From the IMG/VR virus record IMGVR_UViG_3300006793_000005, positions 1 to 38,151 of that record: DNA of 38,151 nucleotides. The stretch is one strand, 5' to 3'. The notes below the pieces were generated by a model. It ran no database searches. It worked only from the letters and a program-made list of their open reading frames with translations, and was not told where the DNA came from. Positions 1 to 38,151 of the stretch are shown piece after piece. Source of the DNA: a virus. Position numbers and translations under genes: made by a program. The stretch's first letter is position 1. Every line of letters begins with the position of its first letter.

Positions 1-85
1 CCCGCGTCCTGCATCATGATGTCCATCATGTACTGCAAGCGCTCGAGGCTCAGGTCCGCACCAGCGTTGGTGCGGTCTCCGTTGC
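1..85. repeat. Terminal direct repeat, left copy (circularity overlap)
   Basis: These 85 bases are identical to the last 85 bases of the window. The repeat lies inside the capsid gene, and the capsid reading frame continues in phase when the two ends are joined. This is what an assembler produces at the ends of a circular or circularly permuted genome. A physical terminal repeat is possible but would be unusual inside an essential coding sequence. Confidence 0.95.
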
Positions 86-1145
86 CCACGTCGTGCGTGA
101 CGATAGTGCTCTGGAGGATGGACGCTGCACCACCAGTCGCCGTCGTCCGGTCGTTACCGAAGTGCGTCTGACTGGCGAGGTTCTCGAAGAGGCCACGTGG
201 CTGGTTAGCGATGATGTTCTGACCACCAATGTTCGTCAGACCATTCCAAACACGAGAGTCCTGACCAAACTGAGCGCCCGCGCTGTCCGTCGGGAAGTTG
301 CCGCCGACAGCGGCGCTCTCCGCGATGACCAACGCGATGGCGCACTGGCCGCCCACGCCAGAAAGATCCAGCGTGGCGGTCCCGCCGAGGTCGTCCTTAC
401 CGAACGAGAGGCCGATGGTGGGGTTGGTGCGGTCAGCGCTGAAGCTCGTAACGAAGATGTTGGGGTTCGTTGTCGCAGCGCCACCGAGCGTCATGGTCGG
501 CAAGATCTCCGCATAGGTGTCCATGCGGTAGAGCCGAACCTTGACCCAGGTGGCGGAGTTAGCCAGGTCGACCGTAACGCCGGTGCGGTCGTCGGTGAAG
601 TAGCTAAAGTCGCCCTGGTACTGCCACGTCGTCTCGACCGAGATGTTTCCGGTCGCGGCGGTCTGCGCACCAGCGCCCGTGACGTTGGGGTCGGTAATCC
701 GCTGGTTGAGGAACCCCTTGGTCGGACCACCGAAGATGTTGATGGCGTTCTCGTTGTTGGAGACGTCGCGCACGAGGCGGTCCATCTCCTCGCTCATCAC
801 ACCAGCGAAGGCACCCACGCCCGCAGTCGTAGCAGTGTCCATCGCGAGACCACTGACCTGAAAGCGACCATACGAACTATGGCTGTTGATGCGGAGGTCC
901 GCATACTGCTGCTGACCGGCGGTCGGAAGCGCACCAGGTGCCTCGCCCTGGAAGCCAACGCCGCTGTTGCGTCCGATGTGGACAGGGATGACCATCTGCT
1001 TGCCGGACCAACCCTTCGACTTCTTCTGGAAGTACTCGCGCATCCAGACGCGGTTGTTGATCTGCTCGGCCACAGGGCCCTGATAGAACTCTTTGAGCAT
1101 CGGCCCAAATGTGCCGACCCCGTTAATACCTACTGTTGCTGGCAT
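1..1145 (-). CDS. Major capsid protein, N-terminal part (continues at the window end)
   Basis: Major head subunit. The ATG at 1145-1143 follows a strong AAGGAGAGG ribosome site. The frame is open to base 1 and continues without a break at 38066-37667, giving about 514 residues. The protein begins MPATVGINGVGTFGP and has charged and aromatic runs such as MREYFQKKSKGWSGKQMV, followed by beta-rich sequence, in the style of HK97-fold capsid proteins of podoviruses. Its place just downstream of an acidic scaffold gene and the terminase genes supports the call. The fold is inferred from context and composition, not from a motif. The 599-residue plus-strand frame opposite it (93-1892) is taken as a shadow. 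Confidence 0.85.
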   Translation of the reverse strand, partial: MPATVGINGVGTFGPMLKEFYQGPVAEQINNRVWMREYFQKKSKGWSGKQMVIPVHIGRNSGVGFQGEAPGALPTAGQQQYADLRINSHSSYGRFQVSGLAMDTATTAGVGAFAGVMSEEMDRLVRDVSNNENAINIFGGPTKGFLNQRITDPNVTGAGAQTAATGNISVETTWQYQGDFSYFTDDRTGVTVDLANSATWVKVRLYRMDTYAEILPTMTLGGAATTNPNIFVTSFSADRTNPTIGLSFGKDDLGGTATLDLSGVGGQCAIALVIAESAAVGGNFPTDSAGAQFGQDSRVWNGLTNIGGQNIIANQPRGLFENLASQTHFGNDRTTATGGAASILQSTIVTHDVGNGDRTNAGADLSLERLQYMMDIMMQDA

Positions 1146-1172
1146 GACGCCTCTCCTTCACGAAAAGAATGG

Positions 1173-2045
1173 TTAGAACGAAGCTCGCTCCTTGAGGGCT
1201 TCGGCAAACGCTGCAGTGGCGTCGGCAATATTGCGAGACTTGCCTTGGACCGGAGGGGGCGCAGAGGCCGTAGCGCTGGGCCGACGGAACGCAGGCTGCT
1301 CTTGAGCAGTCTTCTCCGCCTGGGCCAGCTTGGCCTTGAGCTCTTCGATCTCTTTGCTTGCCTCGCCTCGGTACTGATCGCGCATCTCTTTGCGATGGGT
1401 CTGGATGTACTCAGCTGCCTGAGCCACATCCACCGAGCCGTCCGCTGCAACAGCCTGCCAAAGCTCCGCTGCCTTGACGTCAGGGTTCTTCTCCACAGCC
1501 GTGTTAATCTCAGCCGTAAGCTGACTGGTGACGAGTTGTTCCGTTCGCTCTTGCTGCCATTGCTTCACAGCCTGCATTTCTTCATGCATTTGCTTGATTG
1601 CAGAAGACGACGGGTCTGTCTGCTCACCGAATATCTCGGCGAGCCACTCGTCGTCAGTCTTCTCAACCTTCGCGGGCTGTGGCTGCTGCGGCTGCTTCGC
1701 CTGCGCCAGCGTCAACTGCTCGAGCTCTCTGATGCGGCTCATCGCCTGCTCGAGATCGTTGTCGCGCGCACGGAACTTGTCGTTTACCTCTTTAAAGCGG
1801 CTGTAGGGAATATGCTCAGGGGTCTTTGGAGCTTCGACCTCTTCGCTTTCCGCCTGCGTCTCCACCTCTTCTTTAACGTCCTCGGTGTCTGAAGACGAAT
1901 CGCTCTCCACCTCTTTAACGTCCTCGGAGGGCTCGGACGAATCTGCGGATACCTCTGGAGCTTCGACAGCCTCATCTTCCGAGGGCTCATTACCCTCAAG
2001 TCGACTCACCATCTCATTGTAGCGTTCTTCGCTCAGGATACCCAC
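1173..2045 (-). CDS. Capsid scaffolding protein
   Basis: A 290-residue protein placed directly upstream of the capsid gene in the direction of transcription, where scaffolds usually lie. Residues 15-75 are extremely acidic and Ser/Glu rich, with repeated EDVKE units. A long charged coiled coil (about residues 80-240, containing DNDLEQAMSRIRELEQL and EELKAKLAQAEK) follows, then a Pro/Ala-rich linker and a short helical C-terminus rich in Ala, Lys and Arg. In P22- and phi29-type phages the basic C-terminal helix of the scaffold binds the coat protein. The start is a GTG at 2045, preceded by GAGG. The function is inferred from position and composition; no enzyme motif is present. Confidence 0.75.
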   Translation of the reverse strand: MGILSEERYNEMVSRLEGNEPSEDEAVEAPEVSADSSEPSEDVKEVESDSSSDTEDVKEEVETQAESEEVEAPKTPEHIPYSRFKEVNDKFRARDNDLEQAMSRIRELEQLTLAQAKQPQQPQPAKVEKTDDEWLAEIFGEQTDPSSSAIKQMHEEMQAVKQWQQERTEQLVTSQLTAEINTAVEKNPDVKAAELWQAVAADGSVDVAQAAEYIQTHRKEMRDQYRGEASKEIEELKAKLAQAEKTAQEQPAFRRPSATASAPPPVQGKSRNIADATAAFAEALKERASF

Positions 2046-2066
2046 TCTCTACCTCGCATGTTTAAC

Positions 2067-2078
2067 GCCCTGTCGGGC
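2067..2078 (-). terminator. Weak hairpin between terminase and scaffold
   Basis: GCCC-GACA-GGGC (minus strand) lies at the end of the large-terminase gene and is followed by GTTAAAC. The stem has only four pairs, so termination is doubtful; it could act as a pause or processing site before the highly expressed scaffold and capsid genes. Confidence 0.25.
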
Positions 2079-3667
2079 TAGGATGACCCCTCTACTGCCA
2101 GAGGGTACGACTTGTTGGCGTCGCCACCATACCAGTCATCGAAGTCGTCTGAATAGTTTCTGCCTGTCCTGTGCTCGAACTGCAAGCTCTCGCGTATATT
2201 CTCAGGCTTCTCGTTCATCCGGTCTTCGCGCACGATAGATGCTTGGTGGGCCCCGTAAACCGCTAGCGCCGTGGCGATAACCATGTCGTCGTGATGACCA
2301 CTCTGCGCCTCGGGCTTGCCCTTCGAGGAGTAGGTGAAGTGGTTCGCCTCCCCCTGGAACCTCCGATCGCAGCCATCAAAGACATCTTCGTAGAGCGCTT
2401 CGTACAGTTTAGACAGCATCAGAGGGCGGGACGCGCGGTCAGTCCAGAAGCCGTACTTCTTGGTCCACGTGTTCTCGCCGTCCTTCTGGTCGAGCTTGTG
2501 GTAGATGTACGGGTAGTTCTTCAGCCTGAGCTCTTCGATGATGGTGAGGCCGTAACTGTTCGCCTCGGGCACAACCAGCGCCTTCCACTTCAGAGCCTCA
2601 GCTAAGACGCGCTTACCAAACGCTCGGGGCATGATGCGCTCGTAGAACGTTGCCACCGTTTTCATCTTCTTTGAGTCAGTGACGTCGATGACGCAAAAGG
2701 CCGAGTAGTCTCCTTTGTCTGCTCCACTAGCGGTGTCGACTCCCATCACATAGGTGTGCCACTTCTGCGGCTCTGCGTAAGTGATATAGCCACGCTCAGG
2801 CTCTACACCTGGGTACGACGCGTGGAAGAACCTGCCGCCTGAAGACACAAACGCATGCTCTGCAACGATGGGGTATTCCTGCTGCAGGATCCTCATCTTC
2901 GAGTTGCACTTGAGCCTGTATGTCTCGGTGAACCAGTTGCGCTGCTCGTCAGTTAGCTCGAACTCATCAACAAGGTCCTGTATCTCATCGGGCGTATTGT
3001 ACTTGTGCTTTGGGGATGCGCAGTCGGGATCCTCTGTCCACGGGTAGAACACCCGGTGGTATTCAAGCTCGTCGTCAACCCACATGGTGTAGGCAAAGTT
3101 CATCCCGTTCGCGGTGGTCTCGAGGACCACTTCCGGGTCGTTGCCAAGCGAGTTAAAGAGCGCGGCCATGGTGTCGTCGGGGTTCTCGTAGCGACTGAAC
3201 TCAGAGCAGTGCAGCGCTACCGGCGTGCCACCACGGGCGCCCTCGCTGTTCGCCGTGCCGATGATGATTCGGCTGTCATGCGCGAAGTGAAGCTTGTGTA
3301 CCGTCTGATGCTTCAGCGGGACCTGGAGGAACTTGGGCAGGTTCTCGTAGAACCGGTGATAGATGGGCGCGATGTTCTCGAGCACGGCTTTTTCGCTGTG
3401 CGCAATCACCGCGACCTCAAAGCCGGGCCGGAAGAGCGCCTTCCAGAAGAACTTGGCCGCAACAAACGTAGAGATGCCAACCTTACGGCTCTTGAGCACG
3501 TAGGTGAACGGGTTGCTATCCATCACATCCGCGAAGTCCGCCTGGATGGGGTTAGGCCTTAGCGTGACGAGCTTCTTGCTCTTGTTCAATATCTTCAGAT
3601 ACTTCTGGCAGAAGTAGGAGAAGTCCCAAGAGCAGCGCTGAATCTCTTTTAGATGCTCCGCCCTCAA
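2078..3667 (-). CDS. terL: Terminase large subunit (DNA packaging ATPase/nuclease)
   Basis: The packaging motor, which pumps DNA through the portal and cuts the concatemer. A Walker A-like loop KSRKVGIST is at residues 59-67, a Walker B-like strand VALHCSEF at 150-157 and the coupling motif TTANG near 184-188. The RNase H-fold nuclease shows GVDTASGADKGDYS (Asp 311 and 320), PEANSYG (Glu 368) and SGHHDD (Asp 460-461). The 529-residue length is normal. The Walker B has Ser-Glu where most families have Asp-Glu. The only plausible start is a TTG at 3667-3665, whose last bases overlap the stop of the small-subunit gene (TTGA), so it is probably translated by coupling. Confidence 0.93.
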   Translation of the reverse strand: MRAEHLKEIQRCSWDFSYFCQKYLKILNKSKKLVTLRPNPIQADFADVMDSNPFTYVLKSRKVGISTFVAAKFFWKALFRPGFEVAVIAHSEKAVLENIAPIYHRFYENLPKFLQVPLKHQTVHKLHFAHDSRIIIGTANSEGARGGTPVALHCSEFSRYENPDDTMAALFNSLGNDPEVVLETTANGMNFAYTMWVDDELEYHRVFYPWTEDPDCASPKHKYNTPDEIQDLVDEFELTDEQRNWFTETYRLKCNSKMRILQQEYPIVAEHAFVSSGGRFFHASYPGVEPERGYITYAEPQKWHTYVMGVDTASGADKGDYSAFCVIDVTDSKKMKTVATFYERIMPRAFGKRVLAEALKWKALVVPEANSYGLTIIEELRLKNYPYIYHKLDQKDGENTWTKKYGFWTDRASRPLMLSKLYEALYEDVFDGCDRRFQGEANHFTYSSKGKPEAQSGHHDDMVIATALAVYGAHQASIVREDRMNEKPENIRESLQFEHRTGRNYSDDFDDWYGGDANKSYPLAVEGSS

Positions 3668-4170
3668 TGGATCGACTTGAGGCGCTCACTGGTCTCTTTG
3701 GCCTCGGCCATGATGGCCCGCCAATCGTCTGACGTCATGTCCGAGCCATTCTTCTCGCGGAGCAAGCGCAGCTTCTCCTCGAGCAACTGCAGCTTGACCT
3801 CTTCCTGGTTAAGCTTGTTGTAGTCCAGCTTTCGGAGCACATCGATCTCAGCCTCGTGTCGTTCCTTGAGCCGGAACCTCCGAGCCAGAAGCCACTGCGC
3901 CGTCTTGACGTTAACCTCGGCATCGCGGATGACGATGCTCTCAAGCCTGACTTGGGCCTTGCCCTCCGCAAGCAAGACATCAATCAGCAGGTCGTGCGCA
4001 CGCCCCTTCTTCTTCTTCCCCTGCCTCATGGCGTTGTGGAAGTCGGTGGGCTTCATGCCAACGGCCTTTGCTGCTGCCGTGCGCGTGTGACCGATGGTCA
4101 GCATCGCGCGGATGGTATCCATGTGCTCGGCCACCTGGCCTACGCATCTATCAATGTAAGTCTTCGACAT
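3664..4170 (-). CDS. terS: Terminase small subunit
   Basis: A 168-residue protein that should recognise the packaging site on phage DNA and load the large subunit. Residues 20-50 form a helix-turn-helix-like segment (IGHTRTAAAKAVGMKPTDFHNAM) followed by a basic KKKKG stretch. The next region resembles the usual small-terminase helix pair (AEVNVKTAQWLLARRF). The C-terminal third (about 110-165) is a charged coiled coil (KLQLLEEKLRLLREK) suited to ring assembly. It overlaps the large-subunit start by 4 bases and the upstream gene by 20 bases. The call rests on the HTH, the helical layout and the position next to terL. Confidence 0.85.
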   Translation of the reverse strand: MSKTYIDRCVGQVAEHMDTIRAMLTIGHTRTAAAKAVGMKPTDFHNAMRQGKKKKGRAHDLLIDVLLAEGKAQVRLESIVIRDAEVNVKTAQWLLARRFRLKERHEAEIDVLRKLDYNKLNQEEVKLQLLEEKLRLLREKNGSDMTSDDWRAIMAEAKETSERLKSIH

Positions 4171-4603
4171 TGTTCTTAAACTTCCCCACCGTTCTGGCGA
4201 TAGCGTGCATCGGGGTCTTTGGATGGCTGACTAGGTTGAGCGCCTGGAGGAACCGGGTCGTGTCTTTGCCGAGCCGGTCCATCTTGTGCTGCACCTTGTG
4301 CTTCTTGGCGAGGCCCTTCTCCCAGGTCTTGGCCAGGGTGTTGCCCCGGACCATACCGAGGTACGCCTTGAGCAGCGGGACCGCCACCTTCTCGCGCTTG
4401 GTCAGGCGTCGCTGCTTGAGCATCTTGAGCGCTTCTTGCGTGTCCCGTATGGCTGTGATCTGGAGCCCAACTGCGCGCTCGATCTCAGTGAGCGACGGGT
4501 CTCCCTTTACGCACACCTCGACGGCACCCATGAGCGAGTCCATAAGCCATACAAACGGACCAGACGGAGACTGGTCGTAACGGAGGCTCTTTAGATTTTG
4601 CAT
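4151..4603 (-). CDS. Small basic protein of unknown function upstream of terminase
   Basis: A 150-residue protein that I do not recognise. It is predicted to be mostly helical and is very basic in its second half (QRRLTKREKVAV, KGLAKKHKVQHKMDRLGKD), which suits nucleic-acid binding. The start is taken as the ATG at 4603, which lies inside the 13-base overlap with the preceding gene. Longer readings into the upstream sequence give low-complexity Arg-rich peptide that is a shadow of the neighbouring gene. The position immediately before terS, with coupled translation, suggests a packaging or DNA-handling role, but nothing in the sequence proves it. Confidence 0.6.
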   Translation of the reverse strand: MQNLKSLRYDQSPSGPFVWLMDSLMGAVEVCVKGDPSLTEIERAVGLQITAIRDTQEALKMLKQRRLTKREKVAVPLLKAYLGMVRGNTLAKTWEKGLAKKHKVQHKMDRLGKDTTRFLQALNLVSHPKTPMHAIARTVGKFKNNVEDLH

Positions 4604-4890
4604 CGTAGAGACAACTCGATGCTCTGCATCAGCCTGTGGATCCCGTGCCGCTGGGTGGACTGGAGAGCAGCCCAAGCGATGACGGCGGCGATGACGCGGT
4701 CTGGCTCGCACTTGTGCTTGTCACAGGCGCGCTGAATGAAGTAAGCGCTCTGCTTCTGAGACTTCTCAGGGAGCCAGGACAGGTCTACCGAGCCAGAGCC
4801 TTCGCTCGACTTGAGATCCTTCAGCGCACTCAGCGCCTCCTTGAGCTCCTTCTCAACATCAGCCTTCGTCTTCGTCTTCGTCTTCGCCAT
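4591..4890 (-). CDS. Small hypothetical protein with Lys-Thr repeat N-terminus
   Basis: A 99-residue protein of unknown function. The ATG at 4890 follows GGAGGAACGTG, a clear ribosome site, and lies within the last 32 bases of the upstream nuclease gene. The N-terminus MAKTKTKTKAD is written by the same hexamer repeat that encodes Glu-Asp repeats at the end of the nuclease in another frame. The rest is helical, with a coiled-coil segment (DVEKELKEALSALKDL) and a Cys-containing helical domain (QRACDKHKCEPDRVIAAV). It overlaps the next gene by 13 bases. No enzyme motif is visible. Confidence 0.6.
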   Translation of the reverse strand: MAKTKTKTKADVEKELKEALSALKDLKSSEGSGSVDLSWLPEKSQKQSAYFIQRACDKHKCEPDRVIAAVIAWAALQSTQRHGIHRLMQSIELSLRCKI

Positions 4891-5248
4891 CACGTTCCTC
4901 CGGGTCCGGCTCATAGGGTAAGACCCAGTCGGAGGGTCCGCAAGAAGCCAGTATTGCAAAGAAGGTATCAGCACCCATGTCGATTCGCCAGTCTGAGCGA
5001 TCGTCGCGCCAGAGGACGAGGGTCGGACGGCCATCCGTGTCACCCTCGCTTTGTGCGATTGCCCTTCTGATAGGGCAGCGCTTCCCACGCTTCACCTCCA
5101 CCCAGAACTGCGTATCTTCGACGTCTGCTTCACGAGCTCCAGCCGACTGACTGTCTCCGCGTCGGGCCTGGTAGCCGCGATCCGTAAAGAGCGCTGCCAC
5201 TTCTCGTTCACCACGCTTCCCTTTCTGGCGGCTGTGCCGTCCGCCCAT
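4859..5248 (-). CDS. PDDEXK-type nuclease (Holliday junction resolvase-like)
   Basis: A 129-residue protein with the small PDDEXK nuclease pattern: N-terminal helix KGKRGEREVAALF (Glu 14/16), Asp 42 in EADVED, and the EVK pair (Glu 51, Lys 53) in WVEVKRGKR, followed by a helix containing Gln 66. This matches Hjc/VRR-like resolvases and similar phage endonucleases, which use two metal ions to cut branched DNA. It lies between replication-type genes and the terminase, so a role in resolving branched DNA before packaging is likely. The tail is strongly acidic (EDEDEDEG). It starts at an ATG overlapping the upstream TAA (TAATG). Confidence 0.75.
   Translation of the reverse strand: MGGRHSRQKGKRGEREVAALFTDRGYQARRGDSQSAGAREADVEDTQFWVEVKRGKRCPIRRAIAQSEGDTDGRPTLVLWRDDRSDWRIDMGADTFFAILASCGPSDWVLPYEPDPEERDGEDEDEDEG
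4864..4886 (-). repeat. Hexamer tandem repeat in a dual-coding overlap
   Basis: About 3.8 copies of GAAGAC (minus strand) lie in the 32-base overlap (4859-4890) of two genes. One frame reads Glu-Asp repeats at the end of the nuclease and the other Lys-Thr repeats at the start of the next protein. A change of one repeat unit would alter both proteins by two residues without breaking either frame. Confidence 0.7.
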
Positions 5249-5589
5249 TAGAGCGCGGTGATGGTGGCCGTGCCAGCGTCCATGACGGGCTGTCGGCCGG
5301 GGCGCATCCAGGCGACCGCGACACCGAGGGGACCGCCGGAATCATTGGCGACAAACAGGGACTGCCCCTTCCCGCTGACGCTCATGCCCGCCGGTATTGG
5401 GATGCACAGGCCGGCGGTAAGGATCGTCGTGCTGTTGCCAGCAATCCTGAGAATGCTGGTGGCCCCGGCGTTGACGTTGACGACCGTCCATTCCGTCGTG
5501 CCCACGGGCAGGTTGACGGTATAGGCGGTGGCGTCTGCGAGGCTCGCGCCTACGCTGCCCCAGTAGATAGGCTCATGTGAACTGCTCAT
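5248..5589 (-). CDS. Small beta-rich protein, possible virion component
   Basis: A 113-residue protein starting at the ATG at 5589, with an AAGGAGAACGC ribosome site. The sequence is rich in short alternating hydrophobic/Thr/Val segments (TEWTVVNVNAGATSILRIA, TTILTAG, MSVSGKGQSLFVAND), giving an all-beta prediction with no catalytic motif, signal peptide or membrane helix. Phage proteins of this size and character are often capsid decoration or fibre-tip domains, but its position among regulatory and DNA-processing genes gives only weak support. Function unknown. Confidence 0.6.
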   Translation of the reverse strand: MSSSHEPIYWGSVGASLADATAYTVNLPVGTTEWTVVNVNAGATSILRIAGNSTTILTAGLCIPIPAGMSVSGKGQSLFVANDSGGPLGVAVAWMRPGRQPVMDAGTATITAL

Positions 5590-5651
5590 GCGTTCTCCTT
5601 GGCATTGGTTGGGAGCATAGGGCAAAGCCCTGCGCTCCGCCAGGAGCAGCA

Positions 5652-5951
5652 TCACTCCGTCCACTCCCTAAGCGTGCCAAGTCCACTGCATAGCGGACAT
5701 CGCCTGGACAGGTACAGCATCTGGTTCATATCTCCACCGAGGGTGGACCACAGTTTGTCGATCGCAGCGATATCCTTCTGAATCACCGGGACATAGTCCC
5801 CTTTCTCGAGCCGACAGAGCGATGTGGCGCTCAGCCCCGTTGAGATCGCCAGCCTCCGCAGCGTAATACCCCGCTCACTGCGAAGACGGTAGATGTACCC
5901 GCCAAGACTGAGCGGGCCCGCGCGCCTATCCTTCTTTTTTAATGGTGCCAC
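5652..5951 (-). CDS. XRE-family helix-turn-helix regulator
   Basis: A roughly 99-residue DNA-binding protein. The central segment GYIYRLRSERGITLRRLAISTGLSATSLCRLEKGDYVP is a standard Cro/CI-type helix-turn-helix (shown here in parts: RSERGITLRRLA, TGLSATSLCRLEKG). A C-terminal CPLC pair, with too few partners for a full zinc site, follows. The start is uncertain. GTG at 5951 has a GGGAGGGGG tract 9-12 bases upstream; a TTG at 5960 is also in frame but is too close to that tract. It overlaps the AAA+ ATPase gene by about 26 bases. It probably regulates this phage's own transcription; its operator is not identified. Confidence 0.8.
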   Translation of the reverse strand: MAPLKKKDRRAGPLSLGGYIYRLRSERGITLRRLAISTGLSATSLCRLEKGDYVPVIQKDIAAIDKLWSTLGGDMNQMLYLSRRCPLCSGLGTLREWTE

Positions 5952-6840
5952 TGCTTCCAACCCCCTCCCACCAGTTCAATACGTGCTCACCGAGGTGTCC
6001 AAGCGCCTGCTCGGCCGTATGCACCGAGGTAAACACCGTCGGGCGCCCGTTATGCAGCCTTTTGCGCAACATGTCGCACAAGGTCTGCGCAGCGTGCCCG
6101 CTGAGGCGCTCGACACCCAAGATCCTGCCATCAGGCGTCGTCCTCGCGAGCGGGAACACGTCATCAAACACGAGAAGCTCGCACTGCATGGCCTTATCGA
6201 TGAGTTTCCACTGCTTTGCGGAGTCATCCATGTAGCAGCGCTTGGACGCGGTGACAAAATCCTCGTATTCCAGCCACATGAGGCTCTTGGAGCGCTCACC
6301 CATGACCATCTTGATGACCGCACGGGCCGCAGCGGTGGACTTTCCGCTCTTCCTGGGCCCTGAAATCCAGACCGAGTCCTCCGGGTTTCCGCTTAGCCAC
6401 CCATATAGCGCCTGGTCAGCCGATTCGCGGCCAGGTCGGCGCTCGTAGTCGGCCGCAGCCTCCTTCAGCCGTCGTGGAACGTAGCTCAACCGGCTCTCTC
6501 GAAGGGACTTCTCGGCCTTTTCGACACACGGCACACATTGACTAGTCGGAGCGTACCACCCGCCCCGGTCTCGAGGGCCCGGCTGCACCCACTCACCGCA
6601 ACCATCAGTGCAACACGGGGTCTGGTAGGGGCGACGACACGCTGGACAGAGGGAGGATGCCTCGACCGGCTGCCCACATGGGCACTGATCACCTCCTAGC
6701 TTGAGTCCATGTAACGTCGACAAGGTTGCAGCAGGTGTACACAGGTGGGCGACCGATTTCGGCACTGGCCAGCGCGAAGCGCCAACTTCCACAGTATCAT
6801 GCCCACGCGCAGCAACCGCAAAGATGTCACGCATCTTCAC
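5926..6840 (-). CDS. DnaC/IstB-like AAA+ ATPase, probable helicase loader
   Basis: About 304 residues. The N-terminal region holds a Cys-rich zinc-finger-like section (CPCG at 53-56, CPAC at 65-68, CC...C at 76-81, CVPC at 102-105). An ATPase domain follows, with Walker A GPRKSGKS (161-168), Walker B LLVFDD (222-227) and a sensor-like strand PTVFTSVH (267-274). This is the architecture of phage and bacterial helicase loaders, which deliver the host DnaB ring to the origin. No phage helicase or polymerase gene is visible, which fits recruitment of the host replisome. The first codon is GTG at 6840; an ATG two codons later (6834) is equally possible. IstB-type transposition ATPase is excluded by the lack of a transposase. 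Confidence 0.8.
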   Translation of the reverse strand: MKMRDIFAVAARGHDTVEVGASRWPVPKSVAHLCTPAATLSTLHGLKLGGDQCPCGQPVEASSLCPACRRPYQTPCCTDGCGEWVQPGPRDRGGWYAPTSQCVPCVEKAEKSLRESRLSYVPRRLKEAAADYERRPGRESADQALYGWLSGNPEDSVWISGPRKSGKSTAAARAVIKMVMGERSKSLMWLEYEDFVTASKRCYMDDSAKQWKLIDKAMQCELLVFDDVFPLARTTPDGRILGVERLSGHAAQTLCDMLRKRLHNGRPTVFTSVHTAEQALGHLGEHVLNWWEGVGSSGTIKKEG

Positions 6841-7138
6841 GGCGAACCCCCGTGGAGGACGTGAGAAGTTGCTCGATCTTGCCAGACAGCGCCTTCTCAG
6901 CGACGAAGAGGCCGTCGAGATCGTCCGTCAGGCTCTGGAGTTCCTCGATCACATCACCAAGGGCTGCGTATGCGTCACCGAGCGCGGACTCGAAGTCGAC
7001 CTGCTTACCGTTCTTTGCGTCGGTAATAAGGTCGCCCGCGTCCACCCAAGCGCACACAGCAGCGCCCATAGCAGGCATCGCCATCTGCTGCCCAGGTGAC
7101 CACTTCGTAACACTCTTCGCCGTTTTTACATCACTCAT
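6827..7138 (-). CDS. Hypothetical helical protein
   Basis: A 103-residue protein of unknown function. ATG at 7138 has a good AAGGAGAG ribosome site; an in-frame GTG at 7144 overlaps that site and is less likely. It has an N-terminal segment with MAMPAMGAAVCAWVD, too short and polar for a clear membrane helix, then an acidic amphipathic coiled-coil-like stretch (YAALGDVIEELQSLTDDLDGL). It overlaps the methyltransferase stop by 8 bases upstream and the AAA+ gene start downstream, so it belongs to the same coupled cluster. Short acidic helical proteins in such clusters are often protein-protein adaptors, but this is a guess. Confidence 0.6.
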   Translation of the reverse strand: MSDVKTAKSVTKWSPGQQMAMPAMGAAVCAWVDAGDLITDAKNGKQVDFESALGDAYAALGDVIEELQSLTDDLDGLFVAEKALSGKIEQLLTSSTGVRREDA

Positions 7139-7778
7139 CTGCACTCTCCTTGAATAGCTCTAGCTGGTTATCGGGAAGACCGAGCATCCTGCGATGCTCC
7201 TTTTGCTGCTCAACTGTTGGCTTACCTTTGGGCACCCACTCTATCTGCGTGCTATCACTAGGCTGAGGAAGCCATATGGCCCAGCAGTGACTGGAGGTGT
7301 CCGAGTGACCATCCGCCGTAAACGAAAGCCGACCCTCGATCCAGAGCAGGACGTCTGGGCTGTAGACGATCCCACGGTCTCCTTCTCCCCACCAGGTGAC
7401 CCGCGTGAGCACTGCTCCCAGGGTGTGCCAGTACCGACAGTGTTCCTCGATGCGGTGGACGAACCGGATGAGCTCTCGCCCGTAGGGTGGGTTTGCAACG
7501 ACGTGACTATGTGGTGGCCAGAGCCTCGAGAGACTGTCCTGGACGCTCACAGACTTTACGCCAGGCACCCCGCCGAGCGCGTCACGGAACCTTGGGTCGA
7601 TATCGTAGGCGTGCCAGTGTGCGCCGAGGGGAGCGAGCCACAATGGCAAAGCACCCATACCGGCAGCTGGGTCTACGACATCGCCGAGGGCCGACACGCC
7701 TCGCCGGAGGAACCAGGCCAACAAGGGCAAGACAGCCTCCGGGGGTGTCGGGTAGTATTGATTAACGCCGCCGATCAC
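7131..7778 (-). CDS. DNA N6-adenine methyltransferase-like protein
   Basis: About 215 residues with the two signatures of amino-methyltransferases: an AdoMet-binding loop DPAAGMGALPLWLA (residues 36-49) with an acidic DIDP strand after it (59-62), and a catalytic NPPY (96-99). The product is expected to be N6-methyladenine (or possibly N4-methylcytosine) in phage or host DNA. The start is taken as GTG at 7778 because CAGGAG lies eight bases before it. A longer reading to 7826 would run into the divergent gene. It heads the minus-strand block. Solitary, with no restriction partner, it probably protects the phage from restriction or marks DNA. Confidence 0.8.
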   Translation of the reverse strand: MIGGVNQYYPTPPEAVLPLLAWFLRRGVSALGDVVDPAAGMGALPLWLAPLGAHWHAYDIDPRFRDALGGVPGVKSVSVQDSLSRLWPPHSHVVANPPYGRELIRFVHRIEEHCRYWHTLGAVLTRVTWWGEGDRGIVYSPDVLLWIEGRLSFTADGHSDTSSHCWAIWLPQPSDSTQIEWVPKGKPTVEQQKEHRRMLGLPDNQLELFKESADE

Positions 7779-7792
7779 GAGGAGGACTCCTG
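7779..7792. promoter_or_regulatory. Shared divergent ribosome-binding-site palindrome
   Basis: The 14 bases between the GTG start of the minus-strand methyltransferase (7778) and the ATG start of the plus-strand gene (7793) read CGAGGAGGACTCCT followed by G. The plus strand offers GAGGAGG to the gene at 7793, and the complement offers CAGGAG to the gene at 7778. One near-palindrome therefore serves as Shine-Dalgarno for both directions. There is no room for a promoter between the genes, so each transcript must start inside the opposite gene. Confidence 0.6.
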
Positions 7793-7996
7793 ATGGCTTA
7801 CGCAGAACAACGGAAGAAGGCCGCAAAGGGCTGGATTCAGAAAGCCATCAAGAAGCCGGGAGCGCTCCGCGAAGAGCTCGACACACCGGCTGGCAAGAAG
7901 ATCCCAGCCAAGAAGCTCAACGCGGCTGCCAAGAAGCCAGGCAAGCTCGGCCAACGAGCCAGACTCGCCAAGACACTCAAAGGGTTTAACAAGTAG
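7793..7996 (+). CDS. Small Lys-rich conserved phage protein
   Basis: 67 residues, ATG preceded by GAGGAGG. The protein is very basic, with Lys/Ala-rich helical sequence (GWIQKAIKKPGALREEL, KKIPAKKLNAAAKKPGK, QRARLAKTLKGF). I recognise the IKKPGAL...IPAKKL...RARLAKTL pattern as recurring in small proteins of many tailed phages; no function is established to my knowledge. The charge suggests binding to DNA or to an acidic partner. The next gene starts one base after its stop, so the two are co-translated. Confidence 0.75.
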   Translation: MAYAEQRKKAAKGWIQKAIKKPGALREELDTPAGKKIPAKKLNAAAKKPGKLGQRARLAKTLKGFNK

Positions 7997-8389
7997 ATGG
8001 CTGCCCCCACCAGACAACCCAGCGCGAGCGAAGTCGAGTTCTTCCGGCACAACCCAAGCGTTGCTGCGTACGCTGCGCCAGACAACAGCGTCGTCTTCAA
8101 CCCCTTCGCGACACTCAGCCAGGCGGAACGGGAAAGCGTCTACAGGAACGAGAGCGCTCGCATCTTCATGAGGCAGAACCAGGCAGCGAGACCGACCAGA
8201 GAGAACTTCCCGCTCACGGAACAGCAACAGCGCATGGACTACCCAGCCTACCCAGCGCCGTATGACCCACAGCAGAGCGTAAGAGAAACCGTGGCGGCCA
8301 GAGCGCTCGCTGGTGACCCCTCCGCTGGAGATGTGACGCCGGAACAACAACGGTTTACCGAAGAACTCAAGTTTCGGATGCTCAAGTAA
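7997..8389 (+). CDS. Conserved hypothetical phage protein
   Basis: 130 residues beginning MAAPTRQPSASEVEFF, directly after the stop of the preceding gene. Segments such as FFRHNPSVAAYAAPDNSVV, FNPFATLSQAERESVY, RNESARIFMR and RALAGDPSAGDVTPEQQR resemble a hypothetical family I remember from several phages that usually sits near the small Lys-rich protein. It is mostly polar, with no signal peptide, membrane helix or catalytic motif visible. The minus-strand frame covering this region (7775-8602, 275 codons) is rejected because the plus frames carry the recognisable patterns and ribosome sites. Confidence 0.7.
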   Translation: MAAPTRQPSASEVEFFRHNPSVAAYAAPDNSVVFNPFATLSQAERESVYRNESARIFMRQNQAARPTRENFPLTEQQQRMDYPAYPAPYDPQQSVRETVAARALAGDPSAGDVTPEQQRFTEELKFRMLK

Positions 8390-8413
8390 ACACCCGCCAA
8401 ACAAGGTTACGAC

Positions 8414-8599
8414 ATGAAAGATACACCCCACGGAGCACTCGTCATCACCATCGGAGCACCAGGCGAACGTAAGAAAGTCGCCAAGAACAAACTCCGAGCT
8501 GAACTCCAGAAGGTCTACGACTCCTGGAAACCAAAGACCGACGAAGGCATCGCCTACGATCGCGAACTCAAAGCGCTCCTCGACGCACATAAGAAGTAG
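8414..8599 (+). CDS. Small hypothetical protein
   Basis: 61 residues, the third gene of the short plus-strand trio. It is basic and helical after a short beta start (HGALVITIGAPGERKKVAKN, then LRAELQKVYDSWKPK and YDRELKALLDAHKK). The ATG at 8414 is 24 bases after the previous stop, with only a weak AAGGTTACGAC ribosome site. The function is unknown. The protein ends immediately before the large non-coding region. Confidence 0.55.
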   Translation: MKDTPHGALVITIGAPGERKKVAKNKLRAELQKVYDSWKPKTDEGIAYDRELKALLDAHKK

Positions 8600-8879
8600 C
8601 ACAGACCTATCCTCCTCTCAGTACCACTGTTGACCTGCGTACCACGAACCGGAAACATGGTCAACTTGCAATCCCTGAGAAATCAGGCAAGCTCTCGAGC
8701 GTAGCGTAAACGCGGAGCACACGCGTAGCGGATGAGCGAGCGAGAGAGCTTGCCGTTGCCCCTAATACGCAACCGAGGGCGAAGCACGAGGGTGGTTCCC
8801 CTACTTACCTTATACTGCAGCATTTGCTTTGCGGTACTTCGACGTCTCTCTCACTTTATTAATTTCAAAGAGGGAGACG
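8600..8879. other. Non-coding region with nested inverted repeats
   Basis: I find no credible gene here. Visible elements are GTTGACC/GGTCAAC (8629-8635 and 8659-8665); two GTACCAC repeats 18 bases apart (8621, 8639); a long-range inverted repeat GCAAGCTCTC/GAGAGCTTGC (8687-8696 and 8744-8753); and GTTGC/GCAAC (8756-8760 and 8770-8774). A TATACT sequence at 8811-8816 could be a -10 box but lacks a good -35. The region may hold a structured RNA, replication origin, packaging site or regulatory region. Confidence 0.5.
8687..8753. repeat. Long inverted repeat, possible structured RNA or origin element
   Basis: Arms GCAAGCTCTC (8687-8696) and GAGAGCTTGC (8744-8753) are perfect reverse complements separated by 47 bases that are rich in GCG and contain further short complementary pieces. 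It lies outside any gene, just after the three-gene plus-strand cluster. No T-run follows, so a simple terminator is less likely. Confidence 0.6.
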
Positions 8880-9110
8880 ATGGAGAAACGCTATGCTGCT
8901 CTGAAGTTGACCACTCAGAGTGCACATGCTACCCTCGCGTCGGCAACGCCGCCTCGGAAGCTCGCTTCCAACGGGCGGACTGCTAGCGAGGGCCGGGTTA
9001 ACTCCTTGTCCGATTCTGCCTTCGCTGCCACCTGTGCGCTGCTACGCACCGGAGGCTTACCCTGGGCGTACCTTGTTACCGGTGCCTGGGGTTTTCTACG
9101 TCTGGGGTAA
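8880..9110 (+). CDS. Doubtful small ORF
   Basis: A possible 76-codon gene with ATG at 8880 behind AGGGAGACG and a TATACT sequence about 65 bases upstream. The product (MEKRYAALKLTTQSAHATLA..., ending TGAWGFLRLG) has no recognisable domain, and its composition looks like translated non-coding sequence. It is listed because the ribosome site is reasonable and nothing else occupies the region. If it is not a gene, 8600-9312 is one 700-bp non-coding stretch. Confidence 0.25.
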   Translation: MEKRYAALKLTTQSAHATLASATPPRKLASNGRTASEGRVNSLSDSAFAATCALLRTGGLPWAYLVTGAWGFLRLG

Positions 9111-9312
9111 GGGCACGAGCTCAGAATTTGCCAGCGACCGGAGGTTAGGCGTCGAGCGGGGCGAGACGGGGGGACGGGGTGGTTACCCCCCCCTGGCCTG
9201 GACGGGAGGGGCCTTTGCTCGAGCCTGGCCCAGAGCCCAGAGCACACCCAGGGGCCCGCAATAAGGAACTCGCGATGGCAGTCTCACAAACGGCCCACAG
9301 CAGTCCCTGGCG
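9111..9312. other. G-rich non-coding stretch with C8 tract and hairpin
   Basis: No gene is supported here. The plus strand has G-tracts at 9158-9161, 9168-9173 and 9176-9179, then a C8 tract (9186-9193), then more G-tracts at about 9204-9211. GGGGT (9176-9180) can pair with ACCCC (9185-9189) over a GGTT loop, or the G-tracts could form a quadruplex. This base usage is unlike the rest of the window. Confidence 0.5.
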
Positions 9313-9681
9313 TCAGCCGACTGCGTCCAAGATAGACCTCACGGAGTCTAGTCGTTCTAGTGAGGGGGGTTCCTGAGCGATTGAACCCTGGCCTACTTGC
9401 GTCGTGTTCGTCTGTTCACTGGCGCTCGCATCAGAGCGCTTGACCATGCGGAGCATCATCTTGCGCTTGTGTCTGAAGGGTCTGACTTTGAGTGCTTGCC
9501 CCTTCTGTAGTGTCTGGATGGCTCTCGTGGCCGATGCTCTGGTCATGCCTACTTGGCGTCCTATCTCGGTGAACGTGGCGAGTGTCCAAACGTCACACGC
9601 AAGCCCGATCTTCCGTAGGTAGGCCAGTACGATCGCAGCTGCAGGTCCGTACGCTCTCACATCCTCAGGCAGAACAGTCAT
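9313..9681 (-). CDS. Winged-helix DNA-binding regulator
   Basis: 122 residues with ATG at 9681. The core TFTEIGRQVGMTRASATRAIQTLQ followed by basic KVRPFRHKRKMML is a winged helix-turn-helix of the MarR/replication-initiator type (recognition helix around MTRASATRAIQTL, then the wing). The N-terminal VRAYGPAAAIVLAYLRKI forms the usual first helix. The C-terminal 45 residues are polar and variable. It is the only minus-strand gene between 7.8 and 17.9 kb and lies back-to-back with the early-type plus-strand genes. It may control the divergent region 9682-9919, or it could bind a replication origin in the adjacent non-coding region. Confidence 0.75.
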   Translation of the reverse strand: MTVLPEDVRAYGPAAAIVLAYLRKIGLACDVWTLATFTEIGRQVGMTRASATRAIQTLQKGQALKVRPFRHKRKMMLRMVKRSDASASEQTNTTQVGQGSIAQEPPSLERLDSVRSILDAVG

Positions 9682-9919
9682 GAACGCTAGACTGGTCCCT
9701 GATCACGATTGCGTCAAGGTGCGTACCGTTTCGCACTTTCGGTGATTGTGGCTATTCGTTGCACTGCTCGCCAGGTGCGGTCTCTTCTTCCCTGTTGTGC
9801 ATACGTCTGTGTTGACAGTGTGAATATGTTCAGGCACCCTGAGGAAGCAACAGCAAACGCGGTTGCCTCCGACCCGGGGACATGGGTTGGGGAAGAACCA
9901 TCAACCGAGAGGATACGAC
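9682..9919 (+). promoter_or_regulatory. Divergent regulatory region and structured leader
   Basis: This 238-bp gap separates the winged-helix gene from the first plus-strand early gene. It holds a perfect TTGACA at 9812-9817 without a good -10 at normal spacing, and an imperfect palindrome TGAATATGTTCA at 9821-9832. Two predicted RNA hairpins lie just upstream of the gene: GCAAC/GTTGC (9847-9851, 9862-9866) and CCGACCC/GGGTTGG with one G-U pair (9869-9875, 9884-9890). The leader ends CAACCGAGAGGATACGAC before the ATG. A promoter is likely, but I cannot place its exact boxes. Confidence 0.5.
9902..9919 (+). repeat. Repeated leader motif, copy 1
   Basis: CAACCGAGAGGATACGAC lies directly before the ATG at 9920 and is repeated exactly before the ATG at 10512. 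It contains a GAGAGG ribosome site. Two unrelated coding sequences sharing an identical leader points to recent duplication or selection for a common translational signal. Confidence 0.8.
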
Positions 9920-10429
9920 ATGAAAACCCTACGCATCATCGCAACCGAGATCGCACGGTGTGGCATCGACATCCGCGATGACCGACTTCCGCACTGGCCG
10001 CGAAGCACGATCGGACTCAGAGCAAGCGAACGCCTCCCTTGGCGCATCATCCGAGACCTTGAGGCGCTCGGTTACTGGGTAGAGGTCGACGACGACAGCA
10101 AGTCGCGCGGATACGCCCACGGTGAGACAACGTTCATCTGTGGTTGTGGTGATAACGGGGCCGAGATCGTAGCCTCGACAGACGACCTACTCGCGCTGTC
10201 AGAGGCCATCGCTGAGAATGGCGCATACGCCAAGGGGCAGAGCCTATACCGCGATAAGGGCTGGGCCCGTTCGTGTGGCTGGCGACACTACGTGTACGAG
10301 GGTGTCTCGAAGCGCTCAGGCCTCATCCGAGTGCGACGGGTTAGCACGTCAACGGGGCGTATCCACAAGACGGTGCAGGAGTGGCCGATCGGTCACTTCA
10401 TACCGACCAAGCGCAATTGGGCCGCATAG
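9920..10429 (+). CDS. Hypothetical early protein
   Basis: 169 residues, ATG at 9920 after GAGAGGATACGAC. I do not recognise the family. It has an N-terminal helical part (LRIIATEIARCGIDI, RIIRDLEALGYWVEVDDD), a Cys pair CGCG at about 74-77, and basic C-terminal strands (RVRRVSTSTGRIHKTVQEW). A longer reading from 9863 exists, but it has no ribosome site and would run through the leader hairpins. It shares its 18-base leader with the gene at 10512, so the two are probably regulated alike. Confidence 0.65.
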   Translation: MKTLRIIATEIARCGIDIRDDRLPHWPRSTIGLRASERLPWRIIRDLEALGYWVEVDDDSKSRGYAHGETTFICGCGDNGAEIVASTDDLLALSEAIAENGAYAKGQSLYRDKGWARSCGWRHYVYEGVSKRSGLIRVRRVSTSTGRIHKTVQEWPIGHFIPTKRNWAA

Positions 10430-10511
10430 AGGCAAGGGGTAGCGCCTGAGCATCGCTCGGGCTCTACACCGTGCGCCTATGCACGACCACTAGCAACCGA
10501 GAGGATACGAC
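10430..10511 (+). promoter_or_regulatory. Structured leader with repeated motif, copy 2
   Basis: An 82-base gap between two early genes. GCCTGAG (10444-10450) pairs with CTCGGGC (10456-10462) over a 5-base loop, and GTGC (10471-10474) with GCAC (10481-10484). GACCACTAG follows (10485-10493, also found at 11079 and, as GACCACTA, at 14917), then the exact leader repeat CAACCGAGAGGATACGAC (10494-10511) and the start codon. Confidence 0.6.
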
Positions 10512-11021
10512 ATGACAACCAAGATTGACACCAAGCACCACGACTATGACTGCATGCTTCACCATGGTGACACGGACTGTGACTGTGGCATGGGCGATGC
10601 TCGCGAGCGCTGGCAAGACCTGATGAGTCTCTACCATGACTCCACCAGACGCGGGCCGTTCCGTGACGATCTGATGGACGAGTTGAACGAACTGGACAAG
10701 GCACTCGCAGACCATGCCAAGCGTCCAGTGTGCAAGTGGACTGGGCTTGTCAGTTATGAGACGCGGGTTCCGTTCCCCAGCTGTGGCCTGAACGGCGATT
10801 GGTCGGTTAGCGCGTGGCACATCGACATTGCAGGCACTGCCAACCGAACCGATGGTGGGTGCTACTTGCTTGATGATGAGAACGGCAGCTACTCCATCGT
10901 CCGGCGTTGGTATGTCGAGGATGACAACGACCGTATCGAAGTGCTCGGTACGTGGGGCAGCGTTGACCATGCAATCGCGGCCGCTCGCATCATCAGAAGA
11001 CGACAGGCCATGAGCCTGTAG
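10512..11021 (+). CDS. Hypothetical early protein with Cys/His-rich N-terminus
   Basis: 169 residues starting at the ATG at 10512. The N-terminal 27 residues are unusually rich in His, Asp and Cys (KHHDYDCMLHHGDTDCDCG), which could bind metal. A helical stretch (RERWQDLMSLYHDS, DDLMDELNELDKALADHA) and a beta-rich C-terminal half (SVSAWHIDIAGTAN, GSYSIVRRWYVEDDNDRIEV) follow, ending in a basic helix. I do not recognise the family. It lies in the run of small early genes that are separated by structured leaders. Confidence 0.65.
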   Translation: MTTKIDTKHHDYDCMLHHGDTDCDCGMGDARERWQDLMSLYHDSTRRGPFRDDLMDELNELDKALADHAKRPVCKWTGLVSYETRVPFPSCGLNGDWSVSAWHIDIAGTANRTDGGCYLLDDENGSYSIVRRWYVEDDNDRIEVLGTWGSVDHAIAAARIIRRRQAMSL

Positions 11022-11119
11022 CCTTGCCACGTTCCAGCGCACGGCACACGTCGTGTTCTGGCGCAGTCGCAAGACTGAGACCACTAGACGCGCAGGGATG
11101 CGCAGGAGGATAGACCACA
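11022..11119 (+). promoter_or_regulatory. Structured leader of the cysteine-motif gene
   Basis: A 98-base gap. A GC-rich imperfect hairpin spans about 11037-11064 and contains GCGC arms. GACCACTAG is at 11079-11087, the same motif found in the leader at 10485. GCGCA/TGCGC closes a GGGA (GNRA-type) tetraloop immediately after. AGGAGGATAGACCACA, a strong ribosome site, then leads to the ATG at 11120. No promoter boxes are evident, so this is more likely a leader or processing element within a polycistronic RNA. Confidence 0.5.
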
Positions 11120-12028
11120 ATGCAGACCGTTATCACTGACGAGCTAATCACACTTCTCGCCTCGCTCAAGACCAAGAAAACAGCAGTGGAAATGAAGGCC
11201 ATTTGGGCCGTCAATCCTGCGATGGCCGTAGCTTGGCAGGCTGCCATGCTTGCCAACGGGAAGCGCAAGCTTCTGAGCGTCAATCAAGCCAAACTGGACA
11301 AGTCTGGGAAGACAATAGGTGTGCTCACAGTAGGCCTGACCATGTCGCCAGCTGATGAGTCTGCGCCTTTTATCAAGGGGCATAACGCTTGTGCAGGTAG
11401 CACCACAGCATGCCGAGCGGTCTGTGTTGGCAATGCCACTGGTCAGGCCGCTATCTCCGCTCTGTTAGAATTCGATGGGCACCTTCTCGCGCGTCTGGGG
11501 CGCACGATTCTGCGGCATTACTGCAGAGACCTATTCGACGCGCGAGAAGCTCACGAACTCGCAGCCGCACGACGTAAGGCAGACCGACTAGGCTACGGTC
11601 TCGCATACCGTCCAGACGTGGCCACCGACTATCAGGACGGCCGCCAAGGGTCAGACGTGGACATGGTGTACGGGTACACGGCCGTATCGGCCGCAATGCG
11701 TCGTGACGATGGCACCTTGCGCGCATTCTCTCGGAAGGACACCAAGCGCTCAGACGGTCTCGCGCGTGCATGGGTGGCCAAGGGTTATCCGGTGGCAGTG
11801 GTCTTCACAGTGGCCAAGGGAGAGCCGTTGCCCAAGACGTGGCACGGCGCGCCGGTCATCGATGGGGACCTCCACGATGTCTGGCCCATGCAGGATAACC
11901 CGACCACTGGCGCGCCCATCAGCGACAGCTATGGTCAACACGGTGTCGTGATCGGTCTTCGCATGAAGTACGCGAACAATGGCCAACGTGATGCAATCAT
12001 CGCGACCGGCTTCGCGGTAGCTGCGTAG
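11120..12028 (+). CDS. Phage Cys-motif protein (Gp88/DUF7227-like)
   Basis: 302 residues. The motif HNACAGSTTACRAVCVGNATG near residues 88-108 (Cys 91, 98, 102) resembles the CPGAT..C...C....G core of a phage family often annotated as gene product 88-like, in which Cys residues probably bind metal. The upstream IGVLTVGLTMSPADES and downstream LEFDGHLLARLGRTILRHY segments, and a C-terminal region with GYPVAVVFTVAKG and DLHDVWPMQD, fit that layout. The biochemical function of the family is not known to me. AGGAGG precedes the ATG. The family name is a pattern-based memory and should be treated as provisional. Confidence 0.65.
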   Translation: MQTVITDELITLLASLKTKKTAVEMKAIWAVNPAMAVAWQAAMLANGKRKLLSVNQAKLDKSGKTIGVLTVGLTMSPADESAPFIKGHNACAGSTTACRAVCVGNATGQAAISALLEFDGHLLARLGRTILRHYCRDLFDAREAHELAAARRKADRLGYGLAYRPDVATDYQDGRQGSDVDMVYGYTAVSAAMRRDDGTLRAFSRKDTKRSDGLARAWVAKGYPVAVVFTVAKGEPLPKTWHGAPVIDGDLHDVWPMQDNPTTGAPISDSYGQHGVVIGLRMKYANNGQRDAIIATGFAVAA

Positions 12029-12109
12029 GCTCTCACGCGGATGGGATCCGATCGCCTAGATCGGGTCTCATGGCGTGCGATTCTGCGCGGCTTTCAAGAG
12101 GGTAGAAAC
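12027..12109 (+). ncRNA. Repeated structured leader element, copy A
   Basis: First of three related intergenic elements. It starts inside the stop codon of the preceding gene with AGGCTCTCACGCG and ends at the ATG at 12110. A central stem pairs GGGATCCGATC (12043-12053) with GATCGGGTCTC (12059-12069), 11 pairs including two G-U, over loop GCCTA. Outer CACGC (12034-12038) can pair with GCGTG (12073-12077). The shared 3' flank GGCGTGCGATTCTGC follows. The last 25 bases diverge from copies B and C. Confidence 0.7.
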
Positions 12110-12241
12110 ATGAACAGCATCATATACGCCGACGACATCGAAACCATGGTTAAGATCTGCGCCGAATTGGACGTGTGGCGCTTGGGATTCAAGGCCGAAT
12201 ACGTCCACGGTCGGGGCTGGGAAATACGGCTCTTACGCTAG
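12110..12241 (+). CDS. Very small hypothetical protein
   Basis: 43 residues (MNSIIYADDIETMVKICAEL..., ending GRGWEIRLLR) with ATG at 12110 and an AGAGGGTAG ribosome site. It is bounded on both sides by copies of the same structured element, which is the main evidence that it is a real expressed gene. A longer frame from 12041 would read through the element and is rejected. It is a compact acidic helix followed by a basic strand-like tail; function unknown. Confidence 0.55.
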   Translation: MNSIIYADDIETMVKICAELDVWRLGFKAEYVHGRGWEIRLLR

Positions 12242-12249
12242 CCGAACGT

Positions 12250-12330
12250 AGGCTCTCACGCGCGGGTGCCCTCTCCGTTGGATGGGGCGCCAGGCGTGCG
12301 ATTCTGCACGATTCAACAGAGGTACTATCA
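12250..12330 (+). ncRNA. Repeated structured leader element, copy B
   Basis: It starts AGGCTCTCACGCG like copy A, but the central stem has a different sequence: GGTGCCCTCTCC (12265-12276) pairs with GGATGGGGCGCC (12280-12291) over a GTT loop, with one mismatch and two G-U pairs. The 42 bases 12293-12334, including the ATGA start, are identical to 12850-12891 in copy C. Conserved flanks around a stem of changing sequence but kept pairing indicate selection on RNA structure. Confidence 0.75.
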
Positions 12331-12804
12331 ATGAGTACAGACATCCAGATCCACGACCATATCAACGGCGACGACGACTTCCCTTTCGCCGCCCGCATAG
12401 GCCACGGTGGGATCGTGACGGTCGGCGGAGACCCGACCAGCTGCGACCCCTTCGTTGTGGTGACGTCAGAGGGCTACCCGAACTACCCACAGATCACCCT
12501 ATCGCTGCACGGCGGGAATTACACCTACCAGCAAGGGACGCCTGCGCTGACCTACACATACGCGCATGACCGGTCACGCCCGGTCCAATTCTGGGCTGAT
12601 AAGATCGCGACCATCATGGGGTGTGTGTGTCCCCTGTGCGATGCGCCCATCGTGCGATCCGAGTGCGGTGGCAGTGGTGAAGGCATATGTGGGGACAGTG
12701 AAGATGCAGCGCCGGACGTGAGGTCACGCATATTTGGGTACGCGCAGGCATGCCACGCTAGCCTCGTGACATGTGAAGACCTTACCGCGTTTGAAAGCCG
12801 ATAG
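12331..12804 (+). CDS. Hypothetical early protein with Cys motif
   Basis: 157 residues, ATG at 12331 after CAGAGGTACTATCA. Residues 5-90 are beta-rich (HGGIVTVGGDP, DPFVVVTSEGYP, QITLSLHGGNYTYQQG). A Cys cluster follows (CVCPLCDAPIVRSECG), which looks like a small zinc-binding site, then an acidic helical end. I do not recognise the family. The gene is flanked by leader copies B and C, giving it the same expression signals as its neighbours. Confidence 0.6.
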   Translation: MSTDIQIHDHINGDDDFPFAARIGHGGIVTVGGDPTSCDPFVVVTSEGYPNYPQITLSLHGGNYTYQQGTPALTYTYAHDRSRPVQFWADKIATIMGCVCPLCDAPIVRSECGGSGEGICGDSEDAAPDVRSRIFGYAQACHASLVTCEDLTAFESR

Positions 12805-12807
12805 CAC

Positions 12808-12887
12808 AGGCTCTCACGCGTACGGGATCTGAGGATGCTCGGGTCTCGTGGCGTGCGATTCTGCACGATTCAACAGAGGTACTATCA
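12808..12887 (+). ncRNA. Repeated structured leader element, copy C
   Basis: Third copy. It has the same AGGCTCTCACGCG start and a stem GGGATCTGAG (12824-12833) with CTCGGGTCTC (12838-12847), ten pairs including three G-U, over loop GATG. GGCGTGCGATTCTGC and the same 3' flank and ribosome site as copy B (identical over 42 bases) follow. The stem differs in sequence and length from copies A and B but keeps pairing. Confidence 0.75.
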
Positions 12888-13193
12888 ATGAAACGCTTGA
12901 CCATAGCCGTCCTACTGCTCGCACAGGGATGTGCGACCGTCCCACCCGCTCGCCAGATGCCGCGCATCACACACAAGTGCTCGATCGTCGATCGAATCGA
13001 AGGCGGATGGGCCATCATCGAAGCGCCTGACGGTGTGTTGTATGAAATCCCGGCGGAGACCATGCCGGGCATCACTGAAGGGGCGCCCCTGTGTGCCCTA
13101 GAACGCATCGCAGACCTCTGGGAGCCCCACCAGCTGTTTGACTGCCTGGAGCGTGGGGAAGACGTTAATACCTGCATGACTGAGGAGGGCTAG
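12888..13193 (+). CDS. Secreted lipoprotein with DUF3006-like domain
   Basis: 101 residues. The N-terminus MKRLTIAVLLLAQGCATVPP is a short signal peptide with a lipobox-like LAQGC, so the mature protein (from about Cys 15) should be a membrane-anchored lipoprotein. The segment IVDRIEGGWAIIEAPDGVLY followed by EIPAETMPGITEGAPL matches the VDRIEG...AVLE...G...IP...LP.GAKEG pattern of DUF3006 proteins. The C-terminal half has three Cys. Early-expressed phage lipoproteins often block re-infection or receptor use; that role is inference. Its last codons carry the ribosome site of the next gene. Confidence 0.7.
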   Translation: MKRLTIAVLLLAQGCATVPPARQMPRITHKCSIVDRIEGGWAIIEAPDGVLYEIPAETMPGITEGAPLCALERIADLWEPHQLFDCLERGEDVNTCMTEEG

Positions 13194-13199
13194 ACCATG
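13182..13199 (+). repeat. Gene-junction module, copy 1
   Basis: GAGGAGGGCTAGACCATG occurs identically at three gene junctions (here, 15262 and 15637). It encodes the last three residues Glu-Glu-Gly and the stop of the upstream gene, supplies the Shine-Dalgarno (GAGGAGG) and provides the downstream start codon three bases after the stop. Confidence 0.8.
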
Positions 13200-13826
13200 G
13201 AAACCATCACCACAGACGTCATCATCCAAGGACCAGCAACCTGCGGCAGGACAGGAGCGACATACTATGAGGCATGGCTGCCCCTTCGCAGCCCGGCCCA
13301 GGAGTACATCAAGGGCACCCCGTGCGCCTCTGGGCCGACCCCTTACGCGGCCATGAAGAGCCTCGCCAGCAAATACCCGTGGTCAAAGGAGGGCGGCCCC
13401 TTGGTCAGCCTTGAGTTTGCCGGGCCGGTGGCCGACAAAATCATCCTCGACTATCACACCTGTGAGGACTGCGGGAAAGACGAGCGCGAAGACCAGCGCC
13501 ACGGCGGCCACTACTTCATGTGTGAGGCAACCGAGGCGGGGCGCGCGGGGCGTGCGATGTGGGCGGAAGAGGCTGCTAAGGAGCGCCTCGCCGACGCTGC
13601 CCCTGACCTACTCGCAGCCTTAAAGCACATGGTGATGGTTTACACCCTCACCAGCGACCATATAGACGGCCATGCGCCTGATGCTGAGTGCTGTCTTTGT
13701 GAGGCACACAGGGCCATCGCCAAGGCCACTGCCGAGACCGAGAGCTGCCCGGATTGTGGCGGGGGGGCTCTCCGTCTCGACACGACGACCGGCGCGGTCG
13801 ACTGCGTCGATTGCGGGGGGGAGTAA
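13197..13826 (+). CDS. Zinc-ribbon protein of unknown function
   Basis: 209 residues. An N-terminal beta-rich part is followed by a first Cys/His cluster (HTCEDCGKDEREDQRHGGH), a helical section with AAPDLLAALKHMVMV and AHRAIAKATA (a pattern common at the ends of small phage early proteins), and a C-terminal zinc ribbon, CPDCGG ... CVDCGG, at about residues 184-208. It is coupled to the upstream lipoprotein gene by the GAGGAGGGCTAGACC junction. Its TAA overlaps an ATG (13826) that opens the second frame of the methyltransferase locus. It may bind DNA or RNA; no catalytic motif is seen. Confidence 0.65.
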   Translation: METITTDVIIQGPATCGRTGATYYEAWLPLRSPAQEYIKGTPCASGPTPYAAMKSLASKYPWSKEGGPLVSLEFAGPVADKIILDYHTCEDCGKDEREDQRHGGHYFMCEATEAGRAGRAMWAEEAAKERLADAAPDLLAALKHMVMVYTLTSDHIDGHAPDAECCLCEAHRAIAKATAETESCPDCGGGALRLDTTTGAVDCVDCGGE

Positions 13827-14821
13827 TGTCATGGGCACACGTACCACCACAATTCTCAGCCTCTTCACCGGCTACGGAGGGCTCGAGCACGGCATTTCTC
13901 GAGCTCTCGGAGGCGCTCGCGCGGTCTGTATGGTCGAAAGGGAAGCCTTCGCCATCGCAAACCTGGTTGCGCAGATGCAAGCGGGCGCCGTGGCTCAGGC
14001 TCCTATCTGGACTGACGTGTCCACCTTTGACGGCAAGCCGTGGCGTGACCGCGTGGATATCCTCTGCGGTGGCCCTCCGTGTCAGCCCTTCAGCACCGCC
14101 GGAAAGCGCAAGCACACCGACGACGAGCGGTGGATATGGGCAGATGTCGCTCGCATTATCGGGGAAGTCCGGCCCGGCGTCGTCTTCCTCGAAAACGTGC
14201 CCGGACTCCGCAAGCGAGGGCTCGGTGTCATGCTTCGAGACCTTGCCGCTATGGGGTACGATGCGGAGTGGGGTTGTTTCAAAGCGTCCGACGCTGGAGC
14301 ACCGCACCGACGCACACGGCTCTTCCTCCTGGCCTACTCCAACCGCGAGCAGCTACGGCACCACCAACAACGGGCGCAGGGGGGACGGGTCGACCTATGC
14401 CACAGCGGGCAAGCCCAGCCTCAACACGATGGCACGGAGGTGGCCGACTCCAGCAGTGTCGGACTGCCGAAGCTCCGGGCGACACACGACGACGACGGGG
14501 GTGATGCACCCAGGGACGAGCCTAACGGACGCGATGAGGCAATGGCCGACGCCATGTGCGCGGGACCACAAGGGGGGCAACCTCAAGCCCTACAGCGAGA
14601 GGGGAGGGGGCACCAAGGGGGAGCAGTTGCCCAACTTTGTGCGGCATCATTTCCACCAGGTCCCGACGACGCCGAAGGCTGGCGACGGTGGACCCGTGCC
14701 GGTGGTCCTCAACCCGGAGTTCCTGGAGGCCCTTATGGGGCTCCCGATCGGGTGGACCGGGTTCGCCTCCTTGGCAACGGGGTGTGCCCAGCGCAAGCCG
14801 CCCTCGCCTTCCAGGAGTTGA
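13826..14821 (+). CDS. Overlapping +1-frame protein with WPTP repeats, nested in the methyltransferase gene
   Basis: An open frame of 331 codons starting at an ATG that overlaps the stop of the zinc-ribbon gene (TAATG), five bases before the methyltransferase ATG. Residues 138-175 contain ETLPLWGTMRSG and PTLEHRT...SSSWPTPTAS. WPTP recurs at residues 169, 206 and 240 with a similar following sequence each time, and the end reads LNPEFLEALMGLPIGWTG. I remember this set of signatures (WGTMRNG, WPTPTA, LNP.F.EWLMGFPIGWT) from phage proteins found beside cytosine methylases. The function is unknown. It could be a dual-coding product or a relic of a family that arose by overprinting. Confidence 0.5.
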   Translation: MSWAHVPPQFSASSPATEGSSTAFLELSEALARSVWSKGKPSPSQTWLRRCKRAPWLRLLSGLTCPPLTASRGVTAWISSAVALRVSPSAPPESASTPTTSGGYGQMSLALSGKSGPASSSSKTCPDSASEGSVSCFETLPLWGTMRSGVVSKRPTLEHRTDAHGSSSWPTPTASSYGTTNNGRRGDGSTYATAGKPSLNTMARRWPTPAVSDCRSSGRHTTTTGVMHPGTSLTDAMRQWPTPCARDHKGGNLKPYSERGGGTKGEQLPNFVRHHFHQVPTTPKAGDGGPVPVVLNPEFLEALMGLPIGWTGFASLATGCAQRKPPSPSRS

Positions 14822-14841
14822 GCAGCCGTGCGATCGGCTGA
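13831..14841 (+). CDS. DNA cytosine-5 methyltransferase
   Basis: 336 residues from the ATG at 13831. Motif I LSLFTGYGGLEHGI (residues 9-22), the catalytic GPPCQPFS (81-88, Cys 84), FLENV (119-123), and GAPHRRTRLFLLA (motif VIII, 156-168) are intact. Motif X RVRLLGNGVCPAQAALAF lies near the end. The target-recognition region between them (about 170-300) is low-complexity, Gln/Gly/Asp-rich and unlike a typical folded domain. In that same stretch the +1 frame carries strong protein-like repeats. It should methylate cytosine C5 in DNA, probably against host restriction. Whether the atypical recognition region leaves it active is uncertain. Confidence 0.85.
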   Translation: MGTRTTTILSLFTGYGGLEHGISRALGGARAVCMVEREAFAIANLVAQMQAGAVAQAPIWTDVSTFDGKPWRDRVDILCGGPPCQPFSTAGKRKHTDDERWIWADVARIIGEVRPGVVFLENVPGLRKRGLGVMLRDLAAMGYDAEWGCFKASDAGAPHRRTRLFLLAYSNREQLRHHQQRAQGGRVDLCHSGQAQPQHDGTEVADSSSVGLPKLRATHDDDGGDAPRDEPNGRDEAMADAMCAGPQGGQPQALQREGRGHQGGAVAQLCAASFPPGPDDAEGWRRWTRAGGPQPGVPGGPYGAPDRVDRVRLLGNGVCPAQAALAFQELSSRAIG

Positions 14842-14855
14842 TTCCTTGTCCGATT

Positions 14856-14865
14856 GTGTGCACAC
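14856..14865. promoter_or_regulatory. Perfect palindrome upstream of the promoter
   Basis: GTGTGCACAC, flanked by T on both sides, lies 16 bases upstream of the -35 box at 14881. It is a possible activator or repressor site for the promoter; no binding protein is identified. Confidence 0.35.
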
Positions 14866-14880
14866 TGCACGTCTTGTCTA

Positions 14881-14908
14881 TTGACGGCCGGTATACGCTA
14901 CGTATACT
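14881..14908 (+). promoter_or_regulatory. Sigma70-type promoter
   Basis: TTGACG (14881-14886) and TATACT (14903-14908) are separated by 16 bp, followed by a leader to the GTG start at 14938. This is the best sigma70-like promoter I see in the window. It would drive the recombination/SSB cluster (14938-17269). A palindromic operator overlaps its -10 region. Confidence 0.7.
14891..14907. promoter_or_regulatory. Palindromic operator overlapping the promoter
   Basis: GTATACG-CTA-CGTATAC is a perfect inverted repeat of two 7-base arms around a 3-base centre, covering the spacer and most of the -10 box. A dimeric repressor bound here would block polymerase. The candidate phage repressors are the XRE protein (5652-5951), the winged-helix protein (9313-9681) and the ribbon-helix-helix protein (16681-16860), which is in the operon this promoter would drive. 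Confidence 0.6.
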
Positions 14909-14937
14909 GCGCCCCAGACCACTAACAGGAGGCCATC

Positions 14938-15273
14938 GTGCCAGGGATACGAGACTACAGCGAGCGCGGGATACCGCGAGCGGGGGGCCGCGAGTCGAGA
15001 GACTTCGAGGTCCCGGAGCCCGACCAGGACAACCCGTACGACCGCGAGCCACGGCTCGACTTGGCCCTTAACGGGTACGAGTACGACTACTACGACCGTG
15101 CTTGGTACAAGTGCGTGTCTGCCAAGCGCAGGACCGCGCGCGTCGACCACAAGGACGGCACCGTGAAGGCGGGCGACGTGTACTTGGAGCTGGTGCACCG
15201 CACCATCTGCGACGAGACCGGAGAGTGGACCACCTGGCGCACCAAGGGCGTCATCAAAGCCGAGGAGGGCTAG
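14938..15273 (+). CDS. Hypothetical protein, first gene of the promoter-driven cluster
   Basis: 111 residues, starting at a GTG (14938) behind a strong AGGAGG. The N-terminal half is highly charged and Asp/Arg/Tyr-rich (RESRDFEVPEPDQDN, LNGYEYDYYDRAWY). The C-terminal half looks like a small beta domain (KCVSAKRRTARVDHKDG, GDVYLELVHRTICDETGEWTT). I do not recognise it. A leader motif GACCACTA at 14917, also present before the genes at 10512 and 11120, lies upstream. The end of the gene carries the GAGGAGGGCTAGACC junction to the next gene. Confidence 0.65.
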   Translation: MPGIRDYSERGIPRAGGRESRDFEVPEPDQDNPYDREPRLDLALNGYEYDYYDRAWYKCVSAKRRTARVDHKDGTVKAGDVYLELVHRTICDETGEWTTWRTKGVIKAEEG

Positions 15274-15279
15274 ACCATG
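15262..15279 (+). repeat. Gene-junction module, copy 2
   Basis: Identical GAGGAGGGCTAGACCATG: C-terminal Glu-Glu-Gly and stop of the gene ending at 15273, ribosome site, and ATG of the gene at 15277. Confidence 0.8.
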
Positions 15280-15648
15280 AGCAGCACACCTAAACTCAAC
15301 ATTGAGCGCGTCGTCCTTCTCAACAACCCAGAGGGGGCGTATGTGGCGGGGCGATTCGAGGCACAAGCGGAACTCGTTGAGTTCATGCGCACGATTGCGG
15401 AGGCGGCCGAACTCGGCTTGCCGGTGGCGGATGCCATCAGCGAACTGTGTGACAAGCACGATGCGATGATACGTGACATCAACAACGGCACGTGGGGAGG
15501 GCGGCCGAGGGCCGCAGGCAAGCGCATCACTGCCGACGTTGTCAGGGACAGGACGAGCCACGACCTGATGGGGCCAGAGAGCAAGCTCGCAGGGCGCTTG
15601 GCGACCGCCATGCTCAAACGCAACATTGCTAACCGCGAGGAGGGCTAG
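15277..15648 (+). CDS. Hypothetical early protein
   Basis: 123 residues, ATG at 15277 placed three bases after the preceding stop. Predicted helical core (EAQAELVEFMRTIAEAAEL, VADAISELCDKHDAMIRD), then a basic C-terminal region (RPRAAGKRITADVVRDRT, KLAGRLATAMLKRN). There is no known motif, signal or membrane helix. It belongs to the tightly coupled cluster that leads to ERF and SSB, so a DNA-metabolism role is possible but unproven. Confidence 0.6.
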   Translation: MSSTPKLNIERVVLLNNPEGAYVAGRFEAQAELVEFMRTIAEAAELGLPVADAISELCDKHDAMIRDINNGTWGGRPRAAGKRITADVVRDRTSHDLMGPESKLAGRLATAMLKRNIANREEG

Positions 15649-15654
15649 ACCATG
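15637..15654 (+). repeat. Gene-junction module, copy 3
   Basis: Third identical GAGGAGGGCTAGACCATG, joining the gene that ends at 15648 to the one starting at 15652. Confidence 0.8.
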
Positions 15655-15852
15655 GATATGCAGCAAGTTATCACCGCTCTGAGGAGCATCGCGCGATGGA
15701 TTGAGGACGAGGACCTCTTCGAGGCCCGGTCAGAGCTCACCCACCTGCTCGACACCATCGACCCGGACTACCGAGAGGAGACCATGGTCGACCGACTGTT
15801 CAAGGACTTGGCCCAGGCGCTTCGTCCCACCGATATCGGGGGTGGGCGATGA
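15652..15852 (+). CDS. Small hypothetical helical protein
   Basis: 66 residues, acidic and largely helical (MQQVITALRSIARWIEDEDL, FEARSELTHLLDTI, VDRLFKDLAQAL). ATG at 15652 within the repeated junction module. Its stop overlaps the next start as ATGA. It has no recognisable domain; the size and charge suit a protein-binding factor. Confidence 0.55.
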   Translation: MDMQQVITALRSIARWIEDEDLFEARSELTHLLDTIDPDYREETMVDRLFKDLAQALRPTDIGGGR

Positions 15853-16019
15853 GCGGCATGGACACATGGATGCGAAAGATTGAGAACTGGGCAGCGCTGG
15901 TGCGGATGCGCGCCAACCTGCCCGACCACCCGCTCCATGAGAGCGTTTACCTGCCGCTGTTCCAGTGGCTCATTGATAACCAACCCGACAAACTCGGGTT
16001 CAAACTGGAGAAGAACTGA
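15849..16019 (+). CDS. Small hypothetical protein between coupled genes
   Basis: 56 residues (MSGMDTWMRKIENWAALVRM..., ending KLGFKLEKN). It is accepted because its ATG overlaps the upstream stop (ATGA) and its TGA overlaps the downstream ATG of the ERF gene (TGATG), filling the gap exactly and keeping the chain of coupled genes unbroken. Trp-rich N-terminal helix; function unknown. Confidence 0.6.
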   Translation: MSGMDTWMRKIENWAALVRMRANLPDHPLHESVYLPLFQWLIDNQPDKLGFKLEKN

Positions 16020-16684
16020 TGGGAGACGAGACCACAGGCAACGCTCACAACGTGAGCCACATCACCACAGGTGTTGGGGGGCCCAAGCTGTTCAAAGCGC
16101 TTGCTGCCTTCCAAGCAACGAGGCCAACCGCTGTGATGGACGGGACCAACCCGCACTTCAAGTCCAAGTATGCCGGGCTGTCTAGCGTGACCGAAGCCGC
16201 GCGTGGCGCTTGCGAGTTTGGGCTGGCTGTGCCGCAGCTTGTGCATGGGGATGTGGTGATCACCATGCTTGGGCACGAGAGCGGTGAGTGGTTGCGCACC
16301 GAGACGCGCATCATCGCGACCAAGAACAACGTGCATGGTTATGGCTCGGGCATCACCTACGCCCGACGCTACGCGCTCAGTGCCATCCTTGGCATCGTCG
16401 CGGACGAGGACGACGACGGCAACGCCGCAGTGGAGACGTCGCGTAAGGCCAAGCACTCCAAGGACTTCAAGGACGGGGGCCTGAAGTGGGTCTTCCCCAA
16501 GCTCAAAGAGTTGGGGCTCGAATATGAGGTGGTGAGCCGGTACACAGAGGCGTATCGAAAGGGGCGGCTGAGTGCCATGGACAGGGCCGAAGTCGAGCGC
16601 CTGCTCGTTGGCCTGTCTGACGGTCGCAGCGTTACGCGTAAGCATTTCAACGAGTGGATAGCGAACAACCCGGAGGGGTCATGA
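16019..16684 (+). CDS. erf: ERF-family single-strand annealing recombinase
   Basis: 221 residues. The conserved ERF core is clear: KLFKALAAFQA at 23-33, an NPHFKSKYAGLSSV segment at 44-57, and the hallmark GSGITYARRYALSAILGI followed by VADEDDDGN at 109-135. ERF proteins bind ssDNA as rings and anneal complementary strands, helping genome circularisation and recombination-dependent replication. A C-terminal helical domain (WVFPKLKELGLEYEVV onward) is lineage specific. It lies directly before the RHH and SSB genes, which supports a recombination module. Confidence 0.9.
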   Translation: MGDETTGNAHNVSHITTGVGGPKLFKALAAFQATRPTAVMDGTNPHFKSKYAGLSSVTEAARGACEFGLAVPQLVHGDVVITMLGHESGEWLRTETRIIATKNNVHGYGSGITYARRYALSAILGIVADEDDDGNAAVETSRKAKHSKDFKDGGLKWVFPKLKELGLEYEVVSRYTEAYRKGRLSAMDRAEVERLLVGLSDGRSVTRKHFNEWIANNPEGS

Positions 16685-16860
16685 AAGCCAACGAACAACA
16701 GGTGATGAACATCAGGGTGCCGAAGGCATTTCTGGATGTCATGGACAAGCACATCGACAGCATCAACAAAGCCGACGCGCTCGGGCGCACACTGGACCGT
16801 AGCAAGTTCGTCCGTGCCCTCGTGGAGAGGGCCATCAAGGAGGGCAGCAGTAATGGGTGA
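16681..16860 (+). CDS. Ribbon-helix-helix-like DNA-binding protein
   Basis: 59 residues from the ATG at 16681, overlapping the ERF stop (ATGA), behind CGGAGGGG. The pattern MNIRVPKAFLDVMDKHID (strand plus helix 1) then TLDRSKFVRALVERAIKEG (turn plus helix 2) is that of a CopG/Arc-type ribbon-helix-helix repressor. Such proteins bind palindromic operators as dimers. The palindrome over the promoter at 14881-14908 of the same operon is an obvious candidate target, which would make this an autoregulator (inference). It overlaps the SSB start by 8 bases. Confidence 0.75.
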   Translation: MKANEQQVMNIRVPKAFLDVMDKHIDSINKADALGRTLDRSKFVRALVERAIKEGSSNG

Positions 16861-17269
16861 TATCAGCAAGCTATTCGTCACCGGGAACCTGGTGAGAGAC
16901 CCGGAGAGGAAGACTACGTCCAACGGGCGCGCTGTTGTCTCGTTCACAATCGCGGTCGGCAGGTACGTGCGCGAGGAGGGGGCCGAGCGGCCCACCTTCT
17001 ACCGGGTGTCCGTCTGGCAGGAGCGTGAGCAAGAGTGGCTCATGAACAAGGCCATGAAGGGTACTGCGGTTGCCGTGACCGGTGACTACGACCAGCGGCT
17101 GCGTGACGATGGCGGGGTGTTCAACGACATCAACAGCCCGACCGTCAAGATCACGGCGCGCATGAAGGGGTCGACTGGTGGCAGGCGCGTTGAGGGAGCT
17201 GTCGCCGGTGCACCATCTCAAGATGCGAACTACCACCCTGTTGACAACGACGACGACATCCCCTTCTAA
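16853..17269 (+). CDS. ssb: Single-stranded DNA-binding protein
   Basis: 138 residues from the ATG at 16853. The OB fold shows KLFVTGNLVRDPERKTT, AVVSFTIAVGR, TFYRVSVWQ and GTAVAVTGDYDQRL, and the C-terminus is the acidic DNDDDIPF that recruits partner proteins in bacterial-type SSBs. It protects ssDNA in replication and works with ERF. Earlier in-frame starts would read through the RHH gene and are rejected. The length is short compared with typical host SSBs, as is common in phages. Confidence 0.95.
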   Translation: MGDISKLFVTGNLVRDPERKTTSNGRAVVSFTIAVGRYVREEGAERPTFYRVSVWQEREQEWLMNKAMKGTAVAVTGDYDQRLRDDGGVFNDINSPTVKITARMKGSTGGRRVEGAVAGAPSQDANYHPVDNDDDIPF

Positions 17270-17354
17270 TCTCCCCGCTAGTGGTCTAGCGAACTGGGTC
17301 TCTGCGGCCGGACTATCCTCCCGTGCTGCCGGGGCCCTACCTATTTGAGGTCCC
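17270..17354 (+). other. Short intergenic leader before the transglycosylase
   Basis: 85 bases with a small hairpin GCTAG-TGGT-CTAGC just after the SSB stop and a GC-rich stretch containing GCCGGGGCCC. No clear promoter boxes. It could weakly separate SSB expression from that of the lysis enzyme. Confidence 0.35.
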
Positions 17355-17927
17355 ATGAACACGCTACTGCTCGCCGCCGCACTCCTCGTTAACTCATGGC
17401 AGGCTGACTACATTGCCGACAGCTGCGCCAGGTGCCCAGCGTGCTGCACCTCGCAGCTCGAGATCTTACTCGAGAGCTACGTCGAGCGTGCCGTGGAGCT
17501 CGGAGCGACCGAGGGCCTGGCCCATCGACTGCTGCATGTGGAGGTGTTGGCTGGGATCCCGGAGCGGTTGCGCGGGATGACCCTGGCCAAGGCATCACAC
17601 GAGTCCAGGTTCAACCCGCGAGCAATCGGTGACAACGGCAAGGCAGTGGGACTTCTGCAACTGTGGCCTTGGGCCGAGCAGTTTATCTACGACCGCACAG
17701 ACCCCATCGCGAGCGCGCATGTATTCCTCGGCCGCATCGTCACCACAGAGCGAACAGTGCACAGATACTGCCCCAACGTGCGCGACCGGTGGAAGCTGGC
17801 GTGGATACGCGTGAACAGGGGCCCCTTCTGGAGGCGCCCTGACAGGCTCGGTGAGCCCAGGTGTACCGGCACATCGCCCAAGGGCATGAAGGTGCTAAAA
17901 AGGTGGCGTAGAGACGCGCTCAGATAG
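17355..17927 (+). CDS. Secreted lytic transglycosylase (SLT domain)
   Basis: 190 residues. A hydrophobic N-terminus (NTLLLAAALLVNSW) looks like a signal peptide or signal-arrest anchor, followed by a Cys-rich CARCPACC. The transglycosylase core KASHESRFNPRAIG (catalytic Glu 83) and NGKAVGLLQLW follow, matching the ES..(N/D)P.A....A.G..Q signature. It cleaves peptidoglycan glycan strands. The last gene of the plus-strand block, it faces the lysis cassette tail-to-tail. It may act in lysis together with the CHAP endolysin. Virion-borne muralytic use is less likely because of the signal sequence. Ribosome site TTGAGG. Confidence 0.85.
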   Translation: MNTLLLAAALLVNSWQADYIADSCARCPACCTSQLEILLESYVERAVELGATEGLAHRLLHVEVLAGIPERLRGMTLAKASHESRFNPRAIGDNGKAVGLLQLWPWAEQFIYDRTDPIASAHVFLGRIVTTERTVHRYCPNVRDRWKLAWIRVNRGPFWRRPDRLGEPRCTGTSPKGMKVLKRWRRDALR

Positions 17928-17931
17928 AGCG

Positions 17932-17950
17932 CAGCGGGAGGCACCCGCTG
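17932..17950. terminator. Hairpin between converging gene blocks
   Basis: CAGCGGG (17932-17938) pairs with CCCGCTG (17944-17950) over loop AGGCA, in the 39-base gap where the plus and minus blocks converge. No T-run follows on either strand, so it is a weak or bidirectional terminator rather than a classic one. Confidence 0.5.
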
Positions 17951-17966
17951 TCAAACCCCCTGAGCC

Positions 17967-18311
17967 TCACTCCTTCTTCTTCACCGACGCTAGCGCGTCT
18001 ATGATCTGCGCCTGCATGGTGCTGTGGTGCTGCGTTGCCTCACTCATGGTGCGGTTGAAGGACTCGCTGATAGCCTGGTGCCGGTCGCCCATCCGGTCGA
18101 GCGCACCACTGAGCTCCTCGCGGTCGTTTTTGAGGGAGTCTGCGAAGGCTGACTGGATCTGCCGCCTGTCATCTTGGTTGCGCTCCTCACTTTTGGTGAG
18201 GTGCCGCAAAAACATACCAACAACCAGCAGTAGCAGGGCCGCAACGGGGTATTGCCAGAGGGCGTTATTGAACGCCCCCTGCGACCCAGCTGCGACATCT
18301 GCCAGCATCAT
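17967..18311 (-). CDS. Membrane coiled-coil protein (holin or inner-membrane spanin candidate)
   Basis: 114 residues. One N-terminal membrane helix (about 20-36, YPVAALLLLVVGMFLRHL) is followed by a long charged coiled coil (EERNQDDRRQIQSAF, NDREELSGALDRMGDRH) and a KKKE tail. This is the shape of i-spanins (Rz) and of BhlA-type holin-like proteins. It is the last gene of the lysis cassette, and a lipoprotein is encoded two genes away, so an i-spanin/o-spanin pair is plausible. The start ATG overlaps the upstream stop (ATGA). Which of the two roles applies cannot be decided from sequence alone. Confidence 0.6.
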   Translation of the reverse strand: MMLADVAAGSQGAFNNALWQYPVAALLLLVVGMFLRHLTKSEERNQDDRRQIQSAFADSLKNDREELSGALDRMGDRHQAISESFNRTMSEATQHHSTMQAQIIDALASVKKKE

Positions 18312-18550
18312 CCGTCAACCACTTCGATGGCGATGCCTTCGCCTATTTCCATGGTCCCCTCTTCGATGTTGGCGCAGTCGGTGCGGAGCGCACCCATGAC
18401 CTCTGCGATCTTGTCCGCTGGCACCTGGGAAAGCTTGTCCCCAGCCTCGCGGAAGCCTTTCTCGCCAGTCAGGTCACCGACCATCCGGAGGAAACCAGGC
18501 ACAAGGAGCGCCCAGCCAAGGGCATCCTTCTCCTTATCATTCAGCGCCAT
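18308..18550 (-). CDS. Small hypothetical protein in the lysis cassette
   Basis: 80 residues, ATG at 18550 with a good GGAGGAGAAGG site, overlapping the lipoprotein gene by 14 bases. A moderately hydrophobic stretch (LGWALLVPGFLRMVGDLTG) sits near the N-terminus and the C-terminus is acidic (IEEGTMEIGEGIAIEVVD). One short helix could lie in or on the membrane, but the charge density argues against a classic holin. Function unknown; the cassette position suggests a lysis accessory. Confidence 0.55.
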   Translation of the reverse strand: MALNDKEKDALGWALLVPGFLRMVGDLTGEKGFREAGDKLSQVPADKIAEVMGALRTDCANIEEGTMEIGEGIAIEVVDG

Positions 18551-18851
18551 CAGCCTTCTCCTCCGCCGGTGCGGGTGCTGCGGCTGGCGCGGGACACTCA
18601 GCGCACTTGGGGCAAGCGGCCTCGAGGACCGACTTCGGGAGCTTCACCGGCTCGGGCGCCAGGATGCAGACCACCACCACCTCTGGGTCACCATCTCCGT
18701 GCACGGTCAGGCACGTGCCCTTGGCGTCGTCCTTCTCAATGACCCAGCCGCCCTTCTTCAGGGTGTAGTTGGAGCCACATCCGCCAGCGCTAATCATGAG
18801 CAGCATGCCGATGGCGAGGGCTGCGGTGCAGTCAAACAAGAGCTTCTTCAC
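18537..18851 (-). CDS. Small lipoprotein, candidate outer-membrane spanin
   Basis: 104 residues, starting at a GTG that overlaps the endolysin stop (GTGA). The N-terminus MKKLLFDCTAALAIGMLL followed by MISAGGC is a signal peptide with an imperfect lipobox (mature Cys at about 25). A small domain with GGWVIEKDDAKG, a Cys-rich CPKCAECP and a Pro/Ala/Glu-rich tail follow. Short Pro-rich lipoproteins beside an endolysin are usually o-spanins, which connect to an i-spanin to disrupt the outer membrane. The extra Cys pairs are unusual for this class. A lipoprotein with another function is possible. Confidence 0.6.
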   Translation of the reverse strand: MKKLLFDCTAALAIGMLLMISAGGCGSNYTLKKGGWVIEKDDAKGTCLTVHGDGDPEVVVVCILAPEPVKLPKSVLEAACPKCAECPAPAAAPAPAEEKADGAE

Positions 18852-19411
18852 ACTTCCTCCACGGGTAGGTCGGTCACGGAGATGAATCCTACGATACGCT
18901 CGTAGGCTCTGTCTCCCTTCTTGATTATTTCATGGCAGACGGCACCGCTTCCGGCCGAGTGACCGGCACCGCTCGAGTTGCCAGCCACGCCTGTGATGGT
19001 GTCACCGTCCACAGAAACGATGATGCCCACATGACCTGTGCGGGAGATGCCACGGCGCACCTTGTTCGCGTCGTTGGTTGGCTTCGATGTGCGGGTGCGG
19101 ACATAGATGAGCCCTCGGGGGTGCTCGATGTCCCAGATGTCGTCTCGGGCGATGCGCCTGGACTTGTCTGCTTTGAGCCAGTGGTTCACCGCGCGCCCTG
19201 TTCTGACGGGGTGGAGCTCGAAGCCCATACGACGCAGCGCGTCACAGCAGAAGGTGACGAAGTAGGCACACCACGGTGGCCTGGACGAGGGACGACCGCC
19301 AGCCACGCGAACGAAGAAGTCGACCTCCGGCCCACGGTTGCTGGTCTTCTCTTTGGCGCCCAGCCACGACTCGGCGTAGTTGGCCAGCGCTTCCGGTATG
19401 AGTGATGTCAT
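18848..19411 (-). CDS. CHAP-domain endolysin
   Basis: About 187 residues from the ATG at 19411 (ATGA overlap with the preceding stop, GGAG upstream); an ATG at 19426 is an alternative adding five residues. CHAP/NlpC-type catalytic layout: Cys 48 in RPPWCAYFV, His 127 in TGHVGIIVSV, and Asn 145 in GVAGNSSG. It cleaves peptide bonds in peptidoglycan. There is no signal peptide, so it needs a holin. It follows directly on the 1948-residue virion gene and starts the lysis cassette. Confidence 0.85.
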   Translation of the reverse strand: MTSLIPEALANYAESWLGAKEKTSNRGPEVDFFVRVAGGRPSSRPPWCAYFVTFCCDALRRMGFELHPVRTGRAVNHWLKADKSRRIARDDIWDIEHPRGLIYVRTRTSKPTNDANKVRRGISRTGHVGIIVSVDGDTITGVAGNSSGAGHSAGSGAVCHEIIKKGDRAYERIVGFISVTDLPVEEV

Positions 19412-22400
19412 CTCAGTTGTCTCCATTTATCCGGGCTTCTTATCCGGCCCATCTTTGTTCTCGTTTCCGAGTCCAAGCGTCCTTTTTCCCACCGCTTTTC
19501 GGTGCCCCTGGTGTGCTTCCGTGTGCCCTCATGCAGGATTGCGTCGAGCCTCGACTGGTCTTTCAGGAGGTCCCTGCGCGCATCAAACTCCTGGTCGAGG
19601 TAGAACTCTAGCTTCTCCACTGATTCTTTGAGCCGCTTCTTAGCCGCCTTCAGGTTGTCATATTCTGTGGACAGCGCGCTTCTCTCTGGTCCCGCCGTGA
19701 GTCGGCCGATCTTGCGCTTCTTAGTCCCGATGTCCTCGTCGTACCCCTTGAGGCGCTTGGCCGTTCTATCCATCACGGCTGAGATGGCGCGCTTCTTCAT
19801 CTCTTTGAGCGCCTCGTCCGTCTTAGACTTGTCCCCGATCATGAGCTCATGGCGGGGCATGTTGAACATGTGGTCGAGCATGACGGTGATGAAGCCGGTC
19901 GACGCCCTTTCCAACGCCCCGCCCCCTGGCGTCTCTATTGGAGCGCGGTATTTGTAACCCGCAAGCCACCTGGATATCCCGATCTCACTGTCCAAACGCG
20001 CAACCTCCTCATCTCGCTCGTAGGCGCTGAGGCTGTCATCAGCAAGCACCTTGTCTCGGAGCTTCTTGATGTCTGGTATCCGCCACTCGTAATACGCCGA
20101 GGCCCCCTTGCCTATATATCCGGGGACAAACGTGCGCATCGCTGTCTTTGTTATGAAGGCAATGATGGCGGCGTTGCTCGACCCCGGCATCCCCTTAGCC
20201 TCCGCGAAGTCGACGTATGCGTCAGCAATAGCGGAGCCGCCGACATACGCCATGTCCAAGGCGCGCTTCCAGCCCACGTTTGTGCCCTGCACGGTGCTGT
20301 CAGACAATCCCTTGGCGGCCTTGTACAGAGCGCGGTCGCCAGCGCTCATCTTCGCCAAGTCCTCGCGGGTGGCAGAGCCAAGTTGTTTGACCTGCTCTGG
20401 CCTGAGATATGACAGCTCGGTTGGGTCGATGTACCCAAGCCCGAAGTCGACAGCCGAGCGCCCGAACTCAAGCATCCTGAGCGTGTCCACCATGTCCTCG
20501 TGCGGGTTCGCGTTGCCCATCGGCCATACGTTATACACGCCCTCCTCCCCCGTCGGGTCCATGAGGATGGGCTTTGCCTCTTCCGGGCTCCAGGCTGACG
20601 CTGTTCTGAAGAGTTCGTCCTTCTCATCAAGCTGCGCAGCCTCCGCGCCAATGACGGATGACATCAGTGCGCCGTGAGACGCTGCCTCTGCCGCCCTCTT
20701 TACCATCAGCGGCTTGTAGTTTGTTGAGCCGCGCGACACCGGGCCCGCCAGGATCTCACCCACAATGCCCTGCCTGCCCGGCACGGTCGTCGTCACAGAA
20801 CGCCAGCCGCTAAACGGGGAGCCGAAGAGCGCGTCCCACTCGGGCGTATTCCGCTTTGCGATCTGAATGATTGGCACGTCCTTGAAGTTAACAAAGGTGC
20901 GCGCGGTGATCTCCCCGCCAGAGCGCGCCAATATCCCCAACAGTTGGGGCCGGGTCAGTTGCTTCCCGTTCGAATACGCATTCGACTTGCCGGACTGGGA
21001 TGGCTTCTTCTTGACCAGGGTGATCTCCCGCCCACGCCCCACCGGCACAGACATGCGCTTCCCCTCTGGGAGGGTGTCCCACTCGCGCAGGTACTTCTCC
21101 ATGATGTTGAACGTGTCCCACCCCTTGAACACATTGTCTGGCAGGTCGAACAGGCGACCTACGGTTTTCGTTGGGAGGTCTGCGATCTGCAGTCCTCTTT
21201 TTGTAACCTTCTTGAGCCACGCGTCACCAGTGGCAATGTCAAGGAGACCGGACTTCTTCAGTTCGACCGCCGCAAACGAACTGTCGAGGATATCGCCACG
21301 GCTGATGGCCTCGAAGAACTCTGCCGGGCGCTTTGTTGGAAGCCCTGCCTGCCACCGCTTATAATCGAGCGCCCAGTCCAACGCCTTGACTAACGCCAGC
21401 GGGTCTCTGTTTTTCAGTGCCGCAGCGCCAGCGTTTGATATCCACGCGTTTGCGTGTGAGCTGGGGTTAAGGGCTACGCGGGCTGCTTTTGTGTAGTTCG
21501 CGAGACCTTTGAAGAACGGGACGGTCCGCGTCCAAGACATGGACGGTGAGACGCCGCTCGCCCAGCCCTCGTCTGTGAATATCCAGCGCGCGGAGTTGAG
21601 CAAGTCGTCCTTCAGGTACAACTCTGGCTTCACCCTTCCAATAACAGGGTCCGAGTCCAGCAGCACAGGGTCGGGCGTCCGCACCGCGCGCTCGGGTGAT
21701 AGGTTTGCGGGCTTTTGAAGCCCAAACGCCTCGAGCATTTCCGGGGGCACCAGCTTAAGACGGTTAAGCCTGCGCACAAGGGCAGACGGCACATTGATAT
21801 TGTTATCCTTGGCGTACTTCAGGATGGCGGACGGAGAGTTCCGAGCAAGCGGAGGCAGTTCAGCCGTGTCCACGTACCTGTCTATGAAGTGCTGCAGTTC
21901 AGACGGGATGTCGGGCGCCGACTTGGCCGCGCTCTGCATGTCTATCCTTCCGGCGCGGGGAACCCCTCCCTCGGGAACGAAGGAGGAGCCCTCCGGGTGC
22001 CAGTCGCGAATCGACTTGAGCGCTGTGTTCTGGTGAGACAGCTTGCGAGATGTGATGGCGAGACGCCTCATGTTCGCAATCGCCATGGGCCTGCGCACTA
22101 GCGCGGCCAGTTCAGGGTCTGCGTCCATGTATCTGGCCATCGCGTCGACCACAGAGATCTCGCCAGGCTTTCCGTTCACATCTTGATACCTAAACCTGAC
22201 ATTGTTGACGCCACCTTCCTTTGCCTCGTCGAGGATTGCGCGCATCGAATCCCGGTCCACCGACCGGCGACTGCGGCGTTCGATCTCGTTGGCTATACGG
22301 GTGACTGCGCCCTCGCGATATGACGCGACCTGCATGTTGTTCGCTATCCTGTTCTCAAGGGCCAACTGCGCCTCCTCAAACGCGAGCGCCCTGAAGCCGG

Positions 22401-25254
22401 GGACCTGTGACAGCGGGCTGTCCTCAAAGAACTCGGCGGCGTCCTCAACAAGCCGCACCACCTCCTGGTTGAGGTTGCGAACCCTGGGCTCAACACTGCG
22501 CTTCGCGGCAGGCTCGTCCCTGAGGGCTCCCTCTGGGGTCAGCCTTCTCGAGGGGCTGAACGTACCGTCTGCCTGCAGCGTGTATGGCTTCTCGTCAAAG
22601 CTATAGCCACGCGACTCACGCGGAGCGGTGAGCCCAGGGGAAAGCTTTGGCGACTCGTATGCCGCTCGACCGGGGGGATACCATGGAGCCATCTCGTGAC
22701 CAGGCCGCACCACCGCTGGCTCTGGCGTAACCGGCGGCTCCTCGAACGGAACCATGCCGCGCCCACCGGGAACCCCCTCGCGCATCGCGGCGTCGGCCTC
22801 GTTCAACATCCTCTGCGCCTCGTGCGCCCGCTGCCTAAGCAAGTACGAAGTCTCGTCGGCAAGCGCCTCCTCCATCAGCCTCTCGACGATGTCGCGTGGC
22901 TGACCCTGAGACCGCGCCCTCTCGACCCGGTCGACAAGCGCCCGGTTGTACTCCCTGGACTCCTCGATAGCGGCTCGTGCCCGCTCCCTAAGCGCGCGAA
23001 CATTTATATCTGGTGGCGCCACCGCTCCACGATCAGGGACAGCGCCAGCACGTCGAGCGCCCATCGCCTCCCGTGTCGCTGCCACCTCTGGGAGGTCTGC
23101 CACTGCCCCTGGCGTCACCACGCGCTCGGCCTGGCCGACCATGCGAGCTCCAGCAGGGGTCTCTTGTGCCCGGAAAGCGCGCTCGGCGGCAACGAACGGG
23201 TCTCCGCCAGCCCTCTCCATCATCTGCATGAGAGCCGCTCGGGCGCTCTGCGGGTTTGGGAAGTGGCGCACTGAATCCGTCAAGTAGGCGAGCGCTTCAG
23301 CGAGCGCAGCCCTGTCCAACTGCGTCGGAGCGCGCCCCTTGAACGCATCGGAGGCCAACTGCCGGAGCCACGGCGTGTCCATGTCGAGCAGTTTCAGCCC
23401 AATCGCCTCTGCCTCTGGCGACAACGTGTACTTGCCAACACGAGGAGGCACTTGCCCAGGCGCAGGCAGGCCGAGCGGCTGCGGCTGCGGGGGCAGCGGG
23501 GTGTCGGTCGGGGCCAGCGGGGTGCCGCGCTCGAGAACCTCTGGGATGAGCGCCCCCTCTGGGCCAACTGGGCCAGCACGTCGAGCGCCCATCGCCGCAC
23601 GCGTGGCTGCTACCTCTGGCAACTCCCCGCCCGGAACGTCTTTGAACGAGAACCCTGCGCCAGGTGGCGGCTCTCCCGCAACCACTACATCGGGAGACAA
23701 CTCCTCATACACGGGCCTGCCACGACGCGCCTTGACCGGCTGCTGTATAGCAGCGCCGGGCTTTGGTGGAGGGTCGAGCGCGTTTGCCAGCTGCGGGCCC
23801 AGAGCCTTAACGCCCTGCTCTAACTGCCTCGGGTCCGGCAAGAGCTCATGCGCAAGCGGGCGCATGGCTGGGTCTGCCATGTGGGTGGGGTCGACCTTCC
23901 ATCGCTGAAAGAGGGCCCAGAGTTCGTTCGCTGAGTCCATGACGGCAGCGGCCCCGCGTGTCGCCCCAGCGCCTCTTCGCCCAGAGTCGGCGTATCTGTT
24001 CATGGCGTTGTATGTCTTGCGGCCCCAGTTGGCGGCACCCTTGGACAGCGGGACGCCAAGGCGTCGTGCAATCGGATACACCATCGCGGTAGTGACAATG
24101 GGGTACGCCTTTGCAACATCCCCCGGCTTGTTGAACAGCGCCTGGACGAAGGCCACCATCTCCCTGCTCATCTCAGGCCATCGCTTGGTCGCCTCCTCCT
24201 CAAGGATGTGCTGGCCACGTCCCTGGGATACCTCCATGCCGCCCATATCCAGGAGCACCTTCTTGCGCTCAGATGCGGTGGACTCCTCCCAGAACTCCTT
24301 TGGTATGTTGCCGCCTGACATCCATGAGAGGATCTCGTATGTCGCCTCTGCAAACTCGAGGGCGTTCTCGGCGGCGTTTTCAAGTAGTGTCTTCGAGCCA
24401 GAGCGCACGACAGCGTCCGAGAGGATGCCCTCAAGAAGGTCCGCAGACTCCTTGTTTTCGAGTTCCCACCTCTTGCTCCACCCCCTGCGCTCTGCCGGGT
24501 CCATCGAAACACCAAACACGCTGATGGTCTCGTCGCCGTCCCACTCGTCGGTGTTCATTGCCGCGTAGCCCTCAAGCGCTGCGCTTGTGATGCCACCGGC
24601 CAGCGTCCCCGCAAGAGCGCCAGCGCGCGTGAGCGCAGCCTGCCCTCTCGCCGCAGCGCGCTCGGGGATGCCGCCAACAGCCCCCTTCTGGTATGTGTCC
24701 AGGCCAGACTCGAGTCCACGCGCCTGCTCGAGCGCAAGAGGCTCTCGTGGCGCAGCAGCCCACTCAACGGTCTTGCGCACATCTTGCGCAAACTGGCTTG
24801 GCAGACCCTCGAACCTGCGATGCGCACGCGCCATCTGCTCCACAGGCCTTGAGCGCATGTAGTCTGCAACGCCAGACGGAAGCGGCTCTACGGGCTGGTT
24901 GCGCACAGCCGGGGCGCCTGGCTGCGCCTCGAACGGTCGCCTCACATCTGTCGCATACGGCAACTGCTGCGTCGGCCCAGGGAGCGGTGGGGAGGCTGGC
25001 TGCTCTGGAGCTGGCGGCAGAGTGAACGCCAGCGGCGTATCGAACGAAATGGGTGGCTCAGGAGGCTTGAGCCTAAGTGCCGAGGCGCCCTCGTGCTGCA
25101 TAAGCGGGACGGACGCAACCTGGTCGGTGATAGCCATCCCCTCAACGCCTGGCGCTGTGGGATCGATGCCGAAGCCGCCGAGGATCTCATTGAACCGCTC
25201 TCGCGTGACCCCCTGTGACGCCATCTGCTTGGCAAGCTCAAGGACAGTCGCCAT
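19408..25254 (-). CDS. Giant internal virion / DNA-ejection protein
   Basis: 1948 residues. The start is ATG at 25254 in a TAATG overlap with the upstream gene. The protein is long, mostly helical and Ala/Arg/Glu rich, with a Pro-rich N-terminal 130 residues, a Gly/Ala stretch (about 200-225) that could cross a membrane, and no recognisable enzyme motif. Near residues 553 and 728 it repeats LPEVAATR(A/E)AMGARRAG, and 25 bases of that repeat are identical at the DNA level. The basic coiled-coil C-terminus (ESVEKLEFYLDQEF onward) lacks a hydrolase. Size and place after two other Ala-rich virion genes match ejectosome proteins of T7-like podoviruses (gp16 length class). Homology to T7 gp16 is not shown. 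Confidence 0.75.
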   Translation of the reverse strand: MATVLELAKQMASQGVTRERFNEILGGFGIDPTAPGVEGMAITDQVASVPLMQHEGASALRLKPPEPPISFDTPLAFTLPPAPEQPASPPLPGPTQQLPYATDVRRPFEAQPGAPAVRNQPVEPLPSGVADYMRSRPVEQMARAHRRFEGLPSQFAQDVRKTVEWAAAPREPLALEQARGLESGLDTYQKGAVGGIPERAAARGQAALTRAGALAGTLAGGITSAALEGYAAMNTDEWDGDETISVFGVSMDPAERRGWSKRWELENKESADLLEGILSDAVVRSGSKTLLENAAENALEFAEATYEILSWMSGGNIPKEFWEESTASERKKVLLDMGGMEVSQGRGQHILEEEATKRWPEMSREMVAFVQALFNKPGDVAKAYPIVTTAMVYPIARRLGVPLSKGAANWGRKTYNAMNRYADSGRRGAGATRGAAAVMDSANELWALFQRWKVDPTHMADPAMRPLAHELLPDPRQLEQGVKALGPQLANALDPPPKPGAAIQQPVKARRGRPVYEELSPDVVVAGEPPPGAGFSFKDVPGGELPEVAATRAAMGARRAGPVGPEGALIPEVLERGTPLAPTDTPLPPQPQPLGLPAPGQVPPRVGKYTLSPEAEAIGLKLLDMDTPWLRQLASDAFKGRAPTQLDRAALAEALAYLTDSVRHFPNPQSARAALMQMMERAGGDPFVAAERAFRAQETPAGARMVGQAERVVTPGAVADLPEVAATREAMGARRAGAVPDRGAVAPPDINVRALRERARAAIEESREYNRALVDRVERARSQGQPRDIVERLMEEALADETSYLLRQRAHEAQRMLNEADAAMREGVPGGRGMVPFEEPPVTPEPAVVRPGHEMAPWYPPGRAAYESPKLSPGLTAPRESRGYSFDEKPYTLQADGTFSPSRRLTPEGALRDEPAAKRSVEPRVRNLNQEVVRLVEDAAEFFEDSPLSQVPGFRALAFEEAQLALENRIANNMQVASYREGAVTRIANEIERRSRRSVDRDSMRAILDEAKEGGVNNVRFRYQDVNGKPGEISVVDAMARYMDADPELAALVRRPMAIANMRRLAITSRKLSHQNTALKSIRDWHPEGSSFVPEGGVPRAGRIDMQSAAKSAPDIPSELQHFIDRYVDTAELPPLARNSPSAILKYAKDNNINVPSALVRRLNRLKLVPPEMLEAFGLQKPANLSPERAVRTPDPVLLDSDPVIGRVKPELYLKDDLLNSARWIFTDEGWASGVSPSMSWTRTVPFFKGLANYTKAARVALNPSSHANAWISNAGAAALKNRDPLALVKALDWALDYKRWQAGLPTKRPAEFFEAISRGDILDSSFAAVELKKSGLLDIATGDAWLKKVTKRGLQIADLPTKTVGRLFDLPDNVFKGWDTFNIMEKYLREWDTLPEGKRMSVPVGRGREITLVKKKPSQSGKSNAYSNGKQLTRPQLLGILARSGGEITARTFVNFKDVPIIQIAKRNTPEWDALFGSPFSGWRSVTTTVPGRQGIVGEILAGPVSRGSTNYKPLMVKRAAEAASHGALMSSVIGAEAAQLDEKDELFRTASAWSPEEAKPILMDPTGEEGVYNVWPMGNANPHEDMVDTLRMLEFGRSAVDFGLGYIDPTELSYLRPEQVKQLGSATREDLAKMSAGDRALYKAAKGLSDSTVQGTNVGWKRALDMAYVGGSAIADAYVDFAEAKGMPGSSNAAIIAFITKTAMRTFVPGYIGKGASAYYEWRIPDIKKLRDKVLADDSLSAYERDEEVARLDSEIGISRWLAGYKYRAPIETPGGGALERASTGFITVMLDHMFNMPRHELMIGDKSKTDEALKEMKKRAISAVMDRTAKRLKGYDEDIGTKKRKIGRLTAGPERSALSTEYDNLKAAKKRLKESVEKLEFYLDQEFDARRDLLKDQSRLDAILHEGTRKHTRGTEKRWEKGRLDSETRTKMGRIRSPDKWRQLR
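23044..23068. repeat. 25-bp direct repeat in the giant virion gene, copy 1
   Basis: Identical to 23572-23596, 528 bases apart and in the same reading frame. It encodes part of the repeated MGARRAG peptide. The surrounding sequence is similar but not identical, so a short internal duplication is likely. Confidence 0.8.
23572..23596. repeat. 25-bp direct repeat in the giant virion gene, copy 2
   Basis: Partner of 23044-23068. The spacing is a multiple of three, so recombination between the copies would delete or duplicate 176 codons in frame. Confidence 0.8.
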
Positions 25255-27152
25255 TAGTCCCCAGCCCGCCGCCGGAGTTTGCGCCCCCACTCCCCGCCAC
25301 CCCACGACGTGCTGATATTGGCCTTCCTTATTGCGTTCCGGGCCTTTATGAGCGCGGCCTTGGCCTCTTTCCTCTTCTTGAGGATCTCCTTCTTGTACTT
25401 GGCTGTGACCTCTCTTGCGTCACCATCGGACGTGCCGTAGTCCTTCATCTCCGGGTCAGACGCGAATTCGGCCACGTCCGCCTTGGATATCCCCGTCCTG
25501 TCAGCAATCTTCTTCAGCTTGGCGACCGCCGCCTTTACCATGGCCGGGCTCTCTAGCTGCCGGTGGTCAAGGCCGAGAGCCGCACTGGCATCGTCCATCG
25601 CCTTGCTGACAATGGCCCTGTCTGTAGCATCTGCTGCCGCCGGGCGCGTCCGCGTTTGCCAGTCACGGTTCCATGCGTCCAGTTTGGCTCGGGCGTCGGA
25701 GTCGAGGGAGCCGGGAGTCTCCTGTATCCTCTTGACCTGCAGAGCGCGGTCCTTGACCTTGATCCTGTTGGCCGCATACGTCCCCTTGGCGAGAGCAAGC
25801 AGCACATAATGTGGGTCGGCCGCATTTCTAGCGCTCATCGTGATGCCCTGGATCGTCGTCGTCTCCCTCCCCGGAGGAGTTGGGCCGTCGCCGCCGCCCT
25901 TCTTCTTCTTCTTCGCCTCCTTATCTTTCATTCTGTAGACATCCCGGAGGGTCTGGCTCTCCAGCTTCACCTGTTTGGCCGGAGCCCTTCTGCCCCCAGA
26001 CTTGATCGCGTTCCGAGCTCGAGCCTCCACCAGCGCGGGCACGTCGTGCTCACTTGTGATGAACGAGGCGTAGTCCATGGCACCGCGCGCTATCTGCAGC
26101 AAGTCTCTTGCCTGCGCCTCTTGGCCAGCAGCGATGAGTGCGCCGTATGACTCCGCCAGGTCGGAGATGGTGAAGTCGGACCCACCGCGCGCCCTTTCCA
26201 CAAACTCGCCAGCTGTGACGGGCGTGCCAGTGCGCTGCTCGGGCACATCCATGCGCTGCGCTTGGACGTGGAGCACGCGCTTCTGGTTTTCATTCAGCTC
26301 GTCGTACTGCTGTCGCGACCACCCGTATGCAGTGAGCGTCTGGTCAAGCGCCCTGTCGAGTCCCATCGCCTCTCTAACTTTGGCCACGAGATGGGGACGG
26401 TCTTCAGGCTCAACAGCCGCCATCCACTCTTGGAGCTTATTGCGCCTGGCTGGGGTCAGCTCCTCGAGTGCGGGTTGCGTCTGCTGCAGCGCGTCGCGCT
26501 CGAGGAGCTGACCCTTGACCCTCTCAAGCGCATCCCAGACCAATCGCCGCCGTGGATCGTAGCTGCCATCCGGCAGCTGGGTCCAAGCGATGCCGCCTTT
26601 GCCGTCCCTTGTGACGATTCCGTCCTGGATGGCCTCCTCCAAGACGGATTCCGGTGTAATGTCGGCCGTTGGTGCAGACGGTGGCTCCTCGAGGGGGGCG
26701 AACGCTCGCCTGGGCGACACCCCTTCTACCAGCCGACGAGTCATCTCTTCTCTCGCCACGGGGGCCTGCGCTCTTGCCCTCGCCGCACGCTCGGCCATCT
26801 CGGCCCCGCCCGAAGGATCCCAGTCCTGCGGGTCCTCCGTCATGCGCTGCCTGAGTGCGGTGAGCTCTTGGGGGCCGGTCGGGCCCTTCCAGTGCTCAGC
26901 GCGACTCTTAACCGCCTCCCCCTGCAAGCGAGCTACGGCTTCTTCTGGGGTCTCCTTTGCGGCCTGGTAGATGTGCCGACCAATCCCGTATAGACCAGCT
27001 GCGGCCTTAGTGCCGATCCCGATGGCCTGTATAATGCGCAGCGCCCGCTCTTCGCCCGATGGCTCTTGCGGCTTCTGTTGCCAGAACTTCTGCACCGGGG
27101 GCGTTCTCGGCCCGAAAGCCCGCGATGGGTCTGGAAGGATGATGCGTGCCAT
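25254..27152 (-). CDS. Internal virion protein (ejection-type)
   Basis: 632 residues, ATG at 27152 with a GGGGGG-type ribosome site. Charged helical protein with Pro/Arg-rich start, long Ala/Glu/Arg/Gln helices (PEEAVARLQGEAVKSR, REEMTRRLVEGVSPRRAF), a KKKKKGGGDG linker and a very basic end (KYKKEILKKRKEAKAALIK). There is no catalytic signature and no signal peptide. Placed between two other large virion-type genes and coupled to the 1948-residue gene (TAATG), it is probably one of three ejection proteins that enter the host with the DNA. Assignment is by context and composition. Confidence 0.65.
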   Translation of the reverse strand: MARIILPDPSRAFGPRTPPVQKFWQQKPQEPSGEERALRIIQAIGIGTKAAAGLYGIGRHIYQAAKETPEEAVARLQGEAVKSRAEHWKGPTGPQELTALRQRMTEDPQDWDPSGGAEMAERAARARAQAPVAREEMTRRLVEGVSPRRAFAPLEEPPSAPTADITPESVLEEAIQDGIVTRDGKGGIAWTQLPDGSYDPRRRLVWDALERVKGQLLERDALQQTQPALEELTPARRNKLQEWMAAVEPEDRPHLVAKVREAMGLDRALDQTLTAYGWSRQQYDELNENQKRVLHVQAQRMDVPEQRTGTPVTAGEFVERARGGSDFTISDLAESYGALIAAGQEAQARDLLQIARGAMDYASFITSEHDVPALVEARARNAIKSGGRRAPAKQVKLESQTLRDVYRMKDKEAKKKKKGGGDGPTPPGRETTTIQGITMSARNAADPHYVLLALAKGTYAANRIKVKDRALQVKRIQETPGSLDSDARAKLDAWNRDWQTRTRPAAADATDRAIVSKAMDDASAALGLDHRQLESPAMVKAAVAKLKKIADRTGISKADVAEFASDPEMKDYGTSDGDAREVTAKYKKEILKKRKEAKAALIKARNAIRKANISTSWGGGEWGRKLRRRAGD

Positions 27153-27163
27153 TTACTCCCCCC

Positions 27164-28129
27164 CTATGGTGTAGGCTCGGTGGATGTGGGCATTGGCTCT
27201 GCGGAGAAGGCGGCGAAGATGGCGCCTGTGCTGACAGCCCCGGCTGGGAGCCACGGCTTTAGTTTTTCATAAACTTCAACCAGTTTGTGCCACCCAGGCA
27301 CATCGCCATCGCCGGGAAACTCGCCAAACCAGTTGTCTTCCGGCTTGGTGCCAACACCGTGGATTTGCTCCCACTCTTTAACAATACCCGCAATGGTGTT
27401 GAGGCTTTTGAAAGCGCCTGCGTCTTCGTTGAGCATCTGAGCGGCATTGGGCCCAAATAGTTTGAGCGCGCCGAGAGATACCTCAGGCGTGGCTGTGATG
27501 TTCTTGTACGCAGCCCACCAGGACAGGGCGCCCGCTGCAGCCTTTTGCTGTGCGGGGTCATTCAGGTCGAGCGTTCCCAGCTTGGTCGTTACATATGCGG
27601 CCATGTCGTCGTACCCCTGACCGGCGCCGAGCATGCTGTTGATTGTTAACGAGAGGTCTTCCACAAAGGCACCAATCTGCTTCTGCTGCCCGGCCACCAT
27701 CTCTGCCTCGAACATCGCTAGGTCCGTCCCTGTTTGCTTCTCCTCCTTCACTGCCTCTGCAGCCTCAACTGCGGCGGCTCCAGCCCTCTCCTCGGCGGAG
27801 ACTGATGCGGCAGACGCTTGGCGCATAAGGTCGAGTGCCGTGCTTCCGCCCGCGCGAGCGACTCCGCCTCCTGTGGCGATACCTTGCTTTGCGATACTGG
27901 CTTGGCGCGCAACCTGCGCAAGCTGGAGAGCGTTCGCCTCCTTGGCAGCAGCGCGGATCTGGTCTGGCCTGGCAGCAGCGGCAATGGTTTTCGCCGCTGC
28001 TGCCTCCTTTTGACCGGCGAGCGTGCTGTAAACGGAACTCGACTGCGGGCCAGTCAGAAACTCCGAGGGCTGGCCTTGCTTGGGCGCAACACCCCCTTCC
28101 GTAGTACTGATCCCTGAATCGTTTGCCAT
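27164..28129 (-). CDS. Ala-rich internal virion protein
   Basis: 321 residues, ATG at 28129 preceded by GAGGTAAGCG. Ser/Thr/Gly-rich first 30 residues, then a long Ala-rich helical region (KEAAAAKTIAAAARPDQ, AAAKEANALQLAQVARQ, ASVSAEERAGAAAVEAAEAV) and a globular, Trp-containing C-terminal part. The Ala-rich helical character is common to small ejection proteins of podoviruses (T7 gp14 or P22 gp7/gp16 type). This class assignment is by analogy; no specific motif is seen. Confidence 0.6.
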   Translation of the reverse strand: MANDSGISTTEGGVAPKQGQPSEFLTGPQSSSVYSTLAGQKEAAAAKTIAAAARPDQIRAAAKEANALQLAQVARQASIAKQGIATGGGVARAGGSTALDLMRQASAASVSAEERAGAAAVEAAEAVKEEKQTGTDLAMFEAEMVAGQQKQIGAFVEDLSLTINSMLGAGQGYDDMAAYVTTKLGTLDLNDPAQQKAAAGALSWWAAYKNITATPEVSLGALKLFGPNAAQMLNEDAGAFKSLNTIAGIVKEWEQIHGVGTKPEDNWFGEFPGDGDVPGWHKLVEVYEKLKPWLPAGAVSTGAIFAAFSAEPMPTSTEPTP

Positions 28130-28137
28130 CGCTTACC

Positions 28138-29961
28138 TCACACCAAGTGTGTCTTGCCGATAATGTACACCCACAGGCCGCCTGAGCCGAGGAACATGGA
28201 GTTTGGGTCGTACTGGTTGTAGTTGTTGGTAGCATCGCCTAGCCGGGCGCGCACCTCTAGCCACTGCTCTGCACCGCCAACCGCCGATGCGCCACCGTCT
28301 ATGTCACGACGTGATGATGTGGATGACGTGGCGCGTCCCACAAACACCGGCTTGCCCTGCGCAGTCATGCCGTTGAGACTTGGGCTGCCAGAGCCGACCA
28401 GGTCCATCGCGTACAGCTCGAGGTTCCACGGCCGCGCCGTTGCTATTGTGCTTGAGGCGCCTACAAACGGGAGCGTGTATTGCTCGCCAAGCGCAACCAG
28501 GTCTACGGCCTTACCGTACCAGTTGGCGGACGCCAGATGGTCGAGCAGTTGCGTGCTCTTGCCGACCTGCTGGTAGTCAAACGTGTCACCCCGGATGCCG
28601 GTGCCAATGCCAACGCCTATGTCCAGCTGAAGAGCCGGCGTTATGGTTGAGCTTGAATCGTTAGCTATCTGCCCGATCACTTGCCGGTTTGCCCCGTCCC
28701 AGATCGTAAATGGCATCCAGTTGTACGTGAACAGAATGTGGTGGATCGTCATCGGGGCTTCGATGGGTATGTATCGCCGGTCGATCGCAAAAGTGTTCGC
28801 CGCGCCTGCAGTGATATACGGCTGGTTGGTGAACTTACGCGCTGCCATGCCAGAGAACTCGACATTATTGAATAGCGGCACAGCCAGAACGCTGTACGCA
28901 GCGCTCTCCTGGAGCTCCTCAAGCATTGGCAGGTCAGAGTCCATCTTGTAGCCGCCGTGCAGCTTCCGGCGCTCAAACTCGTCAACCACTGCCATCATGG
29001 TCTGCACGCCAAGCGTGGCGCTTCCAGAGTCGTTGGCCACGATCGGGTCGCCTGGCGCAGAGGTTGTGCCGATGAGCGCTCGAGAAGTGGACGAGTTAAT
29101 GCCTGCCCCGGTGGTGCCCGCAGCTGCGTGCGTCAGGTTGTCATTGGGCACACCATCGTGCCTGGCGGGTATGTTCTGGATGGTTGGCCCGGAGTCGCGC
29201 ACCGTCAGCTTCGTCAGAAACCTCATCGAGACCTCGATAGACACCAGGGCCGTGTCGATGGTCGCGGTGCCCAAACTCGCCGCCATGATGACGAAGATGT
29301 AGCTCTTCATCGGGTCGATGACCTCGTTGATGTCTGACGCCACCCATGGGTTCAGACGCACATACGAGTCAGACAGATAGATGCTCTCGATGCGCCCGGA
29401 CCAAACCGTTCGCCCAGGTCGGAGGTTGCTCGACAGGGGGCCCGTAGGGTCGAACCAGGTGGGCTTCTTCTCCATGATGCCGAGCTCGATAACGAGACGG
29501 TCCTTGTTTACATATGAGATCTCCCCATTAGGAGATGCTGCGGGTCCGGCAGGCGCAGCGGTCGCGGACCCGTCAAAGTTCCCCACAATGGCGGCGGGCT
29601 CCAGCCTTTGGTCAAACGAGAAGCTGACCTCGTCGAGAATGATGGGCGGCGAGCTGTCGCTCGGCGTGACAGACTTTCCAGTCCTCCCACTCGTCGTAAA
29701 GCTCAGGTGCTCCTGGAGTGGTGGCAGCATAAACGGGATGCCATGAAACGGCGACCCGTCCCTCCCCTGACACGTGTTCGTCTTGCTAGACAGCACCGGC
29801 ATGGAGAGGTTTATCCTGAACGGTGCGTAGGCGCTCTCCATCTGGTCGGCCGCGATATTGGCCCCAGTGAGCTCTGCCTGCGCCAGAACGGGCGGGTCTA
29901 CGACGTGCTTCGTTAACAGCTTTGCGCCACGCGCCAGCTTGCTGCGTGAAATCTTGGCCAT
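28138..29961 (-). CDS. Large structural protein of unknown role
   Basis: 607 residues starting at the ATG at 29961 (TGATG overlap with the previous gene); a frame extending to 30036 is a shadow of that gene. After a basic helical N-terminus (ISRSKLARGAKLLTKHVV) the protein is beta-rich with Gly/Ser/Thr loops and many aromatic residues (HHILFTYNWMPFTIWDG, WNLELYAMDLVGSGSP, GGLWVYIIGKTHLV). It resembles a virion surface or tail protein, but I do not recognise the family. The end and the upstream 312-residue protein share a general pattern of Trp-rich closing strands. Receptor-binding or tail-appendage roles are possible. Confidence 0.6.
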   Translation of the reverse strand: MAKISRSKLARGAKLLTKHVVDPPVLAQAELTGANIAADQMESAYAPFRINLSMPVLSSKTNTCQGRDGSPFHGIPFMLPPLQEHLSFTTSGRTGKSVTPSDSSPPIILDEVSFSFDQRLEPAAIVGNFDGSATAAPAGPAASPNGEISYVNKDRLVIELGIMEKKPTWFDPTGPLSSNLRPGRTVWSGRIESIYLSDSYVRLNPWVASDINEVIDPMKSYIFVIMAASLGTATIDTALVSIEVSMRFLTKLTVRDSGPTIQNIPARHDGVPNDNLTHAAAGTTGAGINSSTSRALIGTTSAPGDPIVANDSGSATLGVQTMMAVVDEFERRKLHGGYKMDSDLPMLEELQESAAYSVLAVPLFNNVEFSGMAARKFTNQPYITAGAANTFAIDRRYIPIEAPMTIHHILFTYNWMPFTIWDGANRQVIGQIANDSSSTITPALQLDIGVGIGTGIRGDTFDYQQVGKSTQLLDHLASANWYGKAVDLVALGEQYTLPFVGASSTIATARPWNLELYAMDLVGSGSPSLNGMTAQGKPVFVGRATSSTSSRRDIDGGASAVGGAEQWLEVRARLGDATNNYNQYDPNSMFLGSGGLWVYIIGKTHLV

Positions 29962-30899
29962 CAGAGCGTCTGAACCTCCTCGAGCACAGTGAGCGTCATG
30001 CTCCAGGCCTGGACATACCACGGGACAGCGCCCCATGACCCACGCGTATACACTGCCCCGTCGTATAGCGGAATCGACACAGCTATGCGAACGCGAGAAC
30101 GCTGGTGGAGTGGTATGTTCAGGTCCCTGTGCTCGACAATGCGACCATACAGCGGGCGCACGTCGGTGATGTCGCCTGAGTCATAGTGCGGTTTGAAGTC
30201 GTTCCAGCCTGTTGCGGTGGAGTTGGGCTCTATGAGAGACGAACTCTCCTCATTGAGCACCCATGCCGTGCGCGTGTATTCCACGTCCGTCATCACAGCG
30301 TCCTCTGGCGTGCCGGGGTTCATCACATCCAGCACAATTGGCACATCCACCGTCGATGACGACGTACTGTAGCCGCTGGGTGGAGCGCTCGCCGGAACGG
30401 CTGCGTTGTTATACGTGTATGCCGGTGCCACCGCAGGGTCATACGTGCCGGGGTATGGGCGCGCAGCGTTGGCCCCGCCATCGTTGTGCATCATCACACT
30501 TACGCCATAAAGGATGGCCGGTCGGCTAAAGTGGAACATGCGCGTCCACGCGTACTGATCCCCGCCAATAGCAGAGTTGAAGTTCTCCAGGCCCGGTATC
30601 GCGGTGCCCTTGAATCTCATGATGTTGAACGGCGCGCTCTCGGGCGAAGCGCCTTGGATGTCGTCGTTCTTTACCTGTAGCCACGGCCACCTGGAGTAAT
30701 TTGTTGAACTCCGGTCGGCCGGATTAAAGCCAGCGTGATACTGCGTGGCGACGAAGCGCTGCTTTGTGTTGCCCTTTTTGACGTTGTTGATGCCATCGGT
30801 GACTTCACCAAGCGCTTTCTCAAGGCGCGAACCATCGATCGTCGTTCCATCGTAGAAGACCTCATGCGTCAGGCTGCGGGTGTGTCTTCGCCACGCCAT
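29961..30899 (-). CDS. Structural protein of unknown role
   Basis: 312 residues from the ATG at 30899 (TAATG overlap). Earlier codons in the same frame (to 31046) are a shadow of the beta-helical gene. Short helical start (RLEKALGEVTDGINNVKKG), then beta-rich sequence with Ser/Thr/Gly/Asn loops (SRPAILYGVSVMMHNDGG, STSSSTVDVPIVLDVMN, RVRIAVSIPLYDGAVY) ending in AWSMTLTVLEEVQTL. It is probably a tail or head-surface component that works with the 607-residue neighbour, since the two are coupled and similar in style. No function is assigned. Confidence 0.55.
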   Translation of the reverse strand: MAWRRHTRSLTHEVFYDGTTIDGSRLEKALGEVTDGINNVKKGNTKQRFVATQYHAGFNPADRSSTNYSRWPWLQVKNDDIQGASPESAPFNIMRFKGTAIPGLENFNSAIGGDQYAWTRMFHFSRPAILYGVSVMMHNDGGANAARPYPGTYDPAVAPAYTYNNAAVPASAPPSGYSTSSSTVDVPIVLDVMNPGTPEDAVMTDVEYTRTAWVLNEESSSLIEPNSTATGWNDFKPHYDSGDITDVRPLYGRIVEHRDLNIPLHQRSRVRIAVSIPLYDGAVYTRGSWGAVPWYVQAWSMTLTVLEEVQTL

Positions 30900-31501
30900 T
30901 AGATATTCCCCGTTCCGGTTGCAGTGCCAGCGGTAAACAACGTGTTCCCGGTCTTGTTGTAGCAGAACGCTATCTGCACGTTTGCCGCTGGACCAGCGTG
31001 CTGCACCATCGGAGCGACCGTCGTCCCGCTGCCACGGAATACGCACCCGAGGAACACAACCTTGGCGGCAGCGTCAATCGTCACCATGGACGTGTCGCTG
31101 TCCAGGTCTCTCTGAAATGTGCAACCGCGAAACAGCACCGAAGCGCCAGCCTTCACATTCACACAGTCTGTGCCGTCTACCGTAAACACAGACACGCCGT
31201 CTATGACAGCGTCTGCACCCACCACCAGTCGCCTACGCATGAAGGTGCCAGGAGATATCGCGTGGAGCTCTGAGTTCTCCTTCTCGAGAACCTTGCCGCC
31301 CCAGCTGCCAGGCGCCATGAGCGCCACATTGTTCCTCGTCAGCCTCTCGTCTAGCGGTGAGCCTGGGAGGGTTAGCCCTATCGCCTCGACGACATCGCTG
31401 ACGCTCCTGCGCACGATGAGGTTGTAGTTCTCGGCCTTAACCTCAGCCTCTGCGCCACGGCGCTCATGCCTGCGCCTGATAAGGAGCTCGTCAAGGCTCA
31501 T
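30899..31501 (-). CDS. Beta-helix-like tail protein
   Basis: 200 residues, ATG at 31501 overlapping the upstream stop (ATGA). A basic helical start (LDELLIRRRHERRGAEAEVK) leads into short repeating strands with Gly turns (VVGADAVIDGVSVFTVDG, NVKAGASVLFRGCTFQRD, IDAAAKVVFLGCVFRGSG). The repeated GC(T/V)F(Q/R) turns are typical of right-handed parallel beta-helices found in tail spikes and fibre bases. It could be a spike tip or trimer core. There is no catalytic motif and no long collagen-like region. Confidence 0.6.
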   Translation of the reverse strand: MSLDELLIRRRHERRGAEAEVKAENYNLIVRRSVSDVVEAIGLTLPGSPLDERLTRNNVALMAPGSWGGKVLEKENSELHAISPGTFMRRRLVVGADAVIDGVSVFTVDGTDCVNVKAGASVLFRGCTFQRDLDSDTSMVTIDAAAKVVFLGCVFRGSGTTVAPMVQHAGPAANVQIAFCYNKTGNTLFTAGTATGTGNI

Positions 31502-34335
31502 CTGCCCCGCCTTCGACGTGCCGCGCCGACAATCCTGTAGAGGAACTTCACGCTCTCGAACTTGAGGCGCTCTGCAGGGTTGCGCATGAAGCCGAAGATC
31601 ATTGCGGCAACACTGTTGCCCTTAACGGACTCAGACGTGACGATCTCATCAACCTGCTCGTCGCCAATCAGGTAGGTGTTGGCCTCGTAGGTGGTGGTCG
31701 TCTCCGTCCCATAGATGATTGACGCACCGAAGTCTGGGCGCCGAAGCGTGGACGTGCCATCCAACACACGGTCTCTGACCGTGAACTCCGCGTTCACACT
31801 TGGGTACAGGTTGGTCTTAATGCTCACGGGTTTGGTGAAGGTTGCAACGCCGCCAATGTAGTCCACAACCTGAGCCGACCAGGTCTTCATGTCTGCGGCC
31901 ATCATTGTGTTGAAGATGCTCTGGGACCAGTTCTGGTTCCCTGCATGGTCCGTCCCAACGTCATGACTCAGGAGCCTGATGCACATGCCGCGCCCCTTTA
32001 CCCGCGCGTCCTCTGGCAGCCCCACGTCCTCGGACATGTACGCCCAATCCACAGGCTGCGCGACATTATCCTCTTTGTTGACGCTGGCAAAGCGCCACTC
32101 TCTCCATACCAGCGCATCGCCATCCACGTCACCGGCAGTGACAGATGTTGTCGTCACCCAGTCCGTCACATAGCCAGCAGGGGCTGTGTTCGCCTGCATA
32201 ATCCCCATGCCAGACACGTCCGCGTCGGCAATGGTCCGCATAGGGATGTAGCAGAGCAGATTCTGCTTGGACGGCAGCAGGTTCATGTACGGGTCAAACG
32301 TGTGCCCAACACCCGTACCCTGCCAGTCCAGGTTGATCTCCAAGCCGTTCCGCACCGCGTTCCCGGCGCCATCCTCACACTTCCTCTTCACCCACCCCGC
32401 AGCCGATCCAAGGCGCTCGGGCGGGAAGATGAGGTCTATGTCGGTGCTCGTCGTGTCGTCATCAAAGATGGGGCGCCACTTGGTAAAGTCAAAAAAGAAG
32501 CGCACGCGCACACGCGTCATGTAGTACGTCGTCGCTGGCATAATATCAGGCACGAGATACACCGGGATAAGCACCGTGCGAGATGGCGCTCCGGGCGCAG
32601 ACTCGCCGTTTGGCGCCGTGGCCCCGGTCGCAGTGCCCGTGAACTTGTACTGCTGCTCGACAGGTATCCACTCACCCAGGATCAGCATGTTGCCAAGGGC
32701 ATGTGTCGCCGCCCGGTGGCTTATGTATTTGCCAGCGATGGTCCGATAGTCCTCGTCATCGATGCTGCGGTCGATGGCGCCCCCTCGGCCATACTCCAGG
32801 ATGTATGCCGAGCGAGACACTGTGTCGTCGTCTACGTTTGTGACTCCGCCGTACCGCGCCTGGTCAACCACCACTTTGGTTTCTACCGACCCGACCAAGA
32901 ACAAGCTCTCCCCGCGAGCCACTGGCCACGGGAGCGTAATATTCCTCACAGCGCCGACATCAGACAGCCCATGCTCTGCCGTGTTGGACTCATAACTCCA
33001 AAGGGACCACTCCCCGCCAGTGAAGCAGAGGGTGACGTTCTCCTCCGGCAATGTCACCAGAACGCTCTCGATGTGCTCGCTATAGGCCACTGAGGCGCCC
33101 ACCGTATTGAGCGTTATGACGCTGTTGCGCTGCGGGACGCGGGTGTTGATCGCCCCGGTCTCCGCCGTCACTGCCGGAAAGAAGGTCGTCATCGGGTCTG
33201 TGATGAAGTCCGTGAACAGCGGGGCGATCGGGCCAGAGACCGTCTGCACCTCCATCGGGTTCCCGGACAGGTGCACGCCGTGCTGACTGAGCCATATGAC
33301 GGCGTTGTCCGTCTTCGTCACGCAAGACTGGGAAACACACCCAATAGACTCAGACACCATCACGGGCTCCATGCCGCCATTCGCGACAGGGTCTCCGCTC
33401 CTAGACGCGGGCTGATAGAGGAACGTCTCGGTGTCCGTGAAGATGTAGATGCTCTGCCCCATCGGGGCCAACGCGGTGATGGTGCGCTCGGTTGGGACCA
33501 CAATGAAGTCGAAGTCAATGAACGCAGTCGGGTCGTCAGGCTGCGAAAAGAAGACCTCTCGGTCGTTGCCAGCGATGACGAGCCTGCCACCCCACGACGT
33601 GAGCGCCTGGGGCGAAGGAACGCCAGCGGCCGTGAGGTATGCGTACACGCCAATGTCCGGCCCTCGAGAAGGCGTCACCCGCCATATCATCGAGGACTCG
33701 CAATACGGAGGCGCCCACTTCTGCATGTGCGCACCGGCAACAAAGCGTCGGCGATTCCCCCTGAACGTGGACGGCGTGTATGCGTAGAGCTCGGTGGCAG
33801 ATGAGCCGAAGAACACAGTGTCCCGCACCTCCGTAAACGAGAACGTCTCCTCGCTCGTCGCCACAAGCCAGCCCTGGTAGTCCTTGTCGAAGTTGGTCTC
33901 GTACTGGCCGTGGCGCAGTTCGACATCGTTGCGACGGACGCCAGACTCAGACGTGTGCCTGTATAGCGGCTCTTCCCAGCGTTCCCTCGTCGTCACGTCA
34001 TAGATGCTGACCACGTAGATGTTGGCGATCTGGGCGCGCTCGTTCGCCACTTCAGACGTGTATGCGCGGGACTTGAACACGCTGATGATCTGCTCGTGCC
34101 CAAAGTCCGTGAGCAGCAGGTAGCTACCCAAGTGCTTGGTGTACCCGGACTCTGCCACCACTCCGGGGATGTTGTGCGTCATGAGGCTGTCGAACTGCGT
34201 GAGCTGACCAAACCCCTTGCGCACCTCCCATGCGCCGTGGCGCCGAAGCATGTTTAGCGCGAAGCTACCCTTGGACGGACGGTCGTATTTGATGCCCCCT
34301 CGGAGGATCTCAACTTCGTCATACCGGACAGCCAT
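31498..34335 (-). CDS. Tail nozzle / stabilisation-type protein
   Basis: 945 residues, ATG one base after the stop of the adaptor gene. The N-terminus MAVRYDEVEILRGGIKYDRP fits proteins that begin at the tail entrance. The body is beta-rich with repeating blade-like units (TALAPMGQSIYIFTDTETFL, SWGGRLVIAGNDREVFFSQP, TDNAVIWLSQHGVHLSGNP), suggesting a beta-propeller. Nozzle proteins of podoviruses (P22 gp10, T7 gp12) have this size and position, just after the adaptor. The match to this class is by position and repeat style. The end is basic (RRRRGR). Confidence 0.65.
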   Translation of the reverse strand: MAVRYDEVEILRGGIKYDRPSKGSFALNMLRRHGAWEVRKGFGQLTQFDSLMTHNIPGVVAESGYTKHLGSYLLLTDFGHEQIISVFKSRAYTSEVANERAQIANIYVVSIYDVTTRERWEEPLYRHTSESGVRRNDVELRHGQYETNFDKDYQGWLVATSEETFSFTEVRDTVFFGSSATELYAYTPSTFRGNRRRFVAGAHMQKWAPPYCESSMIWRVTPSRGPDIGVYAYLTAAGVPSPQALTSWGGRLVIAGNDREVFFSQPDDPTAFIDFDFIVVPTERTITALAPMGQSIYIFTDTETFLYQPASRSGDPVANGGMEPVMVSESIGCVSQSCVTKTDNAVIWLSQHGVHLSGNPMEVQTVSGPIAPLFTDFITDPMTTFFPAVTAETGAINTRVPQRNSVITLNTVGASVAYSEHIESVLVTLPEENVTLCFTGGEWSLWSYESNTAEHGLSDVGAVRNITLPWPVARGESLFLVGSVETKVVVDQARYGGVTNVDDDTVSRSAYILEYGRGGAIDRSIDDEDYRTIAGKYISHRAATHALGNMLILGEWIPVEQQYKFTGTATGATAPNGESAPGAPSRTVLIPVYLVPDIMPATTYYMTRVRVRFFFDFTKWRPIFDDDTTSTDIDLIFPPERLGSAAGWVKRKCEDGAGNAVRNGLEINLDWQGTGVGHTFDPYMNLLPSKQNLLCYIPMRTIADADVSGMGIMQANTAPAGYVTDWVTTTSVTAGDVDGDALVWREWRFASVNKEDNVAQPVDWAYMSEDVGLPEDARVKGRGMCIRLLSHDVGTDHAGNQNWSQSIFNTMMAADMKTWSAQVVDYIGGVATFTKPVSIKTNLYPSVNAEFTVRDRVLDGTSTLRRPDFGASIIYGTETTTTYEANTYLIGDEQVDEIVTSESVKGNSVAAMIFGFMRNPAERLKFESVKFLYRIVGAARRRRGR

Positions 34336-34336
34336 C

Positions 34337-34993
34337 TCACATCCACCTCACGTCAACGACGCTTTCCGTGACACCGCCGGAGCGAGACTCAAGATATGCG
34401 CGCAACTGCTCTACCCGCCTGGACAACTGCGTCTTCAGCTCAGGGTTCGCAGCAGCGTCAACAATGGCGTACTGCAAACACGCCAGCATCGCGATGATGT
34501 CATGAAAGCGCGTCAGGTCGTCGATGTACACCGCGCCCAGGCCCGCCCACGTCACAGCTGGCTCAGGGATGTAGTCGATCCTGATGCTCATCGTGACCTC
34601 AGCCGGGAACAACAACTCGGCGCCTCGCAGCGTGTAGCTGGCCCTGCCGCTATATGTGCTGCTCGCCGATACCGACGGCTCAAGTGTGCCGAGGACGTTG
34701 TCAGGAAGCGCAGCGCTCTCGATCTGGTAGATATTAATGAGTTGGTAGAGCCTGTTGGTTGCTGCGGCCCCAAGAATCGCAGGCACCGAGGTGCTCAGGT
34801 CCAGCGTCCTCGCGCTGGCGATCGAGTACACCTGGCTGCGCGAGTACACAAAGGGGTCTATCTCGGTGACGATTGCGCGGAAGTCGTCATATGCCCGCGC
34901 CAGCCAGAGCTCAACCTGGGCGTCGTTCACAAACGTCTTGTCGGGCTCGTCCATGTAAACCCGAAACGCTGCAGCGACTTCGTTCACCAACAT
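34337..34993 (-). CDS. Head-tail adaptor (gp4-like)
   Basis: 218 residues, overlapping the portal stop as TGATG. Helical start (LVNEVAAAFRVYMDEPD), then DAQVELWLARAYDDFRAIV, a central beta region, and a helical end (AMLACLQYAIVDAAAN, ELKTQLSRRVEQLRAYLESR). This arrangement directly after the portal gene is that of podovirus adaptors which form the ring under the portal and close the head. Assignment is mainly from position and layout. Confidence 0.7.
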   Translation of the reverse strand: MLVNEVAAAFRVYMDEPDKTFVNDAQVELWLARAYDDFRAIVTEIDPFVYSRSQVYSIASARTLDLSTSVPAILGAAATNRLYQLINIYQIESAALPDNVLGTLEPSVSASSTYSGRASYTLRGAELLFPAEVTMSIRIDYIPEPAVTWAGLGAVYIDDLTRFHDIIAMLACLQYAIVDAAANPELKTQLSRRVEQLRAYLESRSGGVTESVVDVRWM

Positions 34994-36954
34994 CAGCTAC
35001 CGCCCTCAAGACTTGAGATGGGACTCGCCATGCCTGGCAGGTTCTGGCCCTCTGTCGGGAACGGCACCTGAGCAAGAGTCTCCTGCGGGGGAGCGGGCTC
35101 TGCCACTGGCATCATCTGTGGCGCAGTCTGCTTGGGCGCCTGGTGCGGGGACACTGTCTTGGTGTTGGTGGCGTGCTGCCACTCCTGCTCGCCAACACCA
35201 AAGAAGGTGAAGTCTTTGATCACCTGGGCAATGTAGTCCTGAATCTCAGGCGCCAGGTCGTAATACTCCGGCGACTGCACGTACTCCGTGAAGACAACCG
35301 AGAACGCCTCGAGGTCGTCCGTCGGCAAGATCTCAATCTTGTTGCCAAGGATGATCGCCTGCAGCATGTCCTTGGCGTGACTGATGGCCACAAACTTGTC
35401 GGTCAGGTGCTTGTTAAAGGTGCGGAAGTTAACCGCGTCCTTCGCCTCTTCCGGCGTCATCAGGCCGAGTTGCGTCATCTCCAGCACACGAGACTCACGG
35501 TTAGCCGCGTCGACCCGGAACAGCGTGTTTGCGTCGATGTAGATCTCAGGGTTGTCGACGATGTCTTCGCTGGAGATGGCCCGCCACGCGGGCACGCCAG
35601 CATTGTCGAGCATCTTGACCATACGGCTTTCGGTGTAGTGACGCTTCATCAACATCAACACCGTCAACATCGTGTCTTCTACGGCCGCGATGACCTCATG
35701 CTGAGTCGCCAGCAACTGGGCCGAGTCCTGCTGCGTAAGGGTCCTGGCATGCACACCACTCTTCACGCCAGCCTCTCTGCGCCCCAGCGTGATGCCGTGC
35801 GCACCAGCAACGTCGCTCATCTCCTCACGCAAAAGGGCTGGCTCTCGCAGCACGTGGGACGGCAGCTGCTGCGGGTTTGCAGGCGAGGGGATGCCACCAC
35901 CAGGCGTGTACCGGACGATGCCGCCCGGCTTGTTCATGATGGTCCCCTTGCGCACGTCGGCTGTTCTAGGGATTAGCCACGGCGGGTTGCCCATCAGGCG
36001 GACGTTCGCGTGAATCTGTGTGCGCGTGCGGTTGTAGAGTTGCTGCAGGTCAGCGATCTGAACCATCGGCCCCTGGCCCCAAAGGTCTCCCTCGATGACG
36101 TGATAGCGCACCAGTCGCACAGGGAACGTGTCCCGGACGTCTTCGCTGAACTCGGTCTCGAGGTAGAGGTCGCCGCTTATAATGGCGTGGCGCCCGTCTC
36201 GCCAATAAACCTCGAACACCTCAACACGACCCTGCGGGACGTACACCTGGAACGGGTAGCGCTGCTCGTCCCCATCGGACGATAGACCCTCAATCTCCTC
36301 AGACTTGCTAGGATAGGTGTCCTTGAGCTCGCTCTTGGTGGCGTAACTGCGTATGGCAACCCAGCGAGCATCCCTCGGGTCATGAACACCCGGCTCAAAG
36401 AACATGTTCAGCGGGCTGACAACGTCGCACTTCACGCGGCCCATCACCTTCTTTCCGCCAACAACCTTGTCGGGCTTTGGCCCGTCGAGGTCGTCATCGC
36501 CAGGCATGGAGTTAGCCGCAGCGGTCACCTCGTATCCGGGCTCGTAATACGTGTGCAGCCCGCAGTTGCCTGTCTGGGCCATCCACCGTATTGCCTCCTG
36601 CCACTTCCTGGACTGCTTGTCCGAAAGCCAGAAGTACCTGAGCGCCATCTCGGAGGCCGTGGCCTTAGTGATGTCATCAACCGTGTCGCTGGCAGGGATA
36701 ACGACCGGGGTTGGTGGGTTGAGGGTGAGCCTGGAGATTATGCTGCGCTCGATGTTCATCATCTGGTTGACGGTGACGCGAACCTCGCCTGGCGCCCGGT
36801 TGATCCTGGCGTAGTCTTCCTTTCGCTTATCCCAGAACAACCACTGCTCGCCACGCAGCATCTTAATGGCCACAGACCACTCTCTGTCCTCGCGCGTGCG
36901 CTCACTCTTCGAGCGCGATATGCGAGACTGCATGTCGGTGGGGAACCGGGCCAC
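34993..36954 (-). CDS. Portal protein
   Basis: 653 residues with a GTG start at 36954 overlapping the upstream stop. Basic helical start (SRISRSKSERTREDREW), then KMLRGEQWLFWD, VNQMMNIERSIISRLTLNPP, and a clip/stem-like region with FEVYWRDGRHAIISGDLY and MVQIADLQQLYNRTRTQIH. A barrel-like helical C-terminal region and a Pro/Gln-rich tail follow. This order is that of P22-type portal proteins. The portal forms the dodecameric vertex used for packaging and ejection. Size and the following adaptor gene agree. Confidence 0.85.
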   Translation of the reverse strand: MARFPTDMQSRISRSKSERTREDREWSVAIKMLRGEQWLFWDKRKEDYARINRAPGEVRVTVNQMMNIERSIISRLTLNPPTPVVIPASDTVDDITKATASEMALRYFWLSDKQSRKWQEAIRWMAQTGNCGLHTYYEPGYEVTAAANSMPGDDDLDGPKPDKVVGGKKVMGRVKCDVVSPLNMFFEPGVHDPRDARWVAIRSYATKSELKDTYPSKSEEIEGLSSDGDEQRYPFQVYVPQGRVEVFEVYWRDGRHAIISGDLYLETEFSEDVRDTFPVRLVRYHVIEGDLWGQGPMVQIADLQQLYNRTRTQIHANVRLMGNPPWLIPRTADVRKGTIMNKPGGIVRYTPGGGIPSPANPQQLPSHVLREPALLREEMSDVAGAHGITLGRREAGVKSGVHARTLTQQDSAQLLATQHEVIAAVEDTMLTVLMLMKRHYTESRMVKMLDNAGVPAWRAISSEDIVDNPEIYIDANTLFRVDAANRESRVLEMTQLGLMTPEEAKDAVNFRTFNKHLTDKFVAISHAKDMLQAIILGNKIEILPTDDLEAFSVVFTEYVQSPEYYDLAPEIQDYIAQVIKDFTFFGVGEQEWQHATNTKTVSPHQAPKQTAPQMMPVAEPAPPQETLAQVPFPTEGQNLPGMASPISSLEGGS

Positions 36955-37457
36955 TACTTTAACCCACCCCGAAGATGCATCTCCCGAAGCGCCCGATTGC
37001 GCTCTTCAGGGGACATATTCATGAGGGTGCGCGCAGTTGGGTCTCCAACGGTCGCCGCATACGCGCCTGGGAGGGAGGACGCGATTTTAGCGCCACCCAG
37101 TGCCGCCCCACTCGCATCCCCCTGTGCAATGGCGTCTACGCCAGCGCCAATCGCACTGCCGACACCCATGCCCGCGCCAACGCCGCTAAGCGCACCACCA
37201 ACCCCACCGGCAGTACCTGCAGCCACCGCTGCTGGCGTTGCCAAGTACCCAAGGCCGCCGGTCACGCCCCCAGCAACACCGAGCCCGACAGGCAAGAGAA
37301 CCTTGGTCAGGAAGTCATCCCACCCAAAGGCGTTCTCCGCGTCCCGACGGCGCTGCCCTGCAAGGCGAGCCTGAGCAGCCTCCTTGCGCTGTCGGTCTTC
37401 CGGCGATGACTCGCCCCAGCCCGTGCCACCTGCTCCACCTCCACCCCAGTCAGCCAT
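36954..37457 (-). CDS. Gly/Ala-rich small virion protein
   Basis: 167 residues. Gly-rich start (MADWGGGGAGGTGWGE), a charged helix (RQRKEAAQARLAGQRRRDAE), then a long Gly/Ala stretch (about 55-115, LGVAGGVTGGLGYLATPA and AGMGVGSAIGAGVDAIA) that could be membrane-active, and a helical end (SPEERNRALREMHL). Gly-rich glycine-zipper-like stretches occur in phage pore-forming and ejection proteins, which need to enter the host membrane. It overlaps the small membrane-protein gene by 8 bases and the portal start by 1 base. Confidence 0.6.
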   Translation of the reverse strand: MADWGGGGAGGTGWGESSPEDRQRKEAAQARLAGQRRRDAENAFGWDDFLTKVLLPVGLGVAGGVTGGLGYLATPAAVAAGTAGGVGGALSGVGAGMGVGSAIGAGVDAIAQGDASGAALGGAKIASSLPGAYAATVGDPTARTLMNMSPEERNRALREMHLRGGLK

Positions 37458-37605
37458 CTGTGTACTCCTCTCTGATGGAATCTAGCAGCCCTATCTCGCG
37501 TGACTCATCTTGCCTCATCGACCTCTCCCTGTCGATGAGGAGCCACATGAAGTAGCCGCACTCGACGAGCACCACGGAAGCGACAAAGTAGAAGAGGTCT
37601 TGCAT
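37450..37605 (-). CDS. Small membrane protein
   Basis: 51 residues from the ATG at 37605 (MQDLFYFVASVVLVECGYF...). One membrane helix (about 4-23) is followed by a charged helix (DRERSMRQDESREIGLLD). An upstream in-frame GTG at 37647 would read straight through the terminator hairpin and is rejected. The ATG is nine bases after the hairpin arm, with no good Shine-Dalgarno, so translation may be inefficient or controlled by the hairpin. It could be a holin-like or head protein; no function is assigned. Confidence 0.5.
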   Translation of the reverse strand: MQDLFYFVASVVLVECGYFMWLLIDRERSMRQDESREIGLLDSIREEYTDG

Positions 37606-37613
37606 ATATAAGA

Positions 37614-37651
37614 AGAGGTGCAGCGCCAAGGGGAGTCGACGCTGCACCTCT
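37614..37651 (-). terminator. Strong hairpin after the capsid gene
   Basis: AGAGGTGCAGCG (37614-37625) is the exact reverse complement of CGCTGCACCTCT (37640-37651), giving a 12-bp GC-rich stem with a 14-base loop. In the direction of transcription it starts 16 bases after the capsid stop and is followed by a U-rich stretch, TTCTTATATATG on the minus strand. It probably terminates or reduces transcription after the capsid gene, giving high capsid and lower portal levels. Confidence 0.75.
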
Positions 37652-37666
37652 AAACCTTGCCGGGGG

Positions 37667-38151
37667 CTAGGTAGGCGTAATGCCAGTCAGGATGACCTGA
37701 GCGTTAGGCCGCTTGCAGCAGATGTTGTACCGGTGCTTCCAGAAGCCCTCGTAGGCGTCCTCGCCAGCCACGCGGAAGAGCACGTTGCCGTCCTCATCAG
37801 CGAACTGCCCGGTAGCAAGCTCAGCCAAGAGCCAGTCCTTGCTGTGCAGAAGTCCGATGGTCGAGACCGGGAACTGCCGGTCGTACTGGAACTTCACACC
37901 GCCGTAGGCCAGGTTCTGCTGGTTGTCCATCAGCTTGCCACCGGTGCCGTCGACCGAGACGTTGGAGTAGCCTCCACTCGCGCCGGTCGCGCCAAGAACA
38001 CCCGTCAACTGCACCGTGTAGCGATGGCGCATGAGAGCGTTCATCACCATCACGTCCGCATCGACCCCCGCGTCCTGCATCATGATGTCCATCATGTACT
38101 GCAAGCGCTCGAGGCTCAGGTCCGCACCAGCGTTGGTGCGGTCTCCGTTGC
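37667..38151 (-). CDS. Major capsid protein, C-terminal part (continues from the window start)
   Basis: This is the C-terminal part of the capsid gene; bases 38067-38151 duplicate 1-85. Going downstream from the join it reads through a Met-rich stretch (QYMMDIMMQDAG), a Gly-rich loop and a segment with KDWLLAELATGQFADEDGN, and ends at a TAG at 37669-37667. The last residues are VILTGITPT. A strong hairpin follows 16 bases after the stop, which fits a highly expressed gene that ends a transcript segment. The segment alone could be mistaken for a small complete gene starting at an internal TTG (38104), but the frame is open upstream across the circular join. Confidence 0.85.
   Translation of the reverse strand, partial: NGDRTNAGADLSLERLQYMMDIMMQDAGVDADVMVMNALMRHRYTVQLTGVLGATGASGGYSNVSVDGTGGKLMDNQQNLAYGGVKFQYDRQFPVSTIGLLHSKDWLLAELATGQFADEDGNVLFRVAGEDAYEGFWKHRYNICCKRPNAQVILTGITPT
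38067..38151. repeat. Terminal direct repeat, right copy (circularity overlap)
   Basis: This is the exact 85-base copy of the window start. Removing one copy gives a 38066-bp unit and restores an uninterrupted capsid gene across the join. Confidence 0.95.

Follow-up and report, generated by a model that had tools for sequence, protein, structure and literature searches.

A conserved hairpin with constant arms and variable paired cores at gene junctions of a phage group, probably selected as RNA

Described systems and the present element

The hairpins at which RNase III processes T7 transcripts contain an asymmetric internal loop that holds the cut site. The put sites of phage HK022 form two stem-loops close to where early transcripts begin, the PeSL stem-loops of T4-like phages are promoter modules that move with gene cassettes, and integron attC sites, found between gene cassettes, have conserved ends and a variable paired middle. 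According to an excerpt of PMC4858673, the early mRNA of T7 is cut by RNase III at five sites. Excerpts of three papers on cluster K phages describe repeated start-associated sequences (SAS/ESAS) with inverted-repeat arms, upstream of varied non-structural genes within one phage group (PMC3203893, PMC11373665, PMC12699233); in the excerpted parts, changes in the ESAS arms lend little support to RNA pairing (PMC3203893), and ESAS are said to contain putative promoters (PMC11373665).

The element considered here was found in a 38,151-bp IMG/VR phage record (IMGVR_UViG_3300006793_000005), the whole of which is called the window below. Like T7 hairpins such as R1.1, it is an irregular hairpin with some 20 pairs, placed between a stop codon and a ribosome binding site (RBS), repeated at the junctions of a polycistronic run, with G-U pairs and with sequence shared between sites. 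Folded identically, five of six T7 early junctions give 18-20 pairs in 50-56 nt, and the present hairpins give 22-23 pairs in 56-60 nt. In contrast to T7, the asymmetric internal loop is absent, the mismatches being mostly 1x1 with only a small 2x1-like loop below the core; and the upper stem, which is the conserved part in T7, varies here, whereas it is the basal arms that are constant. On these two grounds, the lack of the loop and the basal position of the conserved part, we do not file these elements as members of the T7 type.

The other systems resemble it in part. As with SAS/ESAS, the element is a repeated start-associated sequence with inverted-repeat arms, placed upstream of varied non-structural genes in one phage group; unlike ESAS, its RNA pairing is supported and a consensus scan found no promoter, and the 13-bp SAS GGGATAGGAGCCC is absent from the linkers when these are read directly. 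It shares with put that it is structured RNA in a phage transcript, but it is one hairpin and sits at internal junctions. Stem-loop modules that travel with cassettes recall PeSL, without the promoter or a U-run; fixed ends around a variable paired middle recall attC, except that here the transcript strand folds best and the end sequence differs.

The hairpin and its genomic setting

The first 85 bases of the window are identical to its last 85, which makes a complete circular assembly probable. Encoded in it are a terminase, a P22-like portal, an ERF annealing protein (16019-16684, Pfam E 7.8e-17), an SSB and a C5 DNA methylase. Reading rightward, a GP88-like gene (302 aa; 11120-12028, plus strand; PF17338, phrog_1617) is followed by copy A of the hairpin, a 43-aa ORF, copy B, a 157-aa ORF, copy C, a DUF3006-like gene (101 aa; 12888-13193, plus strand; Pfam score 31.2, below the cut-off of 32.3), a 209-aa ORF and the methylase gene. 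Judged by the kind of genes it holds, this hairpin-bearing rightward run of non-structural genes is probably an early operon. The GP88-like protein has distant relatives in Mycobacterium phages, matching only at residues 182-283 among the rows listed.

A sequence-only reading of this DNA had described three copies of an intergenic RNA element, and these are real: A (12027..12086), B (12250..12307) and C (12808..12864), all on the plus strand, are complete hairpins of 57-60 nt. A pattern demanding both exact ends finds three forward and no reverse matches in the window, and its backward control finds none. Copy A runs from AGGCTCTCACGCG to GCGTGCGATTCTGC around a core of type I and precedes the 43-aa ORF; B, between the 43-aa and 157-aa ORFs, has the same ends around a type II core; C, between the 157-aa ORF and the DUF3006-like gene, has them around a type I-like core and is syntenic with the copy in a divergent phage (L126, below). 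In all three the constant ends AGGCTCTCACGC and GCGTGCGATTCT pair with one another except at two single mismatches, AGG.CT.CACGC facing GCGTG.GA.TCT, and the whole 57-60 nt therefore forms one hairpin of 22-23 pairs. The outer CACGC/GCGTG had rightly been called constant, but the hairpin does not end there, since AGG.CT and GA.TCT pair beyond it; the stems, given as 11, 12 and 10 pairs, are cores of 13 pairs in A, 11 pairs plus one internal mismatch in B and 13 pairs in C. Pairing in A reaches further, into the last part of the GP88-like coding sequence. Compared with dinucleotide shuffles, the three RNAs fold with z-scores of -8.6 (A), -3.0 (B) and -4.4 (C).

The same reading placed the elements over or just after the upstream stop, and this holds: the TAG overlaps A (12026-12028) and ends 8 nt 5' of B and 3 nt 5' of C. 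From each element to the ATG the distance is 23 nt, occupied on the plus strand by an RBS-bearing linker at A (12087..12109) and by linkers at B (12308..12330) and C (12865..12887) that are identical to each other. As had been noticed, B and C share an identical 42-nt run into the start codon (12293-12334 = 12850-12891), which contains the 15-nt arm GGCGTGCGATTCTGC, and the downstream proteins are unrelated, with no mutual BLASTP similarity at E 1. Across the group of phages described below, the layout is a stop codon, an irregular hairpin of 56-60 nt, a linker of 19-34 nt with the RBS, and an ATG; the gap of 23 nt recurs in five of seven copies.

Occurrence in related phages

An exact-ends scan of viral contigs returned three contigs. 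One (G003/L003) is 99.8% identical to the window across 14,270 bp and is thus the same virus; of the others, G001/L001 holds one copy and G002/L002 two. A covariance model (R1) built from six copies was run on 31 records related by terminase or GP88, most of the negatives among them being short pieces without the region, and five were positive. This search, which the sequence-only reading had proposed, brought in a seventh copy, in the divergent phage G004/L126 (48.2 bits), syntenic with C: it precedes the ortholog of the gene behind C (protein 73% identical), and its core is wholly different yet still paired. The total is seven copies in four distinct viruses, a diverged copy D apart, with four of the seven outside the window in three related phage contigs. 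All seven lie at a gene junction, on the strand of the genes.

The GP88-to-methylase stretch is held by five records, each with at least one copy; G005 and G019 stop in or shortly after the GP88 gene, and in L126 and L127 the GP88 gene is not followed by an element. A scan by methylase alignment yielded four records with the region, all known already, and 47 distant ones; the latter, MTase-related, gave a single match at E <=0.1 (14.3 bits, E 0.046), judged to be chance. Among the matches listed from a relaxed pattern scan of viral contigs, none beyond the known records has the element, and they look chance-like. A tighter version returned seven stretches from viral contigs, namely the four known records and L169-L171, which have neither fold nor linker, and 30 stretches from genome contigs, none of which on inspection combines the nested fold, the GATTCTGC arm and an RBS linker. 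One candidate from the genome contigs, L180, has a predicted fold of -26.4 kcal/mol and was discarded on visual inspection. When 50,697 phage records were searched by distant blastn with the A-B, D and C regions, nothing matched; Rfam 15 gave no gathering match in the window and, for 11950-12950, no relevant match up to E 10. In searches of the open-access literature in PubMed Central, no paper appears to describe the element.

Conservation of pairing and the strand under selection

The seven copies were aligned with MAFFT, which is blind to structure, and 25 pairs (175 cells) were counted. Paired cells amount to 94.9% against a shuffled mean of 81.1, a level reached by none of 500 shuffles. 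Nine of the 25 pairs change on both sides and remain paired, while 10 are invariant. Covariation scores 0.421, where shuffles give 0.163 (sd 0.028) and again 0/500 reach the observed value, and when the structure is slid by one to three columns the score is at most 0.114. Unaided, RNAalifold recovers the same structure minus one pair. The seven rows are not independent, because there are only three independent core lineages besides D: I (A, C and the first G002 copy), II (B, G001 and the second G002 copy) and III (G004). We regard the conserved structure as very probably real. The view that the RNA element itself has been copied and kept is borne out by the pairing conserved in relatives, and the absence of covariation in related genomes, named beforehand as the observation that would speak against it, was not what was found.

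In all seven copies the transcript strand is predicted to fold more stably than its complement (for A, -32.8 against -22.3 kcal/mol), and the non-Watson-Crick cells comprise 31 G-U, 2 A-C and 7 other mismatches (in the core, 17 G-U against 1 A-C). Such an excess of G-U over A-C is not expected if the DNA duplex or the complementary strand is what is selected, and together with the strand preference it makes it likely that selection acts on RNA, though a C-to-T mutation bias of the non-template strand could contribute to the same excess.

The arms are nearly invariant. Between the window and G004, AGGCTCYCACG/CGTGCGATTCTGC shows one change in 24 nt, set against 72.3% identity in the adjoining gene and 52/100 at its third positions. 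Both arm mismatches are conserved across copies, the pyrimidine-pyrimidine one being retained in L126 when its letters change from T.C to C.C. Within the core, columns 21-45 form G-U or U-G in 7/7.

Shuffling among junctions

The hairpin module has been shuffled among junctions, because a nearly identical stem stands between unrelated genes and different stems stand at one shared junction. Copy A matches the first G002 copy at 58/60 positions, both differences making up one compensatory change from T-A to C-G; the 30-nt windows around them are only 23-70% identical except for the gene-end window at 87%, the GP88 proteins before them are about 41% identical, and the downstream genes differ. Conversely, G001 and G002 share the upstream gene (57/60 nt flank identity), with core II in G001 and core I in G002. 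B and C have a linker in common and different cores; B and the second G002 copy have a core type in common (53/58) and different linkers. Since upstream gene, core, linker and downstream gene vary independently, the pattern suggests exchange inside the constant arms, and we infer a role in it for the ERF protein.

Candidate functions

Our preferred reading, held tentatively, is that these are intercistronic RNA hairpins of one family, akin to the RNase III junctions of T7, whose constant arms double as recombination homology. Within a long transcript the hairpin would mark a junction for processing or for protection of ends: its long irregular stem would be recognised by a host RNase specific for double strands, or by some other factor that reads hairpins, and the transcript would be cut there or its decay blocked, so that neighbouring genes would come to lie on separate, stable messages. 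The arms, kept for recognition, would also supply homologies of 11-15 nt, and by annealing at these the phage's ERF-type protein could exchange stems, linkers and genes from one junction to another. Taken separately, RNase III-like processing or end protection is possible, if short of an even chance. No RNase III gene (PF00636) was found in the window; the reading assumes a host RNase III. Of the functions put forward by the sequence-only reading, RNase processing fits best, whereas a put-like antiterminator and a translational switch found no positive evidence and are disfavoured by the location at internal junctions instead of an operon leader, by an RBS that lies outside the hairpin and by accessibility that is generally unaffected.

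The main rival, a serious one that we nevertheless think somewhat unlikely, is an RNA operator: the constant arms and their two mismatches would be recognised by an RNA-binding protein of the phage or the host, which would thereby regulate the downstream gene at the level of translation, of transcript elongation (put- or nut-like) or of stability. It draws its weight from arms nearly invariant in sequence and in pairing, from the pyrimidine mismatch kept through a change of letters and from the wobble at columns 21-45, and the spacing of 23 nt to the ATG in 5/7 copies puts the ribosome site beside a bound hairpin. Yet the binding protein is hypothetical, the RBS is not within the hairpin, its predicted accessibility depends on the hairpin in only 1/8 copies, and with three core lineages the wobble may be chance. 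An insulator role was rejected on the same calculation: replacing the hairpin by shuffles caused no general drop in RBS accessibility (notable in 1/8). A broader formulation, in which modular, group-specific RNA linkers have fixed arms read by an RNase or RNA-binding protein and serving also as homology for swapping stems and genes, strikes us as doubtful, if a little less so than the operator; on that formulation a single sequence would do duty in message processing and in gene shuffling alike.

Were the palindromic junction kept for spread or cassette exchange at the DNA level, with no RNA role, one would expect upstream gene, core type, linker and downstream gene to be reassorted independently of one another, as they are in the four phages, and some GP88 junctions to be bare, as in L126 and L127. 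We consider this improbable, as the transcript strand folds better in 7/7, G-U outnumbers A-C by 31 to 2, and the element always has the orientation of the genes and stands at their junctions; moreover, neither an attC-type tyrosine recombinase (PF00589) nor a REP/RAYT-type HUH Y1 transposase (PF01797) was matched in the window, though RAYT genes may lie in a host genome. A transcription signal, whether terminator, attenuator or an ESAS-like promoter module as in cluster K mycobacteriophages, is still less probable. A hairpin with a start-associated flank does recall SAS/ESAS, for which an excerpt of PMC11373665 reports SigA-like promoters, but no copy has a sigma-70-like promoter or U-run terminator on the plus strand in a consensus scan that may not match the host's sigma factors, and the absence of a U-run after the stem was also read directly from the 3' sequence. 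Least probable is that there is no function and that ribosome-site flanks were simply repeated, copied along with neighbouring genes; other junctions of this phage do have repeated RBS flanks (repeats D7, D11 and D12), but two-sided changes preserve the pairing, and the syntenic L126 copy keeps a fully changed core paired.

Phage genomes are mosaic, and how the boundaries between their genes keep working after an exchange has long been asked. The present junctions bring a conserved RNA fold of their own, found beside different genes, which makes the link between recombination at boundaries and RNA function directly testable. The hairpins would also constitute a structured RNA family new to Rfam 15.

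A diverged copy and other repeats

The sequence-only reading, counting three copies, had missed a diverged fourth. A fold scan of the window detected copy D (10424..10482, plus strand), an irregular hairpin of 59 nt that spans the stop of the gene at 9920-10429 and precedes the gene at 10512-11021; its linker to the start codon (10483..10511, plus strand) is 29 nt long, with an RBS part repeated before gene 9920 (repeat D11). The 3' half of D aligns with C at a score of 14, reached by 4/2000 shuffles and by 0/1813 window segments; alignment with B is weaker (43/2000 shuffles reach its score) and with A not significant (303/2000). With filters off, a covariance model (R2) gives D 11.7 bits in the sense direction and 15.8 bits on the other strand, and D was accordingly rejected as a plain family member; because the model recognises it poorly, its homology rests on the sequence match to C. 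Paired to C around the loop by inspection, in an alignment imposed by structure, D adds four two-sided pair changes and two broken pairs. The identical 59 nt are present in G001, where the upstream protein is 91% identical (154/169) and the upstream gene 73-97% identical in DNA per 30-nt window.

Fragments resembling single arms also occur. At 12228-12242, the end of the 43-aa ORF, GGCTCTTACGCTAG differs from the 5' arm by two mismatches, possibly a decayed second arm, at a mismatch level expected by chance; at 11499-11513 in the GP88-like gene, GGCGCACGATTCTGC resembles the 3' arm (2 mismatches) within a weak model match (11478-11513, E 0.028, filters off). A second type of copied junction is given by GAGGAGGGCTAGACCATG, repeated at 13182, 15262 and 15637, where stop and start fall within one repeat. 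Just after the methylase gene, G001 (oriented, about 29728) and G002 (about 14710) share a further junction at which a long hairpin and then CAGACCACTACACAGGAG precede the next start codon. A promoter-like TTGACG-TATACT site lies at 14881-14908 of the window. The strongest hairpin of the window is a very strong inverted repeat at 26445-26520 (20-nt arms 95% complementary, folding z -7.0), located within the coding region of a 632-aa ORF on the minus strand (25254-27152).

Follow-up and report, generated by a model that had tools for sequence, protein, structure and literature searches.

Two overlapping reading frames of a phage cytosine methyltransferase locus probably encode two chains of one enzyme

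Same-strand long overlaps with selection in both frames have rarely been established in bacteria or phages, and they are frequently put down to faulty annotation. Such a locus raises the question of whether two full-length proteins are really encoded by the same bases and, if so, what the second protein does beside a methyltransferase. Here, we analyzed a stretch of DNA of 38,151 bases (referred to as the window), an IMG/VR virus record that could be recognized as a tailed phage because it encodes terminase, portal, Erf-like annealing and single-strand binding proteins. Two genes on its plus strand overlap almost completely: alpha (13831-14841, 336 aa), which has motifs I-VIII and X of a C5-cytosine methyltransferase and would be its large subunit, and beta (13826-14821, 331 aa), which is read in the +1 frame relative to alpha and whose ATG is separated from the alpha ATG by 5 nt. 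An earlier note on the window had pointed out these two fully overlapping frames and proposed that both are protein-coding; the two ORFs are indeed present, as are the motifs it named (GPPC, ENV, GAPHRRTRLF and LGNG in alpha; GTMRSG, three WPTP repeats and LNPEFLEALMGLPIGWTG in beta).

Several other features of the window were also recorded. A second protein resembling DNA methyltransferases is encoded at 7134-7826 on the minus strand (phrog_799, E=3.7e-15), and three large ORFs had no PHROGs match at E<=1e-4 (93-1892, plus strand, 599 aa; 19408-25305, minus strand, 1965 aa; 25254-27152, minus strand, 632 aa). Upstream of the locus and close to gene boundaries, a perfect 42-base direct repeat (12293-12334 and 12850-12891) and a second repeat of about 63 bases (12027-12089 and 12808-12867, 82.5% identical) were noticed as extra matches when L001 was compared with the window; these repeats are possibly shared regulatory sequence.

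Coding capacity of the two frames

Two independent viral-contig searches, one with beta and one with alpha, together with the first hits, yielded 150 distinct viral pairs; without exception, beta was in +1 relative to alpha, and both frames were open and homologous over their full length. When cellular genomes were searched with beta alone, alpha was found in the frame below in 80 of 80 loci; no standalone beta gene occurred among them, and the +1 homologues without an overlapping methylase that the earlier note had named as support were not found. All 80 loci from an alpha-only search likewise had a beta match, and a third, AT-rich set, found with a Paenibacillus phage protein, showed beta as the +1 frame in 54 of 55 distinct loci. 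Homologues keep both frames and the +1 frame is intact in most of them, contrary to the two outcomes that the same note had regarded as fatal to a second protein, namely conservation of one frame only or frequent interruption of the +1 frame.

Stop codons were then counted, with expected numbers obtained by shuffling synonymous codons. For the window by itself, the open +1 frame is unremarkable: about 2.7 stops were expected over the alpha range and one was seen, which is the end of beta (p=0.17, GC 66%). Across 149 alpha genes there were 60 stops in the +1 frame versus 474.6 expected, and 1565 in the +2 frame versus 1723 expected. Regional counts were based on fixed codon ranges chosen independently of beta, such as codons 1-170; over this range, the 64 loci from the alpha-only search had 6 stops in +1 (171.4 expected) and 324 in +2 (388.5 expected), and loci with GC below 0.56 had 2 in +1 versus 90. 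The +2 frame is broken by stops and, therefore, the openness is specific to +1. A strong internal control is provided by 36 nested relatives from the AT-rich set (GC 0.41-0.54), in which codons 1-60, before beta, contained 121 stops in +1 versus 97 expected, whereas codons 60-170, within beta, contained 7 versus 152 (+2 frame, 240 versus 240). Dual coding of the locus is firmly supported.

The frame under constraint changes along the gene. Codon-position rates were measured in 81 disjoint pairs of relatives (206 loci), and a smaller earlier set agreed with them. In the first half, the rates at alpha codon positions were r1=0.109, r2=0.063 and r3=0.239. Between 50 and 80% of the gene they were r1=0.242, r2=0.075 and r3=0.081, which is the signature of the +1 frame because the third position of that frame is the first of alpha, and in the last fifth they reverted to an alpha-like pattern. 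Two dN/dS-type ratios gave a similar picture: at 50-80% of the gene, alpha had 0.70 (0.59-0.86) and 0.89 (0.67-1.28) compared with 0.20 and 0.25 in beta. Over the first half, the alpha values were 0.22 and 0.19 and those of beta were 0.59 and 0.51 (0.45-0.59; SN/SS), versus 0.69 and 0.90 (0.78-1.04) for a mock beta frame in flanking control ORFs, although these controls were picked by length and may include false ORFs, and few sites are synonymous in both frames at once (304 in the smaller set). The alpha frame is more constrained in the first half and the last fifth, and constraint passes to beta at 50-80%; the beta frame is strongly constrained in mid-gene and, to a lesser though still measurable extent, where it overlies the catalytic domain. 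The reading of both frames as coding was thus borne out by substitution rates and stop depletion across relatives, and the rates directly show what had been suspected for about 14340-14680: constraint there is on the +1 frame, as though the second protein had taken over the recognition domain.

The two starts are closely coupled in position. The double start occupies 13824-13833 and consists of the TAA of the upstream gene (13824-13826), the beta ATG (13826-13828), which overlaps this stop as TAATG (13824-13828), and the alpha ATG (13831-13833). It is preceded by a purine-rich, Shine-Dalgarno-like stretch, GGGGGGGAG (13815-13823), which ribosomes would use; GGAG is located 7 nt 5' of the alpha ATG and 2 nt 5' of the beta ATG. 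In 121 of 140 relatives, the alpha start was at +2 (56), -4 (40) or +5 nt (25) relative to the beta start. The +2 class mostly has ATGTG or GTGTG, and initiation in both frames is possible at some AUGUG/GUGUG starts in E. coli (PMC9841429). For the window, coupled reinitiation of beta and Shine-Dalgarno initiation of alpha would be a reasonable guess.

The catalytic chain and the modular chain

Alpha matched PF00145 (E=1.2e-35) and, over residues 3-329, phrog_363 (E=2e-62), and it carries the catalytic motifs expected of a C5-cytosine DNA methyltransferase of the PF00145 type (an FxGxG-type motif I, PCQ, ENV and RxR). These comprise the motif I region LFTGYGG (13861-13881), motif IV GGPPCQP with the catalytic Cys (14068-14088; G81, C84 and S88 invariant in 82 relatives), motif VI ENV (14191-14199; E121 invariant, N122 and V123 nearly so) and the motif VIII region GAPHRRTRLF (14296-14325; R161 and R163 invariant), followed near the C-terminus by motif X, RVRLLGNGVCPAQAALAF (14758-14811; G315 and N316 invariant). 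The AlphaFold model of alpha was confident at residues 1-185 and about 307-336 (pLDDT 96-97 in the C-terminal blocks) and low at 190-256 (mostly 37-50). This model resembled M.HhaI with Z=22.0 over 197 residues, and alpha is accordingly modelled as an HhaI fold without a folded recognition domain. The linker of residues 190-256 (14398-14598) spans the recognition-module region; its frame is open, predicted to be disordered and nearly neutral.

In a single-chain C5-methyltransferase the recognition domain and motif IX are found on the catalytic chain, whereas motif IX of this locus is in the +1 frame. That one enzyme might be divided between the two frames was first suggested by a weak match of alpha residues 307-333 (motif X) to the end of phrog_1008 (E=0.0014), the family that beta matches. 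At the DNA level, beta motif IX, LNPEFLEALMGLPIGWTG (14708-14761), continues straight into alpha motif X, which overlaps its final bases. Thus, the order in the DNA is that of an ordinary C5-methylase, with the segment of modules and motif IX placed in the second frame.

Beta matched phrog_1008 ('DNA methyltransferase', E=3.4e-31, residues 82-314), as did all 91 beta proteins of set A5. Pfam and NCBIfam searches with the window beta gave no family, and a Pfam search of the 91 beta proteins gave no nuclease family, HNH included. A Ras match in one of the 91 members (E=0.0027) and weak matches to MS2 coat protein, the only ones that a PDB profile search returned for beta (E=0.0047 at best for the whole sequence and about 5.7 for each stretch), were taken as chance.

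The window beta contains three consecutive WPTP modules, then motif IX and then a variable tail, with WPTP itself starting at 14330, 14441 and 14543. Module 1 (14330-14440) is present in L089, partly present in L093 and absent from L009; module 2 (WPTPAVSDCRSSGRHTTTTGVMHPGTSLTDAMRQ, 14441-14542) is found in L009 and not in L093, and has a homologous segment in mycobacteriophage BabyBack (41.9% identity by BLAST over beta residues 134-261); module 3 (14543-14660, its end being approximate) is common to L002, replaced in L089 and missing from L009 and L093. Close relatives can therefore be seen to gain or lose whole modules, and L009 and L093, which lack whole modules found in the window and L089, keep both frames. 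The number of WPTP-like matches per beta protein ranged from none to seven. From their position and behaviour, we infer that the WPTP modules are recognition domains, possibly several per enzyme. Multispecific phage C5-methylases carry a series of interchangeable recognition modules between motifs VIII and IX, and the three modules of the window may be a comparable case. It should also be noted that L178 (Salmonella phage S9-5) and L180 (Acinetobacter plasmid pPM193665_2) are compact versions with a methylase of about 240 aa, in which the overlapping beta is full-length and the module region very short.

Motif IX of beta aligned with the C-terminus of actinophage methylases (hhalign probability 97.9, E=5.6e-13, 25 columns), and the module region gave weaker HMM hits to monomeric enzymes (about 30-64 bits) and one BLAST hit. 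The motif IX segment was modelled at pLDDT 88-94 over most of its length; the mean for the whole beta model was 58.6, which counts against a two-subunit enzyme in which beta forms a small domain.

The N-terminal half of beta (13826-14329) is overprinted on the catalytic domain of alpha and, besides its reduced SN/SS relative to controls, has near-invariant residues (W3, P7, L60, G62, S80 and G105). It includes GTMRSG (14255-14272), and, as the earlier note had observed, GTMRSG...LEHRT of beta and the methylase motif GYDAEW...GAPHR of alpha are encoded by identical bases. That note went on to propose that overprinting of a methylase gave rise to the WPTP family. For the C-terminal half (WPTP and LNPxFxEWLMG) this view was not supported: a better reading is that this half is the recognition domain of the methylase itself, written in a second frame, because monomeric actinophage methylases such as VRedHorse gp68 read the matching part in the catalytic frame. 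Within beta, the N-terminal half alone is a candidate for true overprinting.

A two-chain enzyme and its alternatives

On the basis of these results, it is likely that the locus encodes one C5-cytosine DNA methyltransferase made as two chains from two overlapping frames, and the best explanation of beta is that it would supply the target-recognition domain and motif IX to this two-subunit enzyme. Alpha has motifs I-VIII and X, and beta, in +1, has between one and several WPTP modules ahead of motif IX, with constraint moving from alpha to beta where the recognition region starts and back to alpha after motif IX. Ribosomes would initiate in both frames at the adjacent start codons and the two chains would associate, so that the small domain for reading DNA, which is missing from alpha, is built from the modules and motif IX of beta, while the C-terminal motif X helix of alpha would pack against its own catalytic core. 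The enzyme may methylate the DNA of the phage as protection from host restriction, and its target sequences would change when WPTP modules are gained, lost or swapped. The earlier suggestion that beta regulates or modifies the methylase is recast here, since beta would complete it. A point against the two-subunit reading is that in L131 and L134 (contigs 3300028925_008942 and 3300029631_000007) the alpha frame is broken between the catalytic part and motif X, with beta intact; motif X may be lost or separate in these two.

It might be argued that only alpha is functional and that the open +1 frame is a by-product of high GC content and the amino-acid sequence of the methylase. The window is GC-rich and the openness of its own +1 frame is not significant, as given above, but the depletion of +1 stops persists in loci with GC below 0.56 and, in the nested relatives, starts only inside beta. 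Mid-gene substitutions follow the +1 frame, and this frame-specific pattern already refutes the explanation, which we regard as highly improbable. Programmed frameshifting into one chain, starting in alpha, shifting to +1 before the modules and returning before motif X, would rebuild the order of a monomeric methylase, and at the corresponding place actinophage relatives are either split or read in a single frame. However, two shifts would be required, no shift site was seen on inspection by eye, and beta has its own conserved start adjoining that of alpha. Moreover, under such a mechanism the +1 frame would not have to stay open ahead of the modules, but that region has 6 stops where 171 were expected; we consider this mechanism very unlikely.

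Constraint on the N-terminal half and the lack of a known Pfam family would also suit an independent beta protein located on the methylase gene and serving, for instance, as a regulator, an inhibitor or an anti-restriction factor. On the other hand, the strongest constraint falls on the modules and motif IX, the very parts that are missing from alpha and in-frame in monomeric relatives, and beta without alpha was found in none of the 80 cellular loci; the probability of this reading appears to be small. Finally, out-of-frame insertions of HNH endonucleases in phage methylases have been published (PMC11855218), which raises the idea of a homing endonuclease hidden in the methylase, similar to the ShiLan domain. 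None of the 91 beta proteins has HNH or another nuclease family, and beta is no insertion but spans the catalytic motifs and carries motif IX, which makes a hidden endonuclease scarcely credible.

For the N-terminal half of beta within the proposed two-chain enzyme, we tentatively suggest, at a little under even confidence, that these approximately 165 residues form a functional domain that arose de novo when the methylase core was overprinted, the recognition domain having first been read in the second frame and then extended back to the shared start. If so, this dual-frame enzyme would have both subunits produced together from start codons lying almost side by side, and its recognition modules could be swapped with the catalytic domain untouched.

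The arrangement is kept in hundreds of phages and prophages, and the family is large, with GC contents from about 0.4 to 0.7. It represents a rare and testable case of two full-length proteins from the same bases, in which a division of labour is legible from substitutions alone, one frame carrying the catalytic core and the other most likely the recognition domain. It also offers a natural system for dual-start translation, the origin of split enzymes and phage retargeting of DNA modification. Annotation of such loci has been inconsistent: the annotated CDS is the +1 frame in Acidovorax phage Alfacinha1 (as 'cytosine-specific methyltransferase') and Synechococcus phage Ssp-JY39 (as 'hypothetical protein'), and the catalytic frame in Acinetobacter phage ABMM1. 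As annotators chose either frame, many recognition subunits may be mislabelled or missing.

Comparison with known systems

In M.EcoHK31I, a two-polypeptide C5-methylase that needs both polypeptides for activity, the smaller chain is encoded in another frame within the larger gene. According to a published account, its larger chain has motifs I-VIII and X, motif IX is on the smaller chain, the predicted TRD is assigned to the larger subunit and the recognition sequence is YGGCCR (PMC3404938, which cites Lee, Kam and Shaw 1995). The present locus shares the distribution of motifs, with motifs I-VIII and X in alpha and motif IX on a second chain, here beta. However, beta is only slightly shorter than alpha (331 versus 336 aa), the two have a near-common start and nearly complete overlap, the constrained modules are in the beta frame rather than in the large chain where that source places the TRD, and no restriction enzyme was noticed beside the locus. 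EcoHK31I sequences were not found in plasmid searches with several beta queries. Because selection in the recognition region, the near-common start and the complete overlap differ, we did not file the locus as an M.EcoHK31I member.

The nested pairs Diva gp49/gp50 and Tadhana 54/55 are similar in having beta-like modules and motif IX in +1 inside alpha, which keeps motif X, but their beta begins about 100-190 nt within alpha. M.AquI and the split actinophage methylases (BabyBack 83/82) also consist of two chains, the second with the recognition region and motif IX, and BabyBack gp82 has LPTP modules in common with beta; in them, however, the first chain stops after motif VIII and motif X is on the second chain, whereas motif X is in alpha here. 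Actinophage methylases have the order LLPTP modules, (L)xxxFxEWMMGxPxGWVT motif and GNGVxPQQ, and in the monomeric VRedHorse gp68 these modules and motifs IX and X follow a similar catalytic domain, differing in that everything is in one frame. The ShiLan domain (PMC11855218) is likewise a second out-of-frame ORF within a phage methylase gene, but it is an insertion encoding an HNH endonuclease, while beta spans the methylase motifs and an HNH domain in the alternative frame was absent from all 91 beta proteins.

In a tree of the catalytic domain (92 rows, unrooted, built by a quick method), full-overlap and nested forms were mostly on opposite sides of a branch with SH-aLRT 99. Scattered among the nested ones were single-frame forms, some of which (such as L052) may be due to a frameshift introduced in sequencing, and split forms whose second chain carries motif X; one split form, L164, was among the full overlaps. 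In L052 (about 1596-2789), the alpha and beta segments exchange ORFs midway, as with a single-base indel.

The earlier note knew of no published description. Motif IX on a second polypeptide has been published for M.EcoHK31I (PMC3404938), and gp50 of Paenibacillus phage Diva is annotated as 'g49 internal gene'. The family itself was undescribed in our literature search for overlapping methylase pairs in phages, which recovered the ShiLan work and had most subscription journals outside its range. Compared with these systems, the features that look new are the near-common start, the complete overlap, the second-frame position of the recognition modules and how widespread the family is.
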